From Nitrosomonadales bacterium (GTDB taxonomy: Bacteria; Pseudomonadota; Gammaproteobacteria; Burkholderiales; Gallionellaceae): a stretch of 64,000 nt of DNA. The notes beneath the pieces are model-generated. The model saw only the letters and a program-made list of their open reading frames with translations, made no database searches and was not told the DNA's origin. The position numbers were made by a program, and so were the translations under genes. Below, piece after piece: positions 1-64,000 of this stretch (its first letter is position 1; each line of letters begins with the position of its first letter). The DNA lies in contig JACRAT010000016.1 in the NCBI GenBank assembly GCA_016234685.1, positions 1 through 64,000 on the forward strand, given 5' to 3'.

Positions 1-223
1 CCGACATCAGGCAGGGAGTGTTGGAGTATGAAGCTGTGTGGATTTGATGTATTGCCCGGAGACGGTGGCGCGCAGCGCTCGGTGCGGGACGGGCAAACCC
101 GACATCAGGCAGGGAGTGTTGGAGTATGAAGCTGTGTGGATTTGATGTATTGCCCGGAGACGGTGGCGCGCAGCGCTCGGTGCGGGACGGGCAAACCCGA
201 CATCAGGCAGGGAGTGTTGGAGT

Positions 224-246
<23 letters not shown>
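1..246 (+). repeat. 98-bp tandem repeat (two full units starting at 1 and 99, plus a partial third at 197 running into kdsA)
   Basis: Unit ccgacatcaggcagggagtgttggagtatgaagctgtgtggatttgatgtattgcccggagacggtggcgcgcagcgctcggtgcgggacgggcaaa recurs at 1 and 99. The third copy matches through the kdsA start with one change (aag to aaa in codon 2). Confidence 0.95.
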
Positions 247-2372
<2,126 letters not shown>

Positions 2373-2490
2373 CTCGTTCCGTCCGCACTGAGTACGGGCG
2401 TTGGCGTCATATCCTCAGCAACTCAAGGGTCTGTCCGCCTCGCCCGTATCCCGTGCGGATAGTCTGCAACGATCCACCGCTGGGTGAATG

Positions 2491-2826
2491 ATGCGAGCCG
2501 TGACCATCATCCTGTTCCTGCTTATCCTGCTATTGCAGTACCCGCTGTGGCTGGGGAAGGGCGGCTGGATGAAGGTTTACGACCTCGGCAAACAGCTCGA
2601 CGTGCAGAAGGCTGAGAATCAGAAAATCCAAGAGCGCAATGCTTTGATGGACGCAGAAGTGCGCGACCTCAAGCAAGGTACCGAAGCGATCGAGGGTTAT
2701 GCCCGCAACAAGATGGGCATGATTAAGCAGGGCGAAGTCTTCTTTCAGATTATCGATACCCCACAGCCCGCGCCCATCCCCGGTGCTGGCACTAGCAAGC
2801 CGGACGCCACTTCCGGTAAGGACTGA
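2491..2826 (+). CDS. ftsB: Cell division protein FtsB
   Basis: Short N-terminal TM segment plus coiled coil, [14 protein letters not shown]; located after eno. Confidence 0.85.
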
Positions 2827-2845
2827 GCCTCTCGGCCCAGCATCC

Positions 2846-4756
2846 ATGCCGAATCCCACCCAAAAAATACTCCGTGAAGTCTTTGGCTACACCGCGTTTC
2901 GCGGCGCGCAGCAGGCCATCGTCGAGCACGTCGTAGCCGGTGGCGATGCGCTGGTGCTGATGCCCACCGGCGGTGGCAAGTCCTTGTGCTATCAGATTCC
3001 GGCTTTGATGCGCGATGGCGTCGGCATCGTGATCTCGCCGCTGATCGCGCTGATGCAGGATCAGGTCGATGCGCTCAAGCAGTTGGGCGTGTCTGCTGCA
3101 TTCCTCAACTCCAGTCTGGATGCGGAAGCCGCCCGTGAGGTGTATCGCCAGATATATCGCGGTGAACTGAAGCTGCTGTATGTCGCGCCGGAGCGGCTGA
3201 TGACGGAGGGGTTTTTAGGGTTGCTGGCCAAACTCAACGAGGCTTCCCCCATCCCAACCCTTCCCCCGGCGGGAGAAGGGCTTAACTTCCCTCTCCCGCC
3301 GGGAGAGGGGCTGAGGGTGAGGGAGTCCTCGGGCATCGCCCTGTTCGCCATCGACGAAGCCCACTGCGTCTCCCAATGGGGGCACGACTTTCGCCCCGAA
3401 TACCGCGCACTCACCGTGTTGTACGAGCGCTTCCCCAACGTGCCGCGCATCGCGCTGACCGCCACGGCGGATGCGCCCACACGGCGCGAGATCGTCGAAC
3501 GGCTGGCGCTGGAGCAGGCGCAGCAGTTCGTCTCCAGCTTCGACCGTCCCAACATCCGCTACCGCGTCACGCTCAAAGATAACGCGCGCAAACAATTGCA
3601 GACCTTCCTCGAAACCGAGCACCCGAGCGATGCTGGCATCGTGTATTGCCTGTCTCGGAAAAAAGTCGAGGAGACGGCGGATTGGCTGAAGGGGCAGGGC
3701 TGGGATGCGTTGCCCTACCACGCCGGACTGGATGTCGCCGTGCGCAACGCCAATCAGCGCCGCTTCCTGCGCGAGGAGGGCGTCATCATGGTCGCCACCG
3801 TTGCCTTCGGCATGGGCATAGACAAGCCCAATGTGCGCTTCGTCGCTCACCTCGATCTGCCCAAAAGCATGGAAGGTTATTATCAGGAGACTGGCCGCGC
3901 CGGGCGCGACGGCTTGCCTGCAAATGCCTGGATGGCCTACGGGCTGGGCGATGTGGTATCGATGCGGCAGATGCTGTTGTCCGGCGACGCGCCCGAAGAG
4001 CGCAAGCGCGTCGAACTGCAAAAGCTCGATGCGCTGCTGGGTTTCTGCGAATCCACCGATTGCCGCCATCAAACCATCCTGCGCTATTTCGGCGAGGAGC
4101 ATCCCGGCGATTGCGGCCAGTGCGACAACTGCCTGACGCCGGTGGATACCTGGGATGCGACCGAGGCTGCGCGCATGGCGCTGTCCTGCGTGTATCGCAC
4201 CGGCCAGCGCTTCGGCGTCTCCCATCTGATCGACGTGCTGCTCGGCAAAGCAACCCCAAAAGTCGAGCAGTTCAACCACCAGCAGCTTTCCACTTTCGGC
4301 ATCGGCAACGGACTTACCCAGCAACAATGGAGCAGCGTGTATCGCCAACTGGTTGCTGCCGGGTTCATCAATGTGGACATGGAGGCCTACGGCGGATTGC
4401 GCCTAGCGGAAGAAGCGCGTCCGGTATTGCGCGGCGAACAGTCGGTCTGGCTGCGCCGCGATGCCGAGCCGGTCAAGCGCCGCAACACTCGCGCCGAACG
4501 TGGTTCGCGTTTGCGCGAAGCTTTTGCCGATGCTCACGAAGAGCCGCTCTGGCAGGCGCTCAAAGCCAAACGCATGGAGTTGGCCCGTGAGCAGGGCGTG
4601 CCGCCTTACGTTATCTTCCACGACAGCACCTTGCTGGAGCTACTCAACCGCCGCCCACAATCGTTCAACGAGATGGCGCAGATCAGCGGCATCGGGCAGG
4701 CCAAGCTGGTGAAGTACGGTGATGCGTTCTTGCAGGTGCTGGCCGAGCAGGCGTAG
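2846..4756 (+). CDS. recQ: ATP-dependent DNA helicase RecQ, with an in-frame repeat-derived insertion before the DEAH motif
   Basis: [40 protein letters not shown]-terminal HRDC-like region. Confidence 0.95.
3243..3330. repeat. Dispersed palindromic repeat (CCCTCTCCC/GGGAGAGGG family) inside recQ
   Basis: cccttcccccggcgggagaaggg...ccctctcccgccgggagaggggctgagggtgaggg; related to copies at 41628-41744 and 43190-43288. Confidence 0.8.
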
Positions 4757-4954
4757 TGGCAAGGTTCGTTACCGGATTTTTCGCTTGTGCCGGGGGGAAT
4801 CTGGGCTAAGATTCCGGCTGGTTTCTACGGGCATTCGGCAGGCGATGGGCAGGGGTGAGATGGTTTACTTCATTAGGGCGAAAGAGACAAGGTGGCATTC
4901 GGCAAGGTCGGTTCCACTTCTTGTATCGGCACGGCCTGCGCCTGTTTTTCAGAC

Positions 4955-7900
4955 ATGAGACGCCGTTTCACGATCCGCGCGCAATTGTTGGGGTTGGTGG
5001 CGGCCGTCGCCCTGCCCATGGTGGGCATCCTCGCCTATACCATCTATGACGACGCCCGGCAGCGGATAGGTGAGGTGCGTTTCACTGCCCACATGCTGGC
5101 GGTGACGGCCTCTTCCGACATCGACCGGGTGTTGCTCGCTAACCGCGATTTTCTGGTGCAAATGTCCAAGCGACCTATCATCCGCAAGATGAATGCGGCC
5201 AACTGCGACCAAGTGCTGTGGGATTTTCGTGAGCTGTTCCCCAAGTCGGCGAACATGACCGTAATCGATATGAGCGGCGTGGCGATCTGTTCTGCGGTGC
5301 CCCAGCCGGGTGGCAAGCCAGTGTCCGTGGCCGGGGCGGACTGGTTCAAAAAATCGCTCGCCGAAGACGGATTCGTGGTGAGCGATCCGTTCCTCGGCCC
5401 GATCACGGGCCGCTGGGTGACGGTGCTGACCTATCCCATCCACGACGATCAGGGCAGGAAGGTCGGTTTTCTTGGTTTGCCGCTCGATCTGGCGCTGTAT
5501 GAACCTAATCTGTCGAATGCTACGCTGATCGCGGGCACGACCATCGGTGTCGTCACCAGCAAGGGCACTTATGTCTGGCGCAATCTGGATACCGAGCACT
5601 GGGTCGGCAGGAACGTGATGGCGCATCCGACGATCCAAGCGTTGCTGTCCGGTATCGAGGGGGAAATGCCGGGTATCGATTCCGTCTCCAGATTCTATGA
5701 CGTGCATGGGACCAAAGGCACGGATTGGCGGGTGTACGTGGGCATCCCGACCAGCGCCGTGTATACGCAACTGCGCAGTACACTGCTCAGAAATGCCCTG
5801 CTGGGGCTCTTCAGTCTCATGCTCATTCTTGGTGTCGCCTGGCTCATCGCCCGTCGGGTGGCCCATCCGATCAGGATGCTGGCAGCGACTGCGCGTGAAG
5901 TCAGGAGCGGGAGACAGGACGCGCGGGCAGAGCTGGGTGGCCCGCCCGAGATCGTCGAGGTCGCACAGGAATTCAACGATATGCTGAATGTCCGTCAGCG
6001 GGTGGAGGCCGCTCTACGGGAGAGCGAGACCAGACTCTCTCAAGCCCTGAAGATCGCCCGGCTGGCGCATTGGGAGTACGAGGTAGCCAGCGACGAGTTC
6101 ATTCTCAACGACCAGTATTACTCGCTGCACCACACCACTGCCGAGCAGATGGGGGGCTATCGTCTGAGCGCTGCGGAGTTCGCCCGGCGGCTGGTGCATC
6201 CTGATGATGCCCGGCGGGTGGGGGAAGGCATCCGGGAGGCCTTGATCTCGCTAGACGCCAATCTCTTCCTTCAGACCGAGGCACGGATCATCTGCGCCGA
6301 CGGTGAAGCTTACTGGGTGCTGGTGCATTACAAGGTCGAGAAAGATGCGCAAGGAAAGATGATCCGTTTGCTGGGTACCATGCAGGATATCAGCGAGCGC
6401 AAGCGTGGCGAACAGAGTCAGAAGCGGTTGAATCGTGCGCTCAAGCTACTGAGCGATTGCAATACAGCGCTGGTACATGCTGTCGATGAGTCCTGCTTGC
6501 TGGCCGAGATATGTCGGTTAGTGGTCGAGCAGGGCGGTTATCGCATGGCTTGGGTAGGTTATGCCGAGCATGATGAGCAGCAAACGGTGCGTCCTGTCGC
6601 CCAGTTCGGCGACACGGCGGGGTATCTGGGACGAGCGAAGATTTTCTGGTCAGACAGCGAACAGGGGCGGGGGCCGACGGGGACGGCGATCAGGACGGGA
6701 GTGACCGATATCAATCAGGACTTTTCATCCAGTTCGCGCATGGCCTTGTGGCGCGAGGCTGCGCTGGCGCAGGGTTATCGTTCCAGCATCGCCTTGCCGC
6801 TAGCAGGCGGCAAACGGGTACTGGGTGCGCTCACCATTTATTCCGCCGAGCCAGAGGTTTTCGGTCAGGATGAGGTGAGATTGCTGGAGGAGCTGGCCAA
6901 CGATCTGGCGTTCGGTATCGAGGCCCTGCGTATGCGCATCGAACATGAGGGGACTGAAAAGCGGCTGGAGTTCCTAGCCCATCACGACACTCTGACCGGC
7001 TTGCCCAACCGGCTGTTGTTGCGTGACCGCTTCGCGCAGGCGGCCTCGCAGGCGGATCGGGACCACTCCGGCGTCGCCGTGTTATTCCTCGATCTGGATA
7101 ATTTCAAGCAGGTCAACGATACGCTGGGTCACAATTACGGCGACAAGCTGCTGGTCAGCGTGGTCGAGCGCCTGCGCGGCTGTCTGCGCGACAGCGATAC
7201 GATCAGCCGTCAGGGCGGCGACGAGTTCGTTGTGCTGTTGCCGCATTCGCACAATCTGGTCGGCATCGGTGGAGTCGCCCGGAACATCGTCGAGGTGTTT
7301 GCCGAGTCTTTCGAGATAGATGGGTATCAGATCAACACCTCGTTCAGTATCGGCATCAGTCTGTATCCCGACGACGGGCGGGAGTTCGACACGCTGCTCA
7401 AGAAGGCGGATACCGCGCTGTATCAGGCCAAGGACAGCGGGCGCGACACTTATCACTTCTTCTCCGAAAAGATGAACATCGACGCCCAGGAGCAGTTGCA
7501 TCTACAGGGGCAGTTGCGCAATGCGGTGAGGAGTCAGGAATTCAGGCTGTACTACCAGCCGCAGATCGATATTCTCAGCGGGTACATCGTCGGTGCGGAA
7601 GCGCTGGTGCGCTGGCAGCACCCCGAACTGGGGCTGGTGCCTCCCGGCAAGTTCATCCCGCTGGCTGAACGAAGCGGGCTGATTATCCCCATAGGCGAAT
7701 GGGTGCTCAACGAGGCCTGCCGGCAGGCGCAGCGCTGGCGCGAGCAGGGCCACCTGCTGGTGATGGCGGTCAACCTTTCCGCCTTGCAGTTCAAGCGCGG
7801 GAATCTGCTGGAGACCGTGGATAAGGCGCTCAAGGAATCCGGTCTGAGCGCCGGGCAGTTGGAACTGGAACTGACCGAGTCCATCCTGTTGCAGGATGTC

Positions 7901-8278
7901 GACGTCGCGCTCAGGACCTTGCGCAGTTTGAAGGAGATGGGCGTGAAACTGTCCATCGACGATTTCGGCACGGGCTATTCCAGCCTGTCTTATCTGAAGC
8001 GACTGGCGGTGGACAAGCTCAAGGTCGATCAATCATTTGTGCGCGACATGGCCAGCGATCCCGACTCGGCGGCGATCGTCCGCGCCGTCATCCAGTTGGG
8101 GCACACCCTGCAACTGACCGTCATCGCCGAAGGGGTGGAGGATGACGCTCAGCTGGCCTTCCTGCGCAACTATGGCTGCGATGAGGCGCAGGGATATTTG
8201 TTCAGTCGCCCTGTTCCCGCCGGGGAGTTCATCGGCCTGATCGAGGGCGATCCCGATCGCGGCAGTGCTGTTTCGTGA
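4955..8278 (+). CDS. Sensory GGDEF/EAL protein (periplasmic sensor-HAMP-PAS-GAF-GGDEF-EAL)
   Basis: SRQGGDEFVVLL, GAEALVRWQHPE, DDFGTGYSSLSYLK; N-terminal TM and HAMP-like region. ORF is open from 4892. Confidence 0.92.
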   Translation: MRRRFTIRAQLLGLVAAVALPMVGILAYTIYDDARQRIGEVRFTAHMLAVTASSDIDRVLLANRDFLVQMSKRPIIRKMNAANCDQVLWDFRELFPKSANMTVIDMSGVAICSAVPQPGGKPVSVAGADWFKKSLAEDGFVVSDPFLGPITGRWVTVLTYPIHDDQGRKVGFLGLPLDLALYEPNLSNATLIAGTTIGVVTSKGTYVWRNLDTEHWVGRNVMAHPTIQALLSGIEGEMPGIDSVSRFYDVHGTKGTDWRVYVGIPTSAVYTQLRSTLLRNALLGLFSLMLILGVAWLIARRVAHPIRMLAATAREVRSGRQDARAELGGPPEIVEVAQEFNDMLNVRQRVEAALRESETRLSQALKIARLAHWEYEVASDEFILNDQYYSLHHTTAEQMGGYRLSAAEFARRLVHPDDARRVGEGIREALISLDANLFLQTEARIICADGEAYWVLVHYKVEKDAQGKMIRLLGTMQDISERKRGEQSQKRLNRALKLLSDCNTALVHAVDESCLLAEICRLVVEQGGYRMAWVGYAEHDEQQTVRPVAQFGDTAGYLGRAKIFWSDSEQGRGPTGTAIRTGVTDINQDFSSSSRMALWREAALAQGYRSSIALPLAGGKRVLGALTIYSAEPEVFGQDEVRLLEELANDLAFGIEALRMRIEHEGTEKRLEFLAHHDTLTGLPNRLLLRDRFAQAASQADRDHSGVAVLFLDLDNFKQVNDTLGHNYGDKLLVSVVERLRGCLRDSDTISRQGGDEFVVLLPHSHNLVGIGGVARNIVEVFAESFEIDGYQINTSFSIGISLYPDDGREFDTLLKKADTALYQAKDSGRDTYHFFSEKMNIDAQEQLHLQGQLRNAVRSQEFRLYYQPQIDILSGYIVGAEALVRWQHPELGLVPPGKFIPLAERSGLIIPIGEWVLNEACRQAQRWREQGHLLVMAVNLSALQFKRGNLLETVDKALKESGLSAGQLELELTESILLQDVDVALRTLRSLKEMGVKLSIDDFGTGYSSLSYLKRLAVDKLKVDQSFVRDMASDPDSAAIVRAVIQLGHTLQLTVIAEGVEDDAQLAFLRNYGCDEAQGYLFSRPVPAGEFIGLIEGDPDRGSAVS

Positions 8279-8349
8279 TTGATGCATCCCCGCACTTAGG
8301 GCAAGATGCGCGCTTCGAATTTCATACCAACCTTTGATAGAGAATACAC

Positions 8350-9054
8350 ATGGGCGCACAGTGGAAAGCCAGACACAAAGAAATCGCAGCCAACGCCAAG
8401 GGCAAGATCTTCGGAAAACTCGCCAAGGAGATCATGGTCGCAGCCAAGGGCGGCGCTGACCCCGACTCGAATTCGCGTCTGCGCCTCGTGGTCGAGCAAG
8501 CCAAAAAAGCCTCCATGCCCAAAGACACGCTGGATCGTGCCATCAAGAAGGGCGCAGGTCTGCTGGACGGCGGTGCGCATCTGGAACGCTTGGTCTACGA
8601 AGGTTTCGCGCCGCATCGCGTGCCGGTGATCGTCGAATGCCTGTCCGACAACATCAACCGTACCAAATCCAGCATGAACGTGCTGTTCCGTAAAGGTCAG
8701 CTCGGTCCGGAAGGCTCGGTGTCATGGGATTTCAGCTACGTCGGCATGATCGAAGCCACGCCGAACAGTAAGGGTGCCGACGCCGAACTCGCCGCCATCG
8801 AAGCCGGTGCGCAAGACTTCGAGCCCTCCGAAGAAGGCGCGACGCTGTTTATTACCGACACCACCGACCTGGATGCCGTGTGCAAAGCGCTGCCTGAACA
8901 AGGATTCACCGTCACTTCGGCCCAACTTGGCTACCGTCCGAAGAACCCCGTCACTATCAGCAATGATGCCGAACTCGAAGAAGTGCAAGCCTTCCTCGAA
9001 GCCATCGACGAAGACGATGACGTGCAGAATGTGTATGTGGGGCTGGCAGGGTAG
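8350..9054 (+). CDS. yebC: YebC/PmpR family transcriptional/translation regulator
   Basis: [28 protein letters not shown]. Confidence 0.9.
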
Positions 9055-9397
9055 GCGCGGGTTGCTTCCCGTGTGTTGAGTTGAGGACACTGAAGCGGTA
9101 GCTGTCACTCCGGCTTCAGTGTCATTCCTAGCTGACGTAGCCCAGAGTAAGGGCAAAACTCTATTCGACCAGAACGTGCGCGTCTGAGGAATTGACCACC
9201 TCCCGCCGTCCCCGTATATTCCGCCCCCATGCGAACGCATTCCCAAAACCTCTCTGCGGCGATCATCGCCAAGCGACTGTGGCTAATAGCCCACAGCCGC
9301 CGCACGTTCCTGTTCTAATCATGTCAATCGGGCAACGGCGGGTCTTTCCGCGTTGCCTAGCTTGAGACCCGTTCAGCCTAACTTAGGGTCTTCAATC

Positions 9398-10333
9398 ATG
9401 GCGCAGCAATCCAGCAACTCATCTTTCCGACAACACGCAGCACTCGGCGTGGTCTTTGCGCTGCTCGCGGCAGTGGGCTTTTCGGCCAAGGCGATTCTGG
9501 TGAAGCTGGCTTATCTGGAGGCCAGTGTGGATGCGGTGACGCTGCTGGCGTTGCGCATGGGTTTCGCCGTGCCGTTCTTCATCGCCGTGGCGGTGTGGCT
9601 GCGCTATTTCGCACCGGCTGAGCCGCTCACGCGGCGTGATTGGTTGCTGGTAATGGGCTTGGGGCTGGTCGGTTATTACCTGTCGAGTTACCTCGATTTC
9701 CTCGGGCTGCAATACATCTCCGCCGGTCTGGAGCGTCTCATCCTGTTCCTTTATCCGACCATGACGGTGATCCTTGCCGCTTTGCTGCACCGGCGCGGCA
9801 TCGGTCGCAAGACGCTGGCGGCGATGGCCTTGAGCTATGCCGGCATCGCGCTGGTCTTCGTGCATGATGCGGGAGCGGGGCAGGGCAGCGACCTTGTGCT
9901 GGGAGCGGTGCTGGTGTTCTTCAGCACCTTGTCGTACTCGCTGTATCTGGTCGGCGCAGGCCACGCCATAGCCCGCATCGGTGCGTTGCGCTTCACCGCC
10001 TACGCCTCCATCGTGGCGAGTGTCGCCTGTTTGGTGCAGTTCGCCGTGATGCGTCCGATCAGCGCACTGGAATTGCCGTTGCACGTGTATCAGCTTGCCA
10101 TCGCGATGGCGTTGTTCTCCACCGTGTTGCCGGTGTTCTTCTTGTCCTACGCGATACGTCGCATCGGCTCAGGCAACGCCTCGCTGATCGGCTCCATCGG
10201 CCCGGTCAGCACCATCTACATGGCTTATCTGTTCTTGGGCGAGAGCATCTCGCTGTTGCAGATCGCCGGTTCGGCGTTGGTGTTGGCTGGCGTGCTTATC
10301 ATCAGCCTGAACAGCCAAAGCGTGGGAAAATGA
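9398..10333 (+). CDS. EamA/DMT family transporter
   Basis: Multiple TM segments with the two-fold EamA pattern. Confidence 0.85.
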   Translation: MAQQSSNSSFRQHAALGVVFALLAAVGFSAKAILVKLAYLEASVDAVTLLALRMGFAVPFFIAVAVWLRYFAPAEPLTRRDWLLVMGLGLVGYYLSSYLDFLGLQYISAGLERLILFLYPTMTVILAALLHRRGIGRKTLAAMALSYAGIALVFVHDAGAGQGSDLVLGAVLVFFSTLSYSLYLVGAGHAIARIGALRFTAYASIVASVACLVQFAVMRPISALELPLHVYQLAIAMALFSTVLPVFFLSYAIRRIGSGNASLIGSIGPVSTIYMAYLFLGESISLLQIAGSALVLAGVLIISLNSQSVGK

Positions 10334-10357
10334 GGCCTGTGAAGCTGGAGGGATGAG

Positions 10358-10774
10358 ATGAGAGCATGGTTGTTGGTGGGGGCGTTGTTGTGCTGCCGCG
10401 AGGTTTGGGCGCTGGACGCAGACGATGCCAAGGTGAAAGTCACGCAGCTGATGAAGACCACACAGAGTTGGGACGGCAAGCCGCTGACTTATCCTGCCGG
10501 GCAAGCTGAAGTCACCGGCCTGATCGTCGAGATAGCGCCGGGGGCGGAGACCGGCTGGCATCTGCATCCCGTCCCTTCGTTCGCGCTGCTGCTCGAAGGC
10601 AGTTTGGAAGTCTTGCTGGAAGATGGCCGGATACGGCGTTTGGAAGCGGGCGATTCGCTGGCCGAAGTCGTCTCCACTTGGCACAACGGGCGCAGCGTGG
10701 GCACAGTCCCGGTGCGCATCGTCGTGTTCTACACCGGTGCAGTCGGCCAGCCGCTCACCGTCAAGCGCCACTGA
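10358..10774 (+). CDS. Cupin domain protein with N-terminal signal
   Basis: GWHLHPVPSFALLLEGSLEVLLEDG cupin motif; hydrophobic N-terminus. Confidence 0.75.
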   Translation: MRAWLLVGALLCCREVWALDADDAKVKVTQLMKTTQSWDGKPLTYPAGQAEVTGLIVEIAPGAETGWHLHPVPSFALLLEGSLEVLLEDGRIRRLEAGDSLAEVVSTWHNGRSVGTVPVRIVVFYTGAVGQPLTVKRH

Positions 10775-10795
10775 TCTGACACTAAAGGAAAAAGA

Positions 10796-11260
10796 ATGAA
10801 ACAACTGAATGATTCGATGCTGGATGCCCTGTCGGAACAAGCGCGGCAATCGCCGCGTTTCCGTGCCAACCACAATCTGCACGAGCAACTGAGCGATCCG
10901 ATACAGCGTCTGGCCATCGCCATGGAGCCGGACACGCTGGTCGCGCCGCACCGCCATCCGCACACTTGGGAGATGCTGTTTGCCCTGCGCGGACGCTTCA
11001 TCGTGCTAGTGTTCGACGACGTAGGCAAAGTGCTGGCGCGCATCGTGTTGAGCGAGGGGTGCAGCGTCGCCGAGATCCCCATCGGTGCTTGGCACGGCGT
11101 GTTGTCGCTGGATGCCGGCGGCATCATCTTCGAGGTCAAGCATGGCCCTTACCAGCCCATCCCGGCGTGCGACGCAGCCAGCTGGGCGCGGGGCCAAGAC
11201 GCAGCGACCATCAATGCTTGGTACGCCCGCGCCAGCGTAGGCTCGGTCTTTCCCGCTTGA
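10796..11260 (+). CDS. WbuC-like cupin-fold protein
   Basis: APHRHPHTWEMLFALRGRFIVLVFDDVG. Confidence 0.7.
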   Translation: MKQLNDSMLDALSEQARQSPRFRANHNLHEQLSDPIQRLAIAMEPDTLVAPHRHPHTWEMLFALRGRFIVLVFDDVGKVLARIVLSEGCSVAEIPIGAWHGVLSLDAGGIIFEVKHGPYQPIPACDAASWARGQDAATINAWYARASVGSVFPA

Positions 11261-11267
11261 ACTTGCG

Positions 11268-13097
11268 ATGACGCTGGACTGGAAAGACGGCCAGCCGTTC
11301 TCCACCCGCTTCGACGATGTGTATTTCTCCACCGATTCCGGGCTGGAAGAGACGCGCCACGTCTTTCTGCACGGCAATCGGTTACCCGAGCGTTTCGCTG
11401 CGCTGAGCGCTGGCGACAGTTTCGCCATCGGTGAGACAGGCTTCGGCACGGGCCTTAACTTTTTGTGCGCCAGCCAGTTGTTCCAGCAGGTCGCCGCTTC
11501 TGGCGCAACTCTAGATTTCTTCAGCACGGAAAAATTCCCCTTGAGTGACGAGGAGTTGCGCGCCTCACTTGAACTATGGCCCGAACTCGGCGAGCTGGCG
11601 GGAGCCCTACTTGCCTGCTGGCGGCGACGTGTGCCGGGCTGGAATCGCTGGTCGTTCTGCGGCGGTCGGGTGCGCCTCACGCTGGTGCTGGCGGATGTGG
11701 CGGAAGCCCTGTCCGAGCTAGCTATGGGCAGCGTCGATGCCTGGTTCCTAGATGGCTTCGCTCCCTCGCGCAACCCTGAGATGTGGGCGCAGCCGGTGCT
11801 GGCGCAACTCACCCGAACCTCCCGTCCCGGTGCGACCTTTGCCACCTACACCAGCGCAGGCTGGGTGCGGCGCGGGCTGGCCGAGGCCGGGTTTCGCGTC
11901 GAGCGCGTGCCCGGCTACGGGCGTAAACGCGAGATGGCGCGCGGCGAGCTGCTGCGTCTTGCCGATGATGTGCGGCCTAGCCGCAGGCCGCGAACCGCGC
12001 TGGTCGTCGGCGCAGGCTTGGCCGGATGTGCCGCAGCTCATGCCTTGGCGCAGCGCGGCATCGGCGTGACGCTGGTCGACCGCGCCGCCAGCCTCGCCAG
12101 CGGCGCATCCGGCAACCCGCGCGGCATCCTCCACGCCCGCTTCGCTGCCGGGATGAATCCGCTGCATCGCTTCGTACTCGCCGCTTACGGCCACGCGCTG
12201 GCGCTGCTGGACGAAGTGCTGCCGGTGGATGGCGTGGCGCGGGCCGAGTGCGGCTTGCTGCAACTGGAATTTTCTGAGAACGAGGCGAAGCGCATCGGCA
12301 AACTCGCCAGCTTGGATTGGCCGCCACATCTGTTGCAGATCCTCGATGCGGCAGCGGCCTCGCAACAGACCGGCCTCGCGCTGGAGCAGGGCGGGCTGTG
12401 GTTCCCCGCTGGCGGTTGGGTTGTGCCGCCGCAAGTCTGCGCGCGGCTGGCGAGTGCCGCCGTGCAGCGTTTGCAGCACGAGGTCGTCGCGATCAGTCGG
12501 GCGGATCACGGCTGGCGGGTGACGGGGAGCAATGCGCAGGGTGTAGTCTGGGTGGAAGAGGCCGACATCGTGGTGGTGTGCAACGGGCACCAAGCCCGTA
12601 CTTTAGCGTCGTTCGCCAACTTTCCACTGACGCCGGTGCGCGGCCAGATCACCGAGCTACCCGCTACCCCGCGCAGCAGTGCCATCCAGCCGATACTTTG
12701 CGCCGAGGGCTATTGTGCCCCGGCGCAAGATGGCCGCCACGTCGCAGGCGCGACCCATGCCTTTGACGACGAATCGCTGGAAGTCCGCCCCGCCGACCAC
12801 GCCGAGAATCTGGCAAAACTGGCCGAGCACATTTCCAGTTTGAGCCGCGCCCTAGGCGAACCCGCGATAGATGCACTCACTGGCCGCGCCTCCGTGCGCT
12901 GCTCCGCGCCCGGTGCTACGCCGCTGGTCGGCGAGGTGTCGCCGGGATTGTTCTGTAGCCTAGCCCACGGCACGCGCGGCCTGCTCACCGCTGGACTTTC
13001 AGCAGAACTGATCGCCGCTGCGGCCTGTGGCCAACTCCAGCCAGTGCCTAACTCCGTGCTTGCCGCACTCAGCCCCGCAAAGCGGGTGCGCGGCTAA
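11268..13097 (+). CDS. mnmC: Bifunctional tRNA mnm5s2U biosynthesis protein MnmC
   Basis: N-terminal methyltransferase (GETGFGTGLNFL, DAWFLDGFAPSRNPEMW) and C-terminal FAD oxidoreductase (VVGAGLAGCAAAHALAQRG). Confidence 0.93.
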   Translation: MTLDWKDGQPFSTRFDDVYFSTDSGLEETRHVFLHGNRLPERFAALSAGDSFAIGETGFGTGLNFLCASQLFQQVAASGATLDFFSTEKFPLSDEELRASLELWPELGELAGALLACWRRRVPGWNRWSFCGGRVRLTLVLADVAEALSELAMGSVDAWFLDGFAPSRNPEMWAQPVLAQLTRTSRPGATFATYTSAGWVRRGLAEAGFRVERVPGYGRKREMARGELLRLADDVRPSRRPRTALVVGAGLAGCAAAHALAQRGIGVTLVDRAASLASGASGNPRGILHARFAAGMNPLHRFVLAAYGHALALLDEVLPVDGVARAECGLLQLEFSENEAKRIGKLASLDWPPHLLQILDAAAASQQTGLALEQGGLWFPAGGWVVPPQVCARLASAAVQRLQHEVVAISRADHGWRVTGSNAQGVVWVEEADIVVVCNGHQARTLASFANFPLTPVRGQITELPATPRSSAIQPILCAEGYCAPAQDGRHVAGATHAFDDESLEVRPADHAENLAKLAEHISSLSRALGEPAIDALTGRASVRCSAPGATPLVGEVSPGLFCSLAHGTRGLLTAGLSAELIAAAACGQLQPVPNSVLAALSPAKRVRG

Positions 13098-14167
13098 TTC
13101 TTTTCCAGCCACTCCTGCACCAAGCCACAGATCATCGCTTCTTCGTCCGCTGGGATGACGGCGATGGGCTTGGAGTCGCTGCGGTCGATGCGGGTGAGGT
13201 TGGCGTGGTTGGCGGTGGAGTTGAGCTCAAAGCCGATGAAGCGTAGCGGGTCGCAGATGGCGGCGCGGATGACGGGGGCGTGCTGGCCGATGCCGCCGGT
13301 GAAGACCAGCGCGTCGAGGCCGCCTGCTTTGGCGGCGTAGCTGCCAATGGCGGCGCGGACACTGGTACAGAAGTATTCGACGGCGAAACGTGCGTCTTGG
13401 GTAGGGCTGGTGAGCAGGGTCTGCATGTCAGCGCTTTCGCCGTTGGAAAGGGCCAGCAGGCCCATGCTGTGATAGACCAGTTGGGCCAGCGCGGGGTGGT
13501 CGTAGCGTTGGGCCAGTTCCAGCATCACGCCGGGGTCGAGGTCGCCGCTACGGGTGGCCATGGGGATGCCGCCTGCGGGGGTGTAGCCCATGCTGGTGTC
13601 GACGGAGCGCAGGTTATCGAGCAGGCACAGGCTGGCACCGCTGCCGAGATGGGCGACGACGACGCGACCGGAGGCGGCTTCGCCGATGACTTCGGGCAGG
13701 TGCTGCGCGATGTGGGCGTAGTTGAGGCCGTGGAAGCCGTAGCGGCGCAGTTTGAATTCGCGCGGGATGGGCAGGCGGCGCGCGCTTTCTGGCAGGGTAT
13801 GGTGAAAGGCGGTGTCGAAACAGGCGAGTTGCGGAACATTGAAGCGTTCGCGGCAAAGTTCGACGCCGAGCAGGTTGCCGGGTAGATGCAGTGGGGCGAG
13901 CGGAACCAAGGTGTGCAGCCGGGCGAACTCGTCGTCGTCGATCAGCCGGGCGGAGTCCAAGATTTCGCCGCCATGCACGAAACGGTGGCCGATGGCGTCC
14001 GGGCGGTCGTCGTCCAGCGCTGCCAGTAGGGCATCCAGTGCGGCGGCGTGGCTGCCGCTGGCGTGTCCAAGATGGGTGTAGTGGAAGTCGCGGCGCGAGC
14101 CGTCTTCACCGAACAGGCTGGCTTTGAGGCTGGATGAGCCGCTGTTGAGGGTGAGGAGGCTAGGCAT
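13094..14167 (-). CDS. ackA: Acetate kinase
   Basis: LTLNSGSSSLKASLF, CFDTAFHHTLP, FTGGIGQHAPVIR. Confidence 0.94.
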   Translation of the reverse strand: MPSLLTLNSGSSSLKASLFGEDGSRRDFHYTHLGHASGSHAAALDALLAALDDDRPDAIGHRFVHGGEILDSARLIDDDEFARLHTLVPLAPLHLPGNLLGVELCRERFNVPQLACFDTAFHHTLPESARRLPIPREFKLRRYGFHGLNYAHIAQHLPEVIGEAASGRVVVAHLGSGASLCLLDNLRSVDTSMGYTPAGGIPMATRSGDLDPGVMLELAQRYDHPALAQLVYHSMGLLALSNGESADMQTLLTSPTQDARFAVEYFCTSVRAAIGSYAAKAGGLDALVFTGGIGQHAPVIRAAICDPLRFIGFELNSTANHANLTRIDRSDSKPIAVIPADEEAMICGLVQEWLEKN

Positions 14168-16539
14168 CAGTAGGGCCAGACCCATTCGTTGATCTCGGGC
14201 GCATCCACGCCGTGTTCGTAGGCATAGTTACGGCATTCGATCTGGCGGTCGCGCAGTTTCTCCTTGACGTGTGCGCCGGTGGTGCGCAGCACCGGGATGC
14301 GGTCGATGGCGTCGATCACTAGGCTGTAGCGGTCGATCTCGTTCTGGATGGCGAGCTCGAATGGGGTATTGATGCTGCCCTTTTCCTTGTAGCCGCGCAC
14401 GTGCAGGTTGGCGTGGTTGGTGCGCCGGTAGGCCAGTCGGTGGATCAGCCAAGGGTAGCCGTGGAAGTTGAAGATGACGGGCTTGTCGGTGGTGAACAGG
14501 CTGTCGAAATCGCGGTCGGACATGCCGTGCGGGTGTTCGGCGGCCGGTGTCAGTTTGTACAAATCCACTACGTTGACGAAGCGCACCTTCAGCGCGGGGA
14601 AGTTCTCGCGCAGCAGCACGACGGCGGCCAGCGCCTCTTTGGTGGGGATGTCGCCCGCGCTGGCCATCACGATGTCCGGTTCACCGTCGAAATCGTTGCT
14701 GGCCCAGTCCCAGATGCCGATGCCCTTGGTGCAATGCTTGATCGCCGCATCCATGTCCAGATATTGCAGGTGCTTCTGTTTGTCGCAGACGATGACGTTG
14801 ATGTAATCGGTGCTTTCCAGACAATGGTCGGCGACTGACAGCAGACAGTTCACGTCGGGCGGCAGGTAGATGCGCGTCACCTCCGGGCTTTTGTTCACCA
14901 CCAGATCGAGGAAGCCGGGGTCTTGGTGGGTGAAGCCGTTGTGATCCTGCCGCCATACAGTGGAAGTGATGAGCAGGTTGAGGCTGGAAATCGGCGCGCG
15001 CCAGGGCACATCCCTGCACATGGCCAGCCACTTGGCGTGCTGGTTGAACATCGAGTCGATGACGTGGACGAAGGCTTCGTAGGTGGAGAAGAAGCCGTGG
15101 CGTCCGCTGAGCAGGTAGCCTTCCAGCCAGCCTTCCAGCGTGTGCTCGGAGAGGATCTCCATCACACGTCCGTCGGTGGAGAGATGGCTGCCGTCGGCAT
15201 CTTCCGGGCGTATCTCCGCCATCCAGACTTTTTCGGTCACATCGTAGATGTCATCCAGCTTGTTGGAGGCGTTCTCGTCCGGGCCGAAGACGCGGAAATT
15301 CTGCATGTTCAGCCGCATGATGTCGCGCAGCAGCTTGCCCAGCGGACGGGTATTCTCCGCGCGGATCACGCCGGGGCCGGGTAGCTCGGCGGCGTAGCTG
15401 CGGTAATCCGGGATGCGCAACGCTTTGCGCAGATGTCCGCCGTTGGCGTGCGGATTGCAGCCCATGCGACGCGCGCCTTGTGGCGAGAGCTTGCGCAGTT
15501 CGGCGTTCAGTCGTCCGGTTTCGTCGAACAGTTCTTCTGGTTTGTAGCTGCGCAACCAGTTTTCGAGTTGCTGCAAGCGCGCCGGATTACCCACCACGTC
15601 GTTGAGCGGCACTTGGTGCGAGCGCCAGAAATCTTCGACTTTGTGCCCATCCACTTCTTTCGGGCCGCTCCAGCCCTTGGGGCTGCGCAGCACGATCATC
15701 GGCCAGCGCGGGCGTATCGTCGTGCCGAACTTGCGGGCGATGTGCTGGTAGTGGCGGATATTTTCCATGCACTGTTCCAACGCTTCTGCCATCTTGGCGT
15801 GCATCTGTAACGGGTCACTGCCCTCGACGAAATACGGCGTCCAGCCATAACCCTTGAACAGACTCTCCAGTTCCTCATGCGAGATGCGCGAGAGCAGGGT
15901 GGGGTTGTTGATCTTGTAGCCGTTTAGATGCAGGATGGGCAGCACTGCGCCGTCGCGGGCGGGGTTCAGGAATTTGTTCGAATGCCAAGCCGTCGCCAGC
16001 GGGCCGGTCTCGGCCTCGCCATCGCCCACCATCACCGTCACCAGCAGGTCGGGGTTGTCGTAGGCCGCGCCGAATGCGTGCGAGATGCTGTAGCCGAGTT
16101 CGCCGCCTTCGTGGATGGAGCCGGGCATCTCGGGTGTGCAATGGCTGCCGATGCCGCCGGGGAATGAGAATTCCTTGAAGAACTGGCGCAGGCCGTCTTC
16201 GTCCTCGCTCTTGTTCGGGTAGAACTCGCTGTAAGTGCCGTCCAGATAGAGCGGGGCCAGCACGCCCGGTGCGCCGTGGCCGGGGCCTGCCAGAAAAATG
16301 GCGTCGAGGTCGTATTTTCGGATGATGCGGTTGATGTGGACGTAGGCGAAACTCAGACCGGGACTCGATCCCCAATGCCCCAGCAGGCGCTGTTTGATGT
16401 GATCGGCTTTAAGCGGCTCTTTCAACAGGGGGTTGTCGCGCAGGTAGATCATCCCGGCGGCAAGGTAGTTACACGCGCGCCAGTAGGCGTTCAGTGAGTT
16501 CAGTTCATCGGACGAGAGGGGAGTGGTTGCGTCGGTCAT
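14167..16539 (-). CDS. xfp: Phosphoketolase (xylulose-5-P/fructose-6-P)
   Basis: [48 protein letters not shown]; stop overlaps the ackA start. Confidence 0.94.
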
Positions 16540-16721
16540 GGCATCATCTTCGCGTTAAGAACTGGCGTCGATTATAGCCGCATCAAGATGACGGAGCGGT
16601 GAATCAGCGGCGGATTTTCATCGCTCAGAAGCCGATGCGGAGGAAGGCGAGGAGGCAGCAAAGAGCCCCGCCTATCGGGTATCCTTCGGGTTTCCATGCT
16701 ACGCAGAGTGGCGCAAGACCT

Positions 16722-17747
16722 ATGCAGATGATCGACAATCAACAATCCAAAGTGATACGCAAGCTACTCATCGCACTGTTGGCCTTGATGCTGGTGTTCG
16801 CCATCGGCACGGTGGGGTATCGCATACTGGGTGGGGCGCAGTATTCCTGGATGGATTGTTTTTACATGACGTTCATCACTATCTCCTCGATAGGCTATGG
16901 CGAGGTGGTGGATGTCACGCAATACGAATACGGACGGCTATTCACCGTGTTCGTCGGTATCTCCGGTATCGGTGTGCTGGGTTATGTGCTGTCCACCGTG
17001 ACGGCGTTCATGCTGGAGAGCGACCTCAATGTCGCATGGCGGAGAAAGAAGATGCAAAAGAAAATCGCGCAACTGGAAGACCACTATATCGTCTGCGGCA
17101 TCGGTCTGGTGGGGATCAATGTCGCGCACGATCTGGAATCGACCGGGCGGCACTCGGTGCTCATCGACAGCAATATGCCGCACCTTCTGCGCTATGTGGA
17201 GACGCACCCGGATCAACTTTACCTGCACGGCGATGCGACCGACGACGATGTGCTGCAAGCAGCCGGGATCGCCCGCGCCAAGGGCGTGTTCGCCGTGGCG
17301 CACGACGACAGCACCAATCTGGTCATCAGCCTGAGCGCCAAGCAACTCAACCCAAAACTGCGCGTCGTCGCGCGTTGCCATGACTTGAAGAACGCTGAAA
17401 AGACCCGTCGCTCCGGCGCGGACGAAGTTATCTCGCCCGACTTCAGCGGCGGCCTGCGCATCGTCTCTGCCATGGTGCGTCCCAACGTGATGAATTTCCT
17501 CGACGAGATGCTCAAGTCAGACAGCAAATTGCGCATGGAAGAGATCAAGATACCCGCCGCTTTGGACGGAAAGCCTTTGAGTCATCTGTATCAGGGCAAC
17601 ACCGACTGCATGGTGCTGGCCGTGCAGCGTGTCACCCGCTGGCAACTCAACCCTCCCGCCAGTTATGAGTTGGCTGGCGGCGACGTACTGATGCTGATGA
17701 CCACACCCCAAGGACGCGCGCAGTTGGAAGCGGCGATAGGCGAGTGA
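16722..17747 (+). CDS. Potassium channel protein (ion-channel pore plus TrkA-N/RCK domain)
   Basis: FITISSIGYGEVVDVTQYEYGRLFTV pore; VCGIGLVGINVAHDL Rossmann domain. Confidence 0.88.
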   Translation: MQMIDNQQSKVIRKLLIALLALMLVFAIGTVGYRILGGAQYSWMDCFYMTFITISSIGYGEVVDVTQYEYGRLFTVFVGISGIGVLGYVLSTVTAFMLESDLNVAWRRKKMQKKIAQLEDHYIVCGIGLVGINVAHDLESTGRHSVLIDSNMPHLLRYVETHPDQLYLHGDATDDDVLQAAGIARAKGVFAVAHDDSTNLVISLSAKQLNPKLRVVARCHDLKNAEKTRRSGADEVISPDFSGGLRIVSAMVRPNVMNFLDEMLKSDSKLRMEEIKIPAALDGKPLSHLYQGNTDCMVLAVQRVTRWQLNPPASYELAGGDVLMLMTTPQGRAQLEAAIGE

Positions 17748-17748
17748 G

Positions 17749-17811
17749 CTAGTGCGGCCCCCACGGCCAGTAGAACTCGCTCGTGTACTTCTGCTTCGGT
17801 ATCTTCACCAT
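17749..17811 (-). pseudogene. Possible vestige of an IS3-type transposase orfA 5' end
   Basis: Minus-strand MVKIPKQKYTSEFYWPWGPH*; the first ~13 residues resemble IS3-family OrfA N-termini, and a purine-rich RBS-like stretch precedes the ATG. Confidence 0.35.
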
Positions 17812-18019
17812 CTTCCTTTTCAAGATGACTGCGATCTTATGTCACCCTTGGAGGGCGATTTTTCGAGGCGGCTTCAAGCCCCAAGTGCATAAGCCCAGAT
17901 AGCTCATTAGATTTTGTGGTATCACAAAATCAAGGTGTTGTAGGTCGGGCTGAAGCCTGACCTTCGTTCTAATGGATAATCTGGGTTAAATAATCTTTGC
18001 TAATTTTCTCGCCCTTGTT

Positions 18020-18042
18020 AAGATGCAAAAAAAATGCATCTT
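18020..18042 (+). promoter_or_regulatory. NsrR-like operator upstream of ccoN
   Basis: AAGATGCAAAAAAAATGCATCTT, 23 bp, compared with the remembered NsrR consensus AAGATGCATTTNAAATGCATCTT; extended perfect 10-bp inverted arms at 18018-18027/18035-18044. Confidence 0.6.
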
Positions 18043-18071
18043 AAGTTGAACTAAGTAAGGGAGGGGCTACC

Positions 18072-19481
18072 ATGGTCGCAAAAGAGTTGGAAGGTCAGAC
18101 TTATAACCTTAAGATAGTTAAGTGGTTTTCTGTCTGTGCCGTGATCTATCTGGTGGTGGGGGCATTGGTCGGCGATTTCATCGCTTGGCAGTTGGCGTTT
18201 CCCTCGCTGAATTTCGATCCACATCTCAGTTTCGGGCGGCTACGCCCGCTACACACTAACGCGGTGATCTTTGCTTTCGGCGGTTGCACTTTAATGGCAA
18301 CCGCTTTTTACATCGTCCAGCGAACTTGCGAAGTGCCGCTGTGGAGCAGCAAGCTGGCTTGGTTCACCTTCTGGGGCTGGAACGCGATCATCGTCAGTGC
18401 GGTGGTGTCCTTCCCGATGGGCTGGACGCAGGGCAAGGAGTACGCCGAACTGGAATGGCCGATCGACATCGCCATCGCGGTGGTGTGGCTGTCCTACATG
18501 GGCAACTTCATCATGACGATAGCCAATCGCAGAACTTCGCACATCTACGTGGCGAACTGGTTCTTCCTCGGCATGATGGTGATGATCACCTACCTACACG
18601 TGGTCAATTCGCTGGCGGTGCCGGTGACCATGACCAAGTCCTACTCGATCTTCTCCGGCGTGCAGGACGCGATGATCCAGTGGTGGTGGGGACACAACGC
18701 GGTGGGCTTCTTCCTGACCGCTGGTTTCCTCGGCATCATGTATTACTTCGTACCCAAGCAGGCTAATCTGCCGATCTTCTCCTACCGGCTTTCCGTGCTG
18801 CATTTCTGGGCGCTGATGTTCGGTTACGTCTGGCTGGGGGCGCACCACCTGCAATACACGGCACTGCCGGACTGGGCCGGTTCGCTGGGGGCAGCGGTGT
18901 CCATCGCCATGATCATCCCGTCCTGGGGCGGCGCGATCAACGGCCTGATGACGCTGTCCGGCGCGTGGAACAAGCTGCGTGACGACTACGTGCTGCGCTT
19001 CCTCGTGGTGTCGCTGGCCTTCTACGCCATGTCCACCTTCGAAGGGCCGGTGATGTCGGTCAAGACAGTCAACGCCTTGTCGCACTACACCGATTGGACC
19101 ATAGGCCACGTGCACTCCGGCGCGCTGGGCTGGGTGGCGATGGTGTCCATCGGCGCCATCTACCACCTGCTGACCCGCTTGTGGGACACCAAGATCTACT
19201 CGGTCAGTCTGGTCAACACGCACTTCTGGATCCACACCATAGGCACCGTGTTCTACGTCTGTGCGATGTGGGTGTCCGGCATCATGCAGGGCCTGATGTG
19301 GCGCGCCACCGATGACTACGGCAATCTGACCTACACCTTCGCCGAGAGCGTGGCTGCGATGCATCCCTACTATGTGTTGCGCTCGGTGGGTGGTTTCCTA
19401 GTGCTGGTGGGTGGGCTGATCATGCTCTACAACGTGGTGATGACGATACGTGGTGCCGGGCGCACTGCGGCTCGCGCATAA
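18072..19481 (+). CDS. ccoN: cbb3-type cytochrome c oxidase subunit I
   Basis: [56 protein letters not shown]. Confidence 0.96.
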
Positions 19482-19492
19482 GGGAGGACAAA

Positions 19493-20134
19493 ATGTCATT
19501 TCAGGAAAAACTTGAAAAGAACGTCTGGGGCATGATCGCCATGGTGGCCGTCGTGGTTTCGATCGGCGGCATCGTGGAGATCGTCCCGTTGTTCTATCTG
19601 GACAATACCATGGAGAAGCTGAACAAGGATGAAGACAGCATCCGTCCTTACACTGCGCTCCAGCTGGAGGGGCGTGACGTCTACATCCGCGAAGGCTGTT
19701 ACCTGTGCCACTCGCAGATGATCCGTCCGTTCCGTGACGAGAAAGAGCGTTACGGTCACTACTCGCTGGCGGTGGAATCCAAGTACGACCATCCGTTCCA
19801 GTGGGGCTCCAAGCGCACCGGCCCGGATCTGGCGCGCGTGGGAGCCAAATACTCGGATGAGTGGCAGGTTCAGCATCTGAAAGCACCGCGTTCGCTGGTG
19901 CCGGAATCGGTGATGCCGGATTACGCCTTTCTGGCCGATGCCAAGCTCGACGACTCGTTGACCGAGAGCAAGATGCGTGCGCTTAAAGCGGTCGGCGTAC
20001 CGTATTCCGACGAAGATTTCAAGTCGGCCGCCTCGGCGGTGCGCGGCAAGACCGAGATGGATGCGATGGTGGCCTACCTTCAGGTGTTGGGTACCATGGT
20101 CAAGTTCCAAGAGGGGAGAGACTATCGTGAGTGA
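19493..20134 (+). CDS. ccoO: cbb3-type cytochrome c oxidase subunit II
   Basis: [52 protein letters not shown]. Confidence 0.96.
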
Positions 20135-20135
20135 G

Positions 20136-20348
20136 ATGCTGAGCGAGTTTTTCCATACCGACTGGTCGGCCATGACGCACGCCGACTGGTTCGGGCTGGT
20201 GACCGTCACGCTGCTGACGGTGCTGATGGCGGGCTTGTATGTCTGGGTGTTCAAGCCCGGCAACAAGGAACGGTTCGAGCGTTATCGCAACTTTGTGAAC
20301 CAGGACGACGAGATGAACAGGGAGATCGGACATGGCCAAGCAAAATAA
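20136..20348 (+). CDS. ccoQ: cbb3 oxidase subunit CcoQ/FixQ
   Basis: Single-TM small protein MLSEFFHTDWSAMTHADWFGLVTVTLLTVLMAGLYVWVFKPGNKERFERYR between ccoO and ccoP; GTG at 20127 is an alternative start. Confidence 0.85.
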   Translation: MLSEFFHTDWSAMTHADWFGLVTVTLLTVLMAGLYVWVFKPGNKERFERYRNFVNQDDEMNREIGHGQAK

Positions 20349-21192
20349 ACCGGAACATGCGAGCGACACAGGGCATGAGTGGGACGGAATCCGTGAGTTG
20401 ACCAACCCGCCGCCGCGCTGGTGGATGATCTCGCTACACGCCAGTTGGATCTGGTGCGTGATCTATTTCATCCTGTATCCGGCGATCCCGCTGATCCATG
20501 ATTCCACCAAGGGCATCCTAGGCTGGACTCAGATCAAGGAGTACAAAGAGGCCGTGGCCGAGAACGAAGCGATCAGGCAGCCTTATCTGCAAAAGATCTC
20601 GGCGATGAGCGGGCAGCAGATCTTGGGCGACCCCGGTATGCGCAACTTCGCCGACTCGTCGGCCAAGGCGATCTTCGGCGACAACTGCGCCGGATGTCAC
20701 GGTGCGGGGGGGCAGGGAGCACCCGGCCTGTTCCCGGTGCTGGCGGATGACGACTGGCTGTACGGCGGCGACTTCGACACGCTGGTGGAGTCCATCACCA
20801 ATGGCCGGCAGAGTTTCATGCCTGCCCAGCAAGGCGTGCTGGATGAGGCCGCGATTAACCAGTTGACCGACTTCGCGCTGGCGGCATCGGCGGGCAAAGC
20901 GACGCCTGAGCAGTTTGCGCTGTTCAGCCAGTCCGGTTGCTCCGGCTGTCACGGCGAAGATGCCAAGGGCGGGGCGATCAACAAACTGGGCACGGGCGCG
21001 GCCAACCTCACCGATGCCATCTGGCGTTTCGGTGGTAGCCGTGAAGACGTGCTGCGTACCATACGCTACGGCGTGAATCAGGACGGGCCGAACACACGGG
21101 TGGCGATCATGCCTGCGTTCAACGGCAAGCTCGGCCCTGAGAACATCAAGATGCTGGCGGTGAAGGTACACCAGTTCGGCGGCGGACAGTGA
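20332..21192 (+). CDS. ccoP: cbb3-type cytochrome c oxidase subunit III (dihaem)
   Basis: Two CxxCH motifs (CAGCH, CSGCH), N-terminal TM. Confidence 0.95.
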   Translation: MAKQNKPEHASDTGHEWDGIRELTNPPPRWWMISLHASWIWCVIYFILYPAIPLIHDSTKGILGWTQIKEYKEAVAENEAIRQPYLQKISAMSGQQILGDPGMRNFADSSAKAIFGDNCAGCHGAGGQGAPGLFPVLADDDWLYGGDFDTLVESITNGRQSFMPAQQGVLDEAAINQLTDFALAASAGKATPEQFALFSQSGCSGCHGEDAKGGAINKLGTGAANLTDAIWRFGGSREDVLRTIRYGVNQDGPNTRVAIMPAFNGKLGPENIKMLAVKVHQFGGGQ

Positions 21193-21204
21193 GGAGGAGA
21201 CATC

Positions 21205-21309
21205 ATGGATGCAGTTGTGATCGGAGTCATCATCGCTTTGGTTGGCACTTTGCTGGTGATCGGGTATCTGGGTTTCAAGTTCTTCCAGATCATCGGGGGC
21301 AAAGAGTGA
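21205..21309 (+). CDS. 34-aa single-TM small protein in the cco operon
   Basis: MDAVVIGVIIALVGTLLVIGYLGFKFFQIIGGKE*; gaggagga RBS upstream; between ccoP and ccoG. Confidence 0.7.
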   Translation: MDAVVIGVIIALVGTLLVIGYLGFKFFQIIGGKE

Positions 21310-21390
21310 CGAGGGCGTGTTGAACGCCCGATAGCAGGCAAGATAGAAGGGGAGCCTTGCCGCTCCCCTTCTGCGTGAGAGAGGGCTGCG

Positions 21391-22803
21391 ATGAGTGAGA
21401 AAAGTGAACAAGACAAACCGCTGGAGAGTATCGAAGCGCTGTACGCCGATGCCGCCAACTGGCATGTAAACACCGGCGGCGAGACTATCCACGCCAAGCG
21501 CATGGATGGCCGCTTCCGCCGCATCAAATGGCTGACGGCGGCGTCTTGGATTTTCTACCTGCTGGCGCCCTACCTGCGCTGGAACGGCCAGCAAGCCATC
21601 TTGTTCGACGTGCCGCACCGCCAGTTCCACCTGTTCGCATTGACCATCTGGCCGCAGGACATCTGGCTGCTGTCACTGGTGCTGATCTTCTTCGCCATCA
21701 CGCTGTTCGCGGTGACAGCGGTGGCGGGGCGCATCTGGTGCGGCTATTTCTGCTTCCAGACGGTGTGGACGGACATCTTTACCTGGATCGAAGAGAAGAT
21801 CGAGGGCAATCCCCAGCAGCGCCGCAAGCTGGACGCCGCCCCGTGGGATGCGCGCAAGCTGGGGCTGAAGCTCGCCAAGCACACGCTGTGGCTGGTCATC
21901 GCCGTGGTCACCGGCGTGACTTTCTCCGGCTATTTCTACGACATCTTCCAGCTCTGGCACGATTACCTGACTTTGCAGGTGCCGCTGATCGCTTGGGTGG
22001 TGATGGCCGCGTTCATCTTCGGCACCTATGTGTTTGCCGGGCTGATGCGCGAGCAGGTGTGCTTCTGGCTGTGCCCCTACGCGCGCATCCAATCGGTGAT
22101 GGTGGATCGCAACTCGGTCATCCCCACCTACGATTTCCGGCGCGGCGAACCGCGTGGGCGCGCTAGGAGCGGGGCGGGCGACTGTGTGGACTGCCAGCTG
22201 TGCATAGGCGTGTGTCCCACCGGGGTGGACATCCGCAACGGCTTGCAAGAAGGCTGCATCAACTGCGGCTTGTGCTTGGACGCCTGTGACAGCGTGATGG
22301 TCAAGGTGGGCAAGCCGCCGGGTCTGATCCGTTACGCTTCCGAGAACGAGATCCTCGGCCAGCCGACGCCGCCGTTTTTCAAGCGCCCGAGGGTGCTGGT
22401 CTACGGGTTCATCCTGTTGCTGGCCGCCGGTGGCATCCTGTACGGCCTGACCCACATCCAGCCGTTGCAACTGACCGTGCTGCACGAACGCCAGCCCTTG
22501 TTCATCCGCATGAGCGACGGCAGCATCGCCAACAAATACACCCTCACGGCGGTCAACAAGACCGGCGGCAATCTGCCGGTGCAGATCCGCGTGGAAGGGC
22601 TGGAAGGTGCTACAGTCGAGGCCAACGACGGCGCGCCGGTGGTGCTGACGCCGGAAATGGTGATGCCGTTCCGCGTGCTGGTGCGGACAAGGCCGGAGCA
22701 GTTGAAGGGCGTGGACACGCCGATCCGCTTCGTGCTGGAGAGCGCGGGAGAGACCCAGGCCAGACTGGAGTATGAGTCGGTGTTCGTCGGGCCAGCGAAC
22801 TGA
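21391..22803 (+). CDS. ccoG: Cytochrome c oxidase accessory protein CcoG (4Fe-4S)
   Basis: GRIWCGYFCFQTVWTDIFTWIE; CVDCQLCIGVCPTGVDIRNGLQEGCINCGLCLDAC. Confidence 0.94.
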   Translation: MSEKSEQDKPLESIEALYADAANWHVNTGGETIHAKRMDGRFRRIKWLTAASWIFYLLAPYLRWNGQQAILFDVPHRQFHLFALTIWPQDIWLLSLVLIFFAITLFAVTAVAGRIWCGYFCFQTVWTDIFTWIEEKIEGNPQQRRKLDAAPWDARKLGLKLAKHTLWLVIAVVTGVTFSGYFYDIFQLWHDYLTLQVPLIAWVVMAAFIFGTYVFAGLMREQVCFWLCPYARIQSVMVDRNSVIPTYDFRRGEPRGRARSGAGDCVDCQLCIGVCPTGVDIRNGLQEGCINCGLCLDACDSVMVKVGKPPGLIRYASENEILGQPTPPFFKRPRVLVYGFILLLAAGGILYGLTHIQPLQLTVLHERQPLFIRMSDGSIANKYTLTAVNKTGGNLPVQIRVEGLEGATVEANDGAPVVLTPEMVMPFRVLVRTRPEQLKGVDTPIRFVLESAGETQARLEYESVFVGPAN

Positions 22804-22813
22804 ACCGTGGGTT

Positions 22814-22831
22814 CCCCCCTTTAACAAAGGG
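22814..22831. repeat. Small palindrome CCCCCCTTT-AAC-AAAGGGGGG between ccoG and ccoH
   Basis: Near-perfect inverted repeat; the cccctttaacaaagggg type of dispersed element. Confidence 0.6.
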
Positions 22832-22882
22832 GGGGCCAGTGATGGCGGGACGCAGACAGAAAAGACTTATCAGGAGCACAAC

Positions 22883-23386
22883 ATGAGCATCAGCCTGCAA
22901 CTAAAGAACGACCTCAAGAACCCCTGGTTGCGCACCATCCTCGGCATCGTCGCCGTGACGGTGACGGTGAACCTAGCCTTCGTGTTCTACGCCTACTGGT
23001 CGCCGCCGCAACTGGTCGCCAAGGATTACTACGAGAAGGGCAAGCAATATTTCCACGAGGAGATCAAGCGCGAGCAGCAGGCGGGGGACGCCTGGCGCTT
23101 GCAGTTGCTGCTTGCGCCGACGCTTAGCGCCAACCAGCCGCAGACCTTGCGGCTGTACGCGATGGACCATCAGGGCAATCCGGTGCAGAGCGGCGAAGCG
23201 ACGCTGTACGCCTATCGTCCCAACAGTGACCGCGACGATTTCAAGCGCGAGCTGAAATGGGTGGACGGCGGCACCTTCGCCGCCGAGGTGGCTTTCCCGC
23301 TGCCAGGCAAGTGGGATCTGATCGCGCAAGTCCGCTCGGGTGAGCAGAAATACGATGTCGCCCAGCGCATCGATGTCCAAAGATAG
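22883..23386 (+). CDS. ccoH: FixH/CcoH family protein
   Basis: N-terminal TM; PWLRTILGIVAVTVTVNLAFVFYAYWSPPQLVAKDYYEKG. Confidence 0.85.
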   Translation: MSISLQLKNDLKNPWLRTILGIVAVTVTVNLAFVFYAYWSPPQLVAKDYYEKGKQYFHEEIKREQQAGDAWRLQLLLAPTLSANQPQTLRLYAMDHQGNPVQSGEATLYAYRPNSDRDDFKRELKWVDGGTFAAEVAFPLPGKWDLIAQVRSGEQKYDVAQRIDVQR

Positions 23387-25847
23387 CTGTCACCACTGCG
23401 GCTTGCCCGCCACGGGCGTCGCTGCCTGCGAGGGCGAGGTGGCGGGTGAGCCGCAGCGTTTCTGCTGTTCTGGTTGTCTGGAAGTCTGCCGTGTCATCCA
23501 CGCTGCCGGGCTGGACAGTTTCTATGATCGCCTGCACGCGCAGGAAAATACCCTTGCGCCGCCGCCTGATGCGCCTTCCGACCTCGATCAGTACGATCTG
23601 GACGAGGTGCAGCGTGAGTTCGTCAGCCCGTTGTCGGGCGGCAGGCGCGGCGCGCACCTGCTGGTGGAAGGCATCCACTGTGCGGCTTGCGTGTGGCTGA
23701 TCGAGAAGGCGCTGCGTGATCTCGCGGGGGTGACGCGCGCCGAGGTCAATCTGGCGCGCCAGCGGCTGGTGCTGGAATGGCAGCCGCAGCAGGTGGCGCT
23801 GTCCGCCATCTTGCGCCGACTGGCGGCACTGGGTTACGCCGCCGTGCCGTTCGACCCGGAGACCGCCGAAGGTCAGGTGCAGTGCAGCAACCGTCGCCTG
23901 CTGTTCCGCATGGGCTTTGCCGGTTTTGGCGCGATGAACATGATGTGGATCTCCATTGCGCTGTACGCTGGCACCTTCTCCGGCATCGAGACCGAATACA
24001 AACAATTCTTCCACTGGGTCGGTTTCGCCATCGCCACGCCGGTGCTGTTCTATTCCGGCGGGCCGTTTTTGCTGTCGGGCTGGCGCGGGTTGCGGCTGCG
24101 CCACCTGACCATGGACTTGCCCATCGCCATCGGCGCGCTCACCACCTACGCCTACTCGCTGTGGCGCACCCTGCATGGCGGCGGCGAGGTGTATTTCGAT
24201 GTCGTCACCACCTTCATCTTCGTGATTCTGGTCGGGCGCTATCTGGAAGCGATGGCGCGCCGCAGCGCCGCTTCCGCCGCCTTGCACCTGATGGAGTTGC
24301 AGCCGCGCACCGCGCTGCGGCTGGACGAGTCCGGGCAGGAGACGCGCGTCGCGGTGCGCAAACTGGCGGCGGGCGACCGCGTGCTGGTGCGCCCCGGCGA
24401 CAAGATCCCGGCGGACGGGCGGGTGGTCGAGGGCGACAGCCACGTCAACGAGGCCATGCTCACCGGCGAATCGCAGCCGGTGCACAAAAGCTGCGACGCG
24501 CGCGTGTCGGCGGGCACGGTCAACGGCGAGGGTGTGCTGAAAATACGGGTGGAACAGGTGGGCGGCGACACCACGCTGGCGCGCATCATCCATCTGGTCG
24601 AGGTGGCGCAGGGCTCCAAGGCGCGGGTGCAGCGACTGGCCGACCGCATCGTCCCTTGGTTTGTGGCGGTCACGCTGCTGCTGGCGGCGGCGACCTTCTT
24701 GTTCTGGATGCGCGTCGATTTCGACACTGCGCTGATGGCCGCCACCGCCGTACTCATCATCACCTGCCCGTGCGCGCTGGGCATGTCCACGCCGATGTCC
24801 ATCGTGGTCAGCACCGGCGTGGCGGCGCGGCTGGGCGTGCTGATCCGCAACGGCGAGGCGCTGGAGAGCCTGTCGCGCATCACCCACGTGGTGTTTGACA
24901 AGACCGGTACCCTCACCGAAGGGCGGATGCGCGTCAGCCGCATCGAGTGCGTAGATGCGACGCTGGACGAGGCGCAGTTGTTGGCCTTGGCTGCCGCACT
25001 GGAGCGCCATTTCACCCACCCGCTGGCGCGCGCCATCACCTTGGCGGCGGAAGTGCGCGGCCTTGTGCTGCCTGCCGCCGAGCAGTTGCAGGCGCATGGA
25101 GGGTTGGGGGTGAGCGGGCAGGTTGGCGGCGAGTTGGTCTGGCTGGGCAACGCACGGCTGATGGCGCAAGCGGGTGTGGACATCCCCGATGGGATGGCGG
25201 CACTGCGCGAAGCGGTCGAGTCGGCAATGGGCGTGGCGGTGCTGCTGGCGAGTGGAGGCAGGGTGCTGGGCGTGATCTGTCTGGAAGACCAGTTGCGCAG
25301 TGGCGCGCGCGAACTGCTGGATCGCTTGCGCGCGCAAGGTCTGGGCGTCACCCTGCTCACCGGCGACACCCGGCGCGCCGCCCGGCATTTGCAACAGCAA
25401 CTGGGCGAGATGCGCGTGCTGGCCGAGCTGCTGCCGGAAGACAAGGCGCGCGAAATCGCTGCCTTGCAGCAACTGGGCGAGCGCGTGCTGATGCTGGGCG
25501 ACGGCGTGAACGACGCCCCGGCGCTGGCGCGCGCCGACATCAGCATCGCCATGGAATCCGGCTCCGACGTGTCGATGGAGTGTTCGGACGTGGTGCTGAT
25601 GGGCAGCGAGCTGCGCAAACTGCCCTACGCCATCGAGATCGGCAGGCAGGCGCTGCGCACCATCCGCCAGAACCTGCTGCTGTCGCTGGCCTACAATCTC
25701 ACCCTGATCCCGGTGGCGATGGCCGGACTGGTCACCCCGGTGCTGGCCGCCATCGCCATGCCGCTGAGCTCGCTGCTGGTGATCGGCAATGCCATCCTGA
25801 TCCGCCGGAGGATGGGGCGGTTCGTCGAGATGCAGAATGGGAGGTGA
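23373..25847 (+). CDS. ccoI: Heavy-metal translocating P-type ATPase CcoI/FixI
   Basis: DKTGTLTEG, CPCALGM, MLGDGVNDAPAL; located in the cco cluster. Confidence 0.94.
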   Translation: MSKDSCHHCGLPATGVAACEGEVAGEPQRFCCSGCLEVCRVIHAAGLDSFYDRLHAQENTLAPPPDAPSDLDQYDLDEVQREFVSPLSGGRRGAHLLVEGIHCAACVWLIEKALRDLAGVTRAEVNLARQRLVLEWQPQQVALSAILRRLAALGYAAVPFDPETAEGQVQCSNRRLLFRMGFAGFGAMNMMWISIALYAGTFSGIETEYKQFFHWVGFAIATPVLFYSGGPFLLSGWRGLRLRHLTMDLPIAIGALTTYAYSLWRTLHGGGEVYFDVVTTFIFVILVGRYLEAMARRSAASAALHLMELQPRTALRLDESGQETRVAVRKLAAGDRVLVRPGDKIPADGRVVEGDSHVNEAMLTGESQPVHKSCDARVSAGTVNGEGVLKIRVEQVGGDTTLARIIHLVEVAQGSKARVQRLADRIVPWFVAVTLLLAAATFLFWMRVDFDTALMAATAVLIITCPCALGMSTPMSIVVSTGVAARLGVLIRNGEALESLSRITHVVFDKTGTLTEGRMRVSRIECVDATLDEAQLLALAAALERHFTHPLARAITLAAEVRGLVLPAAEQLQAHGGLGVSGQVGGELVWLGNARLMAQAGVDIPDGMAALREAVESAMGVAVLLASGGRVLGVICLEDQLRSGARELLDRLRAQGLGVTLLTGDTRRAARHLQQQLGEMRVLAELLPEDKAREIAALQQLGERVLMLGDGVNDAPALARADISIAMESGSDVSMECSDVVLMGSELRKLPYAIEIGRQALRTIRQNLLLSLAYNLTLIPVAMAGLVTPVLAAIAMPLSSLLVIGNAILIRRRMGRFVEMQNGR

Positions 25848-25850
25848 GAC

Positions 25851-26030
25851 ATGGACGTGATCTTCGGCCTGATACCGGGCATGATCCTGCTGGGGCTGGC
25901 GGGGGTGCTGGTCTTTTTCTGGGCGGTGCGCAACGGCCAGTATGAGGACATGGAGGGCCCGGCGCATCGTATCCTCAACGACGACGATATGGACGAACTG
26001 GGCGGTGACCCCAAAAGGAAGCCGGACTGA
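25851..26030 (+). CDS. ccoS: cbb3 oxidase assembly protein CcoS
   Basis: MDVIFGLIPGMILLGLAGVLVFFWAVRNGQYEDMEGPAHRILNDDD. Confidence 0.9.
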   Translation: MDVIFGLIPGMILLGLAGVLVFFWAVRNGQYEDMEGPAHRILNDDDMDELGGDPKRKPD

Positions 26031-26782
26031 TGGACGCCAGCCTGTGGCTGATGCTGGCGATGGGGCTGCTCGGCAGCCTGCACTGCCTCGGCATGTGCGG
26101 CGGGCTGGTGTGTGCGCTGTCCATGACTCAGCCCAAGGTTTGGTGGGGCGGCTTGCTCGGCTATCAGTTGGGACGGGTCACCACCTATGTGCTGCTGGGG
26201 CTGTTGGTCGGCCTGTTCGGCGTCACGCTGGGGGCGCTGGGCGGCGGACTGGTGCTGCAAGGTTTCGCCATCCTGGCTGGGATACTGATGGTGGTGTTCG
26301 GCCTCAACCTAGCTGGCTGGTTGCCCGACCCCTTGCAGCGGCTCACCGCGCGGGTCAGCCAGCGCATCGGTCTGGCCCGGTTGGCGCGGCGCTATGCGGA
26401 AAGGGCCAGCCTGTCCGGCTGGTACGCGCTGGGCATGGCCAACGGCTTGCTGCCCTGCGGCCTACTGTATGCCGCACTGGGACTGGCGCTGGCCTCTGCC
26501 AGCCTCGCTGAAGCCATGCTCAAGATGGCGCTGTTCGGTCTGGGCACCATCCCCGCCATGCTGCTCGCCCCTAGCCTCGTCCGCCGACTCACCCCGCAAC
26601 TACGCGGCCGCACGCTGCGCATCGCAGGCGTGACCCTCATCTTGCTGGGCGTGCTGACCATGCTGCGCGACGGCAGCCAGCACGCCCACCACCTCTCGAA
26701 TGCGGAGATGGGTACTTGCGTGACAGAGCCAGTGGGGGAGGTCGCACCGAGTACGGTGACGTTGGAGCCAAGCCGTCGTTGA
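26030..26782 (+). CDS. Sulfite exporter TauE/SafE-like (cco-associated urease accessory UreH-like) membrane protein
   Basis: LGSLHCLGMCGGLVCALSM; GMANGLLPCGLLYAALGLAL. Confidence 0.85.
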   Translation: MDASLWLMLAMGLLGSLHCLGMCGGLVCALSMTQPKVWWGGLLGYQLGRVTTYVLLGLLVGLFGVTLGALGGGLVLQGFAILAGILMVVFGLNLAGWLPDPLQRLTARVSQRIGLARLARRYAERASLSGWYALGMANGLLPCGLLYAALGLALASASLAEAMLKMALFGLGTIPAMLLAPSLVRRLTPQLRGRTLRIAGVTLILLGVLTMLRDGSQHAHHLSNAEMGTCVTEPVGEVAPSTVTLEPSRR

Positions 26783-26807
26783 TCTAGGGAACGCGGATTT
26801 ACTCCAA

Positions 26808-26929
26808 CCGTTCGTCCTGAACCCTTCGATAAACTCAGGGGGGCTTGTCGCAGGGCTTGATAGGACATTGATTACTTTTGATTTATTCCACTCATGGTTC
26901 GACAAGCTCACCACGAACGGAATAAATCA
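26808..26929. repeat. Dispersed palindromic repeat (CGTTCGTCCTGA...TTCGACAAGCTCA...ACGAACG family)
   Basis: ccgttcgt (26808-26815) and acgaacgg (26913-26920); nested perfect 11-bp inverted repeat tgatttattcc/ggaataaatca (26879-26889/26919-26929). Confidence 0.75.
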
Positions 26930-26976
26930 GCGCCTCCCTAGGCGGGAAGAAGGAGCAACGACGGGGCGGGATCGGC

Positions 26977-29900
26977 TTACTTGCCTGAGCGCAGCAGTTT
27001 CTCGAATTCTTCAGCAGGGATGGGGTGGGAGAACAGGAAGCCTTGCCCCAGATTGCAACCGGCCTGGTGCAGGATGTCGCGCTGCGCTTCTGTTTCGATG
27101 CCTTCAGCGATGACTTTCATGCCCAGCTTGTGCGCCATGACGATGATGGCTTCGGACAGGGCGAGGTCGTCCGGTTCGGTTTCTAGATTGCGCACGAAAG
27201 CCTGATCGATCTTTAGATAGTCGATGTCGAACTTCTTCAGGTAGGAAAGAGCGGAGTAGCCCGTGCCGAAATCGTCGATCACCACTTGTACGCCGGCATC
27301 GCGGAACTTGAGCAGGGTGTTGAGCACGGTGGGATTTTCGTGCAGCAACATACCTTCGGTGATCTCGATCGCCATGCTCTGCCGGGGCAGACCGGGGGCG
27401 CTAAGCTGTTCGATCATGGCGTCTTTACTGGAGCTGTCCGTCATCAACTGTAGCGGTGAGTTGTTCACGCTGATCTGAAAACCTTCCGGGCAGATGCCTT
27501 GCCAGCGTCTGGCCCACTTGGTGGATTCGCGGAACACCCAATCGCCGATCTCGTTGATGAGGCCGACTTCTTCTGCCAGCGGGATGAATTCGGCTGGCGG
27601 GATCATGCCGCGTGTGGGATGAACCCAGCGCAGCAGCGCTTCGGCTTTGTAGATACGACCGGTCTTTAACTCAACGATGGGCTGGAAATAGACGTGGAGT
27701 TGGCCGGCTGCGAGGGCGCCGCGCAGATCGTTGATCAGGCGCAGTCGGTTGAGCGCGGATTCCTGCAAGGAGTGAGTGTAGTAGTTACAGCGATTGCGTC
27801 CCCGACTCTTGGCTTCGTACATGGCCTGATCGGCATTGCGGATGAGCTGGTCAGCGTCCTGCGCGTCGTTGGGGTAAAAGGTGATGCCCAAACTGGCGGA
27901 GACGAAAGCGGTCTCTTCTCCCAAGTGATATGGCTCAGCGAGTTTGGCGACGATGTTCTGCGCGATGCGTTCGATGTGCTCCAGATCGGGTTGTGCGGGC
28001 AGGATGATGGTGAACTCGTCACCGCCCAGACGCGCTACGGTATCGGTTTCGCGCACGCAGGTCTGAATGCGCTGAGCCGCCTCGATCAGCAGCGTGTCGC
28101 CGACCTGATGGCCCAAGGTGTCGTTCACTTCCTTGAAGTGGTCGAGGTCGATAAAGAACAGTGCCAGCGGCGCTCCGGTGCGGCGGGCTTTTTTGATCTC
28201 CTGCTCCAGCCTGTCGTGGAACATGCGGCGGTTCGGCAGCTGGGTGAGCGGGTCGTAGTTGGCTTGCTGCCAGATGACCTCCTCGCTCTTCTTCTTTTCG
28301 GTGATGTCGGAGAACAGGCCGACCCGGCGGTGTGGCAGTCCGTCTGTGCCGAAGATGGTGTTGATGGTCAGCCACTCGACATACAGTTCGCCATCCTTGC
28401 GGCGATTGACGATCTCACCTTGCCAGTGGCCGGAGGATAGCAGCGTCTGCCACATCTTCTGGTAGAAAGTCTTGTCTTGTCGCCCGGAGCTGAGCAGTCT
28501 GGGATTCTTGCCGACCACTTCGTTGGCGGCGTAGCCCGTCACGCGGGAGAAGGCCGGATTGATGGCGATGATGTTGTTGTCGGCATCGGCGACCAGCATT
28601 CCTTCGCTGCTTGATTCGTAGACCGAGGCGGCCAGTTTGAGAGATTCTTCGGCGCGTTTGATCTCGTCGATGTCGGTGACGATGCCGATGTATTGGCGTA
28701 CTTGACCAGTGCTGGTGGGCAAGGCGTTGACGGAAAGGTGGATCCAGAACGGTTTGCCCATCCGATGGATGCAGCGTTTTTCTAGATGATAGGAGTCGAC
28801 GCCGCTACGGATGATGTCCTCGATGGCCTTGAGTTTTTTCGAGTCTTCCTCCGGCATGAACTCGGCGATGGACATCTGCCGCAACTCTTGTGAACTGTAG
28901 CCCAGCATTTCCTGAAAGGTCTGGTTCGACTCCAGAATGCGCCGGTTGCCCAGATCGACCAGAATGATACCGACGGGTGCGTTCTCCACGATCGTGCGGT
29001 AGCGTGTCTCGCTCTCTTCCAATGCCTGTTGGACTTGCAACTGATGGGCGATGTCGCTACCCAAGCCGATCAGATAGTCTGTGCCAGTCACGCGCATGGC
29101 CTGCCCGCTGAAGTAGTAGGGGAGTTTCTTGCCGTTCTTGGTGGTCAACATCGCTTCGGCGGATGCGATGCCTGATTCGAAAGCCTGCCGGATGCGTGAG
29201 ATGATCAGCTCCTGATCTTCTCCTTCAAAGAGATCGCTAGCCGCCATCTTGGCGAGTTCTTCCGCGCTGTAGCCGGAGACTTCCTGAAAGCGCTGGTTCC
29301 AGCGCACGAAACGGCCTTGTTGGTCGAGCATGTAAAAGATGCCCGGCAGTCCGTTGATGATGCTGTCCGAGAATTGTTTCTCGGCCTTGAGTTGGGCCTC
29401 GACGGCGGTGCGTTCGGTGATGTCGTGCAGGATGGAATAGATCAGCGTCTTGCCGCCGTGGAACAGCGGGCCGGTATATACCTCGACATTGCGTATCTCG
29501 CCGTTCTTGAGTCTATGATCCCATTTCAGGTGATTGATCAGATTGCCCTTTACTTTGCTCATTGCACGGAAGATTTCTTCGCGCGGAGCAGTGTTGATCT
29601 GGGCGATGTTCAGATTGCGTAACTCTTCGCGGCTATAACCCCAAAAATCCGCTGCTGCGGCATTGGCATCCACGATGTGGCCATTGTCAGGGTCGATCAG
29701 AAAGGCGATGGAAGCGGCATTGTCGAACATCTGTTGGTAGCGGATCTTGCTGCGCATCAGCTCACGATTCATCACCTGCATGGTTTCGACATGGTGCAGC
29801 TTGCTGGCGTATTGCTCGACTTGTCGTACCGACAGGCGCAACTCCATTTGCGACATGGCTTCATCGGTCAGAGTTCTCAATGCATCCAACTCTTCACGAT

Positions 29901-30318
29901 TCAGTGTGCGGGGAACCCGGTCGATCACGCAGAGCGTGCCCAGCTTGAATCCATCGCTGGTGGTGAGCGGGAATCCGGCATAGAAGCGAATCTTGGGTGG
30001 ATCGGTGACGAGCGGATTGTCGGCGAAGCGTTCATCTACGCTGGCATCGGTCACGACAAAGGCGTCATCTTGCAGAATGGTGTGGGCGCAGAAGGCTAGG
30101 TCGCGGCTGGTTTCATGCGCATCGAGGCCGACGATGGCTTTGAACCACTGGCGATGACGGTCTACCAGGCTGATGACGGCGATGGGAGTTTTGCAGATAT
30201 AGGCCGCCAGTTCCACGATCTTGTCGAAAGCGGGTTCGGGCGGTGTATCTAGTATCTGATAGCGGTTGAGTGCTTCGAGACGCAGTTCTTCGTTCTTGGG
30301 TAAATCGGCGACCTTCAT
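26977..30318 (-). CDS. GAF/PAS-GGDEF-EAL protein
   Basis: N-terminal GAF, multiple PAS, ARLGGDEFTIIL, KAEALLRWVHP, DDFGTGYSALSYLK. Confidence 0.92.
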   Translation of the reverse strand: MKVADLPKNEELRLEALNRYQILDTPPEPAFDKIVELAAYICKTPIAVISLVDRHRQWFKAIVGLDAHETSRDLAFCAHTILQDDAFVVTDASVDERFADNPLVTDPPKIRFYAGFPLTTSDGFKLGTLCVIDRVPRTLNREELDALRTLTDEAMSQMELRLSVRQVEQYASKLHHVETMQVMNRELMRSKIRYQQMFDNAASIAFLIDPDNGHIVDANAAAADFWGYSREELRNLNIAQINTAPREEIFRAMSKVKGNLINHLKWDHRLKNGEIRNVEVYTGPLFHGGKTLIYSILHDITERTAVEAQLKAEKQFSDSIINGLPGIFYMLDQQGRFVRWNQRFQEVSGYSAEELAKMAASDLFEGEDQELIISRIRQAFESGIASAEAMLTTKNGKKLPYYFSGQAMRVTGTDYLIGLGSDIAHQLQVQQALEESETRYRTIVENAPVGIILVDLGNRRILESNQTFQEMLGYSSQELRQMSIAEFMPEEDSKKLKAIEDIIRSGVDSYHLEKRCIHRMGKPFWIHLSVNALPTSTGQVRQYIGIVTDIDEIKRAEESLKLAASVYESSSEGMLVADADNNIIAINPAFSRVTGYAANEVVGKNPRLLSSGRQDKTFYQKMWQTLLSSGHWQGEIVNRRKDGELYVEWLTINTIFGTDGLPHRRVGLFSDITEKKKSEEVIWQQANYDPLTQLPNRRMFHDRLEQEIKKARRTGAPLALFFIDLDHFKEVNDTLGHQVGDTLLIEAAQRIQTCVRETDTVARLGGDEFTIILPAQPDLEHIERIAQNIVAKLAEPYHLGEETAFVSASLGITFYPNDAQDADQLIRNADQAMYEAKSRGRNRCNYYTHSLQESALNRLRLINDLRGALAAGQLHVYFQPIVELKTGRIYKAEALLRWVHPTRGMIPPAEFIPLAEEVGLINEIGDWVFRESTKWARRWQGICPEGFQISVNNSPLQLMTDSSSKDAMIEQLSAPGLPRQSMAIEITEGMLLHENPTVLNTLLKFRDAGVQVVIDDFGTGYSALSYLKKFDIDYLKIDQAFVRNLETEPDDLALSEAIIVMAHKLGMKVIAEGIETEAQRDILHQAGCNLGQGFLFSHPIPAEEFEKLLRSGK

Positions 30319-30411
30319 GGGTTGCTCGGGCTCCGTAGTGAGGGCGAATCCGAGCGAAGGGTACTGCCGCTTAAACCAGAAAGCAAGCAGGGTCTTTGTG
30401 CTGGGTTGCGA

Positions 30412-31209
30412 TCAACTCTTCAATGCCGCACTCAGATGCGGCTTGATGATTTCCAGCATCTGTTCGTGGATCTTCGGGCTGCCTGCGCAGATGTGGCCGC
30501 TTTTCAGGAAGCTGTCATTGCCGCTCAGATCGCTGACCATGCCGCCAGCTTCGGTGATGAGCAAGCAGCCTGCGGCGATGTCCCAAGGCTTGAGGCCGGT
30601 TTCGAAGAAGCCGTCGAAGCGACCAGCGGCAGTCCAAGCCAGATCCAGCGAGGCCGCACCGGGGCGACGCAGGCCGGAAGTCTTCTGCATGAATTCGCGG
30701 AAGATGGCGATGTAAGCCTCTTCGTGATCGAAGTTGGTGTAGGGGAAGCCCGTGCCGATCAGCGCATCGGCCAGATGGATGCGTTTGCTGACACGGATGC
30801 GGCGATCATTCAAGAACGCACCGCGCCCACGGGTGGCGGTGAAGATGTCGTTCTTGGTCGGGTCGTAGATAACGGCTTGGGTCAGCACGCCGTTCTGTTG
30901 CAGCGCGATGGAGACGGCGTACTGCGGAAAACCGTGTAGGAAGTTGGTGGTTCCGTCCAAGGGGTCGATGATCCAGACGAATTCCGAGTCGCCTTGAGTG
31001 CCGCTCTCTTCTGCTAGAATCGCATGATTCGGATAGGCATCCAGCAAGGTTTCGATGATGCTTTGCTCGGCGGCGCGATCCACTTCACTAACGTAATCCG
31101 AGTGGGATTTTTTGGTGACGGTGAGGTGATCTATCTTGTCGGCGGCACGGTGGATCAGATTGCCGGCGCGACGTGCGGCCTTCACCGCGATGTTGAGCAT
31201 GGGATGCAT
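30412..31209 (-). CDS. suhB: Inositol-1-monophosphatase family (SuhB-like)
   Basis: [44 protein letters not shown]. Confidence 0.93.
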
Positions 31210-31258
31210 AGCGAAACCTTTTTAATGAGCAGGTCGCTATTTTAGTTGGAATTGCGTT

Positions 31259-32011
31259 TTGGATAAACCAAAGATTTTAGAAAACATCCGAGTGGTGCTG
31301 AGTCACACCAGTCATCCGGGCAATATCGGGGCCGCAGCGCGGGCGATGAAGACCATGGGACTGACTCGGCTGGTGCTGATCAACCCCAGATTCTTCCCCG
31401 ATGCGCAGGCTGAGGCGATGGCGGCAGGGGCGACGGACATTCTGGAGCAAGCGCAGATCTGCGCGAGTTTGGATGAGGCTTTGCAGGGCTGTGTGCTGGT
31501 GGCGGGCATGTCGGCGCGGGTGCGCGACATCTCGCAGGAGGTGTTGCCACCGCGTCAAGCCGCTGCCTTGCTGGCGCAGCAGGCGAGCAACCAGCCAGTG
31601 GCGCTGTTATTCGGCACCGAGATGTCCGGATTGACCAATGAAGAGGTGGCGCGCTGCCAAGTGTTGGTGCGCATCCCGGTGAATCCAGACTTCACCTCGT
31701 TGAATCTGGCGGCGGCGGTGCAATTGCTGAGTTACGAGATGCGCTTGGCGGCGGGGCAGGGCGATTGCGGTGCGCCGGAGTTGCATCCCGCGCCTGCGGA
31801 ACAGGTTGAACGCTACTTCCAGCATCTGGAAGTAGTGCTGGGCGAGATCGGTTTCCTCCACTCCAAACACCCGACCAAGCTGATGCACAAGCTGCGCCGC
31901 TTGTACGCACGGGCGCGGCTGGAGCAGGAAGAGATCAACATCCTGCGCGGGATATTGACGGTGACACTGGAGCATCACGCGAAAAAAGCTGAAGAGAAAG
32001 AAGATGTTTGA
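31259..32011 (+). CDS. trmJ: tRNA (Cm/Um32) methyltransferase TrmJ (TTG start)
   Basis: SpoU family: [42 protein letters not shown]. Confidence 0.88.
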
Positions 32012-32735
32012 AGCGATCAAGGAAGACATAGCCAGCGTATTCGACCGCGACCCGGCGGCGCGCAGCACCTTCGAGGTGCTGACCTGCTATCCGGGCTTCC
32101 ATGCGCGGCTGGTTCATCGTATGGCGAATGGGCTGTGGCACGCCGGATTCAAGTGGCTGGCGCGGTTTATGGCGCACATCGCACGCTGGCTGACCGGCAT
32201 CGAGATCCATCCGGGGGCGACCATCGGGCGGCGCTTTTTCATCGATCACGGCATGGGCGTGGTGATCGGCGAGACGGCTGAGATCGGCGACGATGTGACG
32301 CTGTATCACGGCGTGACGCTGGGCGGCACCTCTTGGAAGGAGGGCAAGCGTCACCCCACGCTGGGTAACGGCGTGGTGGTCGGCGCGGGAGCCAAGATAC
32401 TCGGGCCGATCAGCATCGGCGCTGGCGCCAAGATCGGTTCGAATGCCGTGGTGGTGAAGGATGTGCCAGCGGGGGCGACGGCAGTGGGTATTCCAGCTCG
32501 CATCCTCGACGAGGCGCGCGACACTGAGAAGCACTTCAATCCCTATGGTATTGGTAATGTGCAGAACGATCCGATGTCGAAAGCGATCCACGGATTATTG
32601 GGGCATAGCGCGGTCGTCGATCAACGTATCGAATTGATTTTGCAGCAATTGGAAAAGCTGGGCGTGAAGGTCGAAGAGGAGCGGGCGACGGCGGATAAGT
32701 TCGACCCGAATTATTTGAATAAAATTGTTGACTAA
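32004..32735 (+). CDS. cysE: Serine O-acetyltransferase
   Basis: Hexapeptide repeats; [34 protein letters not shown]. Confidence 0.92.
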
Positions 32736-32756
32736 AATATTCGGGAATCCTATTAT
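32724..32756 (+). promoter_or_regulatory. iscR promoter with IscR type-1-like site
   Basis: ATTGTTGACTAAAATATTCGGGAAT (32724-32748) against remembered consensus ATASYYGACTRWWWYAGTCRRSTAT (22/25 by eye); -35 TTGACT (32728), 17-bp spacer, -10 TATTAT (32751). Confidence 0.7.
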
Positions 32757-32830
32757 TTGCCCTGCCGCAAGCAAGGTTTTTGCGACACACTGAATGAATT
32801 TTCGAGAATCGTGGGTTTAAGGAGGGGTTT

Positions 32831-33298
32831 ATGCGTCTCACCACCAAAGGGCGTTTTGCTGTGACAGCGATGGTTGATTTGGCAATGCGCGGCGGGCAAG
32901 CCCCGGTCACGCTGGCTGGCATCAGCGAACGGCAGCATATTTCGTTGTCGTATCTGGAGCAGTTGTTTGGCAAATTACGCCGAGCCAATATCGTCGAGAG
33001 CGTGCGCGGCCCCGGTGGCGGCTACTGTCTGGCGCGCCCAGCCAAGGAGATCTTCGTTTCAGAGATCATCGTGGCGGTGGACGAATCGCTGGACTCCACC
33101 CAATGTTCGGGTGAGGGCGACTGTCTGGACGGCAAGCCTTGCCTGACGCACGAACTCTGGTACGGCCTGAACAAGACCATCCACGAATATCTCAGCCGCG
33201 TCCATCTGCAACAACTGGTGGACAAACACAACGCCCAAGCTCAGGCGCAGGCCCAAGGTGCAGCCCCGATCGTCCTGAGCAAATCGGCTCAGGCTTGA
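32831..33298 (+). CDS. iscR: Rrf2 family Fe-S regulator IscR
   Basis: MRLTTKGRFAVTAMVDLAMRG; cysteines in CSGEGDCLDGKPC; upstream of iscS. Confidence 0.94.
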   Translation: MRLTTKGRFAVTAMVDLAMRGGQAPVTLAGISERQHISLSYLEQLFGKLRRANIVESVRGPGGGYCLARPAKEIFVSEIIVAVDESLDSTQCSGEGDCLDGKPCLTHELWYGLNKTIHEYLSRVHLQQLVDKHNAQAQAQAQGAAPIVLSKSAQA

Positions 33299-33325
33299 GT
33301 TGAAATACAGAAAGTAGCGATGACC

Positions 33326-34534
33326 ATGCAATTTCCGATCTATCTGGATTACTCCGCCACTACGCCGGTAGACCCGCGTGTGGCTGAAAAGATGATCCCC
33401 TTTTTGGTGGAAAAATTCGGCAACCCCGCTTCGCGTTCCCACGCTTACGGCTGGGATGCCGAGATGGCTGTCGAACAGGCGCGCCAGCAAGTTGCAGCGT
33501 TGGTCAATTGCGACCCGAAGGAGATCGTCTGGACTTCCGGCGCGACCGAATCCAACAATCTCGCCCTCAAGGGCGCGGCGCATTTCTACTCTGCCAAGGG
33601 CAAGCACATCATTACGGTGAAGACCGAGCACAAGGCGGTGCTGGATACCGTGCGCGAGCTGGAGCGGCAGGGATTTTCGGCCACCTATCTCGATCCGCAG
33701 GAAGATGGCCTGATCTCGCTGGATGCGTTGCGTGCGGCGATACAGCCGGACACCGTGCTGGTGTCGGTGATGTTGGTCAACAATGAGATCGGCGTGATCC
33801 AGGACATCGCCGCCATCGGTGCGATCTGCCGCGAAAAAGGCGTGCTGTTCCATGTCGATGCGGCGCAGGCCACAGGCAAGGTCGAGATCGACCTCGCCAA
33901 ATTGCCGGTCGATCTGATGAGTTTCTCCGCCCATAAGACTTACGGCCCCAAAGGCATCGGTGCGCTGTACGTGCGCCGCAAGCCGCGCGTGCGTCTGGAA
34001 GCGCAGATACATGGCGGCGGGCATGAGCGCGGTTTCCGCTCCGGTACGCTGGCCACTCATCAGATCGTCGGCATGGGCGAAGCCTTCCGCATCGCTCAAG
34101 AAGAGATGGTCAGCGAGAACGAGCGTATCCGTGTGCTGCGTGACCGCCTGTGGGCTGGCCTGTCCAGCATGGAGGCGGTGTTTCTCAACGGCCACCTCGA
34201 ACAGCGCGTGCCGCACAACCTCAACGTCAGCTTCAACTTCGTCGAAGGCGAATCGCTCATCATGGCGGTGAAGGATCTGGCCGTCTCCAGCGGCTCGGCC
34301 TGCACCTCGGCCAGTCTAGAGCCGTCCTACGTGCTGCGCGCACTCGGACGCAGCGATGAACTGGCGCATAGCTCCATTAGGTTCTCCATCGGGCGATTTA
34401 CGACCGAGGCGGAAGTCGATTACGCTATCGAATTGCTGAAGAACAAGATCGGCAAACTGCGCGATCTCTCACCCTTGTGGGAGATGTACAAAGACGGTGT
34501 TGATTTGAATACGGTGCAGTGGGCGGCACATTAA
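33326..34534 (+). CDS. iscS: Cysteine desulfurase
   Basis: [47 protein letters not shown]. Confidence 0.96.
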
Positions 34535-34536
34535 AG

Positions 34537-34636
34537 GCAGAGAAGGGTTAAGGGGGAAGGGAGAAGGGAGAAGGGGAGAGCCGGATTCAGTGCATCGGTT
34601 TTTACCCTTCCCCCTTTATCCTTACCCCTTCTCTGC
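34537..34636. repeat. Imperfect inverted-repeat element (AGAAGGG...CCCTTCTC family) between iscS and iscU
   Basis: gcagagaagggttaagggggaaggg...cccttccccctttatccttaccccttctctgc; resembles the insertion in purL at 48430-48546. Confidence 0.7.
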
Positions 34637-34654
34637 TCCTGAAAGGAGCAAAAA

Positions 34655-35071
34655 ATGGCTTACAGCGAAAAATTACTAGACCACTATGAGAATCCGCGCA
34701 ACGTCGGTGCGCTGAGTAAGGAGGATTCTCATGTCGGCACGGGCATGGTCGGGGCGCCGGCTTGCGGCGACGTGATGAAGTTGCAGATCCGCGTCAACGA
34801 TGACGGTGTGATCGAGGATGCGAAGTTCAAGACTTACGGCTGCGGTTCGGCCATCGCATCCAGTTCGTTGGTGACGGAGTGGGTCAAGGGCAAGACGCTG
34901 GATCAGGCCTTGCAGATCAAGAACACCGCCATTGCGGAAGAGCTGGCGTTACCGCCGGTGAAGATCCACTGTTCCATTTTGGCGGAAGACGCCATCAAGG
35001 CGGCAGTGGCGGATTATCAGTCCAAGCATGGCTCGGTGGTGGAGACCTCAGCCTGCAAGGGCAATGCTTGA
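34655..35071 (+). CDS. iscU: Fe-S scaffold protein IscU
   Basis: [47 protein letters not shown]. Confidence 0.96.
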
Positions 35072-35081
35072 AGGAGCGATC

Positions 35082-35405
35082 ATGGCGATTTCTATGACTG
35101 AGAGCGCCGCACAGCATGTGCGGAATTTCCTGACCAAACGCGGCAAGGGCGTCGGCCTGCGTCTGGGCGTGCGCACCAGCGGCTGCTCCGGCATGGCTTA
35201 CAAACTGGAGTTCGCTGACGAGATCGCCAGCGACGATCTGACTTTCGACAGCCACGGCGTCACTTTGCTGGTCGATCCCAAGAGTCTGCCCTACATCGAC
35301 GGGATGGTGCTGGATTACACCCGCGAAGGGTTGAACGAAGGCTTCAAGTTCGACAACCCCAACGTCAAGGATCAATGCGGCTGTGGCGAAAGTTTCAAGG
35401 TGTAA
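35082..35405 (+). CDS. iscA: Iron-sulfur cluster assembly protein IscA
   Basis: [21 protein letters not shown]-terminal CGCG. Confidence 0.94.
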
Positions 35406-35968
35406 TGGCTGCCTCGCCCATTGATCTTGGCAGCGCCAAAACTCGTTTGCAGCAGGATTTCTTCCAGTTGTTCGGTCTGACAGCGCGCTTCCAGCTTGAT
35501 AGCACGCTGCTCGACCAGCGTTACCGCGCCTTGCAAACACAAGTCCACCCCGATAAATTTGCCCATCTGCCCGAAGCCGAACGGCGCTTGTCCATGCAAT
35601 GGGCGACCCGCGTCAACGAGGGCTATCAGATGCTGCGCAGCCCGATCAGCCGGGGGCGCTATCTGCTGAAACTGCACGGCGTGGATACGCAGGAAGAGAC
35701 CAACACTGCGATGCCGGTCGATTTTTTGATTGAGCAGATGGAGTGGCGCGAAGCGGTGCAGGAAGCCATGCAAGCGCGTGAGATCTCCGTGCTGGAAGCG
35801 CTGGAGTCCCGTCTGTCGCACCAGACGCGGGTCTTGCAGGAGCAACTCGGCGACAAGATAGACGTAGCGCAAGACTATATTGCCGCCGCCGGCGACGTGC
35901 GCAAACTGCGCTTTTTGGAAAAACTCGCGGAGGAGATCGCTTCCGCTTTCGATGAGATAGATAACTAA
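35405..35968 (+). CDS. hscB: Co-chaperone HscB
   Basis: J-domain VHPDKFAHLPEAERRLSMQWATRVNEGYQMLRSP. Confidence 0.92.
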   Translation: MAASPIDLGSAKTRLQQDFFQLFGLTARFQLDSTLLDQRYRALQTQVHPDKFAHLPEAERRLSMQWATRVNEGYQMLRSPISRGRYLLKLHGVDTQEETNTAMPVDFLIEQMEWREAVQEAMQAREISVLEALESRLSHQTRVLQEQLGDKIDVAQDYIAAAGDVRKLRFLEKLAEEIASAFDEIDN

Positions 35969-36045
35969 AGCTCGTGGTCTGTAGCCGGTAGCTAGCAGCC
36001 AAACGGTTCAGCTACCCGCTACAAGCTACTGGCTACAAGCTCGAT

Positions 36046-37935
36046 ATGGCACTACTCCAAATCTCTGAACCCGGTCTTTCTACTTTGCCGCATCAGCATC
36101 GGCTGGCGGTGGGCATCGACCTTGGGACGACCAATTCGCTGGTGGCCACGGTGCGTAACGGCATCAGTGTGGTGTTGAACGACGCCGACGGGCGTGCCTT
36201 GCTGCCTTCGGTGGTGCGCTATCTGCCCGACGGTGAGGTGCAGGTGGGCGAGGGTGCGCAGGTGGCGCAGAACGAAGATCCGGCCAACACCATCGTCTCG
36301 GTCAAACGCTTCATGGGGCGCGGCCTGCGCGACATCGGCGATGTCAGCGGCTCGCCTTACCGTTTCGTCGATAGCGCTTCGACAGGCTCGGGGCAGGGGC
36401 CGGGTATGGTGCAACTGCGCACCGTCGCCGGGGTGAAGAGTCCGGTCGAAGTCTCCGCCGAGATATTGAAGCAACTCCGTCTGCGCGCCGAAGCCGCTCT
36501 GGGCGGTGAGTTGGTCGGTGCGGTCATCACTGTTCCGGCCTATTTCGACGATGCCCAGCGTCAGGCTACCAAGGATGCGGCCAAGCTGGCCGGGCTGAAT
36601 GTGCTGCGTCTGCTCAACGAACCGACCGCCGCCGCCATCGCCTACGGGCTGGATAACGCCAGCGAAGGCGTGTACGCGGTCTACGATCTGGGCGGTGGCA
36701 CTTTCGATATTTCGATCCTGCGGCTGTCGCGCGGGGTGTTCGAGGTGCTGGCCGCCAACGGCGATTCGGCGCTGGGCGGCGACGACTTCGACCATCGCAT
36801 CTATTGCTGGGTGTTGGAAAAGAACAATCTGCCGCCGCTGGGCGCGCACGACATACGCTTGCTGCTGACTCGCGCCCGCGCCGCCAAGGAAGAGCTGAGC
36901 GACCACGCCGAGACTCGCATCACGGCAGTGCTGAGCTCTGGAGAAGTCATTGATAACGTACTGACCCAGCACGATTTCCATGAGATGAGTCGCAACCTCG
37001 TCGCGCGTACCATGCAGCCTTTGCGTCGTGCGCTGCGCGATGCCGGGCTTAAGGCGGACGAGATCAAAGGCGTGGTGATGGTGGGCGGCGCGACGCGGAT
37101 GCCGCAGGTGCAACACGCCGTGGCGGAATTCTTTCAGCAAGCGCCGCTGACCAATCTCGACCCGGACAAGGTGGTGGCGCTGGGCGCAGCGATCCAGGCC
37201 AACGTGCTGGCGGGTAACCGCAGCGGCGACGACTGGTTGTTGCTCGACGTGATCCCGCTGTCGCTGGGCATCGAGATCATGGGAGGGCTGACCGAGAAGA
37301 TCGTGCCGCGCAACAGCACCATCCCCACCGCGCGGGCGCAGGAATTCACTACTTTCCGCGATGGGCAAACTACGCTGAGCGTGCATGTGGTGCAGGGCGA
37401 ACGCGAACTGGTCGCCGATTGCCGCTCGCTGGCCCGCTTCGAATTGCGCGGTATTCCGCCCATGGTGGCCGGGGCGGCACGCATCCGGGTGACTTTTCAG
37501 GTGGATGCGGACGGGCTGCTCAGTGTCTCGGCGCGCGAGATGACCTCGGGCGTGGAAGCCAGCGTGGTTGTCAAGCCATCCTACGGTCTGAGCGACGACG
37601 AGATCAGCCGCATGTTGCAGGATTCCTTCAGTCACGCCGAAGCCGACATGCGCGCCCGAGCCTTGTCCGAAGCCAAGGTCGAAGCCGAGCGTCTGCTCGA
37701 AGCAGTGGCGGCGGCGCTGGCTGAAGACGGTGGTTTGTTGTCGGCGCAGGAGCGCGCTGCTGTCGATGCCCGGATGGATGCCCTGCGTGCGCGGCTGGCT
37801 GGTGATGCGGCCAGTGCGGTCAAGATGGCGACCGATGGCCTGAACTTGGCCACCGCGCAGTTCGCCGCGCGCCGCATGGATGCCAGCGTGAAGCGCGCTC
37901 TGACCGGGCACAGACTGGACGAACTCGATGTCTGA
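36046..37935 (+). CDS. hscA: Fe-S assembly chaperone HscA (Hsp70 family)
   Basis: [32 protein letters not shown]; located in the isc operon. Confidence 0.94.
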
Positions 37936-38722
37936 TCACGTTCTCGACCCCGATTTCATCGCTGGGCTGCGCACCCGGCTGGCGCAACATCCCATCTACG
38001 CCGAGCTGCGCACACTGCCGGACCTGCGCATCTTCATGGCCCACCACGTCCATTCGGTGTGGGACTTCATGTCTCTCATCAAATACTTACAGCATACTGT
38101 TGCACCGGCGCGTTGGCCGTGGACACCGGGGCGTGATGCCAGCGTGCAGCGTTTCATCAACGAACTGGTGCTGGAAGAAGAGACCGACGCGGCTGGGCCG
38201 GGTGCGCCGGGCGAGTTCTCCAGTCACTTCCAGCTCTATCTGGGCGCGATGCGCGAGATCGGCGCGGATGCCGACACGCCATTGCGCTTCGTCACTCTGG
38301 CGGGCGAGCAGGGCATCGCCGCTGCGCTGGCCTCCGGGCTGGTGCCCGCGCCTTCGGCGCGCTTCAACCGACTGACCTTCGATTTCATCGCCAGCGACAA
38401 GCCGCATCTGGTCGCTGCCGCGCTGGCGCTGGGGCGTGAGCATGTCATCCCGGCGATGTTCCGGGCCTTTCTGGCCAATATGGCCATCGGCGAAAAAGAC
38501 GCCCCGGTGTTCCATTACTATCTCAATCGCCACATCCATCTGGACGAGGATTTCCACGCACCGCTCAGCTTGCGTCTGCTCGATGCGCTGTGCGGCAACG
38601 ATCCAGCCAAGTTGGAAGAAGCGCGTATCGCTGCCGAGCAGGCGGTGGCGGCACGCATGGAATTCTGGGACGGGGTGCAAGCCGCCATCCGCACCCGCAA
38701 GGAGGAATCATGCCCCGTTTGA
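37928..38722 (+). CDS. DUF3050-like protein (haem-oxygenase-like fold) inside the isc operon
   Basis: [47 protein letters not shown]; overlaps the hscA end. Confidence 0.75.
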
Positions 38723-39051
38723 TCGTTCTACCCCATGTCGAACTGTGCCCGCAGGGCGCGCTGTTCGAGGTCGCCAGCGGCACGACGGTGTGTGATGCGC
38801 TGCTGGAACACGGCATAGAGATCGAGCACGCCTGCGAGAAATCCTGTGCCTGCACCACTTGCCACGTGGTCATCCGCGAAGGCTTCAACTCGCTGGAAGC
38901 GGCGGAAGAGCTGGAAGAAGACATGCTGGACAAGGCATGGGGGCTGGAGCCGACCTCGCGCTTATCGTGCCAAGCGCGCGTCGCCGAACAGGATCTGGTC
39001 GTGGAGATACCGAAATACACCATCAACATGGCGAAGGAGGGACACCGATGA
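38710..39051 (+). CDS. fdx: ISC [2Fe-2S] ferredoxin
   Basis: EHACEKSCACTTCHVVIREGF. Confidence 0.94.
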   Translation: MPRLIVLPHVELCPQGALFEVASGTTVCDALLEHGIEIEHACEKSCACTTCHVVIREGFNSLEAAEELEEDMLDKAWGLEPTSRLSCQARVAEQDLVVEIPKYTINMAKEGHR

Positions 39052-39242
39052 GATGGACTGATGTGAACGAGATCGCCATCGGATTGGCGGATACGCACCC
39101 GGATACCGACCCGCGCTATGTGCGTTTCACCGATCTGCACGCATGGGTGATGGCCTTGGCTGGCTTTGCCGATGCGCCCAACAACAGCAACGAAAAGATC
39201 CTCGAAGCCATACAGATGGCTTGGATAGACGAGGTGGAATGA
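39048..39242 (+). CDS. iscX: IscX
   Basis: MRWTDVNEIAIGLADTHPDTDPRYVRFTDLHAWV. Confidence 0.92.
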   Translation: MRWTDVNEIAIGLADTHPDTDPRYVRFTDLHAWVMALAGFADAPNNSNEKILEAIQMAWIDEVE

Positions 39243-39769
39243 TGGCAAAAGTAAGCAAAATCAAAAGACCCGCCACCAAATCCAAAGGCGGCTCGCGCTG
39301 GCCTTACTGGCTGGGGGCGCTGGCGATAGGCGCGATGTTCTGCGGCGCGCTGTATCTGCAATACGTCAAACATCAAGAGCCATGCCCGCTGTGCATGGTG
39401 CAGCGCGGCATCTTCGCCGTGATGGGCGTGCTGTTCCTCATCGCCGCCTTGCACAACCCACGTGCCACCGCCGCCAAAATCTACGGCTTCCTGATCGGCC
39501 TGCTGGCCTTCGTCGGCGTCGGCGTGGCGGCGCGCCACATCTGGATCCAGCACCTGCCCAAAGACCAAGTCCCCGCCTGCGGCCCCGGTTTGGACTACAT
39601 GTTGAAAAACTTCCCGATGTCGGACGTGCTGCGCGAACTGATGCACGGCTCCGGCGAATGCGCCGAGAAGGGCTGGACCCTGCTCAACCTCGGCATCCCC
39701 GAGTGGTCGCTGGTGAGCTATGTCTTGCTGGGGTGCTGGGCGATGCTGGTGGCGGTGAAGCGAAGCTGA
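39242..39769 (+). CDS. dsbB: Disulfide bond formation protein B
   Basis: EPCPLCMVQRGIF; multiple TM segments. Confidence 0.88.
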   Translation: MAKVSKIKRPATKSKGGSRWPYWLGALAIGAMFCGALYLQYVKHQEPCPLCMVQRGIFAVMGVLFLIAALHNPRATAAKIYGFLIGLLAFVGVGVAARHIWIQHLPKDQVPACGPGLDYMLKNFPMSDVLRELMHGSGECAEKGWTLLNLGIPEWSLVSYVLLGCWAMLVAVKRS

Positions 39770-39787
39770 GTTACCCTTAATCGCCTC

Positions 39788-39918
39788 AATAATCCGCCTG
39801 GCATTGCAAACGAAAGGCTGACCGCAATGTTCAGGAATGATGTTGGTGCGCGGGCGTTTGCAGCTATCTAGTCGGCAATCCAAAATCAAACTACATTCAG
39901 GCGGCTAAGGGAAAGTCT
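39788..39918 (+). repeat. Direct repeat copy 1 flanking the toxin-antitoxin module
   Basis: aataatccgcc...aaggctgaccgc...gatgttggtg...atctagtcg.caatccaaaatc.aactacattcag...ctaaggga; aligns with 40882-41013. Confidence 0.85.
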
Positions 39919-39928
39919 ATTGCATCGT

Positions 39929-39947
39929 CATACGTATATTGCGTATG
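39929..39947 (+). promoter_or_regulatory. Candidate autoregulatory operator/promoter of the TA module
   Basis: Palindrome CATACG-tatattg-CGTATG overlapping a TATGAT -10-like hexamer just upstream of the toxin ATG. Confidence 0.5.
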
Positions 39948-39956
39948 ATTTGAACC

Positions 39957-40301
39957 ATGCAAGCTCTATTCATTGAACTGCCATTCTTTTCCCGATACCG
40001 ACAGGACTATCTGGATGATGACCGCTACCGAGAATTTCAAGAAATGCTGCTGAAAAAGCCAGAGGCTGGTGATGTGATCGAAGGAACGGGCGGGTTGCGA
40101 AAAATCCGTTTCGCCGATGCCAAGAGGGGAAAGGGCAAGCGTGGCGGCCTTCGAGTGATTTACTACTGGTGGCATTCTGGAGAGCCGTTCTGGTTGTATA
40201 CGATCTACAACAAAGATGAAATGGATGACTTGACCTTCGAGCAAAAGAAGATTTTGAAAGACTTGCTCAAGAAAGAGTTAGACGCAAGGAGAACCCAATG
40301 A
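39957..40301 (+). CDS. RelE/HigB-like type II toxin
   Basis: MQALFIELPFFSRYRQDYLDDDRYREFQEMLLKKPEAGDVIEGTGGLRKIRFADAKRGKGKRGGLRVIYYW. Confidence 0.88.
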   Translation: MQALFIELPFFSRYRQDYLDDDRYREFQEMLLKKPEAGDVIEGTGGLRKIRFADAKRGKGKRGGLRVIYYWWHSGEPFWLYTIYNKDEMDDLTFEQKKILKDLLKKELDARRTQ

Positions 40302-40609
40302 AACGAAATTTGTTTGAAGAGTTGGCCGAGGGCTTCGGGGCGCTCGAATCTGCCCGACAAGGCAAACTAACATTACGCCACAGTGTAGTTGAATTGAAAC
40401 CAGCGCCGACAATCACGCCTGATGAGTTGTTGACTTTGCGAGAACGGCTACACATGTCGCGCTCGGTATTCGCAAGGTATTTGCGGACCAATGTTCGTAC
40501 ATTGGAAAACTGGGAGCAAGGCAGAGCTAGCCCGAATGCTCAAGCTGCATTGTTGATTCGGATGGTCGAGAACTACCCAGATACTGTCGAGCGATTATCG
40601 GTGATTTGA
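40298..40609 (+). CDS. HTH (Xre/HigA/NadS-like) antitoxin
   Basis: LTLRERLHMSRSVFARYLRTNVRTLENWEQGRASPN; overlaps the toxin stop. Confidence 0.88.
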   Translation: MKRNLFEELAEGFGALESARQGKLTLRHSVVELKPAPTITPDELLTLRERLHMSRSVFARYLRTNVRTLENWEQGRASPNAQAALLIRMVENYPDTVERLSVI

Positions 40610-40881
40610 GATGAGTTCCCTTGCGGGAATCGGTTGTGATTCGTTGTGATTCGTTGTGAAACGCAGGGCATGGAAATAATCGTCATTCCGTGAATTACTA
40701 AATGTAATCAATATGTTATGTCGTATGTATTGCCTCGTCATCAATTTTTTAAGTTGATCTCCTTTTGTGGATTTCCACGCCGCTTCGAACTGGCGGGCGC
40801 GGGAGGCTAGAATCCAACGTATAGCTTCAACGATGTGTTTCAGCGAAGCTGATACCCTTGACCACCTCGCGCTCCGCAGTG

Positions 40882-41013
40882 AATAATCCGCCATAGCATC
40901 GCAAATGGAAGGCTGACCGCGATGCTCAAGGATGATGTTGGTGTGCGGGTGTTTGAACCTATCTAGTCGACAATCCAAAATCGAACTACATTCAGACGAC
41001 TAAGGGAATGTCT
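40882..41013 (+). repeat. Direct repeat copy 2 flanking the toxin-antitoxin module
   Basis: Aligns end to end with 39788-39918 with scattered substitutions and one indel. Confidence 0.85.
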
Positions 41014-41073
41014 TGATGTTACCAACTACCGCACCATGTAATCGCATCCGGCGAGTAGGTCGGGTTTCAACCC

Positions 41074-41112
41074 GTCCAGCGTCCAGCGTCCAGCGTCCAG
41101 CGTCCAGCGTCC
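41074..41112 (+). repeat. Heptamer tandem repeat (GTCCAGC, five copies plus partial)
   Basis: gtccagc at 41074, 41081, 41088, 41095, 41102, then gtcca; fused to a gtaggtcgggtttcaacccg palindrome. Confidence 0.9.
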
Positions 41113-41180
41113 ATTAGACGGGCGCGGGCGAAAAGTTCCCGCATATTTCAACGAAATTTCCCGTCCGGCAGGAGGCCATC

Positions 41181-41531
41181 ATGGCTGAAGCCGGGCGTGG
41201 TGTAGTGCTGGAAAAGATGTACCGCTTCCAGTTATGGCTCATTCCCGCGCTGGAAAAGTTTCCTCGCAGCCAGCGTTTTTTGCTGGGTGACCGCATTCAG
41301 ACACTGGCTCACGACGTGCTGGAAGGGCTTATCGACGCCACCTACAGCCGTGAACCGTTGCCGGTACTCAATCAGGTCAATCTGCGGCTGGAAAAACTGC
41401 GCTTTGCCTTGCGCCTCGCGCGCGACCTCAACCACCTCGATTTACGCCGTTACGAATTTGCCGCCGAATCACTGCTGGAAATTGGGCGCTTGATCGGCGG
41501 GTGGAGAAAGGCCAGTCATGGCAAAGCTTGA
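41181..41531 (+). CDS. avd: DGR accessory variability determinant (Avd-like four-helix bundle)
   Basis: VLEKMYRFQLWLIPALEKFPRSQRFLLGDRIQTLAHDVLEGLIDATYS...LNQVNLRLEKLRFALRLARDLNHLDLRRYEFAAESLLEIGRLIGGWRKA; immediately 5' of and overlapping the RT. Confidence 0.92.
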   Translation: MAEAGRGVVLEKMYRFQLWLIPALEKFPRSQRFLLGDRIQTLAHDVLEGLIDATYSREPLPVLNQVNLRLEKLRFALRLARDLNHLDLRRYEFAAESLLEIGRLIGGWRKASHGKA

Positions 41532-43311
41532 TAAAACCGTAGCCCGGATGCATCGCAGTGAAATGCGGGGTGAGCGTCGCGCCGTAATTCCGGAATCCGC
41601 TGCGCTACTTTCGGGCTACATGCCCAACGCCCCTCACCCCCAGCCCCTCTCCCGCTTGCGGGAGAGGGGAGCAGTATTGAGCGAGGGAGCAACTACCCTC
41701 TCCCGCAAGCGGGAGAGGGTGGCCGACAGGCCGGGTGAGGGGCGTTCAAACAGCGCTGACACTTTGTTCCCCCACCTCACCGCCTTTCCCCACCTGCTGG
41801 AATCTTTGCAGCGCGCTGCCAGCGGCAAGCGCAACAAGCGCGGTGTGGCGGCTTTTCTTGCCCGGCAGGAAAGTGCGCTCATCCACTTGCGCGACCAACT
41901 CCAGTCCGGCGCATGGCGGGGCGGCGGCTACACCGTGATTGAGATCAGTGACCCCAAGCCACGCCGCATTTCCGCCGCCCCGTTTGCTGACCGGGTGGTG
42001 CATCACGCACTATGCTCTGTCATCGCCCCCATTTTCGAGCGCGGCTTCATCGCCGACAGCTATGCCAACCGCGTGGGATACGGCCAGCATCGCGCCGTGG
42101 CGCGCTACGAACACTACCGCGACCGTTACGCCTACGTCTTGCGCTGCGACATCTACCGCTACTTCCCCTCAATCGACCATCAAATACTCAAGCGCGACTA
42201 TCGCCGCCGCATCACCTGCGAGCGCACCTTGGCGTTGATGGACGTGATCGTCGATGGCAGCAACCCGCAAGAGCCGGTCAACCTCATCTTCCCCGGCGAT
42301 GATCTGCTCACTGCCGCCGAACGCCGTCGCGGCCTGCCGCTGGGCAACCTCACCAGCCAGCTGTTTGGCAACCTGTACCTCAACGGCTTTGACCATTTCG
42401 TGAAAGAAGTCTTGCGCGCGCCCTACCTGCGCTTTGTCGATGACTTCGCCCTGTTCGCCCATGATCGCGCCACCCTCGAACGCTGGCAGGCACAAATCGC
42501 CACCTACCTGGCCGGTCGTAGACTCATCCTGCACCCGCGCAAAACCTTCATCGCTGCCACCGCAGAACCGGCGCAGTTTCTCGGCTATGTGCTGCATCGC
42601 GGTGGGCTACGCACCCTTCCGCCGGAAAACGTCCAACGCTTCTGCGGCAGATTGCAATCCCTGCGCACCCGTTGGAAAAACGGCGAACAAAACGAGTCGG
42701 CCATCCGCCAGCGCATCCAGTCATGGATAGCGCACGCGAGCCACGCCGACACTTGGCGCTTGCGCCAGACCCTCTTTCGTGGCGGGTGGTTTGATCCCGC
42801 CTTATTGAACCGGCAGCCGCTCCAGTTACCCGTTCGTCCTGAGCTTGTCGAAGGGCGGGCGCACCTCGCATCCGCTCATGTTTCGACAAGCTCAACACGA
42901 ACGGTTATGGGATTGATTGCTGATTCAACGGAAGCCTTGCCCACCCGTGCTGCGTGGCGGCTCGTGGAACAACGAACCACAGAACTCGCGCGCGGCGAAT
43001 CGCAACAACAACGACCCTGCGAAACGGAACAACAACAACGGCTTCCGTCTTGCCAGATTGCTCCAACGTCAGAACCGGGTGGCTCATGGGCCATCTGGGC
43101 GCACGAGCGAGCGTTCAGGGTGGGCTGGGAAATGGCAGCACCCGCCGTCCGTTTTGGCCGAGAGGCGACGGACGGCGTTCCCGCTTTACCTCCCTCCCCC
43201 ACCGGGGGAGGGAATGAGGGTGAGGGGCTGTACTCTGGTGCAACGCGCAAACCCTCACCCCCAGCCCCTCTCCCTGTGGGAGAGGGGAGTTTCCCCAGCG
43301 TGCCTACATAG
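41518..43311 (+). CDS. Diversity-generating retroelement reverse transcriptase (N-terminal repeat insertion; C-terminal ORF extension across the TR)
   Basis: LFPHLTAFPHLLESLQRAASGKRNKRGVAAF, RCDIYRYFPSIDH, GLPLGNLTSQLFGNLYLNGFDHFVKE, YLRFVDDFALF, FLGYVLHRGG; SQ in RT motif 4 is typical of DGR RTs. The true C-terminus is uncertain because the core ends near 42810. Confidence 0.93.
   Translation: MAKLDKTVARMHRSEMRGERRAVIPESAALLSGYMPNAPHPQPLSRLRERGAVLSEGATTLSRKRERVADRPGEGRSNSADTLFPHLTAFPHLLESLQRAASGKRNKRGVAAFLARQESALIHLRDQLQSGAWRGGGYTVIEISDPKPRRISAAPFADRVVHHALCSVIAPIFERGFIADSYANRVGYGQHRAVARYEHYRDRYAYVLRCDIYRYFPSIDHQILKRDYRRRITCERTLALMDVIVDGSNPQEPVNLIFPGDDLLTAAERRRGLPLGNLTSQLFGNLYLNGFDHFVKEVLRAPYLRFVDDFALFAHDRATLERWQAQIATYLAGRRLILHPRKTFIAATAEPAQFLGYVLHRGGLRTLPPENVQRFCGRLQSLRTRWKNGEQNESAIRQRIQSWIAHASHADTWRLRQTLFRGGWFDPALLNRQPLQLPVRPELVEGRAHLASAHVSTSSTRTVMGLIADSTEALPTRAAWRLVEQRTTELARGESQQQRPCETEQQQRLPSCQIAPTSEPGGSWAIWAHERAFRVGWEMAAPAVRFGREATDGVPALPPSPTGGGNEGEGLYSGATRKPSPPAPLPVGEGSFPSVPT
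41539..41619. repeat. REP-like paired element (GTAGCCCGGATG...CGGGCTAC) inside the RT 5' end
   Basis: gtagcccggatgcatcgcagtgaaatgcgggg...attccggaatccgctgcgctactttcgggctac. Confidence 0.8.
41628..41744. repeat. Palindromic repeat (CCCTCTCCC family) with inverted ends, inside the RT 5' end
   Basis: Ends cgcccctcaccc / gggtgaggggcg; internal hairpins cccctctcccgc-ttgcgggagagggg and ccctctcccgc-aagcgggagaggg. Confidence 0.9.
42830..42904. repeat. Palindromic repeat (CCGTTCGTCCTGAGCTTGTCGAAGG...TTCGACAAGCTCAACACGAACGG)
   Basis: Inverted ends ccgttcgt/acgaacgg; second copy of the element at 26808-26920. Confidence 0.85.
42946..43057 (+). repeat. DGR template repeat (TR); homology extends to ~43064 as an IMH*-like end
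   Basis: 112-bp colinear alignment to 43858-43969 with 18 mismatches, all at TR adenines; 11 AAY codons in the target frame. Confidence 0.97.
43143..43177 (+). ncRNA. Candidate structured DGR spacer hairpin downstream of the TR
   Basis: Perfect 10-bp inverted arms cgccgtccgt / acggacggcg (43143-43152/43168-43177), 15-nt loop. Confidence 0.4.
43190..43288. repeat. Palindromic repeat (CCCTCTCCC family) between TR and target gene
   Basis: cctcccccaccgggggagg...ccctcacccccagcccctctccctgtgggagagggg; related to 3243-3330 and 41628-41744. Confidence 0.85.
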
Positions 43312-43345
43312 GCGATTAGTTGACTTAACCCAAGGAGAACGAAGC

Positions 43346-43971
<626 letters not shown>

Positions 43972-43981
<10 letters not shown>

Positions 43982-43997
43982 CGAAGGCGTAGGGAGC
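43972..43997 (+). other. Inverted repeat immediately downstream of the VR (possible DGR hairpin/cruciform)
   Basis: gctccc (43972-43977) / gggagc (43992-43997), 14-nt loop, overlapping the target stop codon. Confidence 0.45.
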
Positions 43998-44135
43998 TTA
44001 CCCCTTGAGCCTTGAAGCCTTCACCCCTTGTGCGCACGTTGAGATAACGCGCAATGGAGAGGCAAAGAGGCTGGGGGTTTGGGGGCGTAGCCCCCAATCG
44101 CCAAATTTTTGTAGGTCGGGATTCATCCCGACAGA

Positions 44136-44199
44136 GCATTGATGCGCCTTGCGGCACATCCTGCGGGTTGGGGCATTGATGCGCCTTGCGGCACATCCT
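44136..44199 (+). repeat. Direct repeat gcattgatgcgccttgcggcacatcct, two copies (44136 and 44173)
   Basis: Two identical 27-mers 37 bp apart, next to a gtaggtcgggattcatcccgac palindrome. Confidence 0.85.
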
Positions 44200-44317
44200 A
44201 CCTTTCCTCGTAGGATGCGCTGACGAAGGAAGCGCATCGTTGAAGCTACACATTGGAATCTGGCCAACCGCGTCCGCCAGAGTGAAGTGCGCGGGATTTA
44301 TGTTAGGGAGAAGTGTG

Positions 44318-45901
44318 ATGAAAAATCTCGTACAAAGAATAGTGCTGCTTCTAACCATAGGATTGGCCGGTTGTAATACTTCCTACTATCACCAGAACGG
44401 CAGTTCGCCGCGCGGCCCGTTGATGGGTGACACGAAAGTTGATTACGTTGCGACGGATGCCAAGCAGCGTATCGTGAATTACATTGATGTTGCTCCCGGC
44501 AATTTTGACAAAAATACGCGGAGTATCACGCCTCAAAGACTGGTTTGCTCCGAGCCCAGTCCCGATGTCGCCAGTGCTGTTCAATTTGCCATTGATGCCG
44601 CCGCCAAATACAACAACGGCAAAACCGATGCGAGCGCCGGGGTGAGCGCCTCGTTTGCCGAAAGTCTGCTGCAATTGGGCAAGCGCATCGCCACCGTGCA
44701 ACTGCTGCGCGACGAACTCGCCGATTTGTGCCGCACTTACGCCAACGGCGCGATCACCGGCGCGACCTACAGCATTCGCCTGAGCCGTCTGGATAAAAAG
44801 ATGGTAACGCTGCTTTCCAGCGAAGCGGCGGCGGGGGCGTTGACCGACACCAGCAGAGCGATTGCGGGAAGCGCAGGGGTAAGTAAAACCGGCAATCCAG
44901 AAGAGGTGGCTGCGGCGCGCAAAGCCGCTGCGGCAAAAGCGGATGAGGTAAAAGCTGCTGCGAATGCACTGGCCAATAATACCGATACAGCAAAGGCCGC
45001 AGCGTTGGGGGATACCTTGAAAGCGAAGACAGCGGAACTCGTTGAACTCAATAACACGCTGGCTTTGGCTACGCTGGAAAATTCCAATAGATCACTTTCA
45101 TCGAGTGCGCAAATTTCCTCTGCGAATGGGGGTAACGTGACATTCAATGTCAGCACAGAAGTGCTGGAAGATATTCAGGATAACTACCTGCGCGTGGATG
45201 ATGCCAGCATCATTATTGATACCTGCATGACGAATATGGTGGAGTCGGTCAGGGGGGGGATGTTGGCTCTGGCAGATGAGTCGGCGAAAATGAACAGTCA
45301 GCGAGCTGCTGAACTGACCGCAAGTGGAAAAGAGGGTGAGGACGATGAGGTGAAAGATTTGAAGGCGAAGGTCGAGTTGTGGACGACGTTAAAAAAGAAG
45401 GTTGGAGAAAAACTTTGGGAAGTTCACGGCGATGAGTCGGCAGCGTTATATGCTGGGTTGGCGAATATGCGCGATGAGAAAACAAGTGCTACTGAAGCGG
45501 AGAGAGCGCAGTTTGCAAAATTTGAAGTCGATTTGAGAACAATCCTAGGCAAGGACTCCTTGAGTCTCTATTGCTCTGAAAAAGCATTGCCAAAAATGTA
45601 TGACCTGATGAATAAGCAGGCGGATTACAAGGCTCACATAGAGCTTAAAAAGTACGAGGTTGAAAATACCAAAGCACAAGCGCAAAAGGCCGAGGCAGAA
45701 GCCAAGAAGGCCGAAGCTGAGAGCAATGCGGCCCTCTTGAAGGCCAAAGAAGATCTGGCAGCAGCAAAAAAAGCCACCGACGATGCTAAGGACGAGGCTA
45801 CAAATGCTGCTAATGAATTGAAGGCCTGCCAAACTAAGAAACCGGCTACTGGCAAGAAAAAAGAGGAAGAGAAGAAACCTGCGGCCAATCCCAAGCCGTA
45901 A
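44318..45901 (+). CDS. Putative lipoprotein with long Ala/Lys/Glu-rich coiled-coil C-terminus
   Basis: MKNLVQRIVLLLTIGLAGCNTS lipobox (LAGC); KAQAQKAEAEAKKAEAESNAALLKAKEDLAAAKKATDDAKDEA. Confidence 0.7.
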   Translation: MKNLVQRIVLLLTIGLAGCNTSYYHQNGSSPRGPLMGDTKVDYVATDAKQRIVNYIDVAPGNFDKNTRSITPQRLVCSEPSPDVASAVQFAIDAAAKYNNGKTDASAGVSASFAESLLQLGKRIATVQLLRDELADLCRTYANGAITGATYSIRLSRLDKKMVTLLSSEAAAGALTDTSRAIAGSAGVSKTGNPEEVAAARKAAAAKADEVKAAANALANNTDTAKAAALGDTLKAKTAELVELNNTLALATLENSNRSLSSSAQISSANGGNVTFNVSTEVLEDIQDNYLRVDDASIIIDTCMTNMVESVRGGMLALADESAKMNSQRAAELTASGKEGEDDEVKDLKAKVELWTTLKKKVGEKLWEVHGDESAALYAGLANMRDEKTSATEAERAQFAKFEVDLRTILGKDSLSLYCSEKALPKMYDLMNKQADYKAHIELKKYEVENTKAQAQKAEAEAKKAEAESNAALLKAKEDLAAAKKATDDAKDEATNAANELKACQTKKPATGKKKEEEKKPAANPKP

Positions 45902-45998
45902 GCCTGCTGGGCGTGGATGATTTGCGTGTTCCCCGCCTTGTTGTTTCCCCATGCAGGGCGGGTTTTAGTTCGGGGATTTTCGATAAAAGGAGCTGGAT

Positions 45999-46310
45999 AT
46001 GAAAAAACTGATGATTTTGTTGGCGCTGGGCTTGATGGCGCAAGGGGCGTGGGCGGGGAATGCGTCGTATTGCGTGCAACTGACACATCCGAACAATATT
46101 TCCGGCAACGCGCTGAAAAACATTTGCAATGAGGATATTGAGGTTTCTTGGGGGAAGGGTGGTGGCAAGCTGGATAGCACTTGGACGATCCATCCTGGTG
46201 TTGAGCATCCGATTGATGCGCGTCCAGGTGAGTACATCCGCTGGGATGCGTGTCGCGGGGCGAACAGTATCAAGGGCTGGACGAATTACGGGACGGTGGA
46301 GTGTGACTAA
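45999..46310 (+). CDS. Small secreted hypothetical protein
   Basis: Signal peptide MKKLMILLALGLMAQGAWAG; 4 Cys in the mature part; aaaggag RBS. Confidence 0.65.
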   Translation: MKKLMILLALGLMAQGAWAGNASYCVQLTHPNNISGNALKNICNEDIEVSWGKGGGKLDSTWTIHPGVEHPIDARPGEYIRWDACRGANSIKGWTNYGTVECD

Positions 46311-46395
46311 GGGCTAGTGCGGTAGGGTGCGCTGAGGTGCGAAGCGCACCATTCATTTTTTTGGTGCGCCTCCTGCGTCGGCACACTCTACGGGT

Positions 46396-47286
46396 TTAGT
46401 CTTTATGTTGGTCTCTGTTTGGCTGCTGATTCAGTAGCTTACGCGTTTGTTCTATCAATTCTGTGGCGGTCATGCCGAGGGATGTTCCTTGTTTTTTCAG
46501 TGCGTCGCCTGCTGCGCCGTGCAGGTGAACGGCCAGCAGCAGGGCGTCGTCTGCCGATAGTCCTTGGGCGATGAAGGCGGCGATCATGCCGGTAAGTACG
46601 TCGCCCATGCCGGGGGCGCTCATGCCGGGATTGCCGGTGGTGTTGCGCCAGAGTTGGCCGTTGCGGGTGACGCACAGGCTATCTGCGCCTTTGAGGACGA
46701 CGCTGCAATTCAATTCTTCAGCCAGTCTGAGGGCGGTCGCGCTGCGGGTGGTTTGCACTTGAGCGGTGTTGAGGCCCAGCAAGCGCGCGGCTTCGCCGGG
46801 GTGTGGGGTGATGATGCTGGCGGCTGTGCGCTGGCGGAGCAGGGCGCGTAGCTCGGGGTGGCTGGCGACGAGGTTGAGCGCGTCGGCATCCAGCACCAGT
46901 GGTGCGTTCGTTCCGAGTGCTTGGCGCAGCAGCATTGCGGCGGTGGGGCTTTGCCCTAGGCCGCAGCCGATGGCGAACACCGATCTTGCGCTGATCTCCG
47001 TCCGCGCTGGCAGGTCCAGTAGTGTCGCCGCCGGATGCAACATCAACTCTGGCTGAGCCATGTCCACAGTGGGCGCAGTCTCTGCCAGCAGTCCGACATG
47101 CACGCAACCTGCGCCCATCTTCAGTGCGGCGCGCCCAGCCAGCAGGGCTGCGCCGACCATGCCGAGTTCGCCGCCGATGATGAGCACTGTGCCGAACATG
47201 CCTTTATGACTATCGCGCGGACGTGGTGGGAGCAGGGTGGCGACCTGATGGCGGGTGAGGGCGCGCAAGCGCGGAGTGTCGATCAC
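46396..47286 (-). CDS. nnrD: ADP-dependent NAD(P)H-hydrate dehydratase
   Basis: KGMFGTVLIIGGELGMVGAALLAGRAALKMGAG; GNPGMSAPGMGDVLTGMIAA. Confidence 0.9.
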   Translation of the reverse strand: MIDTPRLRALTRHQVATLLPPRPRDSHKGMFGTVLIIGGELGMVGAALLAGRAALKMGAGCVHVGLLAETAPTVDMAQPELMLHPAATLLDLPARTEISARSVFAIGCGLGQSPTAAMLLRQALGTNAPLVLDADALNLVASHPELRALLRQRTAASIITPHPGEAARLLGLNTAQVQTTRSATALRLAEELNCSVVLKGADSLCVTRNGQLWRNTTGNPGMSAPGMGDVLTGMIAAFIAQGLSADDALLLAVHLHGAAGDALKKQGTSLGMTATELIEQTRKLLNQQPNRDQHKD

Positions 47287-47362
47287 GGTGCGTTTTCGTT
47301 CAGGCTAATGATAGGTGGCATAGTATAATCTCAACTCATTTTAACGCCCCCGAGTGCTTGAT

Positions 47363-50300
47363 ATGTTCCGCGTGTCCACTGGTAATTCCGCGCTGTCTGC
47401 CTTCCGTCTCGAAAAACTTCGTTCCGCTCTCCGTTCTGCCGCTCCTGAGATAGCCTTGCAGGATACCCGGCATTGGTATTTCACCGAGGTGAAGGCGACG
47501 GCTCTGGCTCATGGCGATGGTGCGTTGCTGGATCGAATCCTCGGGCTGGATGCGGCGTCGGGGGAGCCGAGTGGCTCCACGCATTGCCTGCGTCTGCTGG
47601 TCGTGCCGCGCTTAGGGACGATCTCGCCGTGGTCTTCCAAGGCGACCGACATCGCGCGCCACTGTGCCTTGCCGCAGATCGGGCGCATCGAGCGCGGCGT
47701 GGCGTATTACCTGCAAATGCCGGGCAACCGCGCATTGACCGATGTCGAGCGTCAGGCCGTGCTGCCGTTGCTGCACGACCGCATGACGGAATCGGTTCTG
47801 AGCGACTTTGATACAGCAGCGGGACTGATCTTTAAGCATGGTGAGCCGCAGCCGCTATCCCGCGTGGACATCCTGACGGGCGGAAACGCCGCGCTGGAAG
47901 TCGCCAACCGCGAACTCGGCTTGGCCTTGTCGCCGGACGAGATCGACTATCTGGTGGAGAACTTCACCAAGCTGCAACGCAATCCGACCGATGTCGAGCT
48001 GATGATGTTCGCGCAGGCCAACTCGGAACATTGCCGCCATAAAATATTCAATGCTGACTGGGTGATAGACGACGAAGCGCAAGCCATCTCGCTGTTCGGC
48101 ATGATCCGCAACACCCACAAACTGCATCCCGAAGGCACGGTGATCGCCTATTCGGACAACTCTTCCGTCATCGAGGGTGCTGAGATCGAGCGCTTCTATC
48201 CGCGTGCCGATGGCAGCTACGCTTACAGCAGCGAACTGACCCACACCTTGATGAAGGTCGAGACGCACAACCACCCGACCGCCATCGCGCCGTTCGCAGG
48301 CGCGGCCACCGGTTCCGGTGGCGAGATCCGCGACGAAGGTGCGACCGGCATCGGCTCCAAGCCCAAGGCGGGGCTGGCGGGGTTCTCGGTGTCGAACCTG
48401 AATATTCCGGGGTTTGTGCAGCCATGGGAGGTGTATGAGAAGGGGGAAGGGGGGAGGGAGAAGGGGAAAACCGGCGCTCCGCTTTTGAATTCACCCTTGA
48501 GCGCCGAAGGCGCGATCCCTTCTCCCTTCAACCCTTCCCAGGCTTACGGAAAACCCTCCCGCATTGTCTCTGCCCTACAGATCATGCTCGATGGCCCTAT
48601 CGGCAGCGCCGCGTTCAACAACGAATTCGGTCGCCCCAATCTGACCGGCTATTTCCGCACCTTTGAAGAGAGCGTGAACGGCGAGGTGCGCGGCTATCAC
48701 AAGCCCATCATGCTGGCGGGCGGGGTCGGCAGCATCGCAGCATCGCACACCCACAAGCACGACTTGCCGGAAGGGGCGCTGCTGATTCAACTCGGCGGCC
48801 CCGGCATGTTGATCGGTCTGGGCGGCGGTGCGGCATCCAGCATGGATACCGGCTCCAACGCCGAGAATCTGGACTTCGACTCGGTGCAGCGTGGCAACCC
48901 CGAGATGCAGCGCCGCGCGCAGGAGGTCATCGATCGCTGCTGGCAGATGGGCCACGACAATCCGATTCTTTCCATCCACGACGTTGGCGCGGGCGGCATC
49001 TCCAACGCGCTGCCGGAGTTGGTGCATGGCGGCGGCAAGGGCGCGCATTTCGAGCTGCGCAAGGTGCCGAACGAAGAGCGCGGCATGTCGCCGATGCAGG
49101 TTTGGAGCAACGAATCGCAAGAGCGTTATGTGCTGGCGATCCCGGCTGAACGCTTGGCCGAGTTCCAAGCGATGTGCGAACGCGAACGTTGCCCGTTCGC
49201 CGTGCTGGGCCATGCCATCAGCGAAGACCGCTTGGTGGTGCATGACGAAGAATTCAACAACGACGCAGTGGATATGCCGCTGTCCGTGCTGCTCGGCAAA
49301 CCGCCCAAGATGACGCGCAAGGTGGTACGCGAACAGGTGAAACTGCCTGCGTTCGACACCAGCGGAATCGACCTCAAAGATGCCGTCGAGCGCGTGCTGC
49401 GTCTGCCTTCCGTAGCCGACAAGACTTTTCTGATTTCGATCGGTGACCGCACGGTAGGCGGTTTCACTGCGCGCGATCAGATGGTCGGCCCGTGGCAAGT
49501 GCCGGTGGCCGATGTGGCCGTCACGTTGATGGGCTACAACACCTACCTCGGCGAAGCCTTTGCCATCGGCGAACGCACCCCCATCGCGGTACTCAACGCG
49601 CCAGCATCCGGCCGCATGGCCATCGGTGAGTCCATCACCAACATCGCCGCTGCGCGCATCGCCAAGATAGGCGACATCAAACTGTCCGCCAACTGGATGG
49701 CCGCAGCCGGTCACCACGGTGAAGACGCTGCACTGTTCGACACTGTTCAAGCGGTCGGCATGGAGTTGTGTCCGGCGCTGGGTATCAGCATCCCGGTGGG
49801 TAAAGATTCCATGAGCATGAAGACAACCTGGAAGGAGGGCGACGAGAGCAAGTCCGTCACCGCGCCGCTGTCGCTGATCGTCTCCGCCTTCGCTCCTACA
49901 TCGGATGCACGCGCCACGCTCACGCCGCAACTGGCCGACGATGCCGATACCCTCGTGCTGCTGATCGATCTGGGGCTGGGCAAGAACCGCCTCGGCGGCT
50001 CGGCGTTGGCGCAGGTGTACAAGCAGGTCGGCGATGTGGCACCAGACGTGGACGAAGCGCACAAGCTCAAGACTTTCTTCGAGGTGGTGCAGGGACTCAA
50101 TGCCGATGGCAAGCTGCTGGCCTACCACGACCGTTCCGATGGCGGCATGTTGGCGGCTTTGTGCGAGATGGCCTTTGCCTCGCACGTCGGCCTGAATGTC
50201 GAACTGGACGAGATGCGTGGCGACGATCTTTCCGTGCTGTTCAACGAAGAGTTGGGCGCGCTGGTGCAAGTTCGCCGTAGCGACCTGCCGCAGATACTGG

Positions 50301-51352
50301 ATCGTTGCTACGAGGCCGGGCTGGTCGAGATACATCCCGTTGCCACGCTGAACACCACCGGCCAACTGCGTATCGCCCGTCAGGGTGTGGCGCTGTATAC
50401 CGAAAGCGTGCAGAGCCTGCACCGTCTGTGGTCTGAAACCACGTATCGGATGCAAGCGCTGCGCGACAACCCGGCCTGCGCGCAGCAGGAATTCGATCGC
50501 ATCCTAGATGGCAACGATCCGGGGTTGCATGTAAAGCTGACTTACGATCCGAGTGAAAGTATCGCTCCGGCAATCTTGTCGGCGCGTCCCAAGATGGCCA
50601 TCCTGCGCGAACAAGGTGTCAACGGCCACGTCGAAATGGCCGCCGCCTTTGACCGTGCCGGTTTCGCTGCCGTGGATGTACACATGAGCGACATTGTCAG
50701 CGGTCGCGTCAAACTGGCTGATTTCAAAGGTATCGTCGCCTGTGGCGGCTTCTCTTACGGCGACGTGCTGGGGGCGGGCGAGGGCTGGGCAAAATCCATC
50801 CTGTTCAACCCGAAGGCGCGCGCCGAGTTTGAGGCTTTCTTCAAACGTAACGACACTTTTGCTCTCGGCGTGTGCAACGGTTGCCAGATGATGAGCAACC
50901 TGCACGAGATCATCCCCGGCGCAGAAAACTGGGCGCACTTCAGCCGCAACCAGTCCGAACAGTTCGAGGCACGCTTCGTGATGGTGGAAGTGCAGCAGTC
51001 GCCGTCCATCCTGTTCGACGGCATGGCCGGCAGCCGTATGCCCATCGTCGTCGCCCACGGCGAAGGTTATGCCGATTTCAACACCTCCGCCAAGCTGCAA
51101 GCAGCGCAACCGCTGATCTCGTTGCGCTACGTGGACAATTACGGCAATCCCACCGAGACCTACCCGCTCAACCCCAACGGCAGCCCGCAAGGCATCACCG
51201 GCCTCACCACCCCGGATGGTCGCTTCAGCATCATGATGCCGCACCCCGAACGGGTGTTCCGCGCTGTGCAGAACTCTTGGTATCCCAAGGGCTGGCAGGA
51301 GAACGGCGCTTGGCTGCGCATGTTCCAGAATGCTAGGAAGTGGGTGGGATAG
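47363..51352 (+). CDS. purL: Phosphoribosylformylglycinamidine synthase with in-frame repeat-derived insertion
   Basis: [52 protein letters not shown]-terminal glutaminase ([12 protein letters not shown]). Confidence 0.96.
48430..48546. repeat. Repeat-derived insertion in purL (AGAAGGGGGAAGG...CCCTTCTCCCTTC family)
   Basis: Encodes [36 protein letters not shown] between conserved GFVQPWE and [14 protein letters not shown]. Confidence 0.8.
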
Positions 51353-51373
51353 AAGCTATCTCAGGCAGGAAAG

Positions 51374-51397
51374 CAAAGGCGATCGGAAGGTCGCCTT
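51374..51397 (+). terminator. Candidate hairpin after purL
   Basis: aaaggcgatcggaaggtcgccttt, weak T tract. Confidence 0.45.
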
Positions 51398-51617
51398 TGT
51401 TATCCCAGTCGGAAATTGTGGTTATCCTCGGTTTTTTTGCTGCGCTACTTTCCTGCCTCCTTGGCTGTTCTTTCTATCCACTTACCCATGTTGGTGTATC
51501 CATCAGCATCAATCCAGTCATAGGTGCGGGGCTGGGTGATTTTCGTTGGCTGGCTTATCCCTCGTAATAATTAAAGGTACAATTTGCCGGGTTTGAGCAA
51601 CGAAACTGGATGAACTC

Positions 51618-53036
51618 GTGATTAAAAAAATACTCGTCGCCAACCGGGGGGAGATCGCCGTACGTATCGTGCGGGCGTGCTCCGAAATGGGTATCAAGTC
51701 GGTCGCCATCTATACGGATGCAGATCGTCATGCTTTGCATGTGAAGAAGGCCGATGAGGCCTATCACCTCGGCTCTGAGCCGGTCGCCGGCTATCTGAAT
51801 GCCCATAACATTGTGAATATCGCAGTCACCTCTGGGTGTGATGCGCTGCATCCGGGTTATGGTTTCTTATCGGAGAATCCCGAGTTGGCGGAGATCTGCG
51901 CGCGGCGCGGAATCAAGTTCATCGGGCCGAATGCGGATGTGATCCGCCAGATGGGCGACAAGATTCAGGCACGTAACGCTATGATAATGGCGGGGATTCC
52001 TTGTGTGCCGGGCAGCGAAGGCAATCTGGAGAATGTCGAAGAGGCGGTGGCGCTGGCTGGTCAGATCGGCTATCCGGTGATGCTCAAAGCCACCAACGGC
52101 GGTGGCGGGCGCGGCATCCGCCGCTGCGACAATGAGAAAGAGCTGCTCACTAATTACGACCGGGTGATCTCCGAAGCCAGCAAGGCGTTCGGCAAGCCGG
52201 AAGTGTTCATGGAAAAGTGCGTGGTGAATCCGCGCCACATCGAAGTGCAGATCCTCGCCGACAGTCAGGGCAGTGTGATCCATCTGTTCGAACGCGATTG
52301 CTCTATCCAGCGCCGTAATCAGAAGCTGATCGAGATCGCCCCTTCGCCGCAGCTCAATCAGGCACAGCGCGAGTACATCGGCAGCTTGGCGGTGAAGGCC
52401 GCCGAGGCGGTGGGTTACGAGAACGCCGGTACGGTGGAGTTCTTGCTCGATCAGGACGATACCTTCTATTTCATGGAGATGAACACCCGCGTGCAGGTGG
52501 AACACACCATCACCGAGGCCATCACCGGTATCGACATCGTGCAGGAGCAGATACGCATCGCCGATGGTCTGCCGCTGCAATACAAGCAGGAGGATGTGCA
52601 GTTTCGTGGCTACGCGATGGAATTCCGCATCAATGCGGAAGACCCGAAGAACGGCTTCTTGCCCAGCTTCGGCAAGATCACCCGTTACTATGCGCCCGGC
52701 GGCCCCGGTGTGCGTATCGATGCGGCGATGTACAGTGGCTATGTCATTCCGCCGTATTTCGACTCAATGTGCGCCAAGCTCACCGTCTGGGCGCTGACTT
52801 GGGACGGCGTGGTCGAGCGCGGTCGTCGCGCACTGAGCGACATGGTGGTGTACGGTGTAAAGACGACCATTCCCTATTACCAAGAGATCCTGAAGCACCC
52901 GGATTTTCGCGGAGCGAACTTCAATACCGGATTCGTGGAATCGCACCCGGAACTGATCGACTACGTCACGCAGATTCCACCGGAACTCCGGGCGGCTGCC
53001 ATCGCGGCAGCGATCGCGGCGCACGAAGGCATCTAA
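51618..53036 (+). CDS. Biotin carboxylase subunit (pyruvate carboxylase subunit A-type), GTG start
   Basis: KKILVANRGEIAVRIVRAC; KATNGGGGRGIR; FMEMNTRVQVEHTITE. Confidence 0.9.
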   Translation: MIKKILVANRGEIAVRIVRACSEMGIKSVAIYTDADRHALHVKKADEAYHLGSEPVAGYLNAHNIVNIAVTSGCDALHPGYGFLSENPELAEICARRGIKFIGPNADVIRQMGDKIQARNAMIMAGIPCVPGSEGNLENVEEAVALAGQIGYPVMLKATNGGGGRGIRRCDNEKELLTNYDRVISEASKAFGKPEVFMEKCVVNPRHIEVQILADSQGSVIHLFERDCSIQRRNQKLIEIAPSPQLNQAQREYIGSLAVKAAEAVGYENAGTVEFLLDQDDTFYFMEMNTRVQVEHTITEAITGIDIVQEQIRIADGLPLQYKQEDVQFRGYAMEFRINAEDPKNGFLPSFGKITRYYAPGGPGVRIDAAMYSGYVIPPYFDSMCAKLTVWALTWDGVVERGRRALSDMVVYGVKTTIPYYQEILKHPDFRGANFNTGFVESHPELIDYVTQIPPELRAAAIAAAIAAHEGI

Positions 53037-53060
53037 CTCAATCTACACAAAGCTCAAATC

Positions 53061-54902
53061 ATGGCAAAGACACATATCTCCGAACTGGTCCTGCGCGACG
53101 GTCATCAATCCATGATTGCTACACGTATGCGCACCGACGACATGCTGCCCATCTGTGCCAAGCTGGATAGCATCGGTTTTTGGTCGCTGGAAGCCTGGGG
53201 TGGGGCGACTTTCGACTCCTGTGTGCGCTTCCTCAAGGAAGACCCGTGGGAGCGATTGAAGAAGCTGCGTCAAGCGTTGCCGAACACGCGCATCCAGATG
53301 TTGCTGCGCGGTCAGAACTTGCTCGGTTATCGCCATTATTCAGACGACGTGGTGCGCGCTTTCGTCGGTAAAGCTGCCGACAATGGCGTGGATGTGTTCC
53401 GCGTGTTCGATGCGATGAACGACATGCGCAATCTGCGCGTCTCCATCGAAGCGGTGAAAAAGTCGGGCAAACATGCCGAAGGCTGTATCAGTTACACCAC
53501 CAGCCCGGTGCATGACATTCCGCAGTTCGTCAATCTGGCTTGCGAGTTGGAGGCGATGGGCTGCGACACCATCGCCATCAAGGATATGGCCGGGCTGCTC
53601 ACACCTTACGCCACTTTCGAGCTGGTTAAGGCATTGCGGGCGGCGGTCAGTCTGCCCATCCATCTGCACAGCCATTCCACCTCCGGTTTGTCCGCCATGT
53701 GTTTCCTCAAGGCGGTGGAGGCGGGCGCGACCATGCTGGATACCTGCAATTCTTCGTTCGGCGAGGGTGCTAGCCACTCTTCGACCGAAAGTATCGTCGC
53801 CGCTTTGCGCGGTACAGAATACGACACCGGGCTGGATCTGGGGGCGTTGCAAGAGATCACCGCCTATTTCACCGAGGTGCGCAAGAAATACTGGCAGTTC
53901 GAGAGCGCCTTCACCGGCGTGGATACGCGCGTGCTGGTCAATCACGTCCCCGGCGGAATGATCTCTAATATGAGCAACCAGCTCAAAGAGTTGGATGCGC
54001 TCAGCCGTATGAACGAAGTGCTGAAAGAGATCCCGCGTGTGCGCGAAGATCTGGGCTATCCACCGCTGGTCACGCCCACCTCGCAGATCGTCGGCACGCA
54101 GGCGGTGTTGAACGTGCTGGCGGGATCGCGCTATAAGTCTGTCACCAACGAAGTTAAGAACTATCTGCTCGGCCAGTATGGCAAAGCACCCGGCAAGGTC
54201 AACGAGCACATCAAAAATATGGTGGTCGGTGATGCCGTCGTCATCACCGCGCGTCCGGCTGATCTGTTGCTGGACGAGATGGATCGGCTCAAGACCGAGA
54301 GCGAAGATTTCGCCAAGAGCGAGGAAGATGTGCTGACTTACGCCATGTTCCCCGATCTGGCGATGACCTTTCTGCAAGAGCGCAACGCCAACACCTTGAA
54401 GCCGGAAGTCTTGTTGCCCAAGGAAGCGGCAGCGTCCAGTTCGGAGCGCTATGCACCGAACGAATTCAAAGTCACCCTGCATGGAGAGACCTTTCACATC
54501 AAGCTCACCGGTAGTGGGCAACACGGCGAGGCGCAACGTCCGTTCTATGTCTCGGTCGATGGCATCTCCGAAGAGGTGATCATCGAAACCCTGAATGAGA
54601 TCGAAGTCTCGGGCGGCAAGAGCAAGGGTAAGAAGAAATCGGCTACCGCCGCATCAGCTTCCAACCGCCCACGTCCTTCGCACAAGGGCTGTGTCACCAC
54701 CGCCATGCCGGGGACTATCGTCGAGGTGAAGGCCAAGATCGGAGACAAGGTCGAAGCGGGCGACGGACTACTGGTGATCGAAGCCATGAAGATGGAGAAC
54801 GAGATTCAGGCACCGCAAAGCGGTATTGTGGTCAGCGTCCACGTCAAGAAAGGTGACAGCGTCGCCCCGGATGAGACTCTGGTTGAGATTCAAGGCGACT
54901 GA
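53061..54902 (+). CDS. Carboxyltransferase-biotin carrier subunit (pyruvate carboxylase subunit B / oxaloacetate decarboxylase alpha-type)
   Basis: ELVLRDGHQSMIATRMRTDDML; C-terminal biotinyl EAMKMENEI. Confidence 0.9.
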   Translation: MAKTHISELVLRDGHQSMIATRMRTDDMLPICAKLDSIGFWSLEAWGGATFDSCVRFLKEDPWERLKKLRQALPNTRIQMLLRGQNLLGYRHYSDDVVRAFVGKAADNGVDVFRVFDAMNDMRNLRVSIEAVKKSGKHAEGCISYTTSPVHDIPQFVNLACELEAMGCDTIAIKDMAGLLTPYATFELVKALRAAVSLPIHLHSHSTSGLSAMCFLKAVEAGATMLDTCNSSFGEGASHSSTESIVAALRGTEYDTGLDLGALQEITAYFTEVRKKYWQFESAFTGVDTRVLVNHVPGGMISNMSNQLKELDALSRMNEVLKEIPRVREDLGYPPLVTPTSQIVGTQAVLNVLAGSRYKSVTNEVKNYLLGQYGKAPGKVNEHIKNMVVGDAVVITARPADLLLDEMDRLKTESEDFAKSEEDVLTYAMFPDLAMTFLQERNANTLKPEVLLPKEAAASSSERYAPNEFKVTLHGETFHIKLTGSGQHGEAQRPFYVSVDGISEEVIIETLNEIEVSGGKSKGKKKSATAASASNRPRPSHKGCVTTAMPGTIVEVKAKIGDKVEAGDGLLVIEAMKMENEIQAPQSGIVVSVHVKKGDSVAPDETLVEIQGD

Positions 54903-54953
54903 AAAAAGAAACGCCGCCCGAATCATCAGGAACGGGCGGCATCTTAAGCAGGA

Positions 54954-54980
54954 AAAGGCGGTCGAATGGTCGCCTTTTTT
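54954..54980 (+). terminator. Rho-independent terminator after the carboxylase pair
   Basis: aaaaggcggtcgaatggtcgcctttttt; preceded by a gccgcccg...cgggcggc hairpin. Confidence 0.75.
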
Positions 54981-54991
54981 GCACTGGATAG

Positions 54992-55162
54992 TTAGATCGA
55001 CAGCGGCTTGCGGCTGGCTTCAGCGTATTTCAACAGCCAAGTCTGGGTGTTTTGTCGAGACTGCGCCAATTCGGTCTGCAAGCGCTGCACCATTGCCTTG
55101 TGTGCCTCGACCTCGGCGGACAACTTTTGAACCAATGTACTGGGGGGGGCTTTCTTGGACAT
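54992..55162 (-). CDS. Small coiled-coil hypothetical protein
   Basis: MSKKAPPSTLVQKLSAEVEAHKAMVQRLQTELAQSRQNTQTWLLKYAEASRKPLSI; aacggagatcg RBS-like sequence upstream. Confidence 0.55.
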   Translation of the reverse strand: MSKKAPPSTLVQKLSAEVEAHKAMVQRLQTELAQSRQNTQTWLLKYAEASRKPLSI

Positions 55163-55266
55163 TTTTCGATCTCCGTTAAATTTGGTTGCCACGATGCATC
55201 TGGCAGGCAATCAACGCGGGACGAATTTGGTCGGTTGACAGCGGATCAACAGAATTTTGAGTCTTT

Positions 55267-55302
55267 AAAAGGCTAGGGCCGCGAGACGGCCTTAGCCTTC
55301 AA
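55267..55302 (-). terminator. Candidate terminator of the HDOD gene
   Basis: aaggctagggccgcgagacggccttagcctt strong stem with A/T flank. Confidence 0.6.
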
Positions 55303-55318
55303 AGCAGCGTCCATCCGA

Positions 55319-56167
55319 TCAGGTGAGGGCGTCGGTCAGGGCTTCTTGGAAGACATACAGATCGTCCTCGGTCAGGCCGAAGTGGGCGACGGACATGTCG
55401 AACAGCGAGCCGTTCTCGATGTCGGTCTCGCCCAGCAGATCGGCGACCAGTCGTTCGGCCAGATGCACGGTAGCCATCAGGCCCAACTCCTCTTTCGAGA
55501 CGAACTTCAGTTCGTGGTCGTAGGATTCTTCATCATGGTGATGGCGAATGGCGCGGGCGATGTTCTGCGGCAGATTCCAGTTGTTGGCGAGCAACCCGCC
55601 GACGATGGCGTGGTTGCAGTTGTAGCGCTCCATTTCGGTTTGAGGCAGGCTCAGTCCGTTGGTCTTTACCTCGATCATCATCTTGGTATAGTCGCCGAAG
55701 CGTTTCATCATCACAGGGATGGCGGCATCGTGGAACAGGGCATACGAATAAGCCGTATCAGCCTGAACGCCGCGTAATCTGCGGGCCAGTAGCCCGGCGG
55801 CGCTGGCTACCGTGCCGGCGCGATTCCAGAATTGTTCGAGAAAAGCCGTGGGCAGATCGCGGCTCATACTGGCGCGCAAGGCGGCGGCTACCACGACGCA
55901 GACGATGTTGCGGGTGCCGAGCCGGCTCACCGCCATAGGCACATTGGCGACCGGTGCGCCGCGCAGGAAGTGTGCTGAGTTGGCCAGCTTGATGGTGAAC
56001 GCCGCCATACCGACATCGCTGGATATGACGCGGGAGAGCTTGGCTAAATCCGGGTCGTCTTTTTGAGCTTCCGTCATCACCTCGGTCACGACTGCCGGGC
56101 AGGAGGGAATCTCGATGGTGGCTAGAGTGTGATGAATCTCGTCGAAAGACAACTCGTGCGTAGTCAT
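55319..56167 (-). CDS. HDOD domain protein
   Basis: IPSCPAVVTEVMTEAQKDDPDLAKLSRVISSDVGMAAFTIKLANSAHF; RAIRHHHDEE. Confidence 0.88.
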   Translation of the reverse strand: MTTHELSFDEIHHTLATIEIPSCPAVVTEVMTEAQKDDPDLAKLSRVISSDVGMAAFTIKLANSAHFLRGAPVANVPMAVSRLGTRNIVCVVVAAALRASMSRDLPTAFLEQFWNRAGTVASAAGLLARRLRGVQADTAYSYALFHDAAIPVMMKRFGDYTKMMIEVKTNGLSLPQTEMERYNCNHAIVGGLLANNWNLPQNIARAIRHHHDEESYDHELKFVSKEELGLMATVHLAERLVADLLGETDIENGSLFDMSVAHFGLTEDDLYVFQEALTDALT

Positions 56168-56332
56168 GGCTATCCTGTAGAGAGGGTTACTAAGCCGTGC
56201 CGACCAAAGCCGGTGCGATATTGTTTGGATGAATCCTACTCCGTAAGCAGCGAATACGGTATCGGATTATTCCTACTTTTGATGGTGGGCGGTAACAAAG
56301 TCGCAGCGTAGGCAAGCGAGATACTGCATGAA

Positions 56333-56356
56333 AAAGCCACCTGTCAGGTGGCTTCT
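56333..56356 (-). terminator. Terminator of the cytochrome b561 gene
   Basis: aagccacct-gtc-aggtggctt perfect stem; T run on the minus strand. Confidence 0.65.
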
Positions 56357-56373
56357 TGGGGAGCAACGAGTGC

Positions 56374-56922
56374 TTAATCTTTCTTGCAGCTTCCGCCCTT
56401 ACAGCGCAGGGAGATGCGATCCATGATGCCGTCTTTCAGCACCACTTGGTGGAACAGCGCAGCCAGAACGTGCAGAGCGACGAGTGCCAGCAGGATGGTG
56501 ATGATGGCAGCGTGAGCTTCGTGGGCGGTGAGTGGCTCCAAGTCAGGCAGCTTGCTGACATCGCCTGCTTCGATCGCCGCACCCAAGCCGGAGGTGGATT
56601 TCATCACGATGCCGCTGATCGGCAAAGCCAGCAATACCAGATACAGCAAGCCTTTGACGGCCAGTGCGGCCTTGGTGGCAAGGGCGCTGCCGGGCAATGC
56701 GGGGGGCGTACCATCCTTGATGATGAAATAGATGCGCGCGATAGTTAGCCACAGGACGATGTCGCCCAACCAGAAGTGGAAAGGGTAGAGCGCCATTTTT
56801 TCAGCGCCTTGGGTAAGTCTGTCCATCTCATCCAACTCATGCCCCAGATAGAAGGCGGCGATCACCAGGAATAGGGTCAGCCAGTGGATGATGATTTGGC
56901 GTTTGCTGAATTTGTCTTGCAT
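56374..56922 (-). CDS. Cytochrome b561-type membrane protein
   Basis: IIHWLTLFLVIAAFYLGHEL; HAAIITILLALVALHVLAALFHQ. Confidence 0.88.
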   Translation of the reverse strand: MQDKFSKRQIIIHWLTLFLVIAAFYLGHELDEMDRLTQGAEKMALYPFHFWLGDIVLWLTIARIYFIIKDGTPPALPGSALATKAALAVKGLLYLVLLALPISGIVMKSTSGLGAAIEAGDVSKLPDLEPLTAHEAHAAIITILLALVALHVLAALFHQVVLKDGIMDRISLRCKGGSCKKD

Positions 56923-56976
56923 TAAAGTCTCCGTGAGTAAAGTGAATCTGATTGCGGGCGCGATTCTACCCGAGAA

Positions 56977-57375
56977 TCATTTCTTATTTGTTTCGCTGCT
57001 CTTCTTGGGGGCGCAATCGTCGTGATGCTGACGCAATTGCTGGCCCAGCGTCTTTTGCTGTTGCGGGCTGAGTTTTTCATAGAACGCTTGGAATTCGGCT
57101 TCGCTCTCGGTGCGATCCTGTTGGTGACGCTCCATCAGTTCGCGCATCTCTTGATGGTGCTTCTCTTCGCGCGCCGAGTTGTGTTCTTGCAGCGCCTGCC
57201 AGACGGATTCTTGCTCAGGCGACAACTTTAGCGCGTCATGCAGTTTTTGCTGCGGGGCTGCGATGGGTTCCAGCTTTCCCTGATGGTGGCCGGGTTCGGA
57301 GGGAGGGCAGGCGAGGGCTGCGCCGCAAGAGAAGGAGGCTGTCATCAGGCCAGCCAATAGAATATGTGAGTTCAT
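56977..57375 (-). CDS. Spy/CpxP-like periplasmic protein
   Basis: Signal peptide; LKLSPEQESVWQALQEH, FYEKLSPQQQKTLGQQ. Confidence 0.65.
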   Translation of the reverse strand: MNSHILLAGLMTASFSCGAALACPPSEPGHHQGKLEPIAAPQQKLHDALKLSPEQESVWQALQEHNSAREEKHHQEMRELMERHQQDRTESEAEFQAFYEKLSPQQQKTLGQQLRQHHDDCAPKKSSETNKK

Positions 57376-57407
57376 GGTGTCTCCTTGAGATAGAGGTTGC
57401 GTTGAAT

Positions 57408-59834
57408 TCAGGCGGAAAATATCTTGCTTTGGTGTTGTTTCAACTGGGTTTCGAAGGTTGCTGGCAATACGGGCTCGCCGCACAGATGTCCTTGGAAGAT
57501 ATGGCAACCGTTGCTGCGCAGGAACTCGAACTGCTCCCCGGTTTCCACGCCTTCGGCGATCACTTCCAGTTCCAGCAGATGGCTCATGCTGATGATGGTT
57601 TTGACGATGGCGGCGTCGCTGGTATCGGTGGCGATGTCACGCACGAAGGATTGGTCGATCTTGACTTGGTCGATGGGTAGCAGCTTGAGATAAGAGAGCG
57701 ATGAGTAGCCCGTGCCAAAATCATCCAGCGCGAACTTCACACCCAGCGCCTTGACTGCGCTCATCTTGGCGATGCTGTCTTCGATGTTATCCAGCATCAG
57801 GCTTTCTGTCAGTTCCAGCTTGAGTTGTGCCGGATCTATGCCGTGGGTACGCAGCAGGGCGGCGATCTGCTCGACGAAATCCGGCTGGCGGAACTGGTGG
57901 ATGCTGATGTTCACCGCCAGTTGCAGATGCCGGGTGTGCGGATGCTGGGCCCACGCATTGAGTTGCGCACAGGCTGTTTCCAACACCCAGGTACCGATGG
58001 GGACGATAAGCCCGGTTTCTTCGGCAAGCGCGATGAAGTCGCGCGGCAGCGCCAGTTCCTGCCCTTCGCGCTGCCAACGCAACAGCACCTCGGCAGCGAC
58101 GATATTGTGCTCAGCGTCGGTTTGCGGTTGGTAATAGACGATGAACTCATCGTTTTCCAGAGCTTGCCGCAGATTGAATTCCAGCTCGGCGTGAGCCTCT
58201 GCCGTCTCCAGCATGGCGGCCGTGTAAAAGCGATAGGTGTTGCGTCCGGCGTTCTTGGATTTATACACGGCCATATCGGCTTGTTTCATCACTACTTCGA
58301 GTGATTCCTGCTGTCCGCAAAACAGGCTGACACCAACGCTAGCGGTGGCGTAATAGTCGGTGTGCTCTCCACCTCTCAGGGCGTAAGGCTGGCTGAGCGC
58401 CAGACATATCTTCTCGGCGACAGCTTCGGCTTGGGTCGCCGCAGTCCCTTCATCCGGGCCGATCTCTTTGAGCAGCACGACAAATTCATCGCCGCCCAGC
58501 CGCGCGACGGTATCCTCCTCGCGCACGCTGATGAGCAAGCGCCGCGCCACTTCGACCAGCAGATGGTCGCCCATATCGTGGCCTCGGGTGTCATTGAGCG
58601 TTTTGAAATTATCAAGGTCGATCAGGAACAGCGCGCCGAACTGGCGATTGCGCTGGCTGGCCGCGATCGCGCGCTTGAGGCGGTCGTGCAGTAAACGGCG
58701 GTTCGGCAGATTGGTGAGCGGGTCGTAGAAGGCCAGATTGTAGATCTTCGACTCTGCGGCTTTGCGCTCGGTGATGTCTTGCGCCACCAGCACCAGTTTG
58801 GCATAGCCCTGGCGCTCATCCACCAATTTGGAGAGCGACAGTGAGACTGGGATCAGCTTGCCGGTACGCGAAAGCAGGGTGGTTTCGGTGTTCTGCTCCA
58901 GCGTACGGCTGTCGCGCAGGGCGATGCCACCCTGCGGATCACGGCTGATGAGCTTGCCTAAGATGTCTTCGGCGGGCAGGCCGATGATCTCGGTCTCTTC
59001 ATAGCCCAATAGCCTGAGGGCAGAGCGGTTGGCGATGGCGATGAGGCCAGCTTGGTCGATGACCAGCAGGGTGTCGGCCATCGACTGGATGATGTTGTTC
59101 ACGTAAAACTTTGAAACGGTGACTTTATCCAGCTGCTCCACCATGTTGTTGATGGCGCTGGCCAACTCTCCCAACTCGTCGTGGCTATCGACCGACACCC
59201 GCGTGCTGAAATGCCCTTGGCCGATCTGGGTGCTGGCATCACGCATGGCGCGTATCGGGCGGGTGATGCGCCGCGCCAGATAGCTGGCAAGCAAGATGGC
59301 CGGTAAAAAAAGCAAGATGCAGATCAGGATGGCGATGCCCGTGACACTGCCGATGTGCGCTTGTACTTTATCCAGCGAAAAGGTCACTTGCACATAGCCG
59401 ACGAGCTTGTGGTCGGGCAGGGTGACCGGGGTGGTGATGGTCAGCAACTCGTCGGTGTATTCGGCCAGTTGGTGCGGATCGCGCCGTAGCGAGGCCAGTG
59501 TATCGGCACCGTTCATTACTTGCTCGAACAGGCGTGGATTTTCTTCGCTGCCATCACTGAAGATGTGCCCCTCTTGGTCGAGTACATAGATGCTGGTCAC
59601 ATCCTGATTGAGCCTAGCGGCGGAGATTACCCGGTTGGCATCGTTGATGCGCAACTGGTAGAGCGGATCGCGCAGATTGCCCGCTAACAGTGAAGAGACC
59701 GCCTTGCCGCGTACCTCGAACTCCTCAAGGATCATCTTGCGCTGGGTGTAGAGCAGATAGGTGATGAGCGTCCCTCCGACCAGCAGGCTGACGAAGAGGA
59801 TGAGGCTGACGAGTTTTGAGCGTAATGAGCGCAC
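57408..59834 (-). CDS. Membrane sensor-HAMP-PAS-GGDEF-EAL protein (EVL at the EAL motif)
   Basis: ARLGGDEFVVLL; AAEVLLRWQREG; DDFGTGYSSLSYLKLLPIDQVKIDQSFV. Confidence 0.92.
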   Translation of the reverse strand: MRSLRSKLVSLILFVSLLVGGTLITYLLYTQRKMILEEFEVRGKAVSSLLAGNLRDPLYQLRINDANRVISAARLNQDVTSIYVLDQEGHIFSDGSEENPRLFEQVMNGADTLASLRRDPHQLAEYTDELLTITTPVTLPDHKLVGYVQVTFSLDKVQAHIGSVTGIAILICILLFLPAILLASYLARRITRPIRAMRDASTQIGQGHFSTRVSVDSHDELGELASAINNMVEQLDKVTVSKFYVNNIIQSMADTLLVIDQAGLIAIANRSALRLLGYEETEIIGLPAEDILGKLISRDPQGGIALRDSRTLEQNTETTLLSRTGKLIPVSLSLSKLVDERQGYAKLVLVAQDITERKAAESKIYNLAFYDPLTNLPNRRLLHDRLKRAIAASQRNRQFGALFLIDLDNFKTLNDTRGHDMGDHLLVEVARRLLISVREEDTVARLGGDEFVVLLKEIGPDEGTAATQAEAVAEKICLALSQPYALRGGEHTDYYATASVGVSLFCGQQESLEVVMKQADMAVYKSKNAGRNTYRFYTAAMLETAEAHAELEFNLRQALENDEFIVYYQPQTDAEHNIVAAEVLLRWQREGQELALPRDFIALAEETGLIVPIGTWVLETACAQLNAWAQHPHTRHLQLAVNISIHQFRQPDFVEQIAALLRTHGIDPAQLKLELTESLMLDNIEDSIAKMSAVKALGVKFALDDFGTGYSSLSYLKLLPIDQVKIDQSFVRDIATDTSDAAIVKTIISMSHLLELEVIAEGVETGEQFEFLRSNGCHIFQGHLCGEPVLPATFETQLKQHQSKIFSA

Positions 59835-59840
59835 GGCTGC

Positions 59841-60749
59841 TTACTTTTCCAACTCCACCTGAATCAGGCGCGAGAGCTTCTCGATCTTCGCCAGTTCTTG
59901 TTCGGCGTCTTTGGGCAGTTCGTCGAAACGACGGGTATCGCCAAAGGCGGCGAGAGCTTTCAGACCTTCGGGCGTGTGCTCCATGCCGGTGAGGGTAGAG
60001 CGAATCTCGGCGACCAACTCCGCATCCATATCGGCGCGATAAGTCACCAGATGGCGCGGAACTGACATGGCGCGGTGGATGACTTCTAGTTCGCCGGTCG
60101 CTTTGGCTGAGAATTTTTCGAACTTCACATTGCTGAGTGCTCCTGCTGCGACTTGATTTTTGACCACCCAAGCCAGCGTATTGAGATCGTCGTCGCTGAA
60201 CACGTAGCCGACGGAATTGGGCGAAACGGGTGTTTGCGCATTCGGCAACTCTTCCAGCTTGAAGCCCTGACTTAGCAGATCGGCCTTGGGCAGGAAGTAA
60301 GAAACGGTAGAAAAAGGCTCTTCCACCGCCATGATGTGGCCCTTCAACTGATCGAGACTACGGATGCCGCTGTCCTTGCGCACGAAAATCACACTGTGAT
60401 ATTCGGCATCGCCTTTCTTCCAGCGACGCAGCATGATCTTGATTTTGGCGCGGCTGCGCACGGCGAGTACCGGGAAAGGACTGTCGATATAGATGTCCGC
60501 CTTGCCAGCTTTAATCAGCGCCGCCATTTCCTTCATGCTCGATGTCAGCACCACCTCGCAACGATCTACCCCCTGTGATTTCAAGTTCTTGCCCAGATAA
60601 TCGGCCAGCGGCTGGAATTCGTCGATGTCCTTGGCGGGCGAATGCGAAATGGTGGCGAGACGCAAGGTGGCGGCAGAGGCCGGTAGCGCGGCACACAACG
60701 CGAGGCTGAACAACAGAGCCGAGAGGAGAGGGGCTTTACGGGTTTTCAT
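59841..60749 (-). CDS. PhnD-like phosphate/phosphonate-type periplasmic binding protein
   Basis: Signal peptide; ATISHSPAKDIDEFQPLADYLGKNL; KAGKADIYIDSPFPVLAVR; VIFVRKDSGIRSLDQLKGHIMAVEEPFSTVSYFLP. Confidence 0.85.
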   Translation of the reverse strand: MKTRKAPLLSALLFSLALCAALPASAATLRLATISHSPAKDIDEFQPLADYLGKNLKSQGVDRCEVVLTSSMKEMAALIKAGKADIYIDSPFPVLAVRSRAKIKIMLRRWKKGDAEYHSVIFVRKDSGIRSLDQLKGHIMAVEEPFSTVSYFLPKADLLSQGFKLEELPNAQTPVSPNSVGYVFSDDDLNTLAWVVKNQVAAGALSNVKFEKFSAKATGELEVIHRAMSVPRHLVTYRADMDAELVAEIRSTLTGMEHTPEGLKALAAFGDTRRFDELPKDAEQELAKIEKLSRLIQVELEK

Positions 60750-60861
60750 CTGAGATATTTTCCAATTGCGTGACGTGTGGCGAACATCGCCGCCTACACC
60801 TAGTGAATCACTCGGAATTATCTCACATTGCCCCATTGAAAACAGAGGGATGCGCGGGAAA

Positions 60862-62715
<1,854 letters not shown>

Positions 62716-62756
62716 GGGGCGATGATACCAGACAGGCCGGGGCGGCCCGTTCGTGC

Positions 62757-64000
62757 TTAAGGTTGGTGATTACCCAGAAAGCGACGGAACTCGTCTGCCG
62801 GGATGGGGCGGGCGATGAAGTAGCCTTGGGCTTCGTCGCAGTGGTTGAGGCGCAGGTAGTCGAGCAGTTCGCCGCGTTCCACTCCTTCGGCGATGGTGGA
62901 GAGGCCGAAGCTGCGTGCCATCTGGATAATGGCGCGGACGATGGCGGCGTTGCCGGGGTTGCTCTCCAGATCGAGCACGAAGGACTGGTCTATCTTCAGC
63001 TTGTCCACGGCGAAACGGCCCAGATAGGCTAGGCTGGAGTAGCCCGTGCCGAAGTCGTCTATGGAGAGTTTGATGCCCAGTGCCTTGAGCCGCTGCACGG
63101 TTTGCAAGACCTTTTCGGTGTTCTTGATGAGGATGGATTCGGTCAGTTCCAACTCCAGCGAGGTGGGGTCTAGGCCGGAGTCGGACAGGGCCGAGATCAC
63201 GCTTTGTTCCAGTCCTCCCCGGGTGAACTGTACCGCCGAGAGGTTGACGGCCACCACTAGGTCGGCCACGCCCGCGCGCTTCCATTCGGCGGCTTGGCGA
63301 CAGGCTTCGCGCAGCACCCATTCGCCGATGGGAACGATCATCCCGCTGTCTTCGGCCAGCGGGATGAAGCGGGCGGGCGGAACCAAGCCGAGTTCCGGGT
63401 GATTCCAGCGCAGCAGGGCTTCCGCACCGGTGATACGGCCCGTGCTCATGCTGACCTGCGGCTGGTAATAGAGCTGGAATTCGTGTTGTTGCAAGGCTTG
63501 CCGTAAACGATTGCGCAGGCCTAGGTGCTCTTCCGCTTCGCGGTTCATCTGCACATCGAAGAAGTTGCTGGTGTTCCGGCCTTCCGACTTGGCGTGATAC
63601 ATCGCGGTATCAGCTTTTTTCAACAGGGTGGCGAAATTCGTGCCGTCATCAGGGTAGACGGCGATGCCGATGGAGACCGATGTGGACAAGTCATGGTGCT
63701 CGATGTGGTAAGGCTCAGCGAGCCGCTGCAATATCTTCGTGGAAAAATAGCTGATGGCGTCGGTGTCGTTGATGCCTGACAGCACGATGAGGAACTCATC
63801 GCCGCCCTGGCGGCTGACAGAGTCGGTCTCGCGCACGCAGTCGCGCAGTCGTTTGGCGATCTCTTTGAGCAGGCCGTCGCCGACGAAATGGCCCAGCGTA
63901 TCGTTGATGGCTTTGAAATCATCCAGATCGAGGAAGAGCAGGGCGACTTTGCCGCCGTTGCGATCGGCGTGGGCGATAGCCTGCTCTACCCGATCTTGCA
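62757..64000 (-). CDS. GGDEF/EAL protein, truncated by the window end
   Basis: LFLDLDDFKAINDT, SRQGGDEFLIVL, GAEALLRWNHPE; the frame is open through 64000, beyond the listed start at 63836. Confidence 0.92.
   Translation of the reverse strand, partial: QDRVEQAIAHADRNGGKVALLFLDLDDFKAINDTLGHFVGDGLLKEIAKRLRDCVRETDSVSRQGGDEFLIVLSGINDTDAISYFSTKILQRLAEPYHIEHHDLSTSVSIGIAVYPDDGTNFATLLKKADTAMYHAKSEGRNTSNFFDVQMNREAEEHLGLRNRLRQALQQHEFQLYYQPQVSMSTGRITGAEALLRWNHPELGLVPPARFIPLAEDSGMIVPIGEWVLREACRQAAEWKRAGVADLVVAVNLSAVQFTRGGLEQSVISALSDSGLDPTSLELELTESILIKNTEKVLQTVQRLKALGIKLSIDDFGTGYSSLAYLGRFAVDKLKIDQSFVLDLESNPGNAAIVRAIIQMARSFGLSTIAEGVERGELLDYLRLNHCDEAQGYFIARPIPADEFRRFLGNHQP

What the first reader, a model, noticed from the sequence alone, without database searches (positions are those of the whole stretch)
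41532..41755. Two repeat elements inserted in frame into the DGR RT N-terminus
Only about seven codons after the RT ATG, a REP-like pair (41539-41619) and a CCCTCTCCC palindromic element with inverted ends (41628-41744) occur back to back, yet the reading frame remains open into the conserved LFPHLTAFPHLLES start of the RT. They encode low-complexity VARMHRSEMRGERRAVIPES...[38 protein letters not shown]. The enzyme either tolerates a ~70-aa insertion or is initiated internally.
Basis: partly seen in the sequence, partly recalled or inferred. Interest (0 to 1): 0.7.

Follow-up and report, generated by a model that had tools for sequence, protein, structure and literature searches.

The report
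Repeat DNA translated inside core genes
Two short hairpin-forming DNA repeats sit in frame inside the start of a diversity-generating reverse transcriptase gene, and this turns out to be one case of a genome-wide habit in which such repeats are read straight through inside essential genes and are linked to a small nuclease gene (DUF559) that may move them.

Summary
The DGR reverse transcriptase (41518-43311) carries a GTAG-tagged REP pair (41539-41619) and a CCCTCTCCC palindromic element (41626-41746), frame open throughout. A relative (L061) is the repeat-free allele: leader 15 codons against 83 (net +204 nt), same start codon, avd overlap and upstream GGAGAAAGG. Two further insertions flank the TR. 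TR-to-VR changes are 18/18 at adenines and RT core dN/dS is 0.06, so the DGR has been active and constrained; the insert is predicted disordered. Most likely it is translated and tolerated.

It is not isolated. The same repeat families lie in frame inside at least 19 genes of this genome (LeuS, AlaRS, GlyS, MetG, MutS, RecQ, MurC, LysA and others). Intragenic REPs and Rickettsia RPEs are known, so the kind is known. Apparently unreported is that CCCTCTCCC palindromes flank DUF559 (Vsr-like) nuclease genes: 31/32 loci in this family, 25/29 across the phylum. One such unit has a clean empty site within the genus; another sits in frame in MetG. Mobilisation by DUF559 is inferred, not shown.

The parts
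41181..41531 (+). avd (DGR accessory protein), overlaps RT start by 14 nt
   Evidence: NF033474 E=2.7e-29; bAvd Pfam
41503..41511 (+). GGAGAAAGG, probable ribosome-binding site of the RT, conserved in L061
41518..43311 (+). DGR reverse transcriptase ORF, 597 aa; conserved core aa ~83-430
   Evidence: RVT_1, PHROG 1423, best fold match 8ub7 DGR RT
41539..41619 (.). GTAG-tagged REP pair in inverted orientation, 81 nt = 27 codons, read in frame
   Evidence: absent in L061
41626..41746 (.). CCCTCTCCC palindromic (MITE-like) element: 14-nt inverted ends, two 24-nt palindromes, read in frame
   Evidence: left unit 39/40 identical to the unit flanking an own-genome DUF559 gene
42808..42930 (.). second insertion (net +126 nt, frame kept) between RT core and TR, containing the inverted pair TTCGTCCTGAGCTTGTCGAA (42833-42852) / TTCGACAAGCTCAACACGAA (42882-42901)
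42949..43052 (+). template repeat (TR), 104 nt, read by the RT ORF in another frame
43176..43320 (.). third insertion (net +136 nt) after the post-TR hairpin, with CCCTCCCCC/CCCTCTCCC palindromes at 43192-43212 and 43266-43286
43346..43981 (+). DGR target gene (FGE-sulfatase / C-type-lectin-like fold) carrying the VR
   Evidence: PF03781 E=7e-38
43861..43964 (+). variable repeat (VR): 18 mismatches to the TR, all at TR adenines
2783..4756 (+). RecQ with an in-frame CCCTCTCCC-type insertion (palindromes 3258-3279 and 3289-3317), a second example inside this window
   Evidence: TIGR01389 matches on both sides of the insert

Best explanation
A GTAG-REP pair and a CCCTCTCCC MITE-like element inserted one after the other (or as a unit) behind codon 7-8 of a working DGR reverse transcriptase. 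Because the net length is 204 nt and the phase has no stop, the RT is still made from its original, avd-coupled start codon, with about 68 extra, probably disordered, N-terminal residues that do not disturb the folded core (shown: insertion, open frame, intact core, past DGR activity; inferred: that the extended protein is made and active). It is one survivor of a general process: in this genome the same repeat families sit in frame in permissive loops and linkers of many essential single-copy proteins. The CCCTCTCCC element is most likely a non-autonomous relative of a hairpin-ended unit that carries a DUF559 (Vsr-like) nuclease gene, which would cut or copy the palindromic units (inferred from adjacency, shared ends and presence/absence, not shown biochemically).
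For: Repeat-free allele L061 at all three sites; conserved start, overlap and GGAGAAAGG; short leaders in the other orthologues; RT core dN/dS 0.062 against L061; TR-to-VR substitutions 18/18 at A, and the VR follows the TR at the 3 positions where the two lineages' TRs differ; insert pLDDT about 30-40 against 80-97 in the core. Genome-wide: family models match on both sides of in-frame repeats in EarP, HsdR, MurC, LysA, AddA, LeuS, RecQ, MutS, RlmN-like, MtnA, GlyS, YbbP-like and MetG, AlaRS, HrpA, MurU-like, a DNA methylase, an RlmI-like and a MidA-like methyltransferase; MutS and LeuS are single copy, and insertion-bearing copies show dN/dS 0.10-0.18. The same MutS and LeuS loops are hit in several genera. 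DUF559 link: palindromes 5.06/kb within 220 bp against 0.23/kb at 400-1500 bp (family) and 4.55 against 0.05/kb (phylum), 0 in shuffles; units in MetG with repeat-free relatives; empty site in G000 against full G001/G002; near-identical unit in the RT element.
Against: No protein or expression data. L061 is diverged (dS near saturation), so the insertion cannot be dated and the DGR activity cannot be shown to postdate it. No clear target-site duplication. GTAG REPs are few in this genome and neither Y1 transposase locus shows flanking GTAG REPs. DUF559 activity on the palindromes is untested; its proposed role elsewhere is Vsr-like repair (PMC12907096).
Confidence: 0.8

Rival explanations
1. 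Internal initiation: the repeats lie in what has become a 5' leader, and the RT starts behind them (TTG 41764, or ATG 41620 inside the insert).
For: TTG lies exactly where L061 has an ATG (codon before FEQ/FPH); Di Nocera 2013 judged many N-terminal REPs extragenic for this reason (PMC3733652).
Against: No recognisable ribosome-binding site before TTG 41764 or ATG 41620, while the upstream start, GGAGAAAGG and avd overlap are conserved; no stop codon has accumulated; the same repeats are translated in the middle of MutS and LeuS.
Confidence: 0.12
2. Dying gene: the repeats are part of the decay of an RT that no longer works.
For: Three insertions in one 1.8-kb ORF; YVDD is FVDD here.
Against: No frameshift or stop; invariant RT columns kept; dN/dS 0.06; TR and VR consistent with mutagenic retrohoming.
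Confidence: 0.05
3. Assembly artefact: repeats joined unrelated contigs of a metagenome-assembled genome.
For: Repeats are common break points in assemblies.
Against: avd, RT, TR and target gene are collinear with L061 on both sides of every insertion, and the frame is kept.
Confidence: 0.02
4. The DUF559-palindrome link is not mobility: the palindromes are terminators or cleavage/repair substrates that accumulate near a Vsr-like repair nuclease.
For: DUF559 protein VsrA is described as a Vsr-like repair nuclease in Caulobacter (PMC12907096).
Against: Whole units with inverted ends are present or absent at clean sites and occur in frame in the MetG linker at two different positions.
Confidence: 0.3

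Closest known systems
Intragenic GTAG/CGTC REPs (Di Nocera 2013, PMC3733652)
   Same: GTAG tag, inverted pairs, insertion into ORFs of DNA-repair and tRNA-synthetase genes, some N-terminal
   Different: The second and commoner element here (CCCTCTCCC) is neither GTAG- nor CGTC-tagged and pairs with DUF559, not with a tyrosine transposase; many single-copy essential genes and a DGR are hit
Rickettsia palindromic elements (RPE; Ogata 2000/2002, reviewed in PMC10969869)
   Same: Palindromic repeats inserted in frame in many unrelated protein genes
   Different: Different lineage; several repeat families at once; a nuclease gene shares the ends of one of them
REPIN/RAYT system
   Same: Short inverted palindromic units flanking a small single-domain enzyme gene, plus many enzyme-less copies
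   Different: Enzyme is a PD-(D/E)XK Vsr-like nuclease (DUF559), not a Y1 HUH transposase
Diversity-generating retroelements (e.g. the DGR RT of PDB 8ub7)
   Same: RT, Avd, TR, VR, adenine-specific mutagenesis, FGE-like target protein
   Different: 68-residue repeat-encoded N-terminal insertion and a long repeat- and TR-encoded C-terminal tail

Membership tests
DGR | DGR-type RT with adjacent Avd | tested here: met
DGR | TR/VR pair with mismatches confined to TR adenines | tested here: met
   18/18 at A
GTAG REP / REPIN (41539-41619) | GTAG tag on a palindromic unit, paired in inverted orientation | tested here: met
GTAG REP / REPIN (41539-41619) | high copy number in the genome | tested here: not met
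   two exact and few near matches in 2.35 Mb, total close to the reversed-pattern control
GTAG REP / REPIN (41539-41619) | RAYT gene flanked by the same REP | tested here: not met
   two Y1_Tnp genes without flanking GTAG REPs; the genome is 88% complete
MITE (41626-41746) | terminal inverted repeats, no gene of its own, relatives elsewhere in the genome | tested here: met
MITE (41626-41746) | target-site duplication | tested here: inconclusive
   flanks too diverged from L061
MITE (41626-41746) | ends shared with an autonomous element of the same genome | tested here: inconclusive
   left unit 39/40 identical to the unit flanking the DUF559 gene at C17:19245; that DUF559 makes that unit autonomous is inferred
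RPE-like coding palindromes | in-frame insertion in many unrelated protein genes | tested here: met
RPE-like coding palindromes | sequence membership in a Rickettsia RPE family | not tested
   no RPE sequences fetched; works like, not filed as a member

The most novel reading that the evidence does not exclude
CCCTCTCCC palindromes across Pseudomonadota are the ends and non-autonomous copies of a hairpin-ended mobile unit whose only gene is a DUF559 nuclease. It invades protein genes in frame, even with the nuclease ORF itself fused inside methionyl-tRNA synthetase, so that essential host proteins carry and translate it, like an intein without splicing.
Probability: 0.45. Interest if true: 0.85.

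Novelty: new variant of a known kind. Interest (0 to 1): 0.7.

Why it matters
It shows that repeat insertions can be tolerated as translated segments in proteins as constrained as aminoacyl-tRNA synthetases, MutS and a DGR RT, with natural empty alleles for comparison, and it marks natural insertion-tolerant sites in these proteins. It also gives the very common CCCTCTCCC palindromes a candidate mobilising enzyme (DUF559), which makes their origin directly testable.

Tried and rejected
Intrinsic openness of the elements as an explanation: rejected (2 of 6 frames open, not above shuffles). A conserved function for the RT C-terminal tail that overlaps the TR: not supported, since L032 reads the TR in another frame. 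RAYT as mobiliser of the GTAG pair: two Y1 genes found but without GTAG flanks. WaaA, PanB, HypE, NifN and pteridine reductase hits were not counted as internal insertions (terminal, or no net insertion); ThiL (L256) was not counted because only its N-terminal domain was matched. Viral contigs gave only two relatives. Literature searches for DUF559 with palindromic, mobile, transposable or REP terms gave nothing on this link; most subscription papers are not held.

Full report
Observation. The RT ORF of a DGR runs from 41518 to 43311. Seven codons after its ATG starts a GTAG-tagged inverted pair, 41539-41619 (81 nt), and six bases after that the CCCTCTCCC element 41626-41746, with perfect 14-nt inverted ends and two inner palindromes. 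No stop interrupts the frame.

Insertion, not ancestral sequence. The closest relative found, L061 (a MAG titled uncultured Methylobacillus sp.; RT 84% identical by tblastn and 81% in the alignment), is collinear from avd to the target gene but lacks the repeats. Its RT leader is 15 codons against 83, a net 204 nt, so the frame is kept; the 14-nt avd overlap, ATG context and GGAGAAAGG are the same. The other orthologues examined (about 35) can start roughly 5-15 codons before the conserved first motif and none has the insert. Two more insertions separate L061 from the window: +126 nt between RT core and TR (a TTCGTCCTGAGC inverted pair, again frame-preserving) and +136 nt after the post-TR hairpin.

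The element still looks functional. RT core dN/dS against L061 is 0.062 (dS near saturation). All invariant alignment columns are kept. The VR differs from the TR at 18 positions, all adenines; in L061 it is 19 of 19; and where the two TRs differ (3 of 104 positions) each VR follows its own TR, so the VR was rewritten from the TR in at least one lineage after they split. Only one VR was found in the held genome. The AlphaFold model has a confident core (aa 81-428) whose best PDB match is the DGR RT 8ub7, with the insert (14-78) and the tail (429-597) below 50 pLDDT.

How it most likely works. The extended RT is made from the old start and the extra residues hang off the N-terminus. That these repeats are translated here is shown indirectly by repeats in the middle of genes: models match on both sides in MurC, LysA, LeuS, RecQ, MutS, EarP, HsdR, AddA, RlmN-like, MtnA, GlyS and a YbbP-like permease and in MetG, AlaRS, HrpA, MurU-like, a DNA methylase, an RlmI-like and a MidA-like methyltransferase (ORFs). 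About 15 of roughly 33 distinct CCCTCTCCC places found in the genome are of this kind; the rest are intergenic, terminal or undecided. MutS and LeuS are single copy and remain under purifying selection (dN/dS 0.10-0.18). In MutS two sites, and in LeuS two sites, carry in-frame repeats in more than one genome of the family, with empty versions in others; relative to solved MutS and MurC the inserts add residues between aligned segments. The window itself holds a second case, RecQ at 2783-4756. The elements are not unusually stop-poor, so open frames reflect survival.

Where the CCCTCTCCC element comes from. One hit led to MetG with a DUF559 domain inserted between catalytic and tRNA-binding domains, bounded on both sides by CCCTCTCCC palindromes. 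In 60 family genomes, 31 of 32 fetched DUF559 loci (own genome included) have such a palindrome within 220 bp and 23 have it on both sides; in 29 loci from a phylum-wide sample the numbers are 25 and 18. Density near DUF559 is 5.06/kb against 0.23/kb further out (phylum 4.55 against 0.05), 0 in shuffles; MutS and LeuS loci have about 0.13/kb. A unit of about 480 bp lies between two transporter genes in both congeners G001 and G002 and is absent at a clean site in the window's genome. The MetG linker is filled in G000 and G001, and at a different position in G018, but empty in at least five relatives. The left unit of the RT element is 39/40 identical to the unit beside the genome's own DUF559 gene at C17:19245. 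I infer that the RT element is a nuclease-less copy. That DUF559 performs the mobilisation is a hypothesis; DUF559 proteins are described as Vsr-like nucleases (PMC12907096).

Comparison with what is known. In-frame palindromes in genes are known from Rickettsia (RPE) and, as intragenic GTAG/CGTC REPs, from several bacteria, with DNA-repair and tRNA-synthetase genes among the targets (PMC3733652; PMC10969869). So the phenomenon is a known kind. Different here are the DGR target with an empty allele, the number of essential single-copy genes, and the DUF559 link, for which I found no report in the library held. The GTAG pair is REP-like by anatomy, but its copy number and transposase association were tested and not met, so I do not file it as a member of an active REP family.

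Limits. No expression data; MAG sequence; organism not named by the tools; census not exhaustive; insertion age unknown; the DUF559 loci fetched are the best-scoring ones, so the percentages may not hold for weak or fused DUF559 domains. That genes such as LeuS or MurC are essential rests on general knowledge, not on a test in this organism.

Noticed in passing
window 2783-4756: RecQ carries an in-frame CCCTCTCCC-type insertion (peptide [30 protein letters not shown]) inside the helicase domain.
   Followed up: yes
L253 (G000:C18:10290-13774): MetG with a complete DUF559 nuclease domain fused in frame between tRNA-synt_1g and tRNA_bind, bounded by palindromes; also in G001 (L329) and, at another linker position, G018 (L297).
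   Followed up: yes
L268-L299 and L300-L328: DUF559 genes are flanked by inverted CCCTCTCCC palindromes across Pseudomonadota.
   Followed up: partly
L202-L218, MutS at query aa ~323-356 and ~402-461: The same two MutS loops are occupied by repeat insertions, some of them different, in several genera of the family.
   Followed up: partly
window 42949-43052: The TR differs at only 3 of 104 positions from L061 although the RT is strongly diverged at silent sites, and it is overlapped by the RT ORF in a non-VR frame in both.
   Followed up: partly
window ~42433 (RT aa 306): The RT active-site motif is FVDD here instead of the YVDD of most relatives.
   Followed up: no
window 39957-40609: RelE-like toxin and HTH antitoxin pair just upstream of the DGR.
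   Followed up: no
window 41074-41112: Tandem repeat of CGTCCAG upstream of avd.
   Followed up: no
window 26809-26920: Another TTCGTCCTGAAC / TTCGACAAGCTCACCACGAA repeat pair.
   Followed up: no
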